A stretch of DNA of 64,000 nucleotides, from NCBI GenBank assembly GCA_021730105.1, contig CP072538.1, forward strand, positions 248,001 to 312,000, in the 5' to 3' direction. The position numbers and the translations under genes are program-made. The notes under the pieces were generated by a model that was given only the letters and a program-made list of their open reading frames with translations, was not told the DNA's origin and made no database searches. Below are positions 1-64,000 of this stretch, one piece after another (position 1 is the first letter of the stretch; each line of letters starts with the position of its first letter). The DNA comes from Candidatus Ruthia sp. Plio_17_S18 (GTDB taxonomy: Bacteria; Pseudomonadota; Gammaproteobacteria; PS1; Pseudothioglobaceae).

Positions 1-1
1 T

Positions 2-1111
2 CCATCTAAGCATTTTGATTTTTTTATGCTGAATGATGATAGTATTAATGCTTTTGCAGGTCCATATGGTTATATTGGTGTGCATACTGGCATGTTGCTC
101 AGTTCTGACTCTGAAGCTGAACTTGCAGGCGTTCTTTCTCATGAAATATCGCATGTTACTCAAAACCATCTGGTTCGTTTTAGTGAGAAAACAGGCAAAC
201 AAACTTATATAATGCTGGCCAGTATGTTAGCTGCAGTATTGGCGAATAATTCCACCATTGCAGTTTCTGGCGTTGCAGCAATTGCGCAACAAAGTATTAA
301 TTTCACCCGTGCACATGAATGGGAGGCGGATCGGATAGGGACTAAAATGCTATTAAAATCTGGCTTTAACCCCAAAGGCATGACGGACTTTTTAAAAAAA
401 CTTAAAGATAATCCAGGTGCAAATGAATTTTTACGCACTCATCCGTTTAGTATCAATAGAATTTCTGATTCTATACAGCGCTCTGCTAGAGAGCATGGTG
501 ATTATCGAGTTGATTCATTTGAGTATTTAACCATTAAGGCTAAGTTGTATTACCATCAACATAAGCGCATTAAATTGGAAACAAACAAAGCGCTCAATTT
601 GTATATGTATGCTTACGATGCTTTAGATAGCCAAAAGTATCGACAAGCTAAAACTCACATTAATCAACTTTTGAAGTTGAATCATGACAACCCAACTTAT
701 ATTCTTGCAGGTAAAATTTATTCAAAACTTGCGAAAATAGATAAGGCACAAGCATATTTCTCCAAAGTGAATGACAGCGAAACTAGCGTATATTATGCAG
801 CTAAAGCCTATACAGATAACAATAAAATCAATAAGGGTGTTAGTATATTAAGACGTTATTTAAAACTTAATGTGGGCACTTATCGTTCTCACAAGCTTCT
901 TTCATCCTTATATGTAAGTGCTGGTAAGTTAGATCGCGCACATATGCACAACGCCAAGGCATTGGTATTGCAAGGTAAGTTAAGTGAAAGTGTTACTCGT
1001 TACCAGCGAGCAAAATCTATCACTCAGTCGCGAGATTTATTTGATGTCTTAACAGTCAGAATTGAGCGCTTAGAGCAGCTGATAGATTTGTACCAGAATT
1101 TACCCAATTAG
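2..1111 (+). CDS. bepA: BepA/YfgC-like periplasmic M48 metalloprotease, 5'-truncated by window edge
   Basis: The reading frame is open to the left edge, so the gene starts upstream; about 369 residues are visible against roughly 490 in E. coli BepA. Counting from the Met at 26, the zinc-protease HEISH motif is at residues 39-43 and the third-ligand ExxAD motif at 98-102. A TPR-like alpha-helical C-terminal half follows. Proteins of this family act in the periplasm as chaperone-proteases in outer-membrane protein (BAM/LptD) quality control. The gene converges with rpiA and their 3' ends overlap by 4 bp. The zinc site is intact, so it is probably functional. The missing N-terminus should hold the signal peptide. 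Confidence 0.85.
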
Positions 1112-1770
1112 ACAGTTACGACTTTCACGCCATTAGGTGTGCCTAATAACAAAACATCTGCGCCACGATTGGCAAAAAGCCCATTGGTTACTACGCCAGT
1201 AATGCTGTTTAGTACTGTTTCCATTGCTTTGGGGTTGTTGATTTTTAAATTTTTAATATCAAGGATTAAATTGCCATTGTCAGTGATAAAGTTTTCTCTA
1301 ACTGTAGGTGTTCCACCAATTCTTTGGCTGATTTGCTGTTTGACATAGTTAGATGCCATGGGGATAACCTCAACAGGCAGTGGAAAGTCACCCATCATTG
1401 TTACTAGCTTTGATTCATCAGCAATACAAATAAATTGATCAGCCACTGCTGCCACAATTTTTTCGCGCGTGAGCGCACCACCACCACCTTTGATAAGATG
1501 TAGACCATCGTCTGATTCATCTGCACCATCAATATAAACCGAAATAGCTTCTACCTCATTAAGGTCAAATACTTTAATACCATGACTCTCTAGTCGTTGT
1601 GCAGTTGCTTTAGAGCTTGCAACAGCGCCCTTGATGTCGTTTTTAATTTTTGCCAATGCATCAATGAAAAAATTAGCAGTAGAACCCGTGCCTACGCCTA
1701 TAATAGTATCTTTTACTACGTACTTGAGTGCGGCTTGTGCAACAGCAAATTTCATCTCGCCTTGAGTCAT
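1108..1770 (-). CDS. rpiA: Ribose-5-phosphate isomerase A
   Basis: RpiA interconverts ribose-5-phosphate and ribulose-5-phosphate in the non-oxidative pentose phosphate pathway, and in autotrophs in the regenerative part of the Calvin cycle. The protein has the conserved GVGTGSTA phosphate-binding loop, the YIDGADE segment and the [11 protein letters not shown] segment that carries catalytic residues. The end [14 protein letters not shown] is also typical. Length is about 220 aa, as in E. coli. The frame also has a Met four codons upstream (1782), but MTQGEMK aligns with the E. coli N-terminus, so 1770 is preferred. It converges on the bepA end. Confidence 0.95.
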
Positions 1771-1813
1771 AATCAGTTCCATACAATCTAGATATTAGGC
1801 TAAATTATACACG

Positions 1814-2410
1814 ATGAAAAAAATCATTCTTGCCAGCAATAATCAAGGCAAAATCAAAGAGTTTAACGCCATGTTAAGCGGTATTTACCAAGTTGTATCT
1901 ATGCAAGATATGCAAATTGAAGAAGCACCAGAAATAGGGTTAACCTTTGTTGAAAATGCATTGATTAAAGCCAGAAACGCATCCATGGTATCAGGCTTGC
2001 CTGCTTTAGCAGATGATTCAGGTATTGTGGTTGATGCATTAGGTGGCAGGCCTGGTATTTATTCTGCTCGTTATGCAAATCACCATGGTGATGATAAAGC
2101 GAATACACAAAAATTGCTGGATGAAATGGCGATGGTGGCTAGTAGGGGTGCACGTAGTGCTCGTTTTTGGTGCGCAATTGTTTTTGTTAAGCATAAACAC
2201 GACCCAACACCCATTATCATTCAACGTGGTTGGGAGGGTGAAATATTGCGTGAAAAAATGGGCGATAATGGCTTTGGTTATGACACAATTTTTTATCTGC
2301 CGACCCATAACTGCACCTCTGCTGAGCTTTCATCCACAGAAAAAAACAAAATTTCTCATCGAGGCAGGGCTTTATCAGCACTACTTACAATACTAAAAAA
2401 AAATCAGTGA
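1814..2410 (+). CDS. rdgB: Non-canonical purine NTP pyrophosphatase (RdgB/HAM1)
   Basis: This house-cleaning enzyme hydrolyses dITP, dXTP and ITP to the monophosphate plus PPi, preventing incorporation of deaminated purines into DNA. The 198-residue protein opens with the family signature of a Lys-rich strand then ASNNQGKIKEF. It contains the ALADDSG motif with the metal-binding acidic pair, GIYSARYA, and the C-terminal SHRGRAL motif. Length is normal for the family. It overlaps the GTG start of hemW by a few bases, so the two are co-transcribed, an arrangement (rdgB-hemW) common in gammaproteobacteria. Confidence 0.95.
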   Translation: MKKIILASNNQGKIKEFNAMLSGIYQVVSMQDMQIEEAPEIGLTFVENALIKARNASMVSGLPALADDSGIVVDALGGRPGIYSARYANHHGDDKANTQKLLDEMAMVASRGARSARFWCAIVFVKHKHDPTPIIIQRGWEGEILREKMGDNGFGYDTIFYLPTHNCTSAELSSTEKNKISHRGRALSALLTILKKNQ

Positions 2411-3525
2411 ATTGCGCGCTAGAATTACCGCCATTGGCGTTGTATATTCATTATCCGTGGTGTGTTAAAAAGTGCCCTTATTGTGATTTCAATTCACATG
2501 AGGGCGAGCAACAAAGTGGCTATATTACGGCGTTGTTAAAAGACCTTGATGGAGATTTGGATTATGTTCAAGGTCGTTTTATCCAGTCTATTTTCTTAGG
2601 TGGTGGCACACCTAGTTTGATGAGTGAGCAGACGCTTTCTGAGTTGTTTGCTGGTTTAAATATAAGGCTTAAATTTGCAAATGATATTGAAATTACCTTA
2701 GAAACTAATCCAAGTACTTTTGAGATTGAAAAGTTCAAAGCATTTAAACGCATTGGTATTAATCGACTCTCAATTGGCGTGCAGTCTTTTAATGAACAAC
2801 ATCTCAAGTCATTGGGTCGTATTCATAATGCCAATGAAGCAATTTATGCTTGTGAGCAAGCCAAGCAAGTAGGCTGTAAGCATTTTAATATTGATATTAT
2901 GTATGGATTGGAAAACCAAACATTAGACGACTGCCTGTCTGACATCAATCAAGCTGTGAATTTAAACCCTGACCATATTTCTTTTTATCAATTAACCATT
3001 GAACCTAATACTTATTTTGCCAAATTTCCACCAGTTTTACCAAATGATGATGATATTTGGCAGATGGGTAACCAGGGTATGAATTTATTAGAGAAAAACG
3101 GTTATATTCGCTACGAAGTATCTGCTTTTGGAAAGACACCATCAAAGCACAATCTAAATTATTGGCAATTTGGTGATTATATTGGTATAGGCGCTGGCGC
3201 TCATGGCAAAATCACCTGCTCAAACAAGCCTTATTCATTTAGAACGACCAAGGCGCGCTCACCAAAGGATTATCTAAAAAATAGGCAAAAGCAAGTCAAA
3301 CCCATTGAAAATTTAAGCTTTGATTTTATGCTCAATGCGCTGAGGCTAAAGCGTGGATTTGATTTTACTCTATTTACATTAAGAACAGGGCAGTCAATAC
3401 AAACAATTGAGTATCAATTAAATAAGGCTCAAGTATTGGGACTGCTTGAATTGAGTGATGAGTACATTCAACCTAGTGAAAAGGGCTTTGATTTTCTGAA
3501 TGATTTACAAGCTATTTTTTTATGA
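2407..3525 (+). CDS. hemW: HemW-type radical SAM protein (haem chaperone)
   Basis: A 372-aa radical SAM enzyme of the HemN-like family. The N-terminal WCVKKCPYCDF segment gives the CxxxCxxC cluster for the 4Fe-4S/SAM centre, followed by a GGGTPS motif and ETNPST strand typical of HemW. Unlike true coproporphyrinogen dehydrogenase HemN, HemW lacks the N-terminal extension and is thought to bind and deliver haem to respiratory enzymes. The start is a GTG at 2407 that overlaps the rdgB stop, indicating translational coupling. Often mis-annotated as oxygen-independent coproporphyrinogen oxidase. Confidence 0.92.
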   Translation: MNCALELPPLALYIHYPWCVKKCPYCDFNSHEGEQQSGYITALLKDLDGDLDYVQGRFIQSIFLGGGTPSLMSEQTLSELFAGLNIRLKFANDIEITLETNPSTFEIEKFKAFKRIGINRLSIGVQSFNEQHLKSLGRIHNANEAIYACEQAKQVGCKHFNIDIMYGLENQTLDDCLSDINQAVNLNPDHISFYQLTIEPNTYFAKFPPVLPNDDDIWQMGNQGMNLLEKNGYIRYEVSAFGKTPSKHNLNYWQFGDYIGIGAGAHGKITCSNKPYSFRTTKARSPKDYLKNRQKQVKPIENLSFDFMLNALRLKRGFDFTLFTLRTGQSIQTIEYQLNKAQVLGLLELSDEYIQPSEKGFDFLNDLQAIFL

Positions 3526-3639
3526 TACAATTTCAATTATGAAAATTTTATTGGTATTAACATTTTTAGCAAAAAAGGGCAAACTGTTTTGGGTAAAAGC
3601 AAAGAAACCATTATTGCGCTTGCGTCTATTGAATGGCTC

Positions 3640-4448
3640 TAATGCCAGAACCTATCATTTGAGTTAATACCGTACTCATTATTGCTTGCTCATGTGCATT
3701 GGAACTGACAACGCCTATTGCTATCATGGTTGGCGTTTGCAAGGCGACAGAGCATGGAGTATTAATTCGTAATGGCGATGCCTTGCAACAAGCGGGTAAG
3801 ATAAGTGTTATTGTCATAGATAAAACAGGCACCATAACTCAAAGCCAGCCAAGCGTTACAAATATTATGACATTAGCGCATATTTCTGATCAAGAGTGTT
3901 TGAGTATTGCAGCGTCGATAGAGTAATCATCTGAGCATCCATGTTGAATATACAAAATCTCAAAAATCTGTCTGTCAAACCTTGTAAGAACTTTGATTCA
4001 ATAACAGGGCAAGGGTTAATGCAGAAATAGACAATCAAATAGTTTTGTTTGGCAATAGTCATTTAATGCATAATATAGTATTAATGAATTGCGAGAAGAA
4101 TCAGTCCTTCACTCTCAAGAGGCTAAAACGCCTGTTTATTTAGCTATTAATGGTGCAAGGCTGCTGGCTATTGAAAGTGATGATGTGTTCTTAATGCGTG
4201 GATCTTTGTCTGCTGTGGTAGATGCTATTTATATTTCTAAAATGACCACAAGGAATATTAAACAAAATTTATTTGGTGCCTTTATTTATAATGCTTTAGG
4301 CATTCCAGTGGCTGCCGGTATTTTGTATCCGCTGTTTGGCATATTGCTTAATCCAATGATTGCAGGCGCGGCAATGGCAATGTCGTCACTCACTGTGGTG
4401 AGTCATGCCAACCGATTAAGGCGCATTAAAATTGGTATTGATTCATGA
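3640..4448 (+). pseudogene. copA: Copper-type P1B ATPase remnant (copA-like)
   Basis: Several pieces of a heavy-metal P-type ATPase survive in different frames. From about 3668 a TM6 relic reads CSCALELTTP, corresponding to the metal-binding CPC motif. It is followed by the phosphorylation motif DKTGT in the open stretch 3699-3926. The sequence then breaks at stops and frameshifts (3926-4089). From 4089 to 4448 the C-terminal part is open and ends in the last two membrane helices. Within that piece AINGARLL runs directly into [13 protein letters not shown], so the segment with the GDGxNDAP loop has been deleted. The N-terminal metal-binding domains are also absent. It cannot encode an active pump. 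By family, it would have exported Cu(I). Confidence 0.85.
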
Positions 4449-4522
4449 TAATATTTTTAAATATAACAGGACTGGTATTAATTTTTGGCATTATTTGGTG
4501 GTTTTGGTTGTCAAAGAAATAA
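4445..4522 (+). pseudogene. 25-codon N-terminal membrane anchor, likely remnant of a cupredoxin-like protein
   Basis: A tiny frame whose ATG overlaps the stop of the copper ATPase relic (ATGA type). It encodes one hydrophobic helix ending WWFWLSKK and then stops. In related bacteria CopA-type ATPases are often followed by a membrane-anchored cupredoxin-fold protein whose N-terminus looks like this (hydrophobic helix ending in WWFW). The periplasmic copper-binding domain is missing here. The assignment rests on position and the short motif only. It could also be a genuine small membrane peptide. Confidence 0.4.
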
Positions 4523-4567
4523 TCAAATTAATTGTATAAGCATTAAGTAAAATAGTTCTTATAATGA

Positions 4568-6301
<1,734 letters not shown>

Positions 6302-6305
<4 letters not shown>

Positions 6306-6795
6306 TTAAAGATAACTTACAACAAGCTATTAATGCATGGCAACCACATTGTGCTGAAAATTATCTACAAGAAGCGTTGATAAAAATTAACCTCTTAAAG
6401 AGTCAAAACCTAATTTGGTATTTTATTGGCCCTATTCAGTCAAATAAAACCTTAAAAATTGCCAAAAGACTCAATGACCAGTGTTCAAAAAACTTACCCA
6501 AACTGAAGGTTCTTTTGCAGATTAATATTGATAATGAACCTACTAAATTAGGTGTATTGGTTGAACACATTGATGGACTAGTTACTCATTTTGAAATTTT
6601 AAAAAATCTCACTTTAAGGGGTTTTATGTGTATACCAAACTCTTCTAATTCAGCACAAAGTTTCACAATAATGACGAACATTATTACAACTTAGATGTTT
6701 TATCAATGGGCATGAGTCAAGATTTAGAATCAGCCATTGTTAGTGGTGCTACTTTTGTACGTATTGGTACGGATATTTTTGGCAATAGAATTTAA
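6302..6795 (+). pseudogene. yggS: Decayed YggS/PLPBP pyridoxal-phosphate homeostasis protein
   Basis: The open part (TTG start at 6302, stop near 6694) resembles the YggS family: AENYLQEA matches GENYVQE and WYFIGPIQSNK matches the family core. The leader jumps straight from about ten residues to the ENYxQE segment, so the region with the PLP-binding lysine (usual AVSKT motif) is deleted. Near 6670 a frameshift moves the C-terminal part into another frame, where LSMGMSQDLESAI and FVRIGTDIFG, both hallmark motifs, run to a stop at 6793-6795. YggS proteins buffer PLP. This copy lacks the cofactor lysine and is broken twice. Confidence 0.88.
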
Positions 6796-6863
6796 ATATA
6801 ATCATTTTTTATTTTTAAAGTAATGCTTTATGGACAATTTTAAAAAAAATAAGAATCAGAAAT

Positions 6864-7121
6864 TTAATGCTTTAGCTTTTTATAAAATTTTTCATGCACA
6901 CCAATAAGTAGTAATAAACAATAATCTTTGCTTCTATTGGTAGGCTAGTAAGTATTGTTAATTGATACAATCAAATTTATAAACAAATACACCTGACAAA
7001 TAGCCTTGTTTCTCTTGGCCTAAAAGTGGGTTTTAATAATGGCGTGAATTGCCTCATTAACCTTTTTGCGCTGATTTGTATGTAATTTTTTGTAAACCTT
7101 TTTAAAAATTGATATACTCAT
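6864..7121 (-). pseudogene. RelE/ParE-superfamily toxin remnant
   Basis: On the minus strand an ATG at 7121 opens MSISIFKKVYKKL and soon reaches a stop. The next frame continues GQEKQGYLSGVFVYKFDC, matching the 'G.L.GV.VYKF' core of RelE/ParE-type mRNA interferase toxins. A third frame ends LIGVHEKFYKKLKH, matching the usual 'GxHENFYxxLK' C-terminus. Two or three frame changes plus internal stops show it is dead. No antitoxin gene is evident beside it. The identification rests on motif order along the full length of a small toxin. Confidence 0.65.
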
Positions 7122-7215
7122 TATTTTTCCCCTAGCATTTGATTAATATTATTTAAGTAATGTGAATATTTAGTATAAAATTTATTTCATTTTTGATTAT
7201 TTGTAAGGAGAGCCA

Positions 7216-7618
7216 ATGTTGACATTGAACAAGAGATTTTTATAGTGGTATTGGTAGTAACTATTTTCACAACAGGTTGTGCTAATAGACCAAAAAGTAA
7301 TACCAAGTTGGAGAGTATCAAGAGTTGTGTTATGGATATTATGAAACAGATGTGATACTTTGGCTTAGTAAGAAAAAAGAATTTACGGTGCTAAGATATA
7401 AAGCATTTAATGAGAAGTTTAAAAAATCTACCTAACACTAAACACAAGCCATATAAGATATTTTAGAAAACTAATAGCAGTATATTTGGTTCTTATATTG
7501 GAAAACTGCTAAAGATTTAGGCTATGATTTAGATATTTATAAGAATGGTGATTACTTTGTTACACCGTATGATTTATTAAATTCTAAATATTTTGACAAA
7601 GTATTGTTTACACCATGA
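7216..7618 (+). pseudogene. Degraded lipoprotein gene of unknown function
   Basis: An ATG at 7216 follows a good ribosome site (AAGGAG). Its frame stops at once, but a neighbouring frame shows a lipoprotein signal: a hydrophobic stretch VVLVVTIFTTGC followed by ANRPKS. Further pieces occur in shifted frames: WLSKKKEFTVLRYKAFNEKF, then KDLGYDLDIYKNGDYFVTPYD ending at the TGA 7616-7618, which overlaps the next gene's ATG. I do not recognise the family. The order signal peptide, cysteine, then soluble domain suggests an envelope lipoprotein lost by several frameshifts. Confidence 0.55.
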
Positions 7619-8100
7619 CAATTAAATTATTAATTACTGGTGGCACAATTGATAAGGTTTATAACGAGCTGACTGGTCAGTTAGTATTTAAACAAACTCA
7701 TCTTATTGATATACTTAATCAGTCTAGGTCAATGGTTGATACTTTACCTGAAGTGTTGTTTTTAAAGGACAGTTTGGATATGAGAGATGTTGATCGAGCA
7801 TTGATTTTGCAAAAGTGTCAGACAAGTAATATAAACCATATTTTAATTACTCATGGTACTGACACCATGGTTGAAACTGCAAAACTATTAGGTCAAGAAG
7901 TTAACAATAAAACCATTGTTTTGTTTGGCGCTATGATGCCTTACTCTATCAACAGCTCTGATGCCTTGTTTAATTTAGGTGTGGCTTTGAGTGCAGTGCA
8001 AACCAAAGAGTGTGGTGTCTATATTGCTATGAATGGGCAAGTGTTTGATTTTGACAAGGTAGAGAAAAATAAAGGGCAGGGTATTTTTACATCCGCCTAG
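7615..8100 (+). CDS. Single-domain asparaginase-like protein
   Basis: A 161-aa protein matching only the N-terminal domain of L-asparaginase. It starts with ITGGTIDK, carrying the first catalytic Thr of the GGTI motif, and later has THGTDTMVETA, which carries the second Thr and its Asp. The family's C-terminal domain is absent. Compact one-domain asparaginase-like proteins of about 160 aa occur in other gammaproteobacteria, and this one ends cleanly, so I treat it as intact rather than truncated. Activity on asparagine is not established. It overlaps the stop of the upstream lipoprotein relic by 4 bp. Confidence 0.75.
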   Translation: MTIKLLITGGTIDKVYNELTGQLVFKQTHLIDILNQSRSMVDTLPEVLFLKDSLDMRDVDRALILQKCQTSNINHILITHGTDTMVETAKLLGQEVNNKTIVLFGAMMPYSINSSDALFNLGVALSAVQTKECGVYIAMNGQVFDFDKVEKNKGQGIFTSA

Positions 8101-8361
8101 CCCTTTGAGTGAGATTGACAGATTGTATTTTGTCATATGTTCAATGGCTGCCTTTAGCTCCTAATCTGAACAAGTCATACAAGTACCTTTTGGTGGCTTG
8201 CACCTATGCCTGAGATTGACATTTTGACTAAATCTTCTATACCACGTTTAATCTTGGTGCCCAGTGTGTCAGCCTTAACACCAAACATTAGACGCGCCAG
8301 CAACGCCAATAATAATCATAAAAATAGCAATAATAGCCGCAACTGAATTTTTAAAGTACAT
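8101..8361 (-). pseudogene. Cytochrome c5-like remnant lacking the haem-binding site
   Basis: Reading the minus strand from an ATG at 8361, a signal-peptide-like start (MYFKNSVAAIIAIFM) leads into GVAGA. A frame change follows, then FGVKADTLGTKIKRGIEDLV, and then CMTCSD-stop-ELKAAIEHM. The last piece matches the C-terminal 'CxxCSDEELKAAVDYM' of the cytochrome c5 family, and the middle matches the family's 'APKxGDKxxW' region. The CxxCH haem-attachment segment expected between the signal peptide and GVAGA is missing. Two frameshifts or stops plus this deletion make it non-functional. Confidence 0.68.
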
Positions 8362-8429
8362 AGTATGTTTACTTGTTTTTAAGGTAGCTTTGTGTCAATA
8401 TCGCTAGATAACCCATTCGTAAAAATAAG

Positions 8430-8456
8430 TTATAATGCCCGAAGGGCAATATTATA
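8430..8456 (+). promoter_or_regulatory. Putative yhdP promoter -10 box with adjoining dyad
   Basis: TATAAT lies at 8430-8435, about 50 bp before the yhdP ATG. It is followed directly by the inverted repeat GCCC-GAA-GGGC within a longer imperfect dyad. No good -35 hexamer is visible. The dyad could be an operator or just a small 5'-end hairpin. Prediction by eye only. Confidence 0.4.
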
Positions 8457-8483
8457 CTGCCAAGTTAGCAACAAGTATCAAAA

Positions 8484-10949
8484 ATGATTAAAAAAACACG
8501 CTTAAGTGGTATTAAAGTATTAAAAATAAGCACTTGGGTTAGTGTTATTTTTGCGTTCATGATTGTATTGGTAGTGGGATTTTTTGTCACTTTTCCAATG
8601 TTACTAAAAGCACCAATTGAGACTCAATTATCAAGTTTAACTGGGCTTGATGTTCAGCTGTCTAAAATCACATTTGATTTTGAAAATAAAGGCATTGCTT
8701 TAAAATTGCATGATATTTCCATCACATCTGGCAAGGCTCAGCAAATGGCTATGATTAAAAACTTATCTTGGTATATTAATCTACTAAGTTTGTTTGATGA
8801 TATTTATCATCCTAGTCAAATTTATATTGACACCTTAATGCTTTATTCTAACCTTGATGACTTTAATATAAACGGCATTAAAAATATAGCCTCACTTGAT
8901 ATGTTAGAAGAACTATCGTTTTTTGAATCTTTGCATATTAATAAAACAATTATTAAAGATACAGTTGAAATTGCGCCATTAACGCTTAAAAGAGATGGGA
9001 TGCAATTTTTGTTAACAATACCTAATCAGAGTATTGGCACTAAACATCTTAACATTACAATTGCTCTATCTAGCACTAAGTCTAATCAAAATGGCTTGTT
9101 AACGTTGCCAATTACTTTAAGTGGCGATGATTTTGAGTTGTTATCAATCCTTAAACTGTATAATCAGCAAGGTGATGATTTTATCCAATTTAGTGGCCTT
9201 ATCCAGCGTATGAACGTGATTAATATTAGTGATTATTTACCTATAGCATTGATAGGTGGTGCCACTCATCAATGGATTAAGCATGTATTTCAATCAGGTG
9301 AATTGGATAATATCAATATCAATATCAAGAAAAATCTTTCAACGCAGCTACTAGCAAAGATAAAATTTGATGCACACTTAAGTAATGCCGAATTACTGTT
9401 TAATACTGATTGGCAAAGTCTTAAGCAATTAGATGCAAATATTGCAATTGATGGTAAAAAAATCACAGTTATGGTTAATCATACTACGTTAAACGACATG
9501 CCTTTGCAAGGTGTGAAAGTTCAAATGCTGGACATGGGTAAGGACAAGTTAGAGATTAGCGTCGTTGGTAAAATTAATACCAGAAGTGAAATATTAACTC
9601 AGTTTTTAAAAGATGCGCCACTGAATGATAGTGTGAATGATGTGCTTGGGCAATTTAGCTTATTTGGAAAGGTGGCAGGCAAACTAGATTTAATAATACC
9701 ACTGGATGAAACAGAGCCGGTATTGGATATTGATTTGAGCATTCAAGACAACCGTTTGACAACATTGGATGATGCCATTGTGGTTAAGAACTATGATGCA
9801 CAATTGGCATTGCATAATAATCAAATTACCTCAAAGGGTGTGGGTAATATTCGAGGCGAGTCATTTAATATTCGCATCAATTCTAACCATCAAGATAGTG
9901 GCTCAGATGCATTATTTGAAGTAGAGCTTACCAACAGTATGGATAATTTTGAGTTTTACTTGGCTAAATATTCGGAATCATGGCAAGCAAATGTTAAGTC
10001 CGATGCGTTAAAAACTGATGTAAAAATTATACTACATGAGGGCGTTTTGCCTGAGGTGAAACTGACAAACCTCCAAGTAACCGCATTAGATAAAATAAAA
10101 GGCAACTGGAATATTCAGGCAAAGGATTTTCCCAGTATGCATTTAAGTGTACAGAGTATTCAAGTGGGTGAAAGCCAACTGCCTGATTTTAAAGTCACGC
10201 TTGGATCACAGGACAAGGTGCTTAAAATCATTAATTTAGAATTTTTAGGCATAGGTGTGGGTAGTCAAAACCTTAGTTTTGATGGTGCTTGGGTTGATGG
10301 TAGAACTATACTCACTGCTAAAGCAAAAGGCAGTAAATTGAGTGAATTTCTTGATAAATTAAACATCAAAGAAAAGGTTCGTGGTGGTCAATTTGAATTT
10401 GATATACGCTTATTTTGTAATTGCGCCCCGTGGAATATGAGTTTTAAAGATACCAGTGGCTTGATTAAAATGAAAGTTAAAGAAGGTGTATTTACCAACA
10501 AAGACCCTAATATTGGTCGGGTTTTATCATTACTTAATATTAAATCCATCGCCAAGCGTTTAGAATTAAATGTCACTGATTTGGTTAGCAAAGGGTTTGC
10601 TTATGATACGATTGATGCACAAGTTTATATTCATAATTCTATGGCAACCGTTAGCCATTTTGAACTTGACTCAAGCTCAAGCACGATTAACTTAACAGGC
10701 TCAAGTGACATCGTTAAACAAACTTATCATTTGGAAGCAAAAGTATTGCCTGCGATTAGCGATGCCGTGCCGATTGCCACTTATTTGGCTGGTGGTGGAT
10801 TGGCAGGCTTGGGGGTCTGGTTGGCGGATAAGGTGCTGTTTAAAGGCAGGTTGATTAATAATATTGTTGATAAAGTTGTTGAATTTAAATATAAAATAAC
10901 AGGTCCATGGCATGAGCCTATTATTGAAAATATATCAACCATATTATGA
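8484..10949 (+). CDS. yhdP: YhdP/AsmA-like envelope protein
   Basis: An 821-residue protein with a single N-terminal membrane anchor (about residues 17-40), followed by a long beta-rich region. It ends with the AsmA-like C-terminal features (FDIRLFCNCAPW, VLPAISDAVPIATYLAGG, a hydrophobic segment, then ITGPWHEPIIE). YhdP proteins bridge the periplasm and take part in phospholipid transport to the outer membrane. Identification is supported by the overlap with tldD (yhdP-tldD is a standard gammaproteobacterial pair). It is much shorter than E. coli YhdP (about 1266 aa), so part of the repetitive groove domain is absent. The frame is uninterrupted. Confidence 0.82.
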   Translation: MIKKTRLSGIKVLKISTWVSVIFAFMIVLVVGFFVTFPMLLKAPIETQLSSLTGLDVQLSKITFDFENKGIALKLHDISITSGKAQQMAMIKNLSWYINLLSLFDDIYHPSQIYIDTLMLYSNLDDFNINGIKNIASLDMLEELSFFESLHINKTIIKDTVEIAPLTLKRDGMQFLLTIPNQSIGTKHLNITIALSSTKSNQNGLLTLPITLSGDDFELLSILKLYNQQGDDFIQFSGLIQRMNVINISDYLPIALIGGATHQWIKHVFQSGELDNININIKKNLSTQLLAKIKFDAHLSNAELLFNTDWQSLKQLDANIAIDGKKITVMVNHTTLNDMPLQGVKVQMLDMGKDKLEISVVGKINTRSEILTQFLKDAPLNDSVNDVLGQFSLFGKVAGKLDLIIPLDETEPVLDIDLSIQDNRLTTLDDAIVVKNYDAQLALHNNQITSKGVGNIRGESFNIRINSNHQDSGSDALFEVELTNSMDNFEFYLAKYSESWQANVKSDALKTDVKIILHEGVLPEVKLTNLQVTALDKIKGNWNIQAKDFPSMHLSVQSIQVGESQLPDFKVTLGSQDKVLKIINLEFLGIGVGSQNLSFDGAWVDGRTILTAKAKGSKLSEFLDKLNIKEKVRGGQFEFDIRLFCNCAPWNMSFKDTSGLIKMKVKEGVFTNKDPNIGRVLSLLNIKSIAKRLELNVTDLVSKGFAYDTIDAQVYIHNSMATVSHFELDSSSSTINLTGSSDIVKQTYHLEAKVLPAISDAVPIATYLAGGGLAGLGVWLADKVLFKGRLINNIVDKVVEFKYKITGPWHEPIIENISTIL

Positions 10950-12370
10950 TTGAACAGTTATTGGATGATCATCATCTAAATCAAGAACAAATAACCACTT
11001 TACTGTCTTCTTTGGCAGTGAAGGGTACTGATTATGCAGATTTGTATTTCCAGCATTCGGCAATTGAATCCTGGTTTTTAGAAGAAAGTATTGTTAAATC
11101 TGGCACTTATCACATCAGTCATGGTGTGGGTGCTAGAGCTGTCAGTTCTGACCAAACTGGCTTTGCTTATTCAGATGATTTAAATCTCAAGGCGATTGAA
11201 AAAGCCATTGGTTTTGCCAAGGGAATATCGACTCAAACTGGCGTACGAAAAATTCAAGCTTTTCAGTCTATTCCACAAGTGGCTAGATATAATGGCCTGA
11301 ATCCACTCAGTAGTTTCAGCTCGCAAGAAAAGGTTGATTTTTTAAATAGAATTGATATGCTTGCCAGAAAAGAGCCTAAAGTTAAGCAAGTCAGCGCCTC
11401 GATTTCTGGTGGATTTAGCGAAGTACTAATTGCTTCAACTGATGGTGTATTTGCAAAAGATTATCGTCCAATGGTGCGTGTCAGTGTGAGTATCATTGTT
11501 GAGCATAATGGTAGAACTGAATCAGCCTCAAGTGGTGGCGGTGGTCGGTATGATTATCGATATTTTGTTGACCATGCTTTAGATGAAATTTATGTTAATG
11601 AAGCTATTAGACAGGCGTTAGTAGCGCTGGAGTCAAAAAATGCACCTGCTGGAAATATGCCAGTCATACTAGGTTCTGGCTGGCCTGGGATATTATTACA
11701 CGAGGCCATTGGCCATGGTTTGGAGGGTGATTTTAATCGTAAAAAATCATCCGTATTCACCAATAGAATTGGTGAACAAGTGGCTAGTGATAAATGCACC
11801 ATTGTTGATAATAGCACCTTGGAAAATAGGCGTGGCAGTTTAACCATTGATGATGAAGGCACGCCAACACAAAACACTTTGTTGATTGAAAATGGCATCT
11901 TAAAAGGCTACTTATTTGACAAAATGAATGCCAAACTAATGGATACATTGTCAACAGGCAATGGCAGACGCGAGTCTTATGCCCATATTCCCATGCCAAG
12001 AATGACCAACACTTATATGTTAAATGGGGAAGATTCTTTAGATGATATGATTGCTTCTGTTGATGATGGCATTTATGCGCTTAATTTTGATGGTGGTCAA
12101 GTTGATATTACTTCAGGTAAGTTTGTTTTTAGTGCTAACGAGGCCTACCTTATTAAGAATGGAAAAATGATGCATCCTGTTAAAGGCGTGACCTTAATAG
12201 GCTCTGGTGATGAAGTATTAAAAAAAATATCCATGGTAGCGAATGATTTAAAACTTGATAGTGGCGTTGGCGTATGCGGTAAATATGGACAAAGTGTGCC
12301 CGTAGGTGTTGGACAACCCAGTTTAAAAATCGACCAACTAACAGTAGGTGGTACTGAAGTTAATGCGTAA
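10946..12370 (+). CDS. tldD: Metalloprotease TldD
   Basis: TldD forms a heterodimeric zinc peptidase with TldE (PmbA) that degrades unfolded peptides and matures some modified peptides. The 474-aa protein carries the HEAIGH zinc motif (HExxxH), a downstream ENRRGSLTIDDEGTP segment and GNGRRESYAHIPMPR, all typical of TldD. The start overlaps the yhdP stop (ATGA). TldE/PmbA is not in the window. Length is normal. Confidence 0.95.
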   Translation: MIEQLLDDHHLNQEQITTLLSSLAVKGTDYADLYFQHSAIESWFLEESIVKSGTYHISHGVGARAVSSDQTGFAYSDDLNLKAIEKAIGFAKGISTQTGVRKIQAFQSIPQVARYNGLNPLSSFSSQEKVDFLNRIDMLARKEPKVKQVSASISGGFSEVLIASTDGVFAKDYRPMVRVSVSIIVEHNGRTESASSGGGGRYDYRYFVDHALDEIYVNEAIRQALVALESKNAPAGNMPVILGSGWPGILLHEAIGHGLEGDFNRKKSSVFTNRIGEQVASDKCTIVDNSTLENRRGSLTIDDEGTPTQNTLLIENGILKGYLFDKMNAKLMDTLSTGNGRRESYAHIPMPRMTNTYMLNGEDSLDDMIASVDDGIYALNFDGGQVDITSGKFVFSANEAYLIKNGKMMHPVKGVTLIGSGDEVLKKISMVANDLKLDSGVGVCGKYGQSVPVGVGQPSLKIDQLTVGGTEVNA

Positions 12371-12403
12371 TTTAGCCTCTAAAGATGTATTTGTTGGTTA
12401 TAG

Positions 12404-12432
12404 GTGAATTGATTGATTAAATTAGATATAAT
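12404..12432 (+). promoter_or_regulatory. Putative promoter of the nuo operon
   Basis: A perfect TATAAT occurs at 12427-12432, about 35 bp before the GTG start of nuoA, with a GGAG ribosome site at 12457-12460. The -35 region is weak. It is the only clear promoter-like element between tldD and nuoA. Confidence 0.45.
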
Positions 12433-12467
12433 GTTCAGAATTCTATTTTGAGGTTAGGAGAAATTAG

Positions 12468-12824
12468 GTGTTAGAAAACTATCTACCTATCATTGTTTTT
12501 ATTTTCTTAGGGCTTACCTTTGGTGTTGGACCAATGTTAATTGGTTATTTACTAGGACCAAGTAAACCATATGAAGAAAAAAATACTCAATTTGAGTGTG
12601 GTTTTCCTGCCTTTGATGATTCGCGTATGTATTTCAATGTACGTTACTATCTAGTAGCTATTTTATTTATCTTGTTTGATTTAGAGGTTGCCTTTGTTTT
12701 TCCATGGGCGGTGGTTCAGTCTCAACTTGGTTGGTTCGGTTTTATTGCGATTAGTATTTTTTTATTTTTATTGGTGGTGGGTTTTGTTTTTGAGTGGAAA
12801 AACGGGGCGCTTGAGTGGGAATAG
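12468..12824 (+). CDS. nuoA: NADH-quinone oxidoreductase subunit A
   Basis: First gene of the complex I operon. The 118-aa protein has three membrane helices and the conserved loop [17 protein letters not shown], whose Cys lies near the quinone cavity, plus the acidic helix [11 protein letters not shown]. NuoA joins the membrane arm to the connecting module. The start is GTG, preceded by GGAG at a good distance. It is followed 3 bp later by nuoB. Confidence 0.95.
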
Positions 12825-12827
12825 CTA

Positions 12828-13307
12828 ATGGCAATTGAAGGCTTAATGAAACAAGGTTTTGTAACCACATCACTTGACAGTATTATTAACTGGGCAAGAA
12901 CAGGCTCACTTTGGCCCATGACTTTTGGCTTGGCGTGTTGCGCAGTGGAGATGATGGAAGCAGGCTCTTCTCGTTATGATTTAGACCGTTTTGGTATTGT
13001 TTTTAGACCCACACCACGCCAGTCAGATTTGATGATTGTAGCGGGCACACTCACCAACAAAATGGCACCAGCTTTACGCAAAGTTTATGACCAAATGCCT
13101 GAGCCAAGATGGGTAATTTCTATGGGTTCGTGTGCGAATGGTGGAGGTTATTATCATTACTCTTATGCAGTCGTTAGAGGTTGTGATCGCATTGTTCCCG
13201 TTGATATTTATGTCCCAGGCTGTCCACCAACGGCAGAAGCATTGCTATACGGTATCATGCAATTGCAAGATAAAATTAGTAGTACTAACACCATTGCAAG
13301 AACTTAA
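12828..13307 (+). CDS. nuoB: NADH-quinone oxidoreductase subunit B
   Basis: A 159-aa subunit carrying the N2 4Fe-4S cluster, the last electron donor to quinone. The four cysteines are visible: the CC pair in [10 protein letters not shown], one in GSCANGG and one in VPGCPPTAE. Size matches the family. The stop codon overlaps the nuoC ATG by one base. Confidence 0.96.
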
Positions 13308-13921
13308 TGCAAGATTTAAAAGCATCATTAATTGAGGTTTTTGGCGAGCGTCATTTGCTTGAATCTTTCGGCGAGCTGACTTTAACAGTTGATTCTCAAG
13401 ATATTATTAAAACCTGTTTGAAATTAAGAGATTTTTTCTTTTTTGATACATTAATAGATTTGTGTGGTGTTGATTATTTAACTTATGGACAATCAGACTG
13501 GAATGGCAATGCCAGTGCTTCTGGTTTTTCCAGAGGGCGCAATCATCAAGGCTCAGAAGATAGACATGAGCAGCGTTTCTCTGTGGTATATCATTTATTA
13601 TCTGTCAGTAAAAATAAACGCATTAGAGTGAAATCATTTGTTGATGAAGCTGAACCTATTATCAAGTCAGTTACTGATATCTGGGCATCTGCTGATTGGT
13701 ATGAACGTGAGGCCTTTGATTTAATGGGCATTTTATTTGAAAATCATACAGACTTACGTCGAATTTTGACTGATTATGGCTTTACAGGACATCCATTACG
13801 TAAAGACTTCCCAATGATTGGCGAAGTTGAAATGTGTTATGATGAAGACTTAGGTCGAGTGGTTTATGAAAAAGTGAGTATTGAACCAAATATTAATGTA
13901 CCAAGGGTAATCAGAAAATAA
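13307..13921 (+). CDS. nuoC: NADH-quinone oxidoreductase subunit C
   Basis: A 204-aa 30-kDa-type subunit of the peripheral arm. The family signature [11 protein letters not shown] and [22 protein letters not shown] is intact near the C-terminus. It is separate from NuoD here, unlike the NuoCD fusion of E. coli. A Gly/Ser-rich insertion (around [13 protein letters not shown]) sits in the middle and looks like a surface loop. Confidence 0.95.
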
Positions 13922-13922
13922 A

Positions 13923-15176
13923 ATGGCTGAAATTCGCAACTATACCCTTAATTTTGGCCCTCAACATCCTGCAGCGCATGGCGTTTTACGCCTTATTTTA
14001 GAAATTGATGGAGAGGTGATTGAGCGCGCTGATCCGCATATTGGCTTATTGCATCGTGGTACAGAAAAATTAGTAGAATCAAAGCCATACAATCAATCAA
14101 TTGGTTATATGGACAGGCTTGATTATGTTTCAATGATGTGTAACGAACACGCTTATGTCATGGCAATTGAAACCATGTTGGGCATCGAAGTGCCTGAACG
14201 TGCTCAGTATATTCGAGTAATGTTTGACGAAATTACCCGAATTCTTAACCATTTAATGTGGTTAGGCACGCACGGACTTGATGTGGGTGCTATGAGTATT
14301 TTCTTATATGCATTTCGTGAACGTGAAAAATTGATTGATTGTTATGAGGCAGTATCAGGCTCACGCATGCATGCAACTTATTATCGTCCAGGCGGTGTTT
14401 ATCGAGATTTGCCAGATAAAATGCCACAATATTTAGCCTCAGGCTTTCGCACGGATAAAGAATTAAAGGCCATGAATGAAAATCGCCAAGGCTCATTGTT
14501 AGATTTTATTGCTGATTTTGTTAAAGAGTTCCCTAAAAGTATCAAGCAGTATGATGACTTATTAACAGACAATCGTATTTGGAAACAACGCCTAGTAAAT
14601 ATTGGCATTGTTTCTGCTAATCGTGCCAAGCAACTAGGATTTACAGGTCCTATGCTTAGAGGCTCTGGTGTGGCGTGGGATTTGAGAAAAAACCAGCCTT
14701 ATGCAGTTTACGATCAATTAGAGTTTGATATTCCAGTGGGCGTAACAGGCGACAGTTATGATCGTTATTTAGTGCGTATGGAAGAAATGCGCCAATCAAA
14801 CCATATTATTAAACAATGCGTGAAATGGCTACAAGAAAACCCAGGGGTAGTGATGAGTGATAATCACAAAGTATCACCCCCAAAACGCACTGATATGAAA
14901 GATGGCATGGAGTCTTTAATTCATCACTTTAAATTGTTTACTGAAGGTTACTGCTTGCCAGAAGGTGAAGTGTATCGCGCTGTCGAACATCCAAAGGGTG
15001 AGTTTGGTATATATTTGATTTCTGATGGTGCTAATAAGCCTTACAGAGTCAAAATTAGAGCACCTGGTTTTGCGCATTTGGCCGCTATGGATGAAATGGT
15101 AAGAGGACATATGTTGTCAGACGTTGTGACTATTATTGGTACGCAAGATGTTGTATTTGGTGAGATAGACCGATGA
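13923..15176 (+). CDS. nuoD: NADH-quinone oxidoreductase subunit D
   Basis: The 49-kDa subunit (417 aa), which with NuoB forms the quinone-binding site. The N-terminal [14 protein letters not shown] motif, containing a quinone-contact His, and the [17 protein letters not shown] helix are both present. The C-terminus ends with DVVFGEIDR as in the family. The ATG lies 1 bp after the nuoC stop, and the 3' end overlaps nuoE by 4 bp. Confidence 0.96.
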
Positions 15177-15646
15177 TTTCAATTGACGCAAAAAAACAAA
15201 TTGACGCTTGGATTGCAAAATATCCAAAAGACAGGAAAAGCTCCGCTGTTATGCAAGCTTTAAAAATTGTTCAAGCAGAAAATGAAAACAATTTAAGTGC
15301 TGATACGATTCAAGCAGTGGCTGATTATTTAGATATGCCAGGCATTGCCGCCCAAGAAGTGGCAACTTTTTATGAAAATTATAATCATAAAAAAGTCGGT
15401 AAACATGTGATTCGTTTTTGCCATAATATTTCATGTATGTTGAATGGTGCAGATGATTTAATCGCGCATTTGGAAAATAAATTGGGCGTTCAAACAGGTA
15501 AAGTAACACCTAATGGCTTTATTAGTGTTAAAAAAGTTGAATGCTTGGGTGCTTGTGTGGGCGCGCCAATGTTTCAAATTAATGATGACTATTTTGAAAA
15601 TTTAACGGCCGATAAAATTGATCAAATTGTGGACAACCTCAAATGA
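15173..15646 (+). CDS. nuoE: NADH-quinone oxidoreductase subunit E
   Basis: The 24-kDa thioredoxin-like subunit (157 aa) with the N1a 2Fe-2S cluster. Cysteines appear as the pair in CHNISC and the pair in CLGACVGAP. It forms the NADH dehydrogenase module with NuoF and NuoG. It overlaps nuoD and nuoF by 4 bp each, indicating strong translational coupling. Confidence 0.95.
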
Positions 15647-16911
15647 ACGAAGCTTGCTTTAAAAATTTGACCAAAGACCAGTGCTACTCGCTCAAGACTT
15701 ATGAAGCCAGTGGTGGCTATTCAGTCTGGCGCAAAATCCTAAAAGGTGAACTAACACCTGAACACATTATTGATGAGCTTAAAGCCTCAGGATTGCGTGG
15801 TCGTGGTGGTGCTGGGTTTCCCACTGGACTGAAGTGGAGCTTTATGCCACGTCATTCTGATGGGCAAAAATACGTGGTTTGTAATTCAGACGAGGGTGAG
15901 CCAGGCACTTGTAAAGACAGAGATATTTTAAGGTTTAATCCACACGCCGTGATTGAAGGTATGGCAATTGGTGGCTTTGTCATGAACGCGAGTGTTGGTT
16001 ATAATTATATTCGCGGTGAATTTATGGAACCGTTTTATCGCTTTGAAGATGCGTTAAAAGAGGCGTATGAGGCAGAGTTACTAGGTCAAAATATTAATAA
16101 AAGTTCAGTTAATTTTGATTTATACACACACCTAGGCGCAGGCTCTTATATTTGTGGTGAAGAAACTGCTTTGTTAGAATCTATTGAAGGTAAGAAAGGT
16201 CATCCTAGATTTAAGCCGCCATTCCCTGCCAATGTAGGATTGTTTGGCAAACCCACTACGATTAACAATACTGAGAGTTTTGCAAGTGTGCCTGAAATTC
16301 TAAGCCGTGGCGGGCAGTGGTTTGCAGATATCGGCGTTGAAAACTCTGGTGGTTGTAAGTTATTTTCAGTTTCAGGCCATGTTAAAAGCCCAGCAAATTT
16401 TGAAGTACCTATGGGCACACCTTTTAAAGATTTACTCAAGATGGCAGGTGGCATGCGTGACGGTGCTAAGTTAAAAGCCGTGATTCCAGGCGGTTCATCA
16501 ACCCCAGTACTCACCGCAGAAGTTGCTATGACCATGACCATGGATTATGATGGCATTGAAAAAGCAGGCTCAATGCTCGGTGCAGGCTCAGTTATTATTA
16601 TGGATGAGTCAACTTGCATGGTAAAAGTACTAACAAGATTAGCGCATTTTTATTATGATGAGTCTTGTGGACAATGCACCCCTTGTCGTGAAGGTACAGG
16701 TTGGCTATATCGCATATTAAAACGCATGATTGATGGCAATGGTAAACAGTGCGATATTGACTTATTATTAGGGGTGCAAGGTAAAATTATGGGCAATACT
16801 ATTTGCGCACTGGGCGACGCTGCAGCAACACCAGTGGAAAGTTTTTTACGCAATTTTAGACCAGAATTCGAATATTATATTGAGTATGGCAAGTCAATGG
16901 TGAAAGGATAA
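15643..16911 (+). CDS. nuoF: NADH-quinone oxidoreductase subunit F
   Basis: The 51-kDa subunit (422 aa) that oxidises NADH. It has the NADH-binding [16 protein letters not shown], the FMN-binding [19 protein letters not shown], and the N3 4Fe-4S cysteines in [11 protein letters not shown] plus a later Cys in NTICALGD. Full length and uninterrupted. Confidence 0.97.
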
Positions 16912-16915
16912 TTTT

Positions 16916-19177
16916 ATGGCTGATATTGAAATTGAAATTGATGGCAAGATGGTTGGTGCCAAAGCAGGTGAAATGCTAATCACAGTCACTGATAGAGAGG
17001 GTGTTAGCGTACCAAGATTTTGTTATCATAAAAAACTCTCAGTAGCTGCCTCTTGTCGTATGTGTTTGGTAGATGTGGAAGGCGCACCCAAGCCACAGCC
17101 TGCGTGCTCTACGCCTGTAAATGAGGGCATGAAAGTCTACACACAGAATGGCAAAGCCAAAGCCAGTCAAAAGGCAGTGATGGAATTTTTACTCATTAAT
17201 CATCCGCTTGATTGCCCAATTTGTGACCAAGGTGGTGAATGTGAGTTGCAAGATGTGGCTGTTGAATATGGATCAGATGTTTCTCGTTTTTCAGAAGGCA
17301 AACGCATTGTGCCAGATAGTGATATTGGCGCACTCATTCAAACGGATATGACACGTTGTATTCATTGCACGCGTTGCGTGCGTTTTGGTTTAGAAATTGC
17401 CGGCATGATGGAGATGGGCGGTACTGGACGAGGTGAGCATTTAAAGATTGAGCCGTTTTTGAAAGACGGCATTCAATCTGAATTGTCAGGTAATATGATT
17501 GATGTTTGTCCAGTCGGCGCACTTACCTCTAAGCCATTTAGATATGAGTTAAGGTCGTGGCAGATGCATTCAATGCCTAGTGTTGCAAGGCATGATTTAG
17601 TGGGTTCAAATTTGTTTGTGCAAACTTATAAAGGCAAGGTTAAACGGGTTGTGTCTGCTGATAATGATTGGGTTAATGAAACTTGGATTTCTGATCGTGA
17701 TCGCTTTTCATATGAGGGCTTAACGCACGAAAATAGATTGTTAGAGCCTCAAATTAAAGTACAAGGACAGTGGAAGCAAGTGAGCTGGAAAGTGGCATTG
17801 AATTATGCTATTAAGGGACTTAATAGCCATGTTCTAAAGCATCAAAAAGCCAATCAATTAGGTGGTTTAGCATCAAGCACAGCAACCATGGAAGAGCTGT
17901 ATTTATTGAAAAAAATCCTAACAGAAGTTGGTTGTGATAATATTGACCATCGTCTAAATGTTAAAAACTTAAACAACACTATTGCGTTTGATTCAAACAT
18001 AAAATTGGATGCATTGGAAAAGATAGATTACGCCCTTATTGTCGGCGCTAACATTCGATTAGAACAACCCATGATTAATCATCGTTTGCGCAAAGCCACA
18101 AAAAAAGGTGCTGATGTTGATGCATTAAATGTAATGACATTTGATTTTAACTACCCGCTTAATACGCAAAATATTACCGCACCAAACAAAATAGCGTCTA
18201 CGTTGGCAGGTGTGCTTAAGTCAATTATGACCAGTAATGTCCAAGAGTTACCTGATTATTTGGCAAATGTTGAGGTTGATGAAGTGGCTAATAATATAGC
18301 TTCTAAGTTGTTAAATTCTAACAGTTCGGTTATTATTTTAGGTGAACATATTGTCAATAATGAAGACGCTTCAACCATTGCTAGCTTAATCACCCAAATT
18401 GCTCACAATGCCAATAGTAAAACACTTAATTTAAGCATAACAGCAAACACTATAGCGGCTAATTTGGTTGGGTTTGTGCCGCAAAACTCTGGCATGGATG
18501 TTAATACGATGCTTGCGTTTGATATGCGTGGCTTTATTTTGTTAGACATTTATCCGCAGTACGATTTTCATGATTTAGACGCAGCTGTTAAAGCCTTCAC
18601 GCCAGAGGATACTTTTGTCATTTCTTTAAATAGTTTTAAAGACGACATCGTTGCTGGCTATTCAGATGTTATTTTGCCGATTGCCAGTATTTATGAAACC
18701 TCAGGAACGCAGCTTAATATTAACAACGATATGCAATCCTACATGGCAGCAGTTAAAGCACCAGATGAAGTTAAACCTGCTTGGAAAGTCTTAAAAGTCA
18801 TGGCTGATTTATTAGAATTACCAGGCTTTCATTATGCAGACTCTACTCAGGTTGTGGCTGAAATATCTCATCAATCATATGTAAAACATATCCATGATGA
18901 GTGCATCAATCTGACTAGTAAACATAATGGTGTTAGCACAATTTGGCAAAGTTCACCTTACAGTATTGATGTTGTATTAAGACACAGTAGTGCATTGCAA
19001 AAAACTAAAATCGGACAAATTAACAGCGCTTGTATGAATCCAGCAAGTGCTGAAACATTAGGCTTATCAGCCAATGATAAATATTTAGGGGTTCCTGTGG
19101 TGATCACTAGTACAGTGGCAGATGATTGTGTATTTATCAATGCCAATCATGCAACCCACATTCAGGAGCAGGTGTAA
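16916..19177 (+). CDS. nuoG: NADH-quinone oxidoreductase subunit G
   Basis: The 753-aa iron-sulfur subunit of the peripheral arm. The N-terminal 2Fe-2S domain has cysteines around RFCYH, SCRMC and PACSTP. Then come the His/Cys cluster [14 protein letters not shown] and the 4Fe-4S cysteines in [11 protein letters not shown] and [13 protein letters not shown]. The C-terminal half is a molybdopterin-oxidoreductase-like fold without obvious cofactor signatures, as usual for NuoG. The stop overlaps the nuoH ATG by one base. Confidence 0.95.
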
Positions 19178-20250
19178 TGGAACTTTGGCAAGCCTTTGTG
19201 CAAATAGTGTATACGCTGATTCCTTGGCTTGATGGCACAGTGGCTAGTATTTTAATTATTTTAATTAAGGCAATTGCTTTGGTGATGCCACTGATGTTAG
19301 TGGTGGCTTATTTCACTTACGCTGAACGCAAAGTGATTGGCTATATGCAATTACGTATCGGGCCTAATCGTGTTGGTCCAAAAGGATGGTTGCAGCCTAT
19401 TGCTGATGCTTTAAAGCTAATGACCAAGGAAATTATTTTTCCGACTAAAGCAAATATTTATCTATTTTTACTAGCACCTGTATTGGCCATTGCACCTGCA
19501 ATTGCAGTATGGGCAGTGATTCCATTTGATGAAGGTATTTATGTTACCAATCTAGATATTAGCTTGTTGTATGTTTTGGCGATTGGCTCTATTGGGGTTT
19601 ATGGCATTATTTTGGCAGGCTGGGCGTCTAATTCAAAATACCCATTATTAGGCGCACTTAGAAGTGCATCTTTGTTGGTCTCGTATGAAATTGTTATTGG
19701 TTTTGCATTGGTAACAGTTGTGATGATTGCTGGCAGTGTCAACTTAAACACCATTGTTCAGGCACAACAAGGTGGTATTATTCATTGGTACTTTATTCCT
19801 TTGTTTCCGATGATGATTATCTTTTTTATCTCAGCTTTGGTAGAAACCAACCGCGCACCTTTTGATGTTGTGGAAGGTGAGTCAGAAATTGTGGGTGGCA
19901 CGCACGTTGAATACTCAGGCATGACGTTTGCAGTATTTTTCTTAGCAGAATATGCCAATATGATTTTAATGGCAGTACTTGCTGTAGTGATGTTCTTTGG
20001 TGGCTGGCATTCTCCTTTTGAAGCCATTCCTTATCTTGAAAGCGCATTTGCTTGGGTACCAGGCATTATGTGGCTTTTGGCAAAAACGACCTTTTTTATG
20101 TTTTTATACCTATGGGTGCGCGCCACTTTTCCACGTTTTAGATACGATCAAATTATGCACTTGTCTTGGAAAGTGTTTTTACCAATTACCATTATTTGGA
20201 TATTTGTTGTGGCGTTAATGACCCAATTAAAATTAGGACCATGGTTTTAA
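19177..20250 (+). CDS. nuoH: NADH-quinone oxidoreductase subunit H
   Basis: A multi-helix membrane subunit that couples quinone reduction to proton transfer. It has the family motifs [26 protein letters not shown] split across helix 1 and loop 1, and the [17 protein letters not shown] acidic quinone-pocket loop. The start was set at 19177, giving 357 aa. The same frame is open further upstream, but MELWQAF fits the family length and overlaps the nuoG stop in the TAATG pattern seen elsewhere in this operon. Confidence 0.95.
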
Positions 20251-20263
20251 GGGAACACATCTT

Positions 20264-20755
20264 ATGATTAAAAAATTAAGTAAATTGGTTAAAGATTTCA
20301 CCCTAAGCGAGTTACGCACTGGGCTGAAAATTACGGCAAAAGAACTGGTCAATAAAAAAATTACCGTCCAATTCCCAGAAGAAAGAACCCCGATATCACC
20401 ACGTTTTAGAGGCTTGCATGCACTACGTCGTTATCCTAATGGTGAAGAGCGCTGCATTGCTTGTAAATTGTGCGAAGCCGTTTGCCCAGCGAACGCCATT
20501 ACCATTGAATCTGAAATGCGCGATGATGGCACACGTCGCACTACTGTGTATGATATTGATTTATTTAAGTGCATTTTTTGCGGATTTTGCGAAGAGGCTT
20601 GTCCTGTTGATGCAATTGTTGAGACACAAATTTTTGATTATGCATTTGAGTCAAGACAAGGTAGTATTATGACTAAGGAGCGCCTTTTGGAAGTTGGCAG
20701 TCAAAATGAACAAGCCATTAGCCAAGCCAGGCTTGTAGACGCTAAGTATAAATAA
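20264..20755 (+). CDS. nuoI: NADH-quinone oxidoreductase subunit I
   Basis: A 163-aa subunit with two 4Fe-4S clusters (N6a, N6b). Both ferredoxin motifs are complete: [16 protein letters not shown] and [16 protein letters not shown]. An amphipathic N-terminal stretch precedes the [17 protein letters not shown] segment, as in other NuoI. The start is 13 bp after nuoH. Confidence 0.96.
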
Positions 20756-20764
20756 AGGTAGAGA

Positions 20765-21382
20765 ATGAACTCCGAACAAATAATATTTTATATTCTTTCA
20801 TTTTGGTTTGTCGCCAGTTCCTTGGCGATGATTTTTTCACGTAATGCAGCAAAGGCAGTTTTATTTTTGGTGCTGGCATTTTTTAGCGCTGCCAGTATTT
20901 GGATTTTACTGGAGGCTGAATTTTTAGCCATTACTTTGATTTTGGTTTATGTTGGTGCGGTCATGGTGTTGTTTTTATTCGTGATTAAAATGCTTAATAT
21001 CGACAAATCAACACTCAGAGCAAAATTTACAGGATATTTGCCGTTAGGGCTTATTGTTGCTGCTATTATTGTGGCCGAGATGAGCTTAGTATTAGGCGAT
21101 AATCAATTTGGGCTAGACGTGTTTAGGTTTAGTAGTCCAACTCGTCACGGTGCGGATTATAGCAATATTACAGTATTGGCAATGCAGCTTTACACCACCT
21201 ATGTTTATCCATTTGAACTTGCCGCAGTATTGTTATTAATTGCAATTATTGCCGCTATTATCTTGGTGTACAGAAACGACACAAGTCGTAAAAAACAATC
21301 TATTTCTGAACAAGTAAATGTTCAAGCCAAAGACAGAGTGAGGCTTGTTTCAATCACTTCGCCTAGCAAGAAGGGTAAATAA
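20765..21382 (+). CDS. nuoJ: NADH-quinone oxidoreductase subunit J
   Basis: A five-helix membrane subunit (205 aa). It has the conserved VLVYVGAVMVLFLFVIKML helix with its pi-bulge region and the AVLLLIAIIAAIIL last helix. The hydrophilic tail (after residue about 170) is Lys/Arg/Ser rich. Abuts nuoK with no spacer. Confidence 0.94.
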   Translation: MNSEQIIFYILSFWFVASSLAMIFSRNAAKAVLFLVLAFFSAASIWILLEAEFLAITLILVYVGAVMVLFLFVIKMLNIDKSTLRAKFTGYLPLGLIVAAIIVAEMSLVLGDNQFGLDVFRFSSPTRHGADYSNITVLAMQLYTTYVYPFELAAVLLLIAIIAAIILVYRNDTSRKKQSISEQVNVQAKDRVRLVSITSPSKKGK

Positions 21383-21688
21383 ATGGTCAGTTTGAGTGAT
21401 TATTTAATACTAAGCAGTATTATTTTTTGCATTGGCTTGGTGGGTATTTTTGTTAATCGTACCAATATTATCACCTTGTTAATGTGTGTAGAGTTAATTT
21501 TGGTTGCTGTTAATACTAATTTTGTTGCCTTTTCACATTTTTTAGGCAATGAAGCAGGGCAAATTTTTGTGTTTTTTATTTTGACGGTAGCAGCAGCTGA
21601 GGTTGCCATTGGTTTGGCGATTTTAACCTTGTTGTTTAGAAACTGCGGCTCTATTAATGTTGATGTTACTAACAGCTTAAAGTGGTAA
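21383..21688 (+). CDS. nuoK: NADH-quinone oxidoreductase subunit K
   Basis: A three-helix subunit of 101 aa. The two key helix glutamates are visible in [13 protein letters not shown] and in [12 protein letters not shown]. These belong to the antiporter-like proton path. In most bacteria nuoL follows immediately. Here nuoL starts 503 bp downstream and the gap is filled by a DUF4160/DUF2442 pair. Confidence 0.96.
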
Positions 21689-21690
21689 AT

Positions 21691-21960
21691 ATGTTAGTAA
21701 TATTAATACTGTATGGAATTATCATTCGCCTATATTTTTACGATAAAGGCAAACATAATGTTGCTCATATTCACGCAGAATACAGCGCATTTGAGGCCAT
21801 CTTTGAAATTGGAACTAGGAAATTTTTAAGTGGCTCAATTCTTAATAAAAAGATAAAATTGGTCCACCTTTGGATGGAAATTCATCAAGAAGAATTAATA
21901 GCAGATTGGAATTTAGCATCCAAAGGTGATGACGTCTTTAAAATTAAACTACTTAGATAA
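21691..21960 (+). CDS. DUF4160 domain protein inserted in the nuo operon
   Basis: An 89-aa protein with the DUF4160 layout. There is a hydrophobic N-terminal strand (ILYGIIIRLYFYD), then the conserved HNVAHIHAEY, an acidic strand AIFEIGTR, and LVHLWMEIHQEELIADW near the end. DUF4160 proteins are small, usually encoded next to DUF2442 proteins, and have been proposed as toxin-antitoxin-like pairs, but the activity is not established. The same frame has a GTG nine bases earlier (21682) that would overlap nuoK. The ATG at 21691 fits the family better. The frame is intact although its partner is not. Confidence 0.8.
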   Translation: MLVILILYGIIIRLYFYDKGKHNVAHIHAEYSAFEAIFEIGTRKFLSGSILNKKIKLVHLWMEIHQEELIADWNLASKGDDVFKIKLLR

Positions 21961-21962
21961 AA

Positions 21963-22172
21963 ATGGAACAAGCATTAAATATCAAACTATTAGATAACTA
22001 TTGTATTAAAATCCAAACGCAAGTCATCCATGGTGTGTTTGATGTAAAGCCCTATTTAAATGGGCGTGCATTTAAAGAGCTTAAAAACAAAGGCTATTTT
22101 AGTACTGTGTATGCCACTAAGTATGGCATAGAATGAAAAAATGGACAAGAGTTTAGCTCTGATTATTTATGA
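21963..22172 (+). pseudogene. DUF2442 protein interrupted by a TGA stop
   Basis: The ATG at 21963 is 2 bp after the DUF4160 stop. The frame reads 57 codons, including HGVFDVKPYLN and FKELKNKGYF, typical of DUF2442, up to YGIE. It then meets TGA at 22134-22136 and continues in the same frame as KNGQEFSSDYL to a second TGA at 22170-22172. Family members have a Trp at the interrupted position (IEWPNGQDLSPD-like), so this is a TGG-to-TGA change. The 57-residue product could conceivably still fold, but the conserved end would be lost. Confidence 0.75.
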
Positions 22173-22191
22173 TATTAACAATCAATAAAGC

Positions 22192-24153
22192 ATGGAAAAT
22201 ATTTATTTAACAATTGCACTTTCACCTTTAGTAGGCGCAATTCTTGCAGGATTTTTTGGCACCATGCTAGGCAAAACAGCCACACATGTTCTGACTATTT
22301 TAGGCGTGTTGATTTCAACTGTATTGTCTTTGTATGTGTTTAATTATCACGTTTTAGAGCAGGGTGAAGTTTTTAATCAAAACCTCTACACCTGGATGCA
22401 AATTAATAATCTAAACGTCAGTGTTGGTTTTTTAATTGATAATTTAACATCCGTGATGTTGGTGGTGGTGTCCTTTGTCTCACTCATGGTGCATATTTAT
22501 ACCATTGGCTATATGCATGACGACACAGGTTATACAAGGTTCTTTAGTTATATTTCGCTGTTCACGTTCTCAATGTTTATGTTGGTGATGAGCAATAACT
22601 TTATGCAGCTTTTCTTTGGCTGGGAGGCGGTTGGATTGGTTTCATATTTATTGATTGGTTTTTGGCACCATAAAGAAAGCGCAGTACAAGCAAATCTTAA
22701 AGCCTTTTTGGTTAATCGTGTGGGTGATTTTGGCTTTTTACTAGGTATTGGCTTGGTATTAGCATTTAGTGGATCATTAGATTACATGGAAGTGTTTTCA
22801 AGTCTTTATAAAACAATAAACCAACAGCTTTGGGGTTTAGATCTTATTACTATTATTTGCCTATTATTATTTGTTGGTGCAATGGGAAAATCTGCACAAG
22901 TGCCACTACATGTTTGGCTACCAGGATCAATGGAAGGTCCTACGCCAATTTCAGCCCTAATTCACGCAGCAACCATGGTAACGGCAGGTATCTTTATGGT
23001 ATCGCGTATGTCACCCATGTTTGAACTAAGTGATATTGCTCTAACGGTCGTTATGATTGTAGGTGCGATTACTGCTTTGTTTATGGGGCTGCTCGGCATT
23101 GTGCAAAATGATATTAAAAAAGTGGTGGCTTACTCAACCTTGTCACAATTGGGTTATATGACTGTTGCGTTAGGTGTGAGCGCTTATTCGGTTGCCATTT
23201 TTCATCTGATGACACATGCATTTTTTAAAGCATTATTATTTTTAGGCGCAGGTTCAGTTATTGTTGCCATGCATCATCAGCAAGACATTCGCAAAATGGG
23301 CGGATTGCGAAAAAAAATGCCAATTACTTATTGGACTGCATTGATTGGCACGTTGGCTCTAATCGGCTTTCCAGGTTTTGCAGGCTTTTACTCAAAAGAC
23401 ATGATTATTGAAGCCGTGCACTTTTCATCATTACCATACGCAAGTTGGGTTTATGTTACGGTGGTAGCGGGCGTGTTCATTACTGCTTTTTATTCATTAA
23501 GAATGTTCTTTTTGGTGTTTCATGGCGAATCTATGGTGGATACACATACTGCTAAACATTTGCATGAGTCCGCACCTTCAATGACATTTCCACTAATTGC
23601 TTTAGCCATTCCATCTTTGGTGATTGGATATTGGACGATTGAACCCATGTTGTTTAATGGTTGGTTAGATAATGCGATTACCGTCGCTTCAAGCCATATC
23701 TCTATGGCTGAACTCAAGCATGAGTTTCATGGTGCAGCCTCAATGATTCCTCATGCAATACAAACCTTGCCATTTTGGATGATGATAGGTGGTATTGCCA
23801 CCGCTTGGGTCTTTTCAATTTATAGAACACAATGGGCTGATTGGATACAAAAGAAATGCCACCGCACCAACTACGTGCTTGAATCCTTGTACGGTTTTGA
23901 CCGTTTTAATGACATTGTTTTTGTCAACGGTGTTAAGAAACTAGGCAACTTTTTATACAAAGTGTCTGATGTTGGTTTGATTGATAAGATACTGGTTAAT
24001 GGCAGTGCAAAACTCATTGTCTTGGTTGGCAAAATTGTACGCCCCATTCAAACAGGCTATGTTTATCACTACGCTTTTTTTATGATTTTTAGTTTATTAA
24101 TTATTTTAACTTGGGTGCTATTTGCAGGCGATAACCCATTACTTGAGCTTTAA
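22192..24153 (+). CDS. nuoL: NADH-quinone oxidoreductase subunit L
   Basis: The largest antiporter-like subunit (653 aa) with about 16 helices and the long lateral helix at the C-terminus. Typical motifs are WEAVGLVSYLLIGFW (functional Glu of TM5), PLHVWLPGSMEGPTPISALIHAATMVTAG (TM7-8) and DIKKVVAYSTLSQLGYM with key lysines. It is intact despite the unusual insertion upstream. The ribosome site before the ATG is poor. Confidence 0.96.
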   Translation: MENIYLTIALSPLVGAILAGFFGTMLGKTATHVLTILGVLISTVLSLYVFNYHVLEQGEVFNQNLYTWMQINNLNVSVGFLIDNLTSVMLVVVSFVSLMVHIYTIGYMHDDTGYTRFFSYISLFTFSMFMLVMSNNFMQLFFGWEAVGLVSYLLIGFWHHKESAVQANLKAFLVNRVGDFGFLLGIGLVLAFSGSLDYMEVFSSLYKTINQQLWGLDLITIICLLLFVGAMGKSAQVPLHVWLPGSMEGPTPISALIHAATMVTAGIFMVSRMSPMFELSDIALTVVMIVGAITALFMGLLGIVQNDIKKVVAYSTLSQLGYMTVALGVSAYSVAIFHLMTHAFFKALLFLGAGSVIVAMHHQQDIRKMGGLRKKMPITYWTALIGTLALIGFPGFAGFYSKDMIIEAVHFSSLPYASWVYVTVVAGVFITAFYSLRMFFLVFHGESMVDTHTAKHLHESAPSMTFPLIALAIPSLVIGYWTIEPMLFNGWLDNAITVASSHISMAELKHEFHGAASMIPHAIQTLPFWMMIGGIATAWVFSIYRTQWADWIQKKCHRTNYVLESLYGFDRFNDIVFVNGVKKLGNFLYKVSDVGLIDKILVNGSAKLIVLVGKIVRPIQTGYVYHYAFFMIFSLLIILTWVLFAGDNPLLEL

Positions 24154-24155
24154 TT

Positions 24156-25661
24156 ATGGAAAATTCGCTACTTAGTTTGCTAATTTGGTTACCGATTTTC
24201 TCTGGCGTATTGGTGATTTTCATTGGTAACAATCGCGCCAATACAGCTCGTTGGGTGAGTGTCATCATTTCAATACTTGTTTTTATGATGTCACTAAGCC
24301 TTTACACAGGCTTTGATTCATCAACACATTTAATGCAGTTTGTTGAAAAAGCCTCTTGGATATCACAATTTAACATTCATTATCATATTGGTGTAGACGG
24401 CATTTCTATGCCACTGATTATCCTCACAACCTTCTCAACGATTTTGGTGATTATGGCAGGTTGGGAGATAATCACCAAAAGATGCGCCCATTATATGGCA
24501 GCTTTTTTGATGATGGAAGGTTTGATTATTGGCGTGTTTTCCTCATTAGATGCCATTCTATTTTATGCATTTTGGGAGGCATCATTAATTCCTATGTTGT
24601 TGATTATTGGTATTTGGGGCGGGGACAATCGCGTGTATGCCTCTATTAAGTTTTTTTTGTACACTTTTTTAGGTTCGGTGTTTATGCTGGTGTCGTTTAT
24701 CTATATGTATAACAAAGGCGGCTCGTTTTCAATCCTTGATATGCACAATTTAGAATTAATCCTTGCGGAGCAAAACTATATTTTTTGGGCATTTTTTATG
24801 GCATTTGCGGTTAAAGTGCCCATGTTTCCAGTGCACACTTGGCTACCAGATGCACACGTGCAAGCGCCAACAGGTGGCTCTGTTATTCTAGCGGCAATCA
24901 TGCTAAAAATGGGCGGCTATGGTTTTTTCCGTTTTTCACTACCCATCACGCCTGATGCCTCATTAGAATTTTCAGAAATTATCATTGTGTTATCACTCAT
25001 TGCTATTGTTTATATTGGTTTTGTGGCACTGGTGCAACGCGATATGAAAAAACTCATCGCCTATTCCTCAATTTCACACATGGGTTTTGTAACATTGGGT
25101 GTATTCACCTTATTTTTAGCTTACGAGCCAGATGCAATAGAAGGTGCGTTATTGGGTCTTGAAGGCGCCATGGTACAAATGATTTCACATGGTTTTATCT
25201 CAATCGCTCTGTTCTTAGCGGTAGGCGTATTATATGATCGTCTGCATTCAAGAGAAATATCAACTTATGGTGGTGTGATTAACTCTATGCCTAAATTCAC
25301 AGGCTTCGCTGTGTTATTTGCAATGGCCAATGCAGGACTGCCAGGCACCTCAGGTTTTGTGGGAGAGTTTATGGTCATTCTAGGCGCTATTCAGGCAAAT
25401 ATTTGGTACGGAGTATTAGCAGCAAGTACACTTATTGTAGGTGCGACGTACACATTATGGATGGTAAAACGAGTGTTTTGGGGCGCTGTTACCAATCCTG
25501 CTGTAACAACCCTAAAAGATATTAACGCTCGTGAATTATCAATCCTTGCTATTTTGGCAGTAGCAGTATTGGTCATGGGCTTGTATCCACAACCAGTGAT
25601 TGAGTTAATGCACGCCTCAATTGAGTATTTATTACATCAAGCCTTAACGTCTAAACTTTAA
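24156..25661 (+). CDS. nuoM: NADH-quinone oxidoreductase subunit M
   Basis: An antiporter-like subunit of 501 aa. The TM5 Glu is in FYAFWEASLIPMLLIIG. The lysine helix contains FAVKVPMFPVHTWLPDAHVQAPTGGS, and DMKKLIAYSSISHMGFV follows. Starts 2 bp after nuoL. Confidence 0.96.
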   Translation: MENSLLSLLIWLPIFSGVLVIFIGNNRANTARWVSVIISILVFMMSLSLYTGFDSSTHLMQFVEKASWISQFNIHYHIGVDGISMPLIILTTFSTILVIMAGWEIITKRCAHYMAAFLMMEGLIIGVFSSLDAILFYAFWEASLIPMLLIIGIWGGDNRVYASIKFFLYTFLGSVFMLVSFIYMYNKGGSFSILDMHNLELILAEQNYIFWAFFMAFAVKVPMFPVHTWLPDAHVQAPTGGSVILAAIMLKMGGYGFFRFSLPITPDASLEFSEIIIVLSLIAIVYIGFVALVQRDMKKLIAYSSISHMGFVTLGVFTLFLAYEPDAIEGALLGLEGAMVQMISHGFISIALFLAVGVLYDRLHSREISTYGGVINSMPKFTGFAVLFAMANAGLPGTSGFVGEFMVILGAIQANIWYGVLAASTLIVGATYTLWMVKRVFWGAVTNPAVTTLKDINARELSILAILAVAVLVMGLYPQPVIELMHASIEYLLHQALTSKL

Positions 25662-25664
25662 CTT

Positions 25665-27119
25665 ATGAATAATATCATCGAATTTGACACTTCATCTTTA
25701 TGGATTGCACTACCAGAGATTTTTTTACTCAGTGCAATTGTGGTCATTTTATTGCTAGATTTATTCCTAGACAAACGCTTTAAGCAAATTACCTATTATT
25801 TAACCTGGCTCAGTTTATTAATCACTGGGATACTGGCATTTAATTTAATTAACCACCCTCAAACAATCATTTTTGGTGGCTCATTCGTGTTGGACAACAT
25901 GGCATCCGTGTTTAAAGTATTTATGATGGGTGCTACCATGGTTGCCATGGTTTACTCACGTCATTATTTAAGAGCGCATTCCCTTTTTAGGGGAGAGTAT
26001 TTTGTTTTAGTTTTGTTGTCAGTACTAGGCATGATGGTGATGATATCGGGCTACAGTCTACTAACCTTATATTTAGGTCTAGAAATTTTATCTTTGTCAT
26101 TGTACGCGCTCATCGCCATTGCACGTGAAAGAGCAGATGCCATTGAGGCAGCGCTTAAATACTTTGTTTTAGGTGCAATTGCATCGGGTTTATTGTTATA
26201 CGGCATGAGTATGATTTATGGCATCAGTGGCAGTCTTAATATTAGTGATATTGCTAGTTTTGCATCCAATTCCAATCTTGCCCCAAGAGAAACACTGATT
26301 ATTAATTTTGGCTTGGTGTTTTTGGTTATTGGCATCGCCTTTAAATTAGGCGCTGTGCCTTTTCATATGTGGGTGCCAGATGTTTATCAAGGTGCACCAA
26401 CCTCAGTCACACTGTTTATCTCAACCGTGCCTAAAATTGCAGCAGTTGCGATGTTGGTACGCATCTTGGTTGATGGCTTGGGCAGTATGCATGCCTATTG
26501 GTCAGATTTATTCATGGTGCTGTCTATTTTATCCATTGCACTAGGCTCTGTTGTTGCACTCATGCAAACCAATATCAAGCGTATGTTGGCCTATTCAACC
26601 ATTTCGCACGTTGGTTTTATCATGCTTGGTTTTGTCACTGGAACGCTAACAGGTTATGGTGCAGCCACGTTTTATATGTTGGTTTATGTACTGATGAGTT
26701 TAGCAGCGTTTGGTATGATTATTCTACTCAACAAGCAAGGCTTTGAAGTTGATCAAATTTCTGACTTTAAGGGGCTTAGTAAACATGCCCCATGGTTTGC
26801 ACTGATGATGCTAATCATCATGCTGTCTATGGCAGGTGTGCCGCCATTGGCTGGTTTTTATTCTAAATTTTTCATCCTTCAACAAGTCATATCAGCAGGA
26901 TTTATAACGGTTGCAGTCATTGCTGTTATCTTTGCTGTTATTAGTGCTTATTATTATTTACAAATTATTAAATCCATGTATTTTGATGAAACTGACAAAG
27001 ACATAACCATTCACGCCTCAATAGACATGCAGTTAGTTTTGTCAATCAACGCCCTCTTAATACTAGCAGTTGGTTTGTTCCCAGATTTTTGGATGAAATT
27101 AGCACTGTCACTATTCTAA
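25665..27119 (+). CDS. nuoN: NADH-quinone oxidoreductase subunit N
   Basis: The third antiporter-like subunit (484 aa) and last gene of the operon. Motifs include the TM5 Glu in LYLGLEILSLSLYALIA, the helix FKLGAVPFHMWVPDVYQGAPTSVT, NIKRMLAYSTISHVGFIM, and PPLAGFYSKFFIL. No strong terminator hairpin with a T-run follows in the 147 bp before the next gene. Confidence 0.96.
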   Translation: MNNIIEFDTSSLWIALPEIFLLSAIVVILLLDLFLDKRFKQITYYLTWLSLLITGILAFNLINHPQTIIFGGSFVLDNMASVFKVFMMGATMVAMVYSRHYLRAHSLFRGEYFVLVLLSVLGMMVMISGYSLLTLYLGLEILSLSLYALIAIARERADAIEAALKYFVLGAIASGLLLYGMSMIYGISGSLNISDIASFASNSNLAPRETLIINFGLVFLVIGIAFKLGAVPFHMWVPDVYQGAPTSVTLFISTVPKIAAVAMLVRILVDGLGSMHAYWSDLFMVLSILSIALGSVVALMQTNIKRMLAYSTISHVGFIMLGFVTGTLTGYGAATFYMLVYVLMSLAAFGMIILLNKQGFEVDQISDFKGLSKHAPWFALMMLIIMLSMAGVPPLAGFYSKFFILQQVISAGFITVAVIAVIFAVISAYYYLQIIKSMYFDETDKDITIHASIDMQLVLSINALLILAVGLFPDFWMKLALSLF

Positions 27120-27230
27120 GCCAGTTCTTATCTTAAGATTTTAAGCACTGAGACCCTCAATACTTGACTAAGAGTACTTGTTTAAATTTATACTCAATAA
27201 AGCATAAATACAAAAAAGTTAAAAATAAAC

Positions 27231-27258
27231 TTGAACAAATAACTTTTGTCTATATAAT
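27231..27258 (+). promoter_or_regulatory. Promoter for the DUF6502 gene
   Basis: TTGAAC at 27231-27236 and TATAAT at 27253-27258 are separated by 16 bp, the best sigma-70-type promoter in the window. The predicted start of transcription falls at about 27265, only a couple of bases before the ATG at 27267. The mRNA would therefore be leaderless or nearly so, and no Shine-Dalgarno sequence is present. Confidence 0.65.
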
Positions 27259-27266
27259 AGCTAACT

Positions 27267-28031
27267 ATGAAAAAAGAATTATTAGAAAATTTTCCCAAAA
27301 CGATTGCCCCGATGGTGAATATGGGGCTAGAGTTAGGCATCACCTATAAAGAGTTTGATGTTGCAATAAAACAAGTGTTTGTTGAGCAAGCCAATGAAAT
27401 TATTAAAAACAAGGGCGGCAAAGTAACGGATGCTGCCGTTAGTATTGTTAGCGGGCTATCAAGAACTTATGTAACTCAACTAATTAACAACAAAACCAAA
27501 ACCAGTCGTGAGTGGATTAGTATTCCTGCAAGAATCCTTGCCACTTGGGTAGCACAAGACTTAGCGTCAGTCATTCCTTATTCTTCTGAAGACAACACAC
27601 CTGATTTTGTTACATTAGCCAAAGGCGTTACTTTAGACAAATCTCCCAAAGTCATTTTAGATGAATTAGTGCGCTTAAAGCAAGTCAGCATAACTGGTAA
27701 CAAGGTGACGTTCATCCCTGTTAGTATTGATGCCAATCAAACAACTGACAAGAAAACTTTATTGCTTGATTTTACTGACAATCTTCAAGCACACGCATTA
27801 GCAGGTATCGGCTATTTAACAAATAACCCCGATGCACCTTTTTTAGAACAAGCCGTCAAAGTTGATGGCATTCACAAAGACAGCGCTAAATATTTGTCTA
27901 AATTTAGTGTTGATATTTGGAAAGAAGTTTATAACAAAATTATTGATGAGGCGCAGCCCATTTCTGACAAAGAAGAGAAAGAAGGTGGAAAACATAAAAT
28001 AACCTTTGGTGTTTACTGTTATTATGAGTAA
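27267..28031 (+). CDS. DUF6502 family protein
   Basis: A 254-aa soluble protein matching what I recall of the DUF6502 family: an N-terminal helical region (LLENFPKTIAPMVNMGLELGITYKEFDVAIKQVFVEQA split over two helices), a segment SGLSRTYVTQLI that resembles a helix-turn-helix, and a C-terminal part with HALAGIGYLT. The function of the family is unknown; the middle segment suggests DNA binding. It has its own promoter and is followed by a decayed Ig-like surface protein. It shows no frame damage. Confidence 0.7.
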   Translation: MKKELLENFPKTIAPMVNMGLELGITYKEFDVAIKQVFVEQANEIIKNKGGKVTDAAVSIVSGLSRTYVTQLINNKTKTSREWISIPARILATWVAQDLASVIPYSSEDNTPDFVTLAKGVTLDKSPKVILDELVRLKQVSITGNKVTFIPVSIDANQTTDKKTLLLDFTDNLQAHALAGIGYLTNNPDAPFLEQAVKVDGIHKDSAKYLSKFSVDIWKEVYNKIIDEAQPISDKEEKEGGKHKITFGVYCYYE

Positions 28032-28090
28032 AACACCGAAAAAATTAAGTACAATAAAATAAATAAGTAAAAAAACAACAGTAAAAGATA

Positions 28091-29232
28091 ATGAAAACTA
28101 ACAGCACAAAAACAACCGCACAACTAAAAGCATTGCAAACTCAAGTGCAAGCCCTTTCCCCAACACTAAATAAAGAAGTTGCTGTTGTTGTCACCAAAAC
28201 ATTAGGATCATGTACCTCCAATGCTTATTGGTAACGCTTTAGCGGCATTATCTGGTGTAGATTCAAGCAAAAACTCAGGCAATATAGCTGCAACTATTCC
28301 GATCCCACTCTATTATGATGCAATAACCATTGACTATATAGCCCCTATTGTCACCTTCATTCACCTCAACTACAGTTAGTGGTTCTCATGGTGTAGGTAG
28401 CAAGGTTAATATCACTGTCACAGTGAGTGCAGAAATTGATTCAGGTACAATGACAGTGACACTAAACAACAGGTGAAACAGTAACCCTAACAGTGTCATC
28501 AGATGATAAAACCTTTCTTACAGGAGATTACACAGTAAATACAGGCAACACTACAACAAATTTAAAAGTAGTCGATTTTACTGTCAGTTCAATTATTGAT
28601 ATTACAGGCAATGCAATGACTAGCGATACATTAACCTTCTGGTAGTAACATTGCAGATATAAGCGTTATCGTTGTTGACACAACCGCACCAACAGCAACA
28701 CTTACTAGCAATATAGTGCCAGCAGCAAACTTAATCATGACATTTGATGCAGACGTTACCAAGATTGACGGCAAAGAGATCAAGATTTATAAAGTTGGTG
28801 AAACAACAGCTGTTCACATTATTATTGGCAATGATGCTACTGTAATTGTTAGCATTACTGGCAACACAGTAACAATTGATCCAATTGCTGACTTAGAACC
28901 TAATACAAATTATGATGTAACAATAGCAGCTGGCACTTTTAAAGACACAACTGGTAATGAATATTCTGGTATTACTATGGGGACCCCCCCAAATGATTCA
29001 GATTGGGTTAGCCTTTCCATGGCAAATGACAAAAGCGTACTAGATTTATTAACAGGTTTGGATTATTTACTACTAAAGATTCTTTATGACAATAGACTTC
29101 ATGCAGGTATGAGTGTGAAAACAAGTTGATCCTATAGTAGATAAAATATTAATTGATTTTGAACGTCAAGATATGATTGAATCTTCTGTATTAAAAGCAC
29201 AGAAGCTTAATATTAGTAAATACTTTAATTAA
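28091..29232 (+). pseudogene. Decayed surface protein with bacterial Ig-like modules
   Basis: No continuous gene exists here, but pieces in successive frames tell one story. They are MKTNSTKTTAQLKALQTQ at the start, DSSKNSGNIAATIPIPL, TVSGSHGVGSKVNITVTVSAEIDSG, TLNN-stop-GETVTLTVSSDDKTF, DTTAPTATLTSNIVPAANLIMTF, and LEPNTNYDVTIAAGTFKDTTGNEYSG. The repeated 'TVT.S..D...F.GDYTV' and 'APTxT' pattern is that of SbsA/Big-type Ig-like domains of secreted or cell-surface proteins. A last open piece, 28716-29129, runs into another frame ending QKLNISKYFN at 29232. At least four frame disruptions are visible. Confidence 0.7.
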
Positions 29233-29237
29233 TTTTT

Positions 29238-30026
29238 TTATTGATTTGCAAGTGTAATATTGCCAACATTAGTTGTTTTTTTCCACGCATGTCCATAAAT
29301 AACTTCGTAAGTGGCTGGTAATTTCCCATTACTTTTGTAAGAGTCATACATTTTAATCATCAGTTGGAACTTGTTTTTACCAGTTAGGGGCTTTGAACGT
29401 TTAGCAACTGTTTGAGCGCCAATGGCTTTAAGATCGCGTAATAAATCAATGACTGTTTGATAAGTAAGTGTTAAAGTTTCCATTTCCATTACAGGATTTT
29501 GAAACCCATTTTTTAGCATTTGATCGCCAATATTATGCATGTCAATAAAAGTATTGACATGTATTTTATCATCCACAATTGACCAGCTTTTTTTTAATTC
29601 TTTTAGCGTATCTGGACCAAAAGTAGAGAACAAAAATAACCCATTGTTTTTAAGCACGCGAAAACATTCTGAGAACAAAGTGTTAAGGTCTGGACACCAC
29701 TGCATCATCAAGTTAGAAGTAATCATATCAACACTATTGTTCAGTAGTGGCAAGTAATTAGCATTGGCACAAATTTTGCTACTAGATGAGTTGTGTTTTA
29801 AGGATTGTTGCGCAAAATCTAGACAAATAATTTTTGAGTTTGAAAAACGCTTAGTTAGTTGTTGGCTAAGTAAACCGGTGCCTGCGCCAAGATCAAGAAT
29901 TATATCAGTTTTGGATGAAATAGCATTAAGTTTTTGATCTAACCTAACAGCAATTTCTTTTTGTAAAAACGCATGATCATCATAATTATTTGAGGCTTTA
30001 TTAAAGGCAAATCTTACCTGAGACAT
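29238..30026 (-). CDS. bioC: Malonyl-ACP O-methyltransferase
   Basis: BioC methylates the free carboxyl of malonyl-ACP, priming the fatty-acid pathway for pimelate and biotin synthesis. The 262-aa class I SAM methyltransferase has the LDLGAGTG motif and MMQWCPDLNTLF. It also has the BioC-specific segments FSTFGPDTLKELKKSW, FIDMHNIGDQMLKNGF and LPATYEVIYGHAWKK. The start overlaps the 3' end of znuA by 13 bp. The other bio genes are not in the window. Confidence 0.93.
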   Translation of the reverse strand: MSQVRFAFNKASNNYDDHAFLQKEIAVRLDQKLNAISSKTDIILDLGAGTGLLSQQLTKRFSNSKIICLDFAQQSLKHNSSSSKICANANYLPLLNNSVDMITSNLMMQWCPDLNTLFSECFRVLKNNGLFLFSTFGPDTLKELKKSWSIVDDKIHVNTFIDMHNIGDQMLKNGFQNPVMEMETLTLTYQTVIDLLRDLKAIGAQTVAKRSKPLTGKNKFQLMIKMYDSYKSNGKLPATYEVIYGHAWKKTTNVGNITLANQ

Positions 30027-30874
30027 TGGGCAATTTTATTGGTAATATTGTGCATTAGTTTAAAATAATGACCAGACCCTTGCTGAGTATTAAAATCTAT
30101 AATGTCAATATTTGCTGAATTTATACCCAGACCTTCAGTCAGTGAATTGGTGCGTTTTTTAGGTACTTCTATGGTAGTGAGCAAACATTTTGTTTGTGTA
30201 TTTTTCATTATTTTTTTAGCTTCAAGCATTTTAAATATACTCAACCTTTCACCATGGTAATTCGTAATATTGGTTGATTTTTTTAATTGATTGGCATTGG
30301 TAAAATAATCAAAAGTATTGGAATAACTTGCAAGTACTTTAGATTCATAAACTGATAATTTTTGATTAATATCTTGTTTGAGTTTGTCTAAATTTTTGTT
30401 AAGTTTATCTAAATTAGTTGTGTAATGCGATTGGTTATTAGGATCAATTTCAGTCAATTTTTCAGTCAATTTTTTTGCAAATATTTGCATATTATTGACA
30501 TCTAGCCAAAGGTGATAGTTGACTACTTCCTCATGCTTTTCATTGTGAATAAGATGAATATTTTCCACATTGCCAATAATTAGTTTTTTATTAGCATCAA
30601 AATTAGCCAATACTTTTGTAAGCCCGCTTTCAAAAGTAGGGTGAATAAAAATAGCTAAGTCCGCATGGTTTAATAAAGATAATTGAGAAGGTTTTAGATG
30701 GGTGTGGTGTGCTGATTGATTGGTTTTTAGTAATAATTTAGGATCTGTTATTCCTTGGGTTAGGCTACTAACAATAGAGTGAATAGGTTTAATACTAACC
30801 ACAATATTGGGTGCTGCAAAAATATTGACAGAGAGTGACAGGGTTATTATTGTTAAGAGTGAACGTAAAATCAT
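30014..30874 (-). CDS. znuA: Periplasmic zinc-binding protein of a ZnuABC-type ABC transporter
   Basis: A cluster A-1 solute-binding protein. The chosen start (MILRSLLTI) gives a clean signal peptide ending NIFAA before PNIVVSIKPIHSIVSS, where the His after KPI is a metal ligand. More ligands appear in the HHTHLKPSQL stretch and in NYHLWLD. The frame has an earlier Met (30937) that would overlap cmoB and spoil the signal peptide. The family delivers Zn(II) (or Mn) to ZnuBC. The permease and ATPase genes are not adjacent. The His-rich loop is short. Confidence 0.85.
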   Translation of the reverse strand: MILRSLLTIITLSLSVNIFAAPNIVVSIKPIHSIVSSLTQGITDPKLLLKTNQSAHHTHLKPSQLSLLNHADLAIFIHPTFESGLTKVLANFDANKKLIIGNVENIHLIHNEKHEEVVNYHLWLDVNNMQIFAKKLTEKLTEIDPNNQSHYTTNLDKLNKNLDKLKQDINQKLSVYESKVLASYSNTFDYFTNANQLKKSTNITNYHGERLSIFKMLEAKKIMKNTQTKCLLTTIEVPKKRTNSLTEGLGINSANIDIIDFNTQQGSGHYFKLMHNITNKIAQCLR

Positions 30875-30911
30875 AATAATTTTTTCTAAAAAAATGATTA
30901 TACTACTTAAT

Positions 30912-31868
30912 TTATTTTTGACAAATAAAAATTGCACGTTTAGGTGCTGGTAACCCTTCGATGGTTAGGTTGCTATTATTTGGGTCAAGAAAGTCTTTAA
31001 GAGACTGTGTGTTATTACCAATCCAATGGGTTGCTCGTTGTTCTTTTGATGTGGTTTTGGTAATGTCCAACAACTTAATGTTTTTAAATGCTTCATCTTC
31101 AAGCCAAGTGCGCAGTGTATTTTCTGATGGTAAGCAGTAAACGTTTCGCATTTTAGCGTAACGTCCTTTGGGAATGATTTTGTCAACTTTTTCCAAATCA
31201 ATAATGAGCGTTTCTAAGATGAGTTCTCCACCTGGTCTCATAACATCCTTTAGTTGTTTTAAATGCAACCTATGGTCTTGTTGGTGATACAAAACACCCA
31301 TGGAAAATACCGTGTCAAACAAAGGTTTTTTGGGTATTTCTTCTAGGCGTAATGGCAACACAAATGCATTTGGTGGCTTGTTAATTAAGGTGCGAATGGC
31401 TTGGAACTGATAATTAAATAATAAAAACGGCTCAATGCCTAGTGCAATTTCAGCACCTGAAATGGCCATAAGATAGGTAAAGTAGCCATTGCCAGAGCCG
31501 ACATCAAGTACAACTTTATCTTTAAGTGGCTTGATATGGGAAGTGAGTCTATGCCATTTCATATCACCACGCCATTCGCTATCAAGTTGCAGATCATCAA
31601 TTTTATAAGGGCCTTTACGCCAGGGCATAAGCTGTTTTAAAGATTTTTCCAAAATGAGATTGTTAATATTATGAGTGCTAATGTTTAAATAAGGTGTTAT
31701 AAAATCAAGACTGCCAGTATTTTGAATTTTAATCTGCTCAATGGCTTGTTCCCATTTGGGTACATTGCCGTTATTTGCATTAAATGCATGGGTTGATAAG
31801 TTGATAAGTTGTGCGCATATCAAGTCTAGTTGTGTTGATGTGGCGCATTTATAAAATTCACTAATCAT
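30912..31868 (-). CDS. cmoB: tRNA U34 carboxymethyltransferase
   Basis: CmoB transfers a carboxymethyl group from carboxy-SAM to 5-hydroxyuridine at the wobble position of tRNAs. The 318-aa protein shows LMPWRKGPYKI and DSEWRGDMKWHRL, the Rossmann motif VLDVGSGNGYFTY, FSMGVLYHQQDH, and GRYAKMRNVY, all specific to CmoB. cmoA, its usual partner that makes carboxy-SAM, is not adjacent. Confidence 0.94.
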   Translation of the reverse strand: MISEFYKCATSTQLDLICAQLINLSTHAFNANNGNVPKWEQAIEQIKIQNTGSLDFITPYLNISTHNINNLILEKSLKQLMPWRKGPYKIDDLQLDSEWRGDMKWHRLTSHIKPLKDKVVLDVGSGNGYFTYLMAISGAEIALGIEPFLLFNYQFQAIRTLINKPPNAFVLPLRLEEIPKKPLFDTVFSMGVLYHQQDHRLHLKQLKDVMRPGGELILETLIIDLEKVDKIIPKGRYAKMRNVYCLPSENTLRTWLEDEAFKNIKLLDITKTTSKEQRATHWIGNNTQSLKDFLDPNNSNLTIEGLPAPKRAIFICQK

Positions 31869-31920
31869 AAATTTATGTAAAGATGGCTATCCTATAATAA
31901 GTAGTATAAAATATAGAATC

Positions 31921-31934
31921 AAAAAAGGGGGGGG
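31921..31934. repeat. A6-G8 homopolymer tract in the 5' region of the exported-protein gene
   Basis: Six A followed by eight G lie about 36 bp before an ATG and about 23 bp downstream of a TATAAT (31893-31898). A run of eight G is exceptional in this AT-rich window. Such tracts are prone to slippage. Whether the length varies cannot be told from a single sequence. Confidence 0.8.
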
Positions 31935-31969
31935 TAAGTCAACTTTTTGAATAATTTGGAGATAGAAAA

Positions 31970-32353
31970 ATGATAAATAAAACACTAGGTCTTGTCATAA
32001 CATTTGCATTAGTGGGTAGTGTAATGGCTGGTGGGGATGATCGTGACATGGGGCCTGTTGAGCCAATTTTTGATAAAGTTGTGGTGAAGAGTGAGCACAA
32101 TATTGATACAATGACATTGACTGACACTTCCAAGGTGATTGGCCAAACTACAACTGGCGCTACAGCGACAATAGCAGCACATGAAGCTTGCAAAGATATG
32201 TTTAATTTATCTGATGCCAACATAGAAAGATTCAAACAGGCACTTGCGAGTAGGTTCTTGTACAATACAGGCCCACTTGATGGAATGGGTACATTATTCT
32301 CACCAAAGAGATGGGAAGATTATTTTTCCTGTGTAAAAAATCATCAAGAGTAG
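31970..32353 (+). CDS. Small exported protein of unknown function
   Basis: A 127-aa protein with a convincing signal peptide (MINKTLGLVITFALVGSVMA, cut before GGDD). The mature part is acidic and Thr-rich in the middle (TTTGATATIAA) and contains two cysteines, one in HEACKDMF and one in YFSCVK, which could form a disulfide in the periplasm. A GGAG ribosome site and a strong terminator flank it, so it is a monocistronic gene. I recognise no family. Confidence 0.7.
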   Translation: MINKTLGLVITFALVGSVMAGGDDRDMGPVEPIFDKVVVKSEHNIDTMTLTDTSKVIGQTTTGATATIAAHEACKDMFNLSDANIERFKQALASRFLYNTGPLDGMGTLFSPKRWEDYFSCVKNHQE

Positions 32354-32368
32354 TACTCATTAAGTTAT

Positions 32369-32397
32369 AAAAAGCCCGATACAAAGCGGGCTTTTTT
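32369..32397. terminator. Bidirectional rho-independent terminator
   Basis: The stem AAGCCCG/CGGGCTT is followed by a T-run on the plus strand and preceded by an A-run, so it can also end minus-strand transcripts. It lies between the exported-protein gene (plus) and frr (minus), which converge here. Confidence 0.85.
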
Positions 32398-32424
32398 ATT
32401 AATTGTGATTGTTTCAAGATTGGA

Positions 32425-32982
32425 TTAAATTTCTAACAGAGAGTTTTCTTTTTCGCCAAGTTTGGCCTCTATTTCCTTAATATGTGCATCAGTAATTTTT
32501 TGAATATCATATTCTGCTTTTCTAGCCTCATCTTCTGAAATTTCTTTTTCTTTTAACAGTTCTTTAAAATCAGAATTGGCATCGCGACGAATATTGCGAA
32601 TAGCAACTTTAGCTGTCTCTGTTTCATCTTTGACGACTTTTACCAATTCGCCTCGACGCTCTTGGGTAAGTGGTGGTAAAGGAATGCGCATGACTTGCCC
32701 CATGGTTTGTGGGTTAAGTCCTAAATCTGATGTCATAATGGCTTTTTCAATCACAGCCACCATGTCCTTTTCCCATGGAGACACTTTAAGTGTGCGTGAA
32801 TCCTCTGCACTGATATTGGCCACTTGGGACAGCGGTACCATAGAGCCATAATAATCCACATGAATTTGTTCAAGTAGTGATGGGTGAGCACGACCTGCTC
32901 TAATTTTACTAAAAGCATTCTCAAGTGAGGTGACACTTTTATTCATTCTGTTTTGCGCGTCTTGTTGTATTTCATTTAACAT
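32425..32982 (-). CDS. frr: Ribosome recycling factor
   Basis: Frr, with EF-G, splits post-termination ribosomes. The 185-aa protein has the three-helix bundle plus the beta-rich domain II signature: [26 protein letters not shown], the IRNIRRDAN segment and [16 protein letters not shown]. The first codon is 3 bp after pyrH, so pyrH-frr form an operon. The usual upstream rpsB-tsf genes are not here. Confidence 0.97.
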
Positions 32983-32985
32983 AAT

Positions 32986-33699
32986 TTATTTCCTTACGAT
33001 AGTGCCCAAAGGCTCGCCTTTTAAAATATCTAACAATGTATTTGTGTTTTCTAGCATGCTGAATACACAAATTTCCAAATTATGTTCACGACATAGTGCA
33101 AATGCAGACACGTCCATAATTTGAATATTTTTCTCAATTGCTTCATCAAAACTTAATGAATCATAACGTTTTGCATCGGAATTTTTAATAGGGTCGCTAG
33201 TATAAATGCCATCTACTTTGGTAGCTTTAAATACAATATCTGCATCAATTTCAATAGCGCGTAATGCTGCGCCAGTGTCAGTGGTAAAACATGGGCTGCC
33301 TGTGCCTGCACAAAAAATGACGACCCTGCCCTTATTTAAAGCTTGTTTAGCACGCACGTGGTTAATCGAATCACACACACCACCACCAATTGAAAAACCA
33401 GACATGACCAGCGCATCAACCTTATTTTTTTGACAAACATCTGCAATAGCAAGTGCATTTATAACTGTTGCTAACATACCCATATGATCACCAGTAATAC
33501 GATTCATGCCAGCTTGTGCGAGTGCTGCACCTCTAAAAATATTACCCCCGCCAACAACAATTGCTATTTCAATATTTTGACTAAGTACTGATTTGATAAT
33601 ATCAACAACTTTGTTTAGCGTTACTGGGTCAATTGTATGTTCAGTGCTGGCCAAGGCTTCACCACTGAGTTTTAATAAGATACGTTTGTATTTACTCAT
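32986..33699 (-). CDS. pyrH: Uridylate kinase
   Basis: UMP kinase converts UMP to UDP. Family motifs are [33 protein letters not shown], and [20 protein letters not shown]. The frame allows a Met two codons upstream (33705), but [14 protein letters not shown] matches the usual N-terminus. It is divergent from uvrA across about 80 bp. Confidence 0.96.
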
Positions 33700-33782
33700 T
33701 AACATGCGCTAAAAGTCATAATATTGTGGTTATTTTACCTGTCTTGGTGGTTATAATTGATCCTTTGTACGACATATTTTAT

Positions 33783-36103
33783 ATGGATCAAATTAGTATT
33801 CGTGGTGCCAGAGTCCACAATTTAAAAAATATCGACATTGACATCCCTAGAAACAAGTTAGTTGTGATTACTGGTTTGTCTGGTTCGGGTAAATCTTCAC
33901 TGGCTTTTGACACCATTTATGCAGAAGGGCAACGTCGTTATGTAGAATCTTTATCGGCTTATGCTCGTCAGTTTTTATCACTCATGGAGAAACCTGATGT
34001 TGACCATATTAAAGGACTCTCTCCAGCCATCTCTATTGAGCAAAAGCCACCTCACACAATCCACGCTCAACGGTCGGTACAATTACAGAAATTTATGATT
34101 ATTTAAGGTTGTTATTTGCTCGTGCAGGCATTCCTAAGTGTCCAAAACACCAAATTAATCTTGAAGCTCAAACCATTTCTCAAATGGTGGATGGTATTGT
34201 CAAACTACCAACGGGTGAGAAAATCATGTTGCTATCACCCATTGTACAAAATCGCAAAGGCAACCATGCAAAACTATTGGAAGAATTAAATCACCAAGGT
34301 TTTTTAAAAGCTAGAGTTGATGGCGTAGTTGTGTATATAGATGAAATGGAGGTGCTTAATGGCAAAGTTAACCATACTATTGAAATTATTATTGATCGTT
34401 TGAAAATACGAGAAGACATGACTTCGCGCTTGTCTGAATCGTTAGAAACTGCGCTTAATTTGAGCGCTGGTTTGGTACGAGTTGCATCTATGGAAGATGA
34501 ACCATCTTGGCAAGAAAAGGTATTTTCTGCTAAATTTTCTTGTGTTGAGTGTGGATACTCATTAAGTGAATTGGAGCCTAGACTTTTTTCATTTAACAAT
34601 CCAGTTGGCGCTTGCCAAACTTGTGATGGATTGGGTGTAAAAGATACATTTGATGAGCAAAAAGTCGTGGCCAATCCTAGCATGAGTTTGGCAGATGGCG
34701 CTGTTTATGGTTGGGGACGCTCAAATGCTTATTTTTATCAAATGCTAATATTGGTAGGCAAGTATTATGGTTTTAGTATTGAAACCCCTTATGAGCAATT
34801 AAGTGAGAAGCACAAAAAAATTGTTCTTTATGGTGGTGGTGCAGATGATATGGACTTTTCCAAAATAAAAGGACGTAAGGGTTGGTTTAACAAAGCCAAG
34901 CCATTTGAAGGCATTATTCCAAGGATGATGCGTCGTTATGAAGACAGTGAGATTCGCAGTGTTAGAGAAGAGCTTTCTAGTTATGTGGTGAGCAAGGATT
35001 GTGGTCAATGCCACGGTGATAGGTTAAATGAATCGGCTAGAAATGTATTCATTGATGGGCAAAACTTATCAAGCATCACCAAACTTTCCATTGCTTATAT
35101 TTATGATTTTTTCAAAGGATTAAAGCTGGAAGGGGCTAAGGGTAATAATCTTAATAAGGTTGACTTGTCTATCCCTGTGGGTGTATTAACTTGTGTGACA
35201 GGTGTATCTGGCTCTGGAAAGTCAACCTTAATTAACGACACTTTGTATGCTTTAGCGGCTAGGGAGCTTAATCGCGCACAAACAATGCCCGCTGAATATG
35301 AGTCAGTTAAAGGTTTGGATTATTTTGACAAAATTGTCAATATTGATCAAAGTCCAATTGGACGCACACCACGCTCTAATCCAGCCACTTATACAGGCGT
35401 ATTCTCATTAGTTCGTGATTTATTTTCACAAACTTTAGAAGCAAGAACGCGTGGTTATAAAGCAGGGCGTTTTAGTTTTAATGTTAAAGGCGGTAGATGT
35501 GAAGCGTGCAAGGATGATGGGCTAATTAAGGTAGAAATGCATTTTCTACCAGATGTTTATGTGTCATGCGATGTGTGTAAAGGCCAGCGTTACAATCAGC
35601 AAACTTTAGAAGTGCTTTACAAGGGGAAAAGTATTGCACAAGTGCTTGACATGACCGTAAAACAGGCTTGTGAATTTTTTCAACCCATGCCTAAAATTAA
35701 ACAAAAATTACAAACTTTAATGGATGTTGGGCTTTCTTATATCACCCTTGGACAAAATGCAACCACTTTATCTGGTGGTGAGGCGCAACGCATTAAATTA
35801 GCAAAAGAATTGTCAAAAATGGATACTGGACAAACGCTCTATATTCTTGATGAACCAACAACAGGCTTGCATTTTCATGATATTAAACTTTTTCTGTCAG
35901 TTATTAATAGGTTACGTGAGCGCAACAACACCATTGTGATTATTGAGCACAACCTTGATGTTATTAAAACTGCAGATTGGATTGTTGATTTAGGTCCTGA
36001 AGGGGGTAATAAAGGAGGGCAGATTGTTACATTCGGCACACCAGAAGAAGTGGCTCAAGTGAAAGGGTCGTACACAGGTGAATATTTAAAAGCTTACTTG
36101 TAG
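33783..36103 (+). pseudogene. uvrA: UvrA excinuclease subunit with a frameshift and a large internal deletion
   Basis: UvrA recognises DNA damage in nucleotide excision repair. The gene opens normally ([11 protein letters not shown], Walker [10 protein letters not shown] at residues 31-39). In the A-run at 34042-34045 the frame slips by one base; the downstream frame reads [21 protein letters not shown], the conserved continuation. Later, FFKGLKLEG passes directly into AKGNNLNKVDL (about 35115-35145). The whole stretch that in E. coli holds the first LSGGEAQR signature, its Walker B and about 165 residues is missing. NBD2 (GVSGSGKST, LSGGEAQRIKLA, LDEPTTGLH) and both zinc-finger cysteine sets remain. 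Total about 774 codons against 940. The Met19 codons upstream of 33783 are discounted because [10 protein letters not shown] aligns with the family start. Confidence 0.9.
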
Positions 36104-36829
36104 TTTATCTTTAACTTCATTTTTAATCTGCAAATCAGTTAATGTGTAGGTGTATTTTTTGTTGCCTTTATTTTGTTCTATCAATACAGGTAAATATTGA
36201 TATTTGGGTAAAAAGTAAGCTTTTATACTGTTATTATTAGTATTTATTCTGTTAACTTTAATGGCTTTAACAGATTGGTTGTTGATTTTAAGCAAGTGTC
36301 CATTGGTTCTTTTGTATTTATGTTGCTCGATTGATTTTCCATTGGCCACTTGGTAGGTAAATATAGATTGCTTAGGGTTGTGCTCTAAATCGAATGACAA
36401 AGCTAAAAACAAACTTAGCGGATCGACGATGTTACCACCTTTAGAGTGCCAAGTGTTAATTTTTGGTTGGGTTTTAGTGAGAATAGACACAACAGTATGA
36501 TTTTTTGAGTGGATATCAATGGCATAATTTTTAATCAATTCTCCGTCTTCTTGTTCTATGATTTGGTAATGTATGGCATCAACACCTTGGCGATTAGCAG
36601 ACAAAGTAGAACTTGCTGCTATGGAATAGTCTTTTATAAAGGCTGCAAGCCCTGAGGTTCTGGCATTTGCAGTATAAAAATAATGTTTATCTAGTTTTTG
36701 TAATGTTTTCACTTCCTCGGCTACTTTAAAACCGTTAATTGATAATTTATAATTGGCAGTATGTGCTTTTAAGGCATACGTTGTGTGGTTAATTAAGATT
36801 GTGAATATAATTAAAGCAAGCACTCTCAT
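36086..36829 (-). CDS. DUF3108 periplasmic protein
   Basis: A 247-aa protein with a signal peptide (MRVLALIIFTILINHTTYA). The mature domain has YKLSINGFKVAEEV and GLAAFIKDYSIAASS, typical of DUF3108. This family sits beside purN/purM in many gammaproteobacteria, as here (its start overlaps the purN end by 4 bp). The role is unknown; the beta-rich fold suggests an envelope function. Its 3' end overlaps the convergent uvrA relic by 18 bp. Confidence 0.8.
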   Translation of the reverse strand: MRVLALIIFTILINHTTYALKAHTANYKLSINGFKVAEEVKTLQKLDKHYFYTANARTSGLAAFIKDYSIAASSTLSANRQGVDAIHYQIIEQEDGELIKNYAIDIHSKNHTVVSILTKTQPKINTWHSKGGNIVDPLSLFLALSFDLEHNPKQSIFTYQVANGKSIEQHKYKRTNGHLLKINNQSVKAIKVNRINTNNNSIKAYFLPKYQYLPVLIEQNKGNKKYTYTLTDLQIKNEVKDKLQVSF

Positions 36830-37437
36830 AAGACTTTTCCATCTAGTGTGGCGTGATTTTTTTCAAGTTTTAGCCTGCCTTGTGTAAACCAATGAATGAC
36901 TTTGGGGAATAATTTATGCTCTTCAAGCAGAACACGCTTTGCCAAAGATTCTATTGTATCTGTATCAATGACATCAACACTAGTTTGGGCAATAATCGGA
37001 CCTCCGTCAAGTTGTTCAGTCACAAAGTGAATACTAACACCATGCTGACTTTCTTTAGCTTCTATGACTCTTTGATGGGTATTAAGCCCTTGAAATTTTG
37101 GCAATAATGAGGGATGAATGTTGAGCATTTTGCCTGAATATTGGTGCGTAAATTTAGCGCTTAATATGCGCATAAAGCCAGCAAGAATAACAATCTCAGG
37201 ATTGTATTGATTAATAATGTTGCTTAACGCTTGGTCAAACTTTTCTCTGGATGAAAATTGTTTATGGCTTAGTGTGTGGATAGGAATGTTTGCACGTTCA
37301 GCACGTTTAAGCCCATAGGCATTGTTTTGATTGCTAATAACTGCTTTGATGTCTAGGTCAATAGCAGTAGAATGATCAATAATTGATTGTAGATTTGAGC
37401 CAATACCAGAAATTAAAACAACGCCATTCATGCTCAA
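36826..37437 (-). CDS. purN: Phosphoribosylglycinamide formyltransferase
   Basis: PurN adds the formyl group of 10-formyl-THF to GAR in purine synthesis. The 203-aa protein shows VLISGIGSNLQSII (substrate phosphate loop), AGFMRILSAKF, and the catalytic region NIHPSLLPKFQGLNTHQR with later HFVTEQLDGGPIIAQ. It is translated with purM (9 bp upstream) and DUF3108. Confidence 0.95.
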   Translation of the reverse strand: MSMNGVVLISGIGSNLQSIIDHSTAIDLDIKAVISNQNNAYGLKRAERANIPIHTLSHKQFSSREKFDQALSNIINQYNPEIVILAGFMRILSAKFTHQYSGKMLNIHPSLLPKFQGLNTHQRVIEAKESQHGVSIHFVTEQLDGGPIIAQTSVDVIDTDTIESLAKRVLLEEHKLFPKVIHWFTQGRLKLEKNHATLDGKVL

Positions 37438-37445
37438 TATGCAAT

Positions 37446-38447
37446 CTAAATAATAACTTGATTGCCTTGATTGTTTGTAATTTCACCCACTAGCCAAGCG
37501 TGTTCGCCTAATTCGTTTAAGTGTTGAATAGCACCAGTGCTTTGGTCCGTTGGCACAATAATAACCATGCCTATGCCACAATTAAATACTCGATACATCT
37601 CCATCATATCAATATTGCCATTGTTTTGTAAATATTGAAAAATACTGGGTAGTTGCCAAGAGTTGGTGTCAAGTTTTGCGCTCAAGTTTTCAGGCAATAC
37701 TCTAGGAATGTTTTCCAACAAGCCACCACCTGTAATGTGTGAAATAGCATGTACTGAGAACTTTTCAATCAATGATAATACTGATTTTACATAGATTTTA
37801 GTCGGTTCAATTAGTGCGTTTAATTGCGCATCAGTCGGGTCTGATTGCGCTAGAACTTTACGTATTAGTGAATAACCGTTAGAGTGCGGGCCTGAAGATG
37901 CCAAGGCAATGATATGATTGCCTTTAGTGACTTTGGTGCCATCAATTATTTTATCTTTATCAGCAATACCCACACAAAAACCAGCAAGGTCATACTCTTT
38001 ACCTTGGTACATGCCCGGCATTTCAGCTGTTTCGCCACCAATTAAAGCACATCCTGATTGCTTGCAGCCTTTGCCAATGCCATAAATAACAGATGTGGCT
38101 AGCTTGATATTTAATTTGCCTGTTGCATAATAATCTAGGAAAAATAACGGCTCAGCGCCTTGAACAATTAAGTCATTCACGCACATGGCAACTAAATCGA
38201 TACCAATCGTATCATGCTTATTTAACATTTGTGCCACTTTAAGTTTAGTGCCAACTCCATCTGTACCTGAAATTAGAACTGGGTTTTTATATTTACGAAT
38301 GGGTAATTCAAACATCGCACCAAAGCCACCAAGACCAGCCAACACCCCAGGTCTGGTGGTTGATTTAGCAATTGGTTTAATTTGTTCAATCAGCACATTA
38401 CCTTTGGTAATGTCAACGCCTGAGTCAAGGTATGAGAGTGATGACAT
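37446..38447 (-). CDS. purM: Phosphoribosylformylglycinamidine cyclo-ligase
   Basis: PurM closes the imidazole ring to give AIR. The 333-aa protein has the signatures [53 protein letters not shown] and [14 protein letters not shown]. It heads a purM-purN-DUF3108 operon and is divergent from the phosphotransferase gene; a TATAAT occurs at 38461 in the shared region. Confidence 0.96.
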
Positions 38448-38501
38448 GACAGTTTTTCCGTATAATTAATTTCTTTTGAATGATTTTTAGCAAATAAAAA
38501 A

Positions 38502-39065
38502 ATGAGTTTTTCTTCATTGCCTAATGCGCTTTCAATTTTACGCATTATTTTAACAGTGCCAGTTGTTATGACTTTGTTAAATCATCAATATTTTTTGGCA
38601 ATGGTGCTGTTTTTTATTGCAGGCATTACTGATGCACTGGATGGATGGATTGCTAAGCGCTACTCCTTCCAAAGTAGATTAGGTTCTATTTTAGATCCAA
38701 TAGCAGATAAGTTGCTACTGGTCAGTAGTTTTGTGGCTTTATACGTGATTGGATTATTGCCACTGTGGTTATTATTGTTGGTTTTTTTACGTGATTTTAT
38801 GATTGTTTCAGGTACAGTTGGATGTTTTATCGGTTCAGGCACATCTAAAAATGATTTATTATCACCCTCAAAACTTTCAAAAATTAATACTGTATTGCAA
38901 ATTGCACTGGTTTTATTTTTGGTGATGGTGCAAATGTATCCAGTCTCACCACAATATAGCACTATTTTCTTTATTATTATAGCCACCTCAACCGTGCTTA
39001 GCGGTGCAGATTATGTGTGGATTTGGGTTGAAAAAGTTATTTTGCAAGAAAAAAAAAACTTGTAA
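38502..39065 (+). CDS. CDP-alcohol phosphatidyltransferase (PgsA-like)
   Basis: An integral membrane enzyme of 187 aa with about five helices. The CDP-alcohol phosphotransferase motif DG-x2-A-x8-G-x3-D-x3-D is present as DALDGWIAKRY...GSILDPIADK. Enzymes of this family make phosphatidylglycerophosphate or related lipids. The substrate cannot be settled from sequence, so no symbol is given. It overlaps hda by one base; this pairing near purM is common in gammaproteobacteria. Confidence 0.85.
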   Translation: MSFSSLPNALSILRIILTVPVVMTLLNHQYFLAMVLFFIAGITDALDGWIAKRYSFQSRLGSILDPIADKLLLVSSFVALYVIGLLPLWLLLLVFLRDFMIVSGTVGCFIGSGTSKNDLLSPSKLSKINTVLQIALVLFLVMVQMYPVSPQYSTIFFIIIATSTVLSGADYVWIWVEKVILQEKKNL

Positions 39066-39739
39066 TGAATCAACTTGGATTACCACTTTCATTAAATTCA
39101 AAAATGTTATTATCCAATTTTGTTGGCAAGAAAAATCAACAAGCCCTAGATTTTGTTAATCAATTATTGACTCAAAAAGTCTCAGATGTTGTCTTTATTT
39201 TAGGTGCTAAATCTAGTGGTAAAACCCACTTATTGCAAGGTTGCGCTTTTAGTGCACTAGATGAACAACTAGATGTTATTTATATTGATATAAAGCAAGA
39301 GTTGCCAGAGGGAGTAGTAAGTGATTTAGTGCCTGTTGATTGGATTTGTATTGACAATGTTGATTATTTAAGCACCACCCAACAACAAGCGTTATTCGAT
39401 TTATATAACAGAATTAAACCAACCAACACCAAGTTGATTATTTCTGCAAGCGGTTTGCCTAGTGAGTTAAATCTATTTCAAGATTTAAAAACACGCCTGT
39501 CTTTGGCAGTTACTTTCACACTGGAAACACTCAATGATGAGCAAAAAATTCTTATTATTGAGCGCAAAATGGCGAATATCAATATCAATATAAATAGTAA
39601 AGTGTATCATTATTTGTTCAAAGTTTTTTCACGTGATTTGAACGATGTTTTGAGCGCAATTAGTATTTTAGATAAAGTATCACTACAGAGAAAAAGTAAT
39701 ATTTCCATTCCCTTTGTTAAACAAATATTGGGTGTTTAA
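39065..39739 (+). CDS. hda: DnaA regulatory inactivator Hda
   Basis: A 224-aa AAA+ protein like the ATPase core of DnaA but without its DNA-binding domain. Hda, with the beta clamp, triggers ATP hydrolysis by DnaA to stop re-initiation. Visible are an N-terminal clamp-binding type motif (QLGLPLSL), a Walker A-like GAKSSGKTH, a Walker B-like WICIDNVDYL and an arginine-finger region DLKTRLSL. It converges with the next gene, overlapping by 4 bp. Confidence 0.88.
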   Translation: MNQLGLPLSLNSKMLLSNFVGKKNQQALDFVNQLLTQKVSDVVFILGAKSSGKTHLLQGCAFSALDEQLDVIYIDIKQELPEGVVSDLVPVDWICIDNVDYLSTTQQQALFDLYNRIKPTNTKLIISASGLPSELNLFQDLKTRLSLAVTFTLETLNDEQKILIIERKMANINININSKVYHYLFKVFSRDLNDVLSAISILDKVSLQRKSNISIPFVKQILGV

Positions 39740-40143
39740 GGTTTTTTCCTAAATTTGAATTGTGTAATTCTAGGCATGAGTTTTGAGAAGGGAATGTTTT
39801 TAAAATCCATATATGTTTCTTCTATAATTTTTACCAGATTAGATATGTCTTCAATTTGATTATTGTTTTCAGTGTTAAGAATTTCTTGCAAAGCCAACAA
39901 ACCACCCATTTTAATTTTTGATTGCTGCCCGACTGATAAATTATTTTGATGGTGTGTATTTAAGACAAAATCGCTATTATCGCGCAAATGAGCATACAAC
40001 GATTGGCATTGCTTGGAAGACAAGCCATCCAAACAAGCGCCAAATTCTTTTTCTGCAATGCAATCTTTTGAGCCAAATTTACAGCCGCATCTACCACTAA
40101 GTATTAGGTGGGAAAAAGGGCATGTATAGTGTTTACTAGGCAT
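39736..40143 (-). CDS. Cysteine-rich conserved hypothetical protein
   Basis: A 135-aa protein whose N-terminal half has cysteines at CPFSHLILSGRCGCKFGSKDC, then GACLDG and KQCQSLYAHLR. It continues with a helical region that includes KIKMGGLLALQEIL. I recall similar proteins of unknown function in other sulfur-oxidising gammaproteobacteria. The cysteine spacing could bind a metal or Fe-S cluster, which is an inference. No signal peptide or membrane helix is visible, so it is cytoplasmic. Confidence 0.6.
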   Translation of the reverse strand: MPSKHYTCPFSHLILSGRCGCKFGSKDCIAEKEFGACLDGLSSKQCQSLYAHLRDNSDFVLNTHHQNNLSVGQQSKIKMGGLLALQEILNTENNNQIEDISNLVKIIEETYMDFKNIPFSKLMPRITQFKFRKKP

Positions 40144-40239
40144 AACAATAAGTGTTTTGTGTCTTTATAGATGATAAAGATATTATAATCTAAACTTTTA
40201 TTTTACTTGTGCTGGTTTGTTAGTAGCATCAAACATTCT

Positions 40240-41640
40240 ATGAATTACTTGCCTATTTTTATTGAGATTAAACAAAGACCTTGTCTGGTTGTTGGTGGCG
40301 GTGATATTGCTTATCGCAAAATCAATCTTTTGTTAAAAGCTCATGGGCAAGTAACTTGTATTGCAAAAAGTAGTTGTAAAAATGTGGATAAATTAGCCAA
40401 TGACAACAAAATTACTTATCTTGAAAAGAGCTTTGATCCATCTGATATTAAGAGGCAAGTTTTGATTGTCTCAGCGACAGATAACACCAGTCTTAATAAG
40501 CAAGTGTCTGAGCTAGCCAGTCAAAATAATATTCCCGTTAATGTGGTTGATTCTCCAGACTTATGTACGTTTATTATGCCTTCAATTGTGGACAGATCGC
40601 CAATTGTAATTGCTATTTCATCAGCAGGAAAAGCGCCAGTTTTAGCACGTTTAATCCGTGCAAAACTAGAAAGCACATTGCCACATGCGTATGGTAAATT
40701 GGCAGAATTAGCGGGCGATTTTAGAGACAAAGTTAAAGCAAAATTTAACAACATTGAAGATAGGAGATACTTTTGGGAAAAAGCCTTTTCTGGCATTATT
40801 GCTGAAAAAGTATTCTCAGGTAAAGTATCGGAAGCCAAGGTAGATTTACAAGCACAACTTGATAGCACTATTAAATCCCAAGTGGGTGAAGTGTACTTGG
40901 TAGGTGGTGGCCCTGGTGACCCTGATTTGTTAACCTTCAGAGCTTTGCGCCTTATGCAACAGGCAGATGTTGTTTTGTATGACCGTTTGGTTTCAGAAGG
41001 TGTGATGGAGTTGGTTAGGCGCGATGCACAATTGATTTATGTTGGCAAAGAGTGCGATAACCATGCTGTGCCACAAGGAGACATTAATCAATTGTTGGTA
41101 GATTTGGCTAAACAGGGCAGAAGAGTTTGTCGTCTTAAAGGGGGGGATCCTTTTATTTTTGGCCGTGGTGGTGAAGAGATTGAAACATTGGCTGAAAATG
41201 ACATACCTTTTCAAGTAGTGCCTGGTATTACAGCAGCTTCTGGCTGTTCTACTTATTCAGGCATTCCATTAACGCATAGAGATTATTCACAATCTTGTCG
41301 CTTTGTAACGGGGCACTTAAAAGATGGTAGTATGAATCTGCCTTGGCACGAACTAGCGCTTGAACAACAAACCATTGTATTTTATATGGCACTTAATGGT
41401 GCTAGACATTTATCAGAACAATTAATCATACATGGTATGCGCCCAGATATGCCAGTGGCATTGATTGAAAAAGGCACAACACCTGAGCAAAAGGTTTACA
41501 CCGCAACCCTAAAAGAATTACCAGATTTGGTAGAAAATGAAACCATTCATGCCCCCACTTTGATTATTATTGGTGAGGTGGTGACATTAAGGGAAAAACT
41601 GAATTGGTTTGATGCTAAGTCGACATCGTCTAAAAAATAA
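40240..41640 (+). CDS. cysG: Sirohaem synthase (CysG)
   Basis: A bifunctional fusion. The N-terminal part has the NAD-binding motif VVGGGDIAYRK and acts as precorrin-2 dehydrogenase and ferrochelatase. The C-terminal part is uroporphyrinogen III methyltransferase with VYLVGGGPGDPDLLT, GRRVCRLKGGDPFIFGRGGEE and GIPLTHRDYS. Product: sirohaem for sulfite reductase; in sulfur oxidisers also for reverse dissimilatory sulfite reductase. Start set at MNYLPIFIE (40240), which aligns with other CysG. The frame is open 33 bp upstream. Confidence 0.95.
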   Translation: MNYLPIFIEIKQRPCLVVGGGDIAYRKINLLLKAHGQVTCIAKSSCKNVDKLANDNKITYLEKSFDPSDIKRQVLIVSATDNTSLNKQVSELASQNNIPVNVVDSPDLCTFIMPSIVDRSPIVIAISSAGKAPVLARLIRAKLESTLPHAYGKLAELAGDFRDKVKAKFNNIEDRRYFWEKAFSGIIAEKVFSGKVSEAKVDLQAQLDSTIKSQVGEVYLVGGGPGDPDLLTFRALRLMQQADVVLYDRLVSEGVMELVRRDAQLIYVGKECDNHAVPQGDINQLLVDLAKQGRRVCRLKGGDPFIFGRGGEEIETLAENDIPFQVVPGITAASGCSTYSGIPLTHRDYSQSCRFVTGHLKDGSMNLPWHELALEQQTIVFYMALNGARHLSEQLIIHGMRPDMPVALIEKGTTPEQKVYTATLKELPDLVENETIHAPTLIIIGEVVTLREKLNWFDAKSTSSKK

Positions 41641-41649
41641 TAGTAACTA

Positions 41650-41680
41650 CAAACCTTACTTATTTGGCAGGTAAGGTTTG
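41650..41680 (+). terminator. Perfect 10-bp hairpin after cysG
   Basis: CAAACCTTAC pairs exactly with GTAAGGTTTG across an 11-nt loop, ten bases past the cysG stop. No T-run follows, so it is not a standard intrinsic terminator. It may stabilise the mRNA end or act with Rho. Confidence 0.45.
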
Positions 41681-41689
41681 CGCGTAAGT

Positions 41690-41805
41690 GTGGTTATTTA
41701 GCACCCAATTTTTTTTGCAATAATTGCTGCACCTAATAGTAGTGAAATCATAATAATAACACCAGTCCATTGCTGGTACGACGTTATTAACTGTCATGCG
41801 TACCC
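41690..41805 (-). other. Possible small membrane-protein relic
   Basis: On the minus strand a short stretch reads WTGVIIMISLLLGAAIIAKK then stops, with stop codons just before it. It looks like one transmembrane helix left from a lost gene. Nothing else supports it. Confidence 0.2.
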
Positions 41806-41821
41806 ATTCATGTTTTTAAAG

Positions 41822-41850
41822 TCGTTACTATAACATTAATTAGGTATAAT
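41822..41850 (+). promoter_or_regulatory. Putative tRNA-Leu promoter
   Basis: TATAAT at 41845-41850 lies 41 bp before the tRNA. The -35 hexamer is weak. Confidence 0.4.
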
Positions 41851-41891
41851 TTCAAATCTTCAAATTCCCTGAGAGGGAGTTAGATTCACAT

Positions 41892-41976
41892 GCGGGAGTG
41901 GTGGAATTGGTAGACACGCTGGATTTAGGTTCCAGTGTTGAAAGACGTGAGAGTTCGAGCCTCTCCTTCCGCACCA
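41892..41976 (+). tRNA. tRNA-Leu (anticodon UAG)
   Basis: An 85-nt class II tRNA. The acceptor stem GCGGGAG pairs with CTTCCGC and the discriminator A is followed by an encoded CCA. The anticodon arm CTGGA-TTTAGGT-TCCAG gives UAG. There is a long variable arm and the T-loop GTTCGAGCC. It reads CUA and, by wobble, other CUN leucine codons. The start of serB is 16 bp downstream. Confidence 0.95.
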
Positions 41977-41992
41977 ATATTAGGTTGTTAAT

Positions 41993-42802
41993 TTGAGCAT
42001 GCAAATTACTATTCAACACAGTCTAGATGAAAATATTGCTAAGCAAATTTCAAGCAAATTTCAAGTTTTCAACACTCATATCCGATATCAAATGGCACTG
42101 GCTAATCTTGATGATTTAAGACAACAATATCAAACTGATTTTAACTATTTACCCAAGGTTGATACTTCTAACATGAAGTTGTTTGTCAGTGACATGGATT
42201 CAACCTTGGTTAATATTGAATGCATTGATGAAATTGCTAATTTTGCCAATATTAAACCACAAGTAGCTGCCATTACCGAGCTTGCTATGCAAGGTAAATT
42301 GGATTTTGATGACTCTTTAATCAAGCGTGTTGCCTTGTTAAAAGGGCTTAGTGTTGATGTGTTAGATAAAGTTTACACTCAACGTTTATCGGTCAATCCT
42401 GGTGGTAGGGCACTTATCTCATTTTTTAAAACCAAGTCCATCCAAACGGCAGTTGTATCAGGAGGATTTACTTATTTTACCAATCGTTTGGCTCAAGATT
42501 TAGCACTAGATTATGCACGTGCTAATGTGTTAGCAGTTGAAAATAACCAATTAACTGGTGTTACAGAAGGCCTGATGATTAATGCACAGGCTAAGGCAGA
42601 TTTCATTAAGGAATTGTGCGATAAACAAGACTTGTCGTATAATCAGGTTATTGTAGTGGGTGATGGTGCTAATGACTTAAGCATGATGCGTATTGCTGGA
42701 TTAAGTGTAGCTTATCATGCCAAGCCTAGCGTTATAAAGCATGCCAATATTGTCATTAACTTCGGTGGACTGAATAAAATAATAGATTTATTCAGTCCAT
42801 AA
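41993..42802 (+). CDS. serB: Phosphoserine phosphatase
   Basis: SerB makes serine from phosphoserine. The 269-aa HAD-family protein has DMDSTLVN (nucleophile and general acid Asp), SGGFTYF, and GDGANDLSMM. A short N-terminal domain precedes the HAD core, as in gammaproteobacterial SerB. The start is TTG at 41993, with AGG eight bases upstream. The ATG at 41999 is an alternative with poorer spacing. Confidence 0.93.
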   Translation: MSMQITIQHSLDENIAKQISSKFQVFNTHIRYQMALANLDDLRQQYQTDFNYLPKVDTSNMKLFVSDMDSTLVNIECIDEIANFANIKPQVAAITELAMQGKLDFDDSLIKRVALLKGLSVDVLDKVYTQRLSVNPGGRALISFFKTKSIQTAVVSGGFTYFTNRLAQDLALDYARANVLAVENNQLTGVTEGLMINAQAKADFIKELCDKQDLSYNQVIVVGDGANDLSMMRIAGLSVAYHAKPSVIKHANIVINFGGLNKIIDLFSP

Positions 42803-42805
42803 CCA

Positions 42806-42898
42806 TCTATGTTAATTGACATTAGACATTTTGCATTATAATGGGTTTATTTTAACCTAAATCAGCTATGTTAATTGAAATTGGACATTTTGCATTAG
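42806..42898 (+). repeat. Imperfect tandem duplication of the ccmF start region (60-bp period)
   Basis: The sequence around the ccmF ATG (42868) occurs once before, 60 bp upstream (ATG at 42808), with few mismatches over about 30 bp. The upstream copy reads MLIDIRHFAL then TAA, against MLIEIGHFALV in ccmF. It looks like a local duplication whose first copy has begun to decay. Confidence 0.75.
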
Positions 42899-44772
42899 TG
42901 CTTGCCTTGGTATTTGCGTTGTTACAAGTTGTTTTGCCTACTATAGGCATGATTAAACACGACGGCATACTCTCTGACTTATCCAGACCCTTGTTATGGA
43001 TGCAATTTTTCTGGATTTTAATTGCTTTTTTCATTCTCATTAATGCCTTTTTGGTTGATGACTTTTCTGTTAAATATGTGGCAAATAATTCAAATACACA
43101 ACTACCCAGTATCTTTAAGATGTCAGCCGTTTGGGGTGCACACGAAGGCTCTTTATTACTGTGGGCTTTGATTTTAGCCGCTTGGAGCGTAGCAGTATCT
43201 ATCTTCTCTAAACGCTTACCTGCTGAAGTGTTAAACCATATTCTTATTATTCTTGGTTTAATTAGTATCGGTTTTTTGTTGTTTTTGCTATTAACTTCTA
43301 ATCCTTTTGAGCGTTTAGATATCGTGCCAATACAAGGGCTAGAGCTTAATCCATTGTTACAAGATTTTGGCTTAATTATTCATCCACCTATGTTGTATAT
43401 GGGGTACGTAGGAATGGCAGTTCCCTTTGCCTTTGTCTTGTCATCACTCATTCGTGGACAACTAGATTCTACTTGGCTCAGGTGGTCACGTCCTTGGACG
43501 TTAGTCGCATGGGCATTTTTAACATTTGGCATCACACTTGGTTCTTGGTGGGCGTATTACGAGCTTGGCTGGGGCGGTTGGTGGTTTTGGGATCCAGTAG
43601 AAAATGCCTCGTTTATGCCATGGTTAGCGGCAACAGCATTAGTACATTCTTTAAGCGTGAGTGAAAAGCGCGGTGCATTTAAACATTGGACTGTACTATT
43701 AGCCATTTCTGGTTTTTCGTTAAGTTTATTAGGCACATTTTTGGTCAGATCAGGCATTCTTACTTCAGTACACTCATTTGCTGCTGATCCTGCTAGAGGT
43801 TTGTTTATTTTGATATTTTTAGTGATTGTGATTGGTGGCTCGTTGGCATTATATGCTTGGCGTGCCTCACTCATGCAAAGCAATAATACCCTTTCTCTTT
43901 TGTCAAGAGAAAGCGGTTTATTGGTTAACAATGTCTTATTAATGGCAGCAATGTTAAGTGTCTTTTTAGGCACGCTCTATCCACTACTGTTGGATGCATT
44001 AGGTCTAGGTAAACTCTCAGTAGGCGCGCCTTATTTTAGTGCAGTGTTTGTGCCTATTATGATTCCAGCAGTATTAGCCATGGTGATTGTCCCCTTTTTG
44101 CGTTGGAAGAAAGATGCTACACAAAGGATAACGGGTTTACTAAAGTGGGTGTGGGTAGGTGTTGGTTTGTTGTTTGTTATTAGTACGTTATTGACTGATA
44201 ATGTCTCAGTTTTATTAGCTGTCTTTTTGTTTATTTGGATAGTTACACATTCACTGGTGCTTTTTTTTCAAAGGTTAAGCCAAAAAGGCAGTATGAATCT
44301 TGCTTTTATTGGCATGATTTTTGCTCATATTGGTATTGCTGTATTCTTGTTAGGCGCTACCGTGACAACTCAGTACGGTGTTGAAAAAGATATAAAAATG
44401 GACATTGATAAACCAATCACCATAGCAGGTTATGACTTTATTTTTAAAGGCGTGACACGCCTATCTGGTAAAAACTATCAAGGCAATAAAGGTCATGTAG
44501 AAGTCTATTTTGAGGATGATAAAATATCAGATTTGAGACCTGAAAAACGCCAATACGTCACTGGCATGCCTATGACCGAAGCGGCTATTGACCCATCACT
44601 ATATCGTGATATTTATATTGCATTGGGCGAGTCTTTAGAAGGTGATTCATGGAGTTTAAGAATTTATTACAAGCCACTCATACGCTGGATTTGGCTAGGG
44701 GGATTATTGATTGCATTGGGTGCATTATTAGCCGCATTTGACAGAAGATATCGATTGAGGGTGAAAGTATGA
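42868..44772 (+). CDS. ccmF: Cytochrome c haem lyase subunit CcmF
   Basis: A 634-aa membrane protein with about 14 helices that receives haem and, with CcmH/CcmI, attaches it to apocytochrome c. The tryptophan-rich WWD signature is intact (GWGGWWFWDPVENASFMPW), as is the SVWGAHEGSLLLW-type segment near residue 90. Ends with a periplasmic domain and a last helix. It overlaps ccmI by 4 bp. Confidence 0.95.
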   Translation: MLIEIGHFALVLALVFALLQVVLPTIGMIKHDGILSDLSRPLLWMQFFWILIAFFILINAFLVDDFSVKYVANNSNTQLPSIFKMSAVWGAHEGSLLLWALILAAWSVAVSIFSKRLPAEVLNHILIILGLISIGFLLFLLLTSNPFERLDIVPIQGLELNPLLQDFGLIIHPPMLYMGYVGMAVPFAFVLSSLIRGQLDSTWLRWSRPWTLVAWAFLTFGITLGSWWAYYELGWGGWWFWDPVENASFMPWLAATALVHSLSVSEKRGAFKHWTVLLAISGFSLSLLGTFLVRSGILTSVHSFAADPARGLFILIFLVIVIGGSLALYAWRASLMQSNNTLSLLSRESGLLVNNVLLMAAMLSVFLGTLYPLLLDALGLGKLSVGAPYFSAVFVPIMIPAVLAMVIVPFLRWKKDATQRITGLLKWVWVGVGLLFVISTLLTDNVSVLLAVFLFIWIVTHSLVLFFQRLSQKGSMNLAFIGMIFAHIGIAVFLLGATVTTQYGVEKDIKMDIDKPITIAGYDFIFKGVTRLSGKNYQGNKGHVEVYFEDDKISDLRPEKRQYVTGMPMTEAAIDPSLYRDIYIALGESLEGDSWSLRIYYKPLIRWIWLGGLLIALGALLAAFDRRYRLRVKV

Positions 44773-45935
44773 GTTTATATCTATGGTTTGCTTTGATGGT
44801 AATTACCTCTTCTATTTGGATAATTTGGTTTTTATATCGACCCCTTAAATCCAATGCAATGAATCTTGAGGGTTCTAATATCGCCTTAGGCAAGCAAAAA
44901 TTGCTAGAACTGGAACAAGATTTACACCAAAATTTGATTGATGAAAAACAATTTAACCAAGCCAAAGAAGAGATTGCAACAACACTGGCTATTGAGCTGC
45001 AACAAGTAAGTAACATTCAAAATAATGCCAATGATAACACATGGGTTTTGATATTAATATTGGCATTATTACCTGTCATGTCCATTGGTGTTTATCAATA
45101 TTTGACACCAAAAAGCAACATGAGTCAGCCACTTAAAAGTACAGAAAAGCCACTAAGTTTAGAACAAAGTGCTAACAAAATTGTGCAGTATTTACAAACT
45201 AACAAATATGATTATGAAGCTTGGAAAATGCTCGGACTTACGTATTTTGAGTTGGGAAATTTAGATTTATCAATAGAGGCTTATGAGAAGGCTTATCAAA
45301 TTAACCCCAAAAACCCAAGATTGTTAGTTGAGTATGCCTCTATGATGATTAGTGCTAGTGATAATCAATTTTCAGATAAATCTGTTAAGCTAATCAAACA
45401 AGCCCTAGAGGTTGAGCCAAATGCGCCAGACGTCTTGTATTTAGCAGGCATGTTTGCCGTGAGTCAGCGAGATTTTAATTTAGCCAAAGGACTTTGGCAA
45501 CGTGCACTGAATGCTCTGCCAGAGGGTAGCATTGGCCGAGTGGCCTTAGTGAATATTCTATCTGAGTTAGAAGCAGTTGAAGGGGGTCAGGATATGCCTG
45601 AGCATTCTATTAGTGTGCGCGTTGATGTATCTAACGAGGTGCTAAAGTCAAGATCTAGAGAAGGTTTTATCATGATTTATGTCAAATCTGCCAAGGGCAG
45701 TCCGATGCCAATTGCTATTAAAAAAATCAAGTTAAAAGATTTCACAGGTCAGGTAGTTTTGACTGACCAAGATTCTGTGATACAAGGTAATCAACTATCA
45801 CGCCATGACCAAGTGATTGCGGTAGTACGTATTAGTGCAACTGGATCTGCCCTGCTAGGTGTGGGAGATATACAAGTGTTTAGCAAGATTATTAATGTGG
45901 CTGACAATCCATCCATTCATTTGGAAGTAAAATAA
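44769..45935 (+). CDS. ccmI: Cytochrome c biogenesis TPR protein CcmI
   Basis: A 388-aa protein. The N-terminal two-helix membrane region is separated by a coiled cytoplasmic loop (LLELEQDLHQNLIDEKQFNQAKEEI in two pieces). A periplasmic TPR domain follows (YEAWKMLGLTYFELGNLDLSIEAYEKAYQI in two pieces), then a beta-rich C-terminal domain. CcmI holds apocytochrome c for the haem lyase. Thioredoxin CcmG and CcmH, usually between ccmF and ccmI, are absent here. Confidence 0.88.
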   Translation: MSLYLWFALMVITSSIWIIWFLYRPLKSNAMNLEGSNIALGKQKLLELEQDLHQNLIDEKQFNQAKEEIATTLAIELQQVSNIQNNANDNTWVLILILALLPVMSIGVYQYLTPKSNMSQPLKSTEKPLSLEQSANKIVQYLQTNKYDYEAWKMLGLTYFELGNLDLSIEAYEKAYQINPKNPRLLVEYASMMISASDNQFSDKSVKLIKQALEVEPNAPDVLYLAGMFAVSQRDFNLAKGLWQRALNALPEGSIGRVALVNILSELEAVEGGQDMPEHSISVRVDVSNEVLKSRSREGFIMIYVKSAKGSPMPIAIKKIKLKDFTGQVVLTDQDSVIQGNQLSRHDQVIAVVRISATGSALLGVGDIQVFSKIINVADNPSIHLEVK

Positions 45936-45939
45936 CTCC

Positions 45940-47070
45940 ATGAGTAAAACCTTAGAATTAGCAAAAAAGCTAGTTAGTATAGACTCGTTCACCCCACAAG
46001 ACAAGGGTTGCCAGTCTATTATGACCAATCATTTGAGCCGTCTTAATTTTAAAATCACTGATTTAAAATTTAGCGAGGTTGATAATTTTTGGGCAGTTCG
46101 TGGTCATCAATCTCCTGTGTTTGTGTTTGCAGGGCACACTGATGTTGTACCTGTGGGCGATGAGTCAAAATGGCACGTGCCGCCTTTTTCTGCCCAAGTT
46201 AAAGAAGGTATGTTGCATGGTCGTGGAACAGCTGACATGAAAGGCTCTTTGGCAGCTATGCTCAGTGCAACCGATAGATTTGTTACAGATTGTCCTAATC
46301 ATAAAGGCTCAATTGGCTATTTAATCACCTCTGACGAAGAAGGTCCTGCTGCCGATGGCACTGTTAAAGTTGCTCAGTATTTAAAAGAGATTAATCAGAC
46401 CGTTGATTATTGCTTAGTGGGTGAACCATCAGCTACTAGTGAGTTAGGAGATGTGATTAAAAATGGTCGTCGTGGTTCTTTAAATGGCACTTTAAAAGTC
46501 ATTGGTAAACAAGGGCACATTGCCTATCCACATTTGGCAAACAACCCTATTCACCTAGCCATACCAGCGCTGAATGATTTGTGCAATGCAGTTTGGGATG
46601 AGGGCAATGAGTATTTTCCATCCACTAGTTTTCAAATCTCTAATATCCATTCAGGCACAGGGGTTACTAATGTTATTCCGGGTGAAGGCGATGTTGTTTT
46701 TAACTTTCGTTATTCCACACAAAACACTCACGAGCAATTGCAAAGCAGAGTTTGCGTTATTTTAGACAAGCACAATTTTGAATATCAAATCACTTGGGAG
46801 CATTCTGGCTATCCATTTTTAACCCCAAAGGGCGAACTGGTTAATGCCTGTGTTGATGCAATTAAAACCGTAAAAAATATTAATACCCAATTATCCACCT
46901 CAGGTGGCACTTCTGATGGACGTTTCATTGCTCCAATTTTAGAGGCTCAAGTGGTAGAACTCGGTCCTTTAAATGCCACCATTCATCAAGTTGATGAATG
47001 CGTGTCCATACAGGATTTAGAAGATTTGAGCGATATCTATTACCACGTTTTAAAAAACATACTCACCTAG
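45940..47070 (+). CDS. dapE: Succinyl-diaminopimelate desuccinylase
   Basis: A di-zinc M20 peptidase-fold enzyme (376 aa) in lysine and meso-diaminopimelate synthesis. The metal-site motifs are visible: FAGHTDVVPVG, GRGTADMKGS and TSDEEGPA with the catalytic Glu. The C-terminal STSGGTSDGRF and NATIHQVDECV follow. Starts 4 bp after ccmI. Together with dapA in this window it supports an intact DAP pathway. Confidence 0.95.
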   Translation: MSKTLELAKKLVSIDSFTPQDKGCQSIMTNHLSRLNFKITDLKFSEVDNFWAVRGHQSPVFVFAGHTDVVPVGDESKWHVPPFSAQVKEGMLHGRGTADMKGSLAAMLSATDRFVTDCPNHKGSIGYLITSDEEGPAADGTVKVAQYLKEINQTVDYCLVGEPSATSELGDVIKNGRRGSLNGTLKVIGKQGHIAYPHLANNPIHLAIPALNDLCNAVWDEGNEYFPSTSFQISNIHSGTGVTNVIPGEGDVVFNFRYSTQNTHEQLQSRVCVILDKHNFEYQITWEHSGYPFLTPKGELVNACVDAIKTVKNINTQLSTSGGTSDGRFIAPILEAQVVELGPLNATIHQVDECVSIQDLEDLSDIYYHVLKNILT

Positions 47071-47073
47071 CTT

Positions 47074-47760
47074 ATGCGCTTTGACGTTATCACTCTGTTT
47101 CCTGATATGTTTAATGCCATTAAGGATGAAGGTGTTATCGCGCGTGCTATCAAAAAATCACACCTCTCAATTCACACTTGGCAACTCAGAGATTTTAGTA
47201 ACAACAAATACAAAAATATTGACGATAAACCCTATGGCGGTGGTGCTGGCATGGTGATGCAAGTCAAGCCCATTCGTGATTGCATTCACAAAATCAAACA
47301 ATCAAACCCAAAAACTAAGGTCATTTATATATCACCACAAGGCCAACCACTCAAACATAAACTGGCTAAAGAGTTATCTACGCTTGGATCAATCACTCTA
47401 TTATGCGGACGCTACGAAGGCGTAGACGAGCGCATTATTGAGCACGATATTGATATGGAAGTCTCCATTGGCGATTACGTTATTAGCGGCGGTGAGTTGG
47501 CAGCTATGGTACTTATTGATACAATTAGCCGGCAAATTCCAAACGTACTTAGTAATGCCGATTCATTAAACGACTCCTTTGCCAATAATTTACTAGACCA
47601 TCCGCACTACACACGCCCTGAAGTTCTTGACAACCAAGCAGTGCCTGAAGTATTACTAAGTGGACATCAGGCTAATATTGACACTTGGCGAAAAGAGCAA
47701 TCCATTAAAAAAACCCAAGAAAAACGCAAGGATTTGTTGGCTTTAATGCAACGCAAATAG
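47074..47760 (+). CDS. trmD: tRNA (guanine-37-N1)-methyltransferase
   Basis: TrmD methylates G37 next to the anticodon and prevents +1 frameshifts. The 228-aa SPOUT-fold enzyme has FDVITLFPDMF, DDKPYGGGAGMVMQ, LLCGRYEGVDERI, GDYVISGGELAA and the C-terminal HPHYTRPE. It stands alone, away from the usual rpsP-rimM-rplS neighbours, after dapE. Confidence 0.96.
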   Translation: MRFDVITLFPDMFNAIKDEGVIARAIKKSHLSIHTWQLRDFSNNKYKNIDDKPYGGGAGMVMQVKPIRDCIHKIKQSNPKTKVIYISPQGQPLKHKLAKELSTLGSITLLCGRYEGVDERIIEHDIDMEVSIGDYVISGGELAAMVLIDTISRQIPNVLSNADSLNDSFANNLLDHPHYTRPEVLDNQAVPEVLLSGHQANIDTWRKEQSIKKTQEKRKDLLALMQRK

Positions 47761-48306
47761 CTGTTGGTTTACAAGCAGATGTAACAATTTTTGATACGGT
47801 GGAAAAGCTTAGTCATTATTTTGGTACCAAGGCACGTGTCTTGCATTCTAATGATAGTATATTAAAAGCGTATATTGTCAGAGCCGATCTTATGATTGGT
47901 GGTGTGTTAATTGCTGGGGCTAAAGCACCAAAGATAATTAATAAAACCATGCTATCTTCTATGAAACGAGGCAATGTTTTGGTTGATGTTGCCATTGACC
48001 AAGGCGGTTGTTTTGAAACCTCTCATGCGACCACGCACACCGAACTTATGTTATAGATGGCGCGTTGTGCACTATTGTGTTGATAATATGCCAGGCACCG
48101 TTCCAATTACCTCTACTTATGCACTTAATAACGCAATCCTTTCAGGACTTCTTGCTATTGCCAATCAGGGTTGGAAAAAAGCACTAAGCAATGATAATCA
48201 TTTGTTACATGGATTGAATGTTTGCCAAGGAAAAGTTACTTACAAAGCTGTTGCTGATGATTTGGGATACAAATATACCGAAACAAACACATTGCTCAAG
48301 AAATAA
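47758..48306 (+). pseudogene. ald: 3' half of alanine dehydrogenase, frameshifted
   Basis: Directly after the trmD stop the sequence reads AVGLQADVTIFDTVEKL, the middle of alanine dehydrogenase. It goes on through GGVLIAGAKAPKIINK and NVLVDVAIDQGGCFETSH with the family's catalytic region. A small deletion near 48045 changes the frame, after which VVHYCVDNMPGTVPITSTYALNNA and KVTYKAVADDLG continue to a stop at 48306. The N-terminal half, including the substrate-binding Arg/Lys residues, is gone. Confidence 0.85.
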
Positions 48307-48542
48307 CAGACGATGGAATAGGCGAATCTATCTTATTCTTTCTCTCTTGTTCCTGTTTCTCTTTATATCTTTTTAGTATCTCATTTTTAAATATTTAACG
48401 GTATTATGTAGCAATTACATCTAGAAGTTAATCAAAATTTCCATAAAATAACCTCACTAATAACAATCATTTTGAGGTACCTATGTCCACATACCCAGTT
48501 GCAAATTCACTAATCAACAAATGCTCATAACTACAAGGCTAA
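48307..48542. other. Gap with little recognisable content
   Basis: AT-rich, pyrimidine-rich at 48330-48380. An ATG at 48483 with a GAGG ribosome site opens a 15-codon frame (MSTYPVANSLINKCS) then stops. It might be the first residues of a lost gene, but it is too short to assign. Confidence 0.4.
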
Positions 48543-48755
48543 GTGTCCGTTTTACTCTCTGCACTGAATCAAAAGAACACTGAAATTGATGCAATTAAAA
48601 CCAGTTTAAAAGTATTGGGCTATAACGACTTGCTTCATCTTGTGAAAACCCTTCATACTTCATTAATACGCCTTCAGGAGAAAGAAACTCCGCACCAGGT
48701 GGTAAATGCCATTACTTCTTTAGCCGTTGATAAGGTTGGTGGTAGTCCTAAATGA
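48543..48755 (+). CDS. Hypothetical 70-aa protein, doubtful
   Basis: A helical frame (GTG start; TEIDAIKTSLKVLGYNDLLHLVKTLHTSL in two pieces) in the decayed accessory stretch. Its last 80 bp overlap the minus-strand exported-protein relic. It may be the tail of a lost gene beginning at 48483. No family recognised. Confidence 0.25.
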   Translation: MSVLLSALNQKNTEIDAIKTSLKVLGYNDLLHLVKTLHTSLIRLQEKETPHQVVNAITSLAVDKVGGSPK

Positions 48756-49200
48756 TCTAAATAGTTATTAACACCATTGAGTACATACAATTCTTGTCTT
48801 CTTTTTTTTGCTGAAACATTACCACTGGATATTATTGTTTTTATTGCATCCTTTTGGCGGTCTTTTAAAGTACTAACAAGACCGATAAGACTTTGGCTAT
48901 ATCTATCTGGTCTGTCCCAGAAACTACCACCCAAATCAAATTAATCTAATATGTTTTGAAGTTTAACTGATGAATGTCTGCCACTGCTTTTTTGTAAAAT
49001 AGCTGCTAAACTTCTTGAAACTTGGATAACATACGATTTGAATGTGTTTAGGGTTGCTATCTTGCTCAAATCATCCCACTTGCTACTATCCCTACTATCA
49101 GCGGTTTCAAATTGGCTAAAATCATCAGTTGATAAAGTAGCCTGTGCCATTACCAATAGTGTGACTATGGCTAGCAATTGATTTTTTTCATAATCCAATC
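48674..49200 (-). pseudogene. Exported protein of unknown function, broken at the start and by a nonsense codon
   Basis: On the minus strand a signal peptide (KNQLLAIVTLLVMAQATLS) is followed by DDFSQFETADSRDSSKW and a helical domain down to NILD, then TAA (48941-48943). The same frame continues FDLGGSFWDRPDRYSQSLIGLV and KKRRQELYVLNGVNNYLDHLG to a stop at 48674. The natural start codon (ATG plus seven A) is one base out of frame with the signal peptide, so the start has slipped too. Not recognised. Confidence 0.6.
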
Positions 49201-49436
49201 CTATTAATTGTATAAAGAGCAACAAACGAGGTTGCACAAACGCTTATTACTGAAATTACTAATGAAGCAATAGTAATACAAAATTTCGTTGTTTCTCGCT
49301 TTTGTTCAAGTTGATAATCTTCTTTAATCCTCCATGGGTCTTCTATTGGTGGATTGATTAGCATACACGCAAGTTTCTTTCTTTTTCCTGACATGTCAGA
49401 GTAAAATGCTTTTTCAAAATTACTCTTACTGTTCAT
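49188..49436 (-). CDS. Small single-pass membrane protein
   Basis: An 82-aa protein with a charged, soluble N-terminus (KRKKLACMLINPP, DPWRIKEDYQLEQKRE) and one C-terminal helix (FCITIASLVISVISVCATSFVAL). It overlaps the start of the broken exported-protein gene and is transcribed the same way, so the two may have formed one unit. No family recognised. Confidence 0.4.
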   Translation of the reverse strand: MNSKSNFEKAFYSDMSGKRKKLACMLINPPIEDPWRIKEDYQLEQKRETTKFCITIASLVISVISVCATSFVALYTINRIGL

Positions 49437-49823
49437 AATTGCACCTAATTATTGTCATAAGGACATATTTACTTTATGCTTTATTAAAACAAATTTATGT
49501 AAAAAACTTGTTTTTTGAAAATTAGTATTTATTTGGTATAAGTTATTGTAGTAACATGCAATAACTAACTCAATCCACGATTCCAATTTAGCAAACATAC
49601 ATAACAGAATAGTTGAAAATTTCAATTGATATTCTTTGAATTTTAATAGTGTCAAGGTTGAACTTTAGAAGTTACAAGATGGCGACGCCCTTTGCTAAAG
49701 ACCTTTTTTCTAATTTCGGGACAGGTGCACTTTATCTGCGTTTGTATTCGTTGTTAAGTAATGCGTTCAACGGATGCTTTTGTTGCGCGCCAGTATTGCA
49801 TGTGTTCGTTATAAGGGGTTTGG
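49437..49823. other. AT-rich gap without a supportable gene
   Basis: Both strands hold only short frames without recognisable motifs. The stretch from about 49690 may be the ruined upstream part of the galactose-binding-like relic that follows. Confidence 0.4.
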
Positions 49824-50152
49824 GTGATACGTAAAGCTCCGGTGTTTTTAATGGTTGATGGATCTACTTTAGGCGAGGCTAAAGCTTTTTGGCAACAAGA
49901 GATTGAGTTAGATACTAATCAGCAATATCAATTTGATTATTGGGTTAAGCTAATCGTAAAGTTGAAACATAACTTTATATTGATGGAGAAAAGGCAGGCG
50001 CAGTTTATTCAGCACAGGCAGGTGCAGGATGGCTTCAAGAAAGTGTTGATTTTGTGAGTGAATCTAGTGGCGCACATATTTTTGAGCTAAAAAGCTTAGT
50101 AGTTAGTGCAGGGCAAAATGATTTTGAGATTGATGGTATTGTATTAAATTAG
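49824..50152 (+). pseudogene. Fragment of an extracellular protein with a galactose-binding-like module
   Basis: The frame from 49824 reads VFLMVDGSTLGEAKAFWQQEIELDTNQQYQFDYWVK (in pieces). After a frame change near 49950 it continues LYIDGEKAGAVYSAQAG, GWLQESVDFVSESSGAHIFEL and AGQNDFEIDGIVLN to a stop at 50150-50152. The order 'NGST..VW.Q...V..N..Y.FSFW', 'I.G...G', 'W......W.SG......L', 'GNDFALDDI' is that of a beta-sandwich module common in secreted and surface proteins. The start and most of the host protein are absent. Confidence 0.5.
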
Positions 50153-50416
50153 ATAGTTTTTAATAGTAATACTAATAGCCATGCAAACTATGGTTTTTTA
50201 ACTACACTCTTAGTGTTGACAAATAAAGGCAATGATTACATATCAGCTACAAATGGTTTAACTGTGTTTTTAATATTAGCTAATGCTTGTTTTCAAATGT
50301 CTATAAAAGCCTGCTACAGGCTATTGCTTTTTTCTCAATAATTTCTATAATCAAGCGATGTATGGAAATGAAAATTGCATGATTATTTAGATGAATGACA
50401 AAAATAGGAGAGAGAT
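50153..50416 (+). other. Leader region of the first glnK gene, with a terminator-like hairpin
   Basis: No gene. AGCCTG-cta-CAGGCT at 50308-50322, followed by ATTGC and a T-run, looks like an intrinsic terminator about 80 bp ahead of glnK. A second weak hairpin (CCAT/ATGG then six T) lies near 50190-50210. A GGAGAG ribosome site precedes the ATG at 50417. Confidence 0.5.
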
Positions 50417-50755
50417 ATGAAGTTTGTGACAGCAATTTTAAGACCGCATAAATTAGACGATGTTAGAGAGGCGCTGTCTGAGGTTGATGTGTCTGGCATA
50501 ACGGTCACTGAGGTGAAAGGTTTTGGTCGTCAAAAAGGACACACTGAGTTGTATAGAGGGGCGGAGTATCAAATTGATTTTTTGCCTAAAATTAAATTAG
50601 AAATTGCAATTGAGGCCTCAAGACTTGATGAAGTGATTAAGGTTATTAGTAATGTGGCTAATTCTGGTAAGGTGGGTGATGGCAAAATTTTTGTGACCAA
50701 TTTAGACAAAGTGGTTCGTATTCGTACAGGCGAAACTGATAGAGACGCGCTTTAA
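50417..50755 (+). CDS. glnK: PII nitrogen regulatory protein (paralogue 1)
   Basis: A 112-aa PII protein. It has the T-loop motif [17 protein letters not shown], containing the uridylylation Tyr at about residue 51, the B-loop VGDGKIFV, and the C-terminal VVRIRTGE. PII senses 2-oxoglutarate and ATP/ADP and controls AmtB and glutamine synthetase. Its partner amtB immediately downstream is destroyed, while this gene shows no damage. Confidence 0.93.
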   Translation: MKFVTAILRPHKLDDVREALSEVDVSGITVTEVKGFGRQKGHTELYRGAEYQIDFLPKIKLEIAIEASRLDEVIKVISNVANSGKVGDGKIFVTNLDKVVRIRTGETDRDAL

Positions 50756-50784
50756 GAAGTTAGCAGTGAAGAAAATATTAGCAA

Positions 50785-51393
50785 TATGGGTGTGTTTGCA
50801 CTAAAAAGATTTGATCAATATTAATGCAGTGTTTTGCCATTGCGGGCATTGTCAGTATCTTGTGGTTTGTAGTTGGTTATTCTATTGCTTGTTCAGGCGA
50901 TAATCCTTACTTTGGTGATTTTTCTAATGTGCTTTTGGCGCAAGTCAGTATAAATACGGTCAATGGCTCAATTCCAGAATCTTTGTTTGCCATGTTTCAA
51001 ATGAAATTTGCCATTATTACCCCAGCTTTGATTATTGGAGGATATGCAGAAAGAATGAAATTTTCAACTGTGTTATTATTTAGCTCTATTTGGTTGTTAG
51101 TGGTTTATGCACCTATTACGCATTGGGTGTAGGGTGACCGACTGGATAGGCAATGTGCTTGACTATGCTGGTGGTACAGTTGTTCATATTACTGCGGGTA
51201 TTGCAGCATTAGTGGCGGCTATTGTTTTAGGTTCTAGAAAAGGTTTTTTTAAAAAACCATGCCACCGCATAATATTACCATTACGGGCGCGGCAATGTTG
51301 TGGGATGTCATAACGGGCTTAAGAGTGAGTGAAAAGGAAGAGCAGCAAGGTTTGGACATTGTTTCTCATGAAGAAAAAGGCTACGATTTGTAA
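50785..51393 (+). pseudogene. amtB: Decayed ammonium transporter (amtB paralogue 1)
   Basis: Amt/MEP pieces: MQCFAIAGIVSILWFVVGYSIACSG, then FAMFQMKFAIITPALIIGGYAERMKF up to a stop at about 51130. Another frame gives GGTVVHITAGIAALVAAIVLGSRKG, with the first pore His. The sequence then jumps to ITGAAMLWDVITGLRVSEKEEQQGLDI and the stop at 51393. The central and C-terminal transmembrane core, roughly half the protein, is deleted, and at least two frameshifts are present. The surviving C-terminal tail resembles that of the intact amtB at 56071. Confidence 0.88.
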
Positions 51394-51505
51394 ACCAAAC
51401 TAAGTTTAATTGAACCTGATTATTGTTAGACCATTAGCAGGTTTTTATACTAGTAAAACGGATTCGTATATAATTCACAATAATTAGTTTTATTAAGTAA
51501 TCAAA

Positions 51506-52396
51506 GTGCGTATAAATCATCCACTAACTGGCTCAATGGTCGCCCTAATCACCCCAATGTTTGATGATGGGTCTATAGATTTTAGTGCGCTAAAATCATT
51601 GGTGGCGTTTCATATTGATGCTGGTACTAAAGCAATCGTCTCGATGGGCACCACAGGCGAGAACGCAACGCTTAATCAGAATGAACATATTGAGGTAATG
51701 CGGGCAACGGTTGAATTTGCTAATTCGCGCATTCCAGTCATTGCTGGCACTGGTGCAAATTCGACTTCTGAAGCTATTGAGCTTACTAAAGCTGCCAAAG
51801 CAATTGGTGCGGATGCTTGTCTTTTGGTCACGCCGTATTACAATAAGCCGACCCAAGAGGGGTTGTATCAGCATTATAAGTTGATTGCTGAAGCAGTAGA
51901 TATTGACCAAATTTTATATAATGTGCCTAGTCGAACGGCGGTTGATCTATGCGTAGAAACAGCATTTCGTTTGTCCAGCATTGATAATATTATTGGTATT
52001 AAAGATGCAACAGGTGATTTAAATGGTGCAAAGGCGTTGATTGAGCAATGTGCAGATGACTTTTTTCTTTATAGTGGCGATGATGCAACAGCAGTTGAAT
52101 TTATTTTAATGGGCGGGCATGGCGGCATTTCTGTGACGGCTAATATTGCACCAAAGCATGTAGCTTGTGCTTATCAATTCGCGCTTGAGAATGACAGAGA
52201 ATTAGCAGAATCAACCAATGCACCACTGGCTGATTTACATCAACATTTGTTCATTGAGTCCAATCCAATCCCTGTTAAATGGGCAATGTTTAAAATGGGC
52301 AAGTGCAATCATGGCATTCGCTTACCCTTAACGATACTATCACAACAAGCTCAAGCAATGCTAGAGCAAGATTTATCCAATTTAGGAATTATATAA
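51506..52396 (+). CDS. dapA: 4-hydroxy-tetrahydrodipicolinate synthase
   Basis: DapA condenses pyruvate with aspartate semialdehyde at the branch to lysine and DAP. The 296-aa TIM-barrel protein has GSMVALITPM, GTTGENATL, YNVPSRTAVD, and the Schiff-base lysine in IGIKDATG. The start is GTG. It is followed 2 bp later by bamC, the standard gammaproteobacterial pairing. Confidence 0.95.
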   Translation: MRINHPLTGSMVALITPMFDDGSIDFSALKSLVAFHIDAGTKAIVSMGTTGENATLNQNEHIEVMRATVEFANSRIPVIAGTGANSTSEAIELTKAAKAIGADACLLVTPYYNKPTQEGLYQHYKLIAEAVDIDQILYNVPSRTAVDLCVETAFRLSSIDNIIGIKDATGDLNGAKALIEQCADDFFLYSGDDATAVEFILMGGHGGISVTANIAPKHVACAYQFALENDRELAESTNAPLADLHQHLFIESNPIPVKWAMFKMGKCNHGIRLPLTILSQQAQAMLEQDLSNLGII

Positions 52397-52398
52397 TA

Positions 52399-53535
52399 AT
52401 GGTAATCAGAAAATTAACAACATTGCTTTTGGTGTTGTCTTTAGGGGGTTGTGTTTCTTTAGGTGGTAAAGAACAACAAAAACAAAATGGGCTTGGTGAA
52501 AGAGACATTAAATATTATTCAAATAAAACATTAACTTCTTTAGAGGTTCCGCCAGATTTAACCAAACCTAGCGCCCAAAATGCTTTAAAGTTAAGCAAGT
52601 ATGTTGCTAACATTCAAGAGGACTTGATTAGTTTTTCTGAAAAAGACAGTATCATCAAGGAGGTTTCAAATGTTTTAAGAACACCTTCTAATGTTGAGGT
52701 GATGAAATCTGGCAGTCTTCGTTGGCTGGTGGTTGATAAAAAATCAGATGCAGTATGGAGTTTGGCTAAAGGTTTCTTTAAATCTCATGGCTTTGTTATC
52801 AAGAAAGCTAATAAAAAAATTGGGGTGATGGAGACTGATTTTTTAGAAAATCACCCAGAAACCCCTGACCAATCTTTGGGTCTTATTCGCTCTATTCTTA
52901 GAAAGGCGACAAGAACTAGATACACACTACCGATTGCTGATAAATATCGACTTCGTATCGAACCCGTTGACAATGGTAATAAGACCGAGGTTTATTTATC
53001 ACTTACTTCAATGCAAGAAGTATTAACCAACAAGGGTAGCGATGATGAAAACACCATTTGGCAATCTCAAGCAAAAGATTACACGCTTGAAACAGAAATG
53101 TTATACCGATTAATGATCTTTTTAGGTAGTGACAATGCACTTGCTAGGGAGAAAATTATGGCCGCTAGAGAGCAACAAGAGTTAACGATGAAGGTTGCTA
53201 AAAGTGTTGGTGGTTATGCCAAGCTGGTGTTCCCATTAACGCAATACGAAACTTGGAATAATATCGGCTGGGCATTGGACCAACTTGGTATTGATGTTGA
53301 GGATAAAGACGTTAAAGAAGGTAGTTTTTATATCAATATTGCTAAAGAAGAAGATAAGGGTATATTCTCAAGAGTGTTTGGCGATGATGCGATTAAACAA
53401 TCTTTTCAAATTGTTGTTAGGCAGGTTGATAGTAATATAACAGAAGTTTACTTTAATGATTTATCCGAAGAGAATACACAAGCAACAATTGACTTTAGTT
53501 ATCAATTCTTAGGCGATATTGCCAAACAGTTTTAG
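52399..53535 (+). CDS. bamC: Outer-membrane assembly lipoprotein BamC
   Basis: A 378-aa lipoprotein with a signal peptide ending in the lipobox LGGC. An N-terminal unstructured segment (SLEVPPDLTKPS, the BamD-binding type motif) is followed by two helix-grip domains (LRWLVVDKKSDAVWSL and the C-terminal VGGYAKLVFPLTQYETWNNIGWALDQ in two pieces). BamC is an accessory of the BAM complex. The same frame is open upstream inside dapA, but ATG 52399 gives the proper signal peptide. Confidence 0.9.
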   Translation: MVIRKLTTLLLVLSLGGCVSLGGKEQQKQNGLGERDIKYYSNKTLTSLEVPPDLTKPSAQNALKLSKYVANIQEDLISFSEKDSIIKEVSNVLRTPSNVEVMKSGSLRWLVVDKKSDAVWSLAKGFFKSHGFVIKKANKKIGVMETDFLENHPETPDQSLGLIRSILRKATRTRYTLPIADKYRLRIEPVDNGNKTEVYLSLTSMQEVLTNKGSDDENTIWQSQAKDYTLETEMLYRLMIFLGSDNALAREKIMAAREQQELTMKVAKSVGGYAKLVFPLTQYETWNNIGWALDQLGIDVEDKDVKEGSFYINIAKEEDKGIFSRVFGDDAIKQSFQIVVRQVDSNITEVYFNDLSEENTQATIDFSYQFLGDIAKQF

Positions 53536-53546
53536 TTACATAAAGA

Positions 53547-55442
53547 GTGGCGCTGTCACAAGATATTGTTGATAAACTCACTCGCCAAGAGGTGTTGGCG
53601 GGTGAGTTATCAGATGAAGAGTTAGCACAATTTTGCCAAATAGCCAATCTGACTTATCGAGCTGGAAAACCTATTATTAGCGACCAAGATTATGATTTTA
53701 TTTATCTTGCTACACTTAAAGATAGAGATCCTAACAATCCGCTACTCAAATCTATAGAGCCAGAAAGACAAATCTTTTCTGAGGAAAAAGTCTTATTACC
53801 AGAGGCAATGCTTTCTATTGATAAGGCATACTCATGGGATGAAGTGAATAAATGGATAGAGCGCTTAGAAAAATCAGCTATGCAAATTGGACTAGATTTG
53901 AGTAATATTCAAATCAAAGCCACGCCTAAATTAGACGGCTTTGCCGGATTTGATGATGGCAACCGGCTTTATACGCGAGGTGATGGCAAAAAAGGCAGCG
54001 ATATTTCTCGAGCATTCGAGCGAGGTTTGTGTGTTTTTAACGATGCTGAGCGTGGACTTGGAGCAGGTGAAATTGTGATTAAAAAAAGCTATTTTGAAAA
54101 ATATTTAGCACACAGTTTTGAATATCCACGTAATTTTCAAGCCAGCCTTATTAAAGAAAAAGCCTTAGATGAGCAGGCCCAAAAGGCTATTACAGATAAA
54201 GCTGCTTTGTTTGTTCCGTTTGTTCAATTACCCATTTGGTCAGGTTTTGTAGCTGAATTAGTTGCTAAATTCAACCAAATTGTTGCTCAGGTATTGGTGA
54301 TGGTAGATTTTGATGTAGATGGCGTGGTTTTTGAGGTCATTAATGCTGATTTAAAAACCCAAATGGGTGCTAATCGAAAATTCCACCGCTGGCAAATTGC
54401 TTTTAAAGAAAACAAAGACAAAGCACAAGTAAAAGTGCTCAGAGTGATATCTCAAGTAGGGCGTAGTGGAAAAATAACCCCAGTAGCAGAGCTAGAACCT
54501 ACTTTGTTAAGTGGCGCAACCATTGCACGTGCAACAGGGCATCATTACGGGTTAGTGAAAGAGCAAGGCTTGGGTGCGGGCAGCGTGGTCGAGTTAACTC
54601 GTTCTGGATTGGTTATTCCTAAAATTATATCTGTGCTAAAACCTATGTCTGTTGATATTCCTGATAATTGTCCAAGTTGCGACAAGCTACTTGTCTGGGA
54701 GTCAGATTTTCTAATGTGCATTAATCATAAAAATTGCCCCGCTCAAATTATTGGAAAAATAGCCTATTTTTTTAAGATATTGGCTAATAATGATGGTTTT
54801 GGTATTGCTACTATTGAAAAGCTATATGCGCATGATATTAGGTCAGTTTCACAAATTTATGCTCTAAATATAGAGCATTTAGTGGCAATGGGGTTTGGCG
54901 AAAAAACCAGTATGAAACTTATTAGCCAATTAAACCGCTCTGTTAATGAGCAGGTTGAAGACTGGCGTTTTTTATCAGCATTTGGCGTACATCGAATGGG
55001 TTTAGGTAATTGTGAAAACCTTTTAAAGTCCTATCATTTGAATGATATTTTTGATTTAAATTTAGAACAAATAGTCAATATTGACGGCTTTGCTGAATTA
55101 ACAGCGCAAATAATTGTACAAGGGTTGACCTCTATTACTGATGAATTTAATCAATTATATCAATATGGTTTTAATTTAGAAACAACCATACTAATCAAAG
55201 ATTTGCAAACATTAACACATGAACTATTTAATAAAAATGTTGTTTTTACTGGCAAAATGAACCATTCAAGAGACGACATGAAAAAACATGCTAAGTCAAT
55301 TGGCATTAACGTTTCAACTGCCATTAGTGCCAAAATAGATTACTTAGTTATTGGCGATAAGGTGGGGCAAAATAAAACGCAAGATGCTGAAAAGTTTGGA
55401 GTAGCAGTGATGACTGAAGCTGATTATTTGTCTAAGATTTAA
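53547..55442 (+). CDS. ligA: NAD-dependent DNA ligase, divergent
   Basis: LigA seals nicks in DNA using NAD+. The 631-aa protein has all expected parts. These are the NMN-binding Ia-type segment (ISDQDYDFIYLATL), the adenylated Lys in TPKLDG, TRGDGKKG, DGVVFEV, FHRWQIAFK, and QVGRSGKITPVAELEP. A zinc finger follows (CPSCDKLL...CINHKNCP), then a helix-hairpin-helix region and a C-terminal BRCT domain (NVVFTGKMNHSRDDM). The motifs deviate more from the usual LigA than its neighbours do from theirs (for example GFAGFDDGNRL where LAVSL is normal). Start GTG. Whether a second ligase exists is not visible. Confidence 0.88.
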   Translation: MALSQDIVDKLTRQEVLAGELSDEELAQFCQIANLTYRAGKPIISDQDYDFIYLATLKDRDPNNPLLKSIEPERQIFSEEKVLLPEAMLSIDKAYSWDEVNKWIERLEKSAMQIGLDLSNIQIKATPKLDGFAGFDDGNRLYTRGDGKKGSDISRAFERGLCVFNDAERGLGAGEIVIKKSYFEKYLAHSFEYPRNFQASLIKEKALDEQAQKAITDKAALFVPFVQLPIWSGFVAELVAKFNQIVAQVLVMVDFDVDGVVFEVINADLKTQMGANRKFHRWQIAFKENKDKAQVKVLRVISQVGRSGKITPVAELEPTLLSGATIARATGHHYGLVKEQGLGAGSVVELTRSGLVIPKIISVLKPMSVDIPDNCPSCDKLLVWESDFLMCINHKNCPAQIIGKIAYFFKILANNDGFGIATIEKLYAHDIRSVSQIYALNIEHLVAMGFGEKTSMKLISQLNRSVNEQVEDWRFLSAFGVHRMGLGNCENLLKSYHLNDIFDLNLEQIVNIDGFAELTAQIIVQGLTSITDEFNQLYQYGFNLETTILIKDLQTLTHELFNKNVVFTGKMNHSRDDMKKHAKSIGINVSTAISAKIDYLVIGDKVGQNKTQDAEKFGVAVMTEADYLSKI

Positions 55443-55518
55443 CCATGCAATAAATAGTACTCATGATGCAATTTTGTTTTTTTTAATAAAAAAAATAGCA
55501 TAGCCTTGTTTTTATGGT

Positions 55519-55524
55519 TATAAT
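55519..55524 (+). promoter_or_regulatory. -10 box of the glnK-amtB leader transcript
   Basis: A TATAAT after the ligA gene, with TG four bases upstream (near-extended -10). It would start RNA at about 55531, just before the hairpin AATACCC/GGGTATT. The -35 region is weak. Confidence 0.45.
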
Positions 55525-55535
55525 TACTAGCAGTT

Positions 55536-55555
55536 AATACCCAAAGGCGGGTATT
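55536..55555 (+). promoter_or_regulatory. Leader hairpin with a six-base loop, candidate ANTAR-binding site
   Basis: AATACCC pairs with GGGTATT and closes the hexaloop AAAGGC, which has A at position 1 and G at position 4. These are the two conserved bases in hexaloop hairpins bound by ANTAR antiterminator proteins. Only one such loop is seen; the usual second hairpin is not clearly present. Confidence 0.4.
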
Positions 55556-55568
55556 TAGCAAAGAACAT

Positions 55569-55599
55569 AGACGTTTATTTAGATAAACGTCTTTTTTTT
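55569..55599 (+). terminator. Strong intrinsic terminator in the glnK leader
   Basis: AGACGTTTAT pairs perfectly with ATAAACGTCT over a four-base loop, and eight T follow. Placed about 40 nt after the inferred transcription start, it would release a roughly 70-nt RNA unless transcription passes through. Confidence 0.8.
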
Positions 55600-55632
55600 C
55601 AGTTCCATCATGAAACTGAAAATAAGGTATTG

Positions 55633-55687
55633 AAGCCAGTCGTTAAGTTTGTATTTTTTTACAAGCACAACGACTGGCTTTTTTTGT
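55633..55687 (+). terminator. Second terminator, adjacent to the glnK ribosome site
   Basis: AAGCCAGTCGTT pairs exactly with AACGACTGGCTT, followed by TTTTT. The loop holds a smaller TTGTA/TACAA stem. It ends just before the AAGGAG site of glnK, so read-through here seems to decide glnK-amtB expression. Confidence 0.75.
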
Positions 55688-55707
55688 TTTTAAAAAGGAG
55701 AAGTTAA

Positions 55708-56055
<348 letters not shown>

Positions 56056-56070
56056 CTATAAGGATGCAAC

Positions 56071-57282
56071 ATGGAAAATACATTAATTGAAATGCAATTC
56101 GCTCTAGATACTTTTTACTTTTTAGTAATGGGTGCATTAGTTATGTGGATGGCTGCTGGTTTTTCGATGCTAGAAGCGGGGTTGGTTCGTAGTAAAAACA
56201 CAGCTGAAATTTTGACCAAAAATATTGGTTTGTTTGCAATTGCTTGCACAATGTATATGGTGGTTGGGTATGACATTATGTATGGTGGCGGTATTTTATT
56301 AGACGGCATTAGTGGCACTGGCGATAAATATTCAAATGCAGCAGACTTTTACTTTCAAGTCGTATTTGTTGCAACAGCAATGTCAATTGTTTCAGGTGCA
56401 ATAGCAGAAAGAATGAAGTTATTTGCTTTTTTTGCTTTTGCTGTTGTATTCACAGCAGTAATTTATCCAATGGAAGGCGCTTGGACTTGGAATGGTGATG
56501 CAGTCTTTGGTTTGTTTAAATTGGCTGATTTGGGTTTTGCTGATTTTGCAGGTTCGGGTATTGTACATATGGCAGGTGCAGTAGCAGCTTTGGCTGGTGT
56601 ATTGGTGTTAGGTGCTCGTAATGGTAAATATGATGCTCAAGGTAATTCTAGAGCAATTCCTGGTGCTAATATGCCAATGGCAACCTTAGGGACGTTTATT
56701 TTGTGGATGGGTTGGTTTGGATTTAATGGCGGTTCAGTGCTAGCAATGGCAAGCAAGGAAAGTGCTAACGCAGTAGCAATGGTATTTTTAAATACCAATG
56801 CAGCAGCAGCAGGTGGAGTAATCGCAGCATTGTTATTGGTTAAATTACTATGGGGTAAGGCAGATTTAACCATGGCACTTAATGGTGCATTGGCTGGATT
56901 GGTGGCAATTACCGCGGGTCCAGATACGCCGAGCGCTTTAGAAGCGGCATTAATTGGTGCTGTTGGTGGTGTTTTGGTGGTATTTTCGATTAATGTTCTA
57001 GATAAAGTATTCAAAATTGACGATCCAGTGGGTGCAATTTCTGTCCATGGTGTGGTTGGCTTATGGGGTTTGTTAGCAGTGCCATTAACCAATAGTGGCG
57101 CGTCATTTAGTGGCCAGTTGGCAGGTGCAGGAACAATCTTTATTTGGGTATTTGGCACTTCAATGGTGTTGTGGCTGGTGCTTAAGGCAGTGATGGGTAT
57201 TCGAGTTTCTGAAGAGGAAGAATTCTCAGGTGTTGATATTTCAGAATGTGGCTTGGAGGCTTACCCTGAATTTACCAAATAA
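56071..57282 (+). CDS. amtB: Ammonium transporter AmtB
   Basis: An eleven-helix membrane channel (403 aa) for ammonium. The twin pore histidines are seen in GSGIVHMAGAVAAL and GAISVHGVVGLWG, with conserved ERMKLFAF and NGGSVLA segments. The cytoplasmic tail ends RVSEEEEFSGVDISECG. It forms an operon with glnK and is the only functional Amt locus in the window. Confidence 0.96.
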   Translation: MENTLIEMQFALDTFYFLVMGALVMWMAAGFSMLEAGLVRSKNTAEILTKNIGLFAIACTMYMVVGYDIMYGGGILLDGISGTGDKYSNAADFYFQVVFVATAMSIVSGAIAERMKLFAFFAFAVVFTAVIYPMEGAWTWNGDAVFGLFKLADLGFADFAGSGIVHMAGAVAALAGVLVLGARNGKYDAQGNSRAIPGANMPMATLGTFILWMGWFGFNGGSVLAMASKESANAVAMVFLNTNAAAAGGVIAALLLVKLLWGKADLTMALNGALAGLVAITAGPDTPSALEAALIGAVGGVLVVFSINVLDKVFKIDDPVGAISVHGVVGLWGLLAVPLTNSGASFSGQLAGAGTIFIWVFGTSMVLWLVLKAVMGIRVSEEEEFSGVDISECGLEAYPEFTK

Positions 57283-57284
57283 AA

Positions 57285-57811
57285 GATAATGACTACGTGT
57301 GGAGAGGACTAGCGCAACATGTTGATAGTGCAAGCAATCATGAGAAAGAAGTGACTATCTCATGTGGATTGGATTATGATTTTAACAATGGATTTGCACT
57401 TGGGGTGTGTGGGATTCAAATATTAGTTTTAAAGACGCTAATGGAAAATATGCTTCTATTGAAATGGATTGATACGGTTCATATGTTATGAATTATAAAC
57501 AGGTTGATTATGAAGTTAGCTATATCAGTTATCAATATCCGAATGCAACCGCTGCTAATTTTGAAGAAGTTTATGTGAGTGCATCTTACAAGGGCTTTGG
57601 ATTGACTCAGTACAAGGGTATTGATGGCGCAAATGATAATTTAGAATTGTCAGGTATAGATACCACATTAGTATATGGCGATTATAAAGATAGTAACAAA
57701 TACCATCCTATAATACTAGCCAAATCTATGGGTGAATTTGATTATGCTATTGCTTGGAATAAATCCAAACCAACAGAGGGTGATAACGAGAGCCAAGTTT
57801 GGTTTGATTGA
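57285..57811 (+). pseudogene. TorF-type outer-membrane porin remnant
   Basis: Immediately after the amtB stop the sequence reads DNDYVWRGLAQ, then GLDYDFNNGFALGVCG, typical of the TIGR02001/TorF putative porin family often found beside glnK-amtB. The signal peptide is missing. A frame change follows, with SNISFKDANGKYASIEMD-stop and YGSYVMNYKQVDYEVSYISYQYPNATAANFEEVY (in pieces) in new frames, and a last open piece (57488-57811) that ends QVWFD. The strands of a beta barrel are thus present but broken at least twice. Confidence 0.75.
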
Positions 57812-57840
57812 TAAAAATTGTTATAACTTTTATCAATCAA

Positions 57841-57868
57841 ACATAAGGCATTCTGCCGTATGTTTTTT
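57841..57868 (+). terminator. Intrinsic terminator after the porin relic
   Basis: The hairpin ACATAAGGCA-ttc-TGCCGTATGT (with one internal mismatch) is followed by eight T. Confidence 0.7.
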
Positions 57869-57928
57869 TTGAATTTAGGAAAAATAAGGTAGAATGAAAG
57901 TTTTAATAAAAGATACTGAGGTATAAAC

Positions 57929-58369
57929 ATGCAAGTTCAAGACATTATGTCAACCAATGTAAAAACATTCACCCCTGATCAGCTGGTTAAAGAAGTTGCT
58001 ATTATTATGGTGATGGATCACATTAGTGGCGCACCAGTGGTGGATGATAATAATAATTTAGTCGGCATTATCTCTGAAAAAGATATTCTACAACATATGT
58101 TTCCAAAGTTAGATGAAGTGATGAGTGATACCCATTTTGATTTTGAAAATATGGAGCATAATTACACAGATACCATGAATGTTAAAGTGGGCGAATTGAT
58201 GACTAAGGCTGTTGCCAGCATTGATTTAAGCATGCCATGCCTTAAAGCAGCATCCACTATGTGGCTTAGAAATTTCAGAAGAATCCCCGTGACTCATAAC
58301 AATAAATTAGTAGGTATTGTGAGTATTGGTGATGTGCATAGAGCTATTTTTAAATCATGCATTAAGTGA
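57929..58369 (+). CDS. CBS-domain protein
   Basis: A 146-aa protein of two CBS domains (VQDIMSTNVKTF and VVDDNNNLVGIISEKDIL; then VGELMTKAVASI and VTHNNKLVGIVSIGDV). Such stand-alone pairs bind adenosine nucleotides and often regulate transporters or enzymes. Its stop overlaps the GTG start of the ANTAR regulator (4 bp), so the two are made together. A TAGAAT -10 box lies at 57890-57895. Confidence 0.85.
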   Translation: MQVQDIMSTNVKTFTPDQLVKEVAIIMVMDHISGAPVVDDNNNLVGIISEKDILQHMFPKLDEVMSDTHFDFENMEHNYTDTMNVKVGELMTKAVASIDLSMPCLKAASTMWLRNFRRIPVTHNNKLVGIVSIGDVHRAIFKSCIK

Positions 58370-58950
58370 ATACTGCTTTAAAAATTATCTTAGTTGATAA
58401 AAATACAGGGCGCTCAGCCATGTTGCGTAGAGCCTTGCAAGACAAGGGCCATGAAGTGATTTGTCGCATGAGTGATAGCTTAAACTTACAAGATAGTAAT
58501 GAAATGACGCATGCGGATGTGGTGATTGTTAATGCAGATATTCCTGATGAACAAGTGTTTGCAAATTTGACATATATTAACAAAACCAAACCTAAGCCTA
58601 TTGTTATATTTACTGAAGAATCAGGCCCTGGAATGGCAAGCTCTGCTATTAAATCTGGCGTTCATGCTTATATTGTTGACGGGCTTGAAGAGAATAGAGT
58701 GCAACCTATTATTGACGTAGCAATTGCTAGATTTAGAGAGTTTCAAGCGCTTAAAGACGAGCTGGATGCGACACGTAATCAGCTTTCAGAGCGTAAAGCA
58801 GTTGAAAAAGCCAAAGGCTTGTTAATGCAACACAAGGGTGTTAATGAAGATGAGGCCTACCAGTCGTTACGTAAAATGGCTATGAATAAAAATAAGCGCA
58901 TTGTTGATGTGGCTGAAAGTGTGATTAATGCTTTTGAATTGTTAGAGTAA
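58366..58950 (+). CDS. nasT: NasT-type ANTAR response regulator without the phospho-acceptor Asp
   Basis: A 194-aa protein. Residues 1-120 form a receiver-like domain and about 130-194 the ANTAR RNA-binding domain (AVEKAKGLLMQHKGVNEDEAYQSLRKMAMN in two pieces). The linker with RNQLSERK is as in NasT. Proteins of this kind bind hexaloop hairpins in leader RNAs and prevent termination of nitrogen genes. At the position where the family has Asp (ILID), this protein has Asn56 (VIVNAD), so normal phosphorylation looks impossible. NasT is usually controlled by binding NasS rather than by phosphorylation; no nasS is in the window. Confidence 0.85.
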   Translation: MNTALKIILVDKNTGRSAMLRRALQDKGHEVICRMSDSLNLQDSNEMTHADVVIVNADIPDEQVFANLTYINKTKPKPIVIFTEESGPGMASSAIKSGVHAYIVDGLEENRVQPIIDVAIARFREFQALKDELDATRNQLSERKAVEKAKGLLMQHKGVNEDEAYQSLRKMAMNKNKRIVDVAESVINAFELLE

Positions 58951-58955
58951 GATTG

Positions 58956-59822
58956 TTACTCTTTATCCAGTTTTTCCATTTCATTGTCAATTTTTTTCAT
59001 CTCCGCTTCCATTTCATCATCACTCCAATCATCATTATCTGAAGTTGCTTCTTTTTCTGAATATTTTTTGCTAGGGTTTGGAGAAGACTCATCAGGAGTT
59101 TCTTGTTTGTTTTGCTTGAATAAGGGAGCAAAAATCAGACCCGTTTCAAATAACAACCACATTGGAATTGCGATTAAAGTTTGAGAGATGATATCAGGTG
59201 GCGTTAATAACATACCCAGAACAAAAGCACCAATAATGACATAAGGGCGATTGCTTTTTAATTTTTCAACCGTTGTTATACCAAACATAATCATCAAAAT
59301 TGTAGCAATCGGCACTTCAAAAGCCACACCAAAAGCGAAAGAAACTTTAAGCACAAAGTCTAAGTAGTATTGAATATCTGGGGTAAAGTCTACAACATTG
59401 GGACCAATACTAGACAGAAAACCAAATATAACAGGAAAAACCACATAAAAAGAAAACAACAATCCTGCATAAAATAAAATAGTTGAGGAAACAACCAATG
59501 GCAAAATCATTTGCCTTTCGTGCTTATAAAGTGCAGGCGCAACAAACGACCAGATTTGGTATAAAAGATAAGGCATGGCTGCGTAGACAGCAATAATAAG
59601 TGCCATTTTTAAGGGTGTTAAAAACGGTGATATAACACCGATTGCAATAATGTTGGTATCTTCAGGCAGTACGTTGATAATGGGCGCTGCAATAAAACCA
59701 TAAACTTCATTAGCAAAAGGGAAGATGCCAATAAAAATAATCAAAATAGCAATAACTGAGTGCAATAAAATATTGCGAAGTTCAACCAAATGCTGAACAA
59801 ACGTCATTTCTTTATTGGTCAT
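58956..59822 (-). CDS. tatC: Twin-arginine translocase subunit TatC
   Basis: A six-helix protein (288 aa) that recognises the twin-arginine signal peptide. It has the conserved N-terminal FVQHLVELRN, SPFLTPLKMAL, and PYLLYQIWSFVAPALY. A hydrophilic, acidic tail of about 50 residues (DNDDWSDDEMEAEM) extends past the last helix, longer than in E. coli. Overlaps tatB by 1 bp. Confidence 0.95.
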   Translation of the reverse strand: MTNKEMTFVQHLVELRNILLHSVIAILIIFIGIFPFANEVYGFIAAPIINVLPEDTNIIAIGVISPFLTPLKMALIIAVYAAMPYLLYQIWSFVAPALYKHERQMILPLVVSSTILFYAGLLFSFYVVFPVIFGFLSSIGPNVVDFTPDIQYYLDFVLKVSFAFGVAFEVPIATILMIMFGITTVEKLKSNRPYVIIGAFVLGMLLTPPDIISQTLIAIPMWLLFETGLIFAPLFKQNKQETPDESSPNPSKKYSEKEATSDNDDWSDDEMEAEMKKIDNEMEKLDKE

Positions 59823-60103
59823 TATTTTTGGTCAGTATTGTTTTTAATATCACTTAAAGTATTTTTCGTGTCATCAAAAATCTCTAAAATATTAGATTTG
59901 TTATCCACAGTATTTAGATGCTCTTTGAGTTTTTCAATCTCAAGTTCATCACTAATATCATCTTGAATATTGTCAATAAAACGCTTGGCTTTGCCAACAT
60001 AAGTGCCTGCTTTTCTAGCAATTGCGGGCATGCGTTCTGGTCCAACTATAATGAGTGCAATAATGCCAATTAAGGCAAATTCCCAAAAGCCAACATCAAA
60101 CAT
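59822..60103 (-). CDS. tatB: Twin-arginine translocase subunit TatB
   Basis: A 93-aa protein with one N-terminal helix (FDVGFWEFALIGIIALIIVGPERMP) ending in the Glu-Arg of the TatB motif. An amphipathic helix and a charged tail follow. It pairs with TatC as the signal-peptide receptor. Confidence 0.92.
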   Translation of the reverse strand: MFDVGFWEFALIGIIALIIVGPERMPAIARKAGTYVGKAKRFIDNIQDDISDELEIEKLKEHLNTVDNKSNILEIFDDTKNTLSDIKNNTDQK

Positions 60104-60106
60104 GTT

Positions 60107-60319
60107 TTATTTTTCTTGTTTTGTATCTTCTTTAATGATTTTGGCTTCAACAATATCATCTTTTGTGTCAATTTGGTTGTCTTGCTCTTCTTTCATAGAT
60201 TTTTTAAAGCCTTTAATGGTATTACCCAAATCACCACCAATATTTTTTAACCGCTTTCCGCCAAAAAGAAGTAGTACGATTACTAAAATGATAATCAGCT
60301 CAAATGGTCCTGGCATCAT
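60107..60319 (-). CDS. tatA: Twin-arginine translocase subunit TatA
   Basis: A 70-aa protein with one membrane helix ([19 protein letters not shown]), the FGG hinge and the amphipathic helix with the [12 protein letters not shown] motif. TatA oligomers form the translocation site. Starts 17 bp after hisE. Confidence 0.93.
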
Positions 60320-60335
60320 GGTTTTTTCCTATTGT

Positions 60336-60653
60336 TTAGTTGTCTCTATCGGCTTTTTCTTGTAAACCAGACAAGCCAAATCGACTGGATAATTCATTCG
60401 TTATTTGTTCTACTTTTATCTCTTTAAAACGAAGCAGCACTAGAGTATGAAACCAAAGGTCTGCTACCTCATAGATGATTTGATCATTGGCACCATCTTT
60501 AGCTGCCATAATCACCTCGGCAGACTCTTCATTAATTTTTTTTAAAATTTCATCCATGCCTTTGCTATACAAAGATGAGACATAAGATTCATTTGCCTTG
60601 GCAGATTTCCTTAGCTCTAAAACTTGCTCCAATTTGTTTAGTATATCATCCAT
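60336..60653 (-). CDS. hisE: Phosphoribosyl-ATP pyrophosphatase
   Basis: The second step of histidine synthesis. The 105-aa helical MazG-like protein has [21 protein letters not shown] with the metal-binding Glu residues and [14 protein letters not shown]. Separate from HisI, unlike the E. coli fusion, and overlapping it by 8 bp. Confidence 0.94.
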
Positions 60654-61026
60654 AAATATTTTTCGGATCTTTTAATATGTTAGAAATGGTTTTCCAGTTA
60701 TTTTCATCTAACTTTTGGAAAAAACAAGATTTTCTGCCTGTATGGCAAGCAATACCACCAACCTGTTCTACCTTGAGTAGGATAACGTCATTATCGCAAT
60801 CTGTAAAGATTTTTTTAATGAGTTGTGTGTGTCCTGATTGCTCACCTTTAACCCAAAGCTTTTGACGTGATCGTGAGTAATATACCGCCTGTTGCTTTTC
60901 AATACTCAGTGCTAAAGATTCTTTATTCATCCAAGCAAACATCAGAATCTCCTCTGTTTCAAAATCTTGTGTGATTGTTGGAATTAAACCATTATCATCA
61001 AACCTAACTTGTTCCAATGCATTCAT
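60646..61026 (-). CDS. hisI: Phosphoribosyl-AMP cyclohydrolase
   Basis: The third step of histidine synthesis; a 126-aa zinc enzyme. Signatures are MFAWMN-type [29 protein letters not shown], and the metal-binding cysteines in TDCDND and [11 protein letters not shown]. It heads the hisI-hisE-tatABC operon, a layout frequent in gammaproteobacteria. Confidence 0.95.
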
Positions 61027-61072
61027 TGCAGTATTAAAATGCTATAAAACAATTAATTTTACCGCTTTAATT

Positions 61073-61641
61073 CTATTAAATTAGTTATTTTCTATTTGTT
61101 GCTAATAGGCAAAGTCTTTGCTATTGATGACTTTGTACTAAATAGTGAAAAAACCTTATATATTGTTGATGGTGATAGTGTCAGTTTGCAAATGCGCATT
61201 AAAGGTATTGACACACCAGAAATTACACAAACCTGAGAAAAAATACAACACCAAACTATTGATTATGGTCAATTATCCAAAGGGTATTTAAAAAGACTTT
61301 TAAGAAAAATATCTGGGAAATTATTAATTACCCCTATCGCGATTGACCATTATCATCGTATTTTAGTGCGTGTTTATAAAGGAGATATTAACATTGGCAA
61401 GTTAATGGTTGAGCTGGGGATGTCGTATTCTTACAAAAATACCTACCGCAAAGAAGAAGAATTGACCAAATCTAAAAAAAGTGGGATTTTGTGGCTTTTA
61501 CAAACCATCTATCAAGTCTTATTAAGTGACTTAAGTCTAATCTCTATTAATTGCTTATTTGAAACCGTTATATTAGCAGGATTTTATTTTTTTCCTTTTT
61601 TTGGATTAGGAAATAAGTATGGTAAATTAATTTATTTTTGA
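61073..61641 (+). pseudogene. Staphylococcal-nuclease-like (thermonuclease) gene with an in-frame stop
   Basis: A signal-like start (LVIFYLLLIGKVFA, no start codon visible) leads into IVDGDSVSLQMRIKGIDTPEITQT, the SNase core with the catalytic Arg and Asp. Then comes TGA (61234-61236), in place of what looks like a Cys codon. The same frame continues EKIQHQTIDYG and LITPIAIDHYHRILVRVYKGDINIGKLMVELGMSYSY (in pieces) to a late stop. The last 40 residues are hydrophobic and unlike the family. Confidence 0.7.
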
Positions 61642-61674
61642 TATCAATAGTAGTGTCATAACGATGTTAAAAAA

Positions 61675-61918
61675 GTTAATGACACTTTAAAGAAAATGAG
61701 AAACAATCCTGCCAATATAGGGCTTTCTGATTTATTTAAGGTTTGTGAGTTTTATTTTGGTAATCCAAGAAACAAAGTCACAAGCTATTGTGTTTTTAAA
61801 ACACCGTGGCAAGGGCGACCCAAGAATAAATATTAAAAATGCCAAAGGCAAGGCAAAAGCCTACCAAATAAAATAAGTATTATGAGCAATTAAAAAACTG
61901 GAGTATAAAATATATGGA
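61675..61918 (+). pseudogene. HicA-type toxin remnant
   Basis: Reads NDTLKKMRNNPANIGLSDLFKVCEFYFG and TPWQGRP in one frame. After an extra A at about 61828 it continues RINIKNAKGKAKAYQIK-stop-VL-stop-AIKKLEYK. This is the pattern of a HicA-like mRNA interferase family ('TPWQGDPRVNIQ...KAYQVKQVL.AI'). Frameshift plus stops, and the start codon is out of frame. Confidence 0.72.
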
Positions 61919-62124
61919 TAAATATACTTATAGAGTGACCTACTCGAAAGACGATAGCGAATATGTTGGGCTGTGTGCTGAATTTCCATTGCTGAGTTGT
62001 TTAGAGCCAAACCAAAGTATTTACTGGTATTCAAAAACTGATTAAAGAAGTTGTTGCGGACATGAAAAAAGAAAATGAAGCAATTCCTGAGCCTTTATCA
62101 ACTAAACAGTACAGTCCCCAATAA
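61914..62124 (+). pseudogene. HicB-type antitoxin truncated by an IS element
   Basis: Starts MDKYTYRVTYSKDDSEYVGLCAEFPLLS, as in HicB. A frameshift occurs near 62025, then GIQKLIKEVVADMKKENEAIPEPLSTKQYS, directly joined to the left end of the IS3-type element, and a stop at 62122-62124. HicB normally continues after this point into its DNA-binding domain (GKFxxRxPxxLHRxL). That part is missing on both sides of the element. Confidence 0.72.
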
Positions 62125-62159
62125 ACTGTACATTCGCCTCCTATTATAAAATACTTTTT

Positions 62160-62890
62160 CAAAATTTAAACACGAATGCAATCTAACCTTGTTATAAAAA
62201 ATTCAATATATTCAAAGATATCACTTTTTGCTTGTTCTCTAGTGTGATAGGTTTGTTGATTAATTAACTCAGTTTTCAAAGTATTAAAGAAGCTCTCAGC
62301 CACAGCATTATCATGACACTTACCTTTCCTGCTCATGCTTTGAATAATATTGTTTGTTTTGAATAGTGCTAAGTACTCATAAGCTCGATCGGTATGAATA
62401 AAGGTAGTATCGCTAACCTACTTAGTATTCTTAGTATTTGGCGCTTCTGAGCTGAATTCTCTATTTAGAATATTATGAGTAAAATTTACATTGTTTCTAG
62501 GAGTTGTGGCTGGTCTATGATGAGCATGAATATCATCTTTACACATTAATCTTGCAATTCTATTTAACCAGACTTTAACACCTTGTGCTTTTAACTCTGC
62601 ATAAATCCTAGGCGTACCATAGGTTTTTATACTGCACTTAAAGGCTTATTATTTGCAATAAAATTTGATCATTTTGCCTACTTCTAGGGCTTTGTGATGC
62701 ATTCTTCCAATGGTAATAACCACTTTTAGATACTTTCATACATCGGCATAAAACAACAACTGGATAGTTTATTGCTTCAATGGTAATAAACTTAAATCTT
62801 AGAAGTTTTGGCTTTTGAAGTAGGTCTTGGCCTGTTTTAGGATCTCTACTTCCATTCGGGATAGTCTCAAGTCTTTGTCTAATTGTTTAT
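62160..62890 (-). pseudogene. IS3-family transposase OrfB remnant
   Basis: In the minus direction, segments in different frames include YGTPRIYAEL-like sequence and VSDTTFIHTDRAYEYLALF. The latter runs on as NIIQSMSRKGKCHDNAVAESFFNTLKTELINQQTYHTREQAK, the DDE integrase core of IS3 transposases with the second Asp and the Glu. Several frame changes interrupt it. Confidence 0.75.
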
Positions 62891-62897
62891 TTTTCTT

Positions 62898-63125
62898 TCA
62901 AAGTTCAGAATGTGTTGCTTTGTGGTGAGTTGTTTCAGTATTATCAGCGATTCTCTTAAAGGCTTTATCTTGTTTTTGATTCAATTGCTTACTCCATTTA
63001 TAAATCATATTACGACGAATGTCCAAATCGCGGGCAAGGCTTGCGATACAGGTGTTTGGTTGATTTGCTAATTGCAAAGTTTCTAGTTTAAACGCTTTGG
63101 TGAACTTGGTTTTTCTAATGGTCAT
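62898..63125 (-). pseudogene. IS3-family transposase OrfA (helix-turn-helix), without its OrfB partner intact
   Basis: A 75-aa reading frame (MTIRKTKFTKAFKLETLQLAN, then SLARDLDIRRNMIYKWSKQLNQKQ). The helix-turn-helix of the IS3/IS911 OrfA type is complete, but the C-terminal leucine-zipper part and the frameshift junction with OrfB are not clean. Counted as a relic with the rest of the element. Confidence 0.65.
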
Positions 63126-63249
63126 TTTGGACTCCTAAATGGTTGAGTTTAGTATCCAGTTTATTGGGGGAACCTAATTACCCTTTTATTGTAAGAAGAG
63201 CCCACACCCAACTCCAAAGCGCACCACTTAAAACCAAAAAGATGATATC

Positions 63250-64000
63250 TTAGTGAAGGGTAACGAGTTCCTCAGCACTAGTCGGATGAATCGCCACGGT
63301 ATCATCAAACTGTTTTTTAGTCGCCCCCATTTTGATGGCTACTGCAAAGCCTTGCAACATTTCATCAGCACCGTGTCCCATAATATGACAGCCGACGACT
63401 TTTTCATCATCACCTGCACAGACTAATTTAAGTGCTGTGGTGGTTTTGTTGTTAAGTAAAGCATCTGCCATTGGGGTGAATTCTGATTTATAAATTTTGA
63501 CTTTATCAAATTTTTTATTGGCTTCAATTTCCGTCAGGCCGATAGTGCCAATTGGTGGATGTGAGAAAACCACAGTGGAAATATTGCTATAATCTAAATG
63601 CCTATCGCTCATATTGTTATACAGCCTATCAGATAATCTTCTTCCTGCTGCAATCGCCACAGGTGTGAGCGGTGTTCTGCCTGTGGCATCTCCGAGTGCA
63701 AAAATATTATCCACATTGGTCACTTGAAATTTATCTGTTGGGATAAACCCGTGTTGGTCGCATGCAACACCTACATTTTTCAAACCAAGATGTTGCGTCA
63801 TTGGGCCTCTGCCAACTGCCCAAATGATTTGGTCAAAACCACTAAACTCACCATGATTAGTAAATATCGTTTTAGCGGCTGAAACTTTATCAATCGTAGT
63901 GCCATGATGAAGAGTGATACCGTGAGCAGTGTAGTCTTTATCCAAGGTTTGTTGAATCATGGTGTCAAAACCACGCAATAAGGTATCAGCTCTACCAAAA
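63250..64000 (-). CDS. gor: Glutathione-disulfide reductase, 5' end beyond the window
   Basis: The C-terminal 250 residues of a pyridine nucleotide-disulfide oxidoreductase, open to the right edge. It has the FAD-binding [27 protein letters not shown] (in pieces), the interface-domain start [13 protein letters not shown], and the C-terminal [12 protein letters not shown] whose His is the catalytic base. The HPTSxEE ending and [19 protein letters not shown] favour glutathione reductase over dihydrolipoyl dehydrogenase. The redox cysteine pair is outside the window. Confidence 0.88.

Follow-up and report, generated by a model that had tools for sequence, protein, structure and literature searches.

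Positions 55531-55707 of the window, the 64,000-nucleotide stretch of Candidatus Ruthia sp. Plio_17_S18 DNA analysed here, very probably form a NasT-type ANTAR antitermination leader in which two gates stand in series ahead of glnK and amtB. Comparative evidence lends good support to a control of glnK-amtB by ANTAR-type antitermination. A second hairpin overlaps the terminator, the hexaloops are conserved, a NasT-like gene lies adjacent and the same code precedes a nitrate operon. Thus, the antitermination control of ammonium uptake proposed in the initial annotation of this leader has gained ground.

Layout and conservation of the glnK leader

The leader occupies the interval between ligA (stop at 55442) and glnK (ATG at 55708), and its elements are listed in Table 1. 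The -10 box, the AAAGGC hairpin, the strong first terminator, the second terminator and the glnK ribosome site recognised in the initial annotation are all present in sequence and fold. Folding the leader, which had been recommended as a check, placed it 7.7 SD below its shuffles (z = -7.7). The TATAAT box keeps a near-fixed spacing to P1 in nearly all relatives of the leader alignment. Nearly all relatives also keep the stem and T-run of terminator 1, usually with a longer loop. Terminator 2 is followed by about 20 nt up to the glnK start codon, and no promoter match was found in them. A search of the leader against Rfam matched no curated family and gave sub-threshold chance hits only.

Table 1. 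Elements of the glnK leader, the genes of its cluster and the nirB leader (window positions unless marked)
Feature	Position	Strand	Remarks
-10 box TATAAT	55519-55524	+	from sequence; leader promoter, start near 55531
P1 AATACCC[AAAGGC]GGGTATT, 7 bp	55536-55555	+	first ANTAR hexaloop, module 1
P2 GAAC[ATAGAC]GTTT, 4 bp	55563-55576	+	second ANTAR hexaloop, A1/G4
Terminator 1 (T1), 10-bp stem and T8	55569-55599	+	sequence and fold
P3 hairpin CAGTTCCATCATGAAACTG	55600-55618	+	inverted relative to most relatives; without A..G hexaloop
P4 GGT[ATTGAA]GCC	55626-55637	+	ANTAR-type hexaloop, module 2; overlaps terminator 2
Terminator 2 (T2), long strong stem AAGCCAGTCGTT.../...AACGACTGGCTT and T7	55633-55685	+	fold; compensatory changes in relatives
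Shine-Dalgarno-like AAGGAGAA of glnK	55695-55702	+
glnK, P-II regulator, 115 aa	55708-56055	+	PF00543, 1.1e-30
amtB, ammonium transporter, marine subtype, 403 aa	56071-57282	+	PF00909; TIGR03644 over cut-off
Two-CBS-domain protein gene	57929-58369	+	PF00571, 7.5e-28
nasT-like ANTAR response regulator, 194 aa	58366-58950	+	PF03861, 4e-20
nirB leader	781042 (genome)	-	followed by nirB, narK, a PP2C/kinase-like gene and a molybdopterin nitrate-reductase-like gene

The ANTAR targets of EutV, NasR and AmiR consist of two mini-hairpins with A at loop position 1 and G at loop position 4 (A1/G4), the second overlapping a terminator (PMC3369931, PMC7496416). Only one hexaloop had been thought evident in this leader, but P2 and P4 are A1/G4 hexaloops as well. 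With the second hexaloop present, P1 and P2 would constitute a complete two-hairpin ANTAR antiterminator, here called module 1. Both stems reach the length of at least 3 bp expected of such sites. Terminator 1 takes its 5' arm from the loop end and 3' half of P2, which makes the two structures mutually exclusive; the overlap occurs in the window and in typical relatives. The linker between P1 and P2 is a short 7 nt, within the 5-12 nt of the E. faecalis eut leaders (PMC3369931); it is mostly 7-10 nt in glnK leaders and goes down to 1-3 nt in some nirB leaders when full stems are counted. Without protein, the predicted energy of P2 alone is 0 kcal/mol and that of P4 is -0.9. Such weakness is what the model requires, yet it is also how chance would look.

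The glnK leaders of 28 relatives were aligned over their whole length. P1 loops read AAAGGC, AAAGAC, AAAGGT or AAAGAT in glnK leaders, nirB leaders add AATGAA, AACGAT and AAGGAT, and P2 loops read ATAGAC, ATTGAC, ATTGGC or ACAGAC. Among 22-23 glnK and 16-17 nirB leaders, A1 and G4 do not vary in P1, P2 or P4, a constancy partly imposed by the search and extraction pattern, and positions 2, 3, 5 and 6 vary. The unfiltered alignment has the same constancy except for decayed symbiont copies and one lost P4. Throughout Thioglobaceae (SUP05, Ruthia, Vesicomyosocius and mussel symbionts), loop A1 and G4 are mostly held and the other positions vary. A1 is not absolute, and the P1 or P2 loop starts with G in part of the PS1 clade (GAAGTT, GACGCT, GATGGC). 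The P1 stem changes on both sides (AATACCC/GGGTATT, AGCACCC/GGGTGCT, AACGCCC/GGGCGTT, GTTTCCT/GGGAAAC). The cells of module 1 are 93% paired, and none of 500 shuffles and no slid control reached this pairing or the covariation score of the module. The covariation and the conservation of the hexaloop hairpin in related genomes, both singled out in the initial annotation as worth checking, are thus borne out for this module.

In four symbiont genomes of ~1.0 Mb, decay of the glnK leader has reached P2, P4 and the stem of terminator 2; the same four have largely intact nirB leaders (one with A1 changed to G in P2) and have kept nasT. In one genome (G010, locus L019), the glnK leader is without promoter and module 1, and P3, P4 and terminator 2 are intact directly after ligA.

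Module 2 consists of P3 and P4. P4 has the form GG(T/C)[AxxGxx]GCC, and its 3' half begins the 5' arm of terminator 2, which it overlaps. Its A1/G4 bases are held in 22 glnK and 16 nirB leaders and also in most of 36 named-genome leaders. The stem has 3 bp only, one of them T-G; its changes are one-sided only in the alignment tested, and AGC/GCT pairs occur in other leaders. P3 sits ~7 nt 5' of P4. It is typically CAATTTC[AAAGTA]GAGTTG in nirB leaders and CAGTTT[AAAGAT]GAGCTG in genus g2, which was not used in the covariance model, and both forms have an A1/G4 hexaloop. The loop has five bases in many glnK leaders, so that its length shifts between five and six. Both hairpins of module 2 carry A1/G4 in most nirB leaders, in genus g2 and in several glnK leaders. 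In the window, P4 has such a hexaloop but P3 does not, and module 2 of this genome is not a strict ANTAR two-hairpin member.

The P3 of the window (CAGTTCCATCATGAAACTG) is the exact reverse complement of the hairpin of near relatives (CAGTTTCATGATGGAACTG), and the same holds in genome G003 (L024). The change looks like a template-switch hairpin inversion, and a local inversion of this kind would have removed the A..G loop. With P3 inverted and devoid of that loop, the response of gate 2 may be poor in the genome studied here. For the family, then, support for the second gate is good; for this genome, the gate is uncertain.

A second leader and the distribution of the element

The closed genome of 1,231,801 bp was scanned with a descriptor comprising two A..G hexaloops and a terminator overlapping the second. 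Four matches were obtained, of which two were convincing, the glnK leader and a site at 781042 on the minus strand. The strict descriptor with A..G loops gave three matches, namely the glnK leader, the nirB leader and one probable coding artefact; the last, at genome position 600764 on the minus strand, was rejected by eye as a false positive, its terminator-like sequence looking coding. With the 15 alternative base combinations at the first and fourth loop positions, the strict descriptor found no match genome-wide, and with A..G loops it found none in 8 Markov genomes.

The nirB leader of this genome has both gates in the same order as the glnK leader and is divergent from a moaE-like gene. 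The nirB-narK operon behind it looks like an assimilatory nitrate operon. The double architecture recurs in the nirB leaders of most of 19 family genomes, and the order P1-P2-T1-P3-P4-T2 precedes two unrelated operons, glnK-amtB and nirB. In genome G030 (L193), nirB is a short N-terminal fragment and the double ANTAR leader is intact ahead of the nitrate-reductase-like gene.

Covariance model R1 recovers the glnK, nirB/narK, serC and serB-linked leaders, including those of genus g2 outside the model. Its matches stand upstream of glnK and nirB/narK throughout the family; in g2 they also precede serC and lie at serB-linked sites, and in one genome a match precedes a porin-like gene. The ANTAR modules that stand in g2 before serC-serA and before a P-II remnant and serB (L188, L197, L198) suggest that serine synthesis joined the regulon in this genus. 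Non-Thioglobaceae Gammaproteobacteria with an ANTAR gene have single modules of the same code beside that gene, in some cases with one more hairpin upstream. That serial gates might be a general trait of Gammaproteobacteria was considered and set aside, since the non-Thioglobaceae ANTAR neighbourhoods scanned had single modules.

The NasT-like regulator

The genome contains exactly one PF03861 gene, the nasT-like gene, in the same neighbourhood as the glnK leader; the named control genomes, E. coli K-12 among them, gave no ANTAR gene. An ANTAR regulator had been announced 2.3 kb downstream; the gene is indeed downstream, but it begins 2.66 kb after the glnK start. The protein combines a receiver-like and an ANTAR domain, aligns with EutV end to end and has its nearest solved structures in EutV (6wsh), Rv1626, NasR and AmiR. 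It lacks the phospho-acceptor Asp of the EutV type. This residue is Asn in the window's NasT and in 75 of 75 family sequences (some genomes being sampled in both collections), and of 28 ANTAR proteins from other Gammaproteobacteria, 19 have Asp at the position. No NasS-type protein (PF13379, nitrate/nitrite-binding and of the NrtA type) was found in the window's genome or beside nasT in the family; PF13379 proteins, NasS or NrtA, adjoin nasT in members of other families (G038, G046, G048, G057).

Named relatives of the ANTAR protein come from Ca. Ruthia, Ruthturnera, Vesicomyosocius, Thioglobus, Bathymodiolus thiotrophic symbionts and PS1/Pseudothioglobus, which places the window's genome in the Thioglobaceae (SUP05 group). 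Nearly all Thioglobaceae examined encode such a NasT-like protein, usually in the glnK-amtB cluster, where the gene comes directly after amtB or after a CBS-domain gene that follows amtB. This placement suggests autoregulation. The stop of the CBS gene overlaps the nasT start by 4 nt in the window and likewise in same-genus relatives, and the CBS-domain protein is a possible partner of NasT. In other genera, the CBS-domain gene is absent or apart from nasT.

Mechanistic model, alternatives and known systems

From this arrangement we infer binding, antitermination, co-transcription and signal as follows. A sigma70-type promoter would start the transcript just 5' of P1, and an active NasT-like protein would bind P1 and P2 at their hexaloops as soon as these are transcribed. 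The 3' half of bound P2, being the 5' arm of terminator 1, would be held so that RNA polymerase passes. The same would happen at P3 and P4, keeping the 5' arm of terminator 2 unpaired and allowing glnK-amtB to be expressed. Without NasT activity, transcription would stop at one of the two terminators and yield an RNA of ~70 nt or ~155 nt. The same NasT would read the equivalent double leader before the nitrate-assimilation operon, which would make ammonium uptake and nitrate assimilation one small regulon. Where it is the third or fourth gene of the glnK-amtB cluster, nasT probably amplifies its own synthesis.

Given that NasS was not found and the receiver Asp is lost, candidate inputs are a different partner of NasT (P-II or the CBS protein) and control through the amount of NasT. 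It is tempting to go further and speculate, though we regard this as rather doubtful, that the family has rewired NasT as a whole. Devoid of NasS and phospho-acceptor, the protein could follow some other signal of nitrogen or energy, for instance via a P-II or CBS partner, the two serial gates could sharpen the response, and ammonium uptake and nitrate assimilation could form one positive-feedback switch.

Other explanations of the leader were weighed against two serial gates. Only module 1 might be an ANTAR antiterminator, with terminator 2 a plain terminator or the attenuator of another factor and the hexaloop of P4 incidental. The window's P3 without an A..G loop, the five-base loop of many P3 hairpins and the three-pair stem of P4 with its T-G would all fit such a leader. 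However, it would leave unexplained why A1/G4 of P4 is kept in so many glnK, nirB and named-genome leaders, why most nirB leaders and genus g2 have an A..G hexaloop in P3, and why the complete order of elements recurs before two unrelated operons. We consider it unlikely, but of all the alternatives the one to be taken most seriously.

A dedicated regulatory RNA of ~70 nt, ending at terminator 1 and using its ANTAR site to sequester the protein, presumably in the manner of EutX/Rli55-type RNAs, appears more improbable still. Such an RNA would arise each time gate 1 stays shut, would carry P1 and could titrate NasT. But in these genomes the element lies nearly always immediately before nitrogen genes, with P2 overlapping the terminator, and a role in trans is not needed. 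The initial annotation had also raised a ~70-nt RNA ending at terminator 1; it survives as the expected by-product of an attenuated leader, for which a dedicated sRNA is superfluous. The suggestion that terminator 1 may simply belong to ligA fares worst. Terminator 2 would then insulate glnK, an undetected promoter would serve glnK and the hexaloop would be a coincidence. The end of ligA does lie 127 nt 5' of terminator 1, and intrinsic terminators are common between genes. Against this, the -10 box stands between ligA and terminator 1, and terminator 1 is kept together with P1 and P2 where the upstream gene differs and in the divergently flanked nirB leader. The lack of a promoter match between terminator 2 and glnK and the descriptor controls (other loop bases, Markov genomes: 0) leave this explanation scarcely credible.

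Compared with known systems, the serial two-gate leader with its NasT is closest to NasS-NasT of Paracoccus, Azotobacter and relatives, which likewise have a receiver-ANTAR protein, a two-hairpin site over a terminator and a nitrite/nitrate reductase target (PMC3795266, PMC5424462). Unlike in those systems, no NasS-type protein was found here, the receiver has Asn for Asp, the element also precedes glnK-amtB with two gates in series, and nasT is usually inside the target cluster. Paired A1/G4 hexaloops, P2 over a terminator and a linker of 5-12 nt are also shared with EutV and the Enterococcus eut leaders, and with the ANTAR motif of Ramesh et al. (2012) (PMC3369931); gates in series within a single leader do not figure in the text consulted. 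EutV is activated by phosphorylation, unlike the Asp-to-Asn NasT. The NasR/nasF leader of Klebsiella resembles ours in its two-hairpin site, closing C:G pair and A1/G4 preference, whereas NasR is a one-component nitrate sensor without receiver domain and a single two-hairpin site is described for it (PMC7496416). The principle is not new, since Ramesh et al. had already predicted in 2012 that ANTAR RNAs precede P-II and ammonium-transporter genes in other bacteria, and the 13 ANTAR sites reported for six transcription units of D. acetoxidans set a precedent for more than one site per unit (PMC3369931). In the literature searched, no paper dealt with ANTAR control in SUP05 or with ANTAR gates in series; the predicted serial double gate and the apparently NasS-less NasT are new here.

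SUP05/Thioglobaceae are a sulfur-oxidising marine lineage with genomes of ~1-1.7 Mb, abundant in low-oxygen seas and including vent clam and mussel symbionts. The model offers a concrete account of how they may jointly control ammonium uptake and nitrate assimilation. It also raises two general questions: to what a NasT responds after the loss of NasS and of the phospho-site, and how two serial antitermination gates affect the shape of the response (leakiness, threshold, cooperativity).

Between amtB and the CBS-nasT pair of the window lie a degraded porin region and a terminator-like repeat; at 57300-57870, an apparent porin-like gene remnant is followed by an inverted repeat with a T-run. 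In one relative (L194), an ANTAR module stands directly before a porin-like gene. The window's other P-II gene (50417) was considered as a second target and dismissed, the genome-wide descriptor giving no site there. This gene is intact, and the ammonium-transporter gene that follows it (50417-51392 in all) is broken by a stop codon and missing segments.
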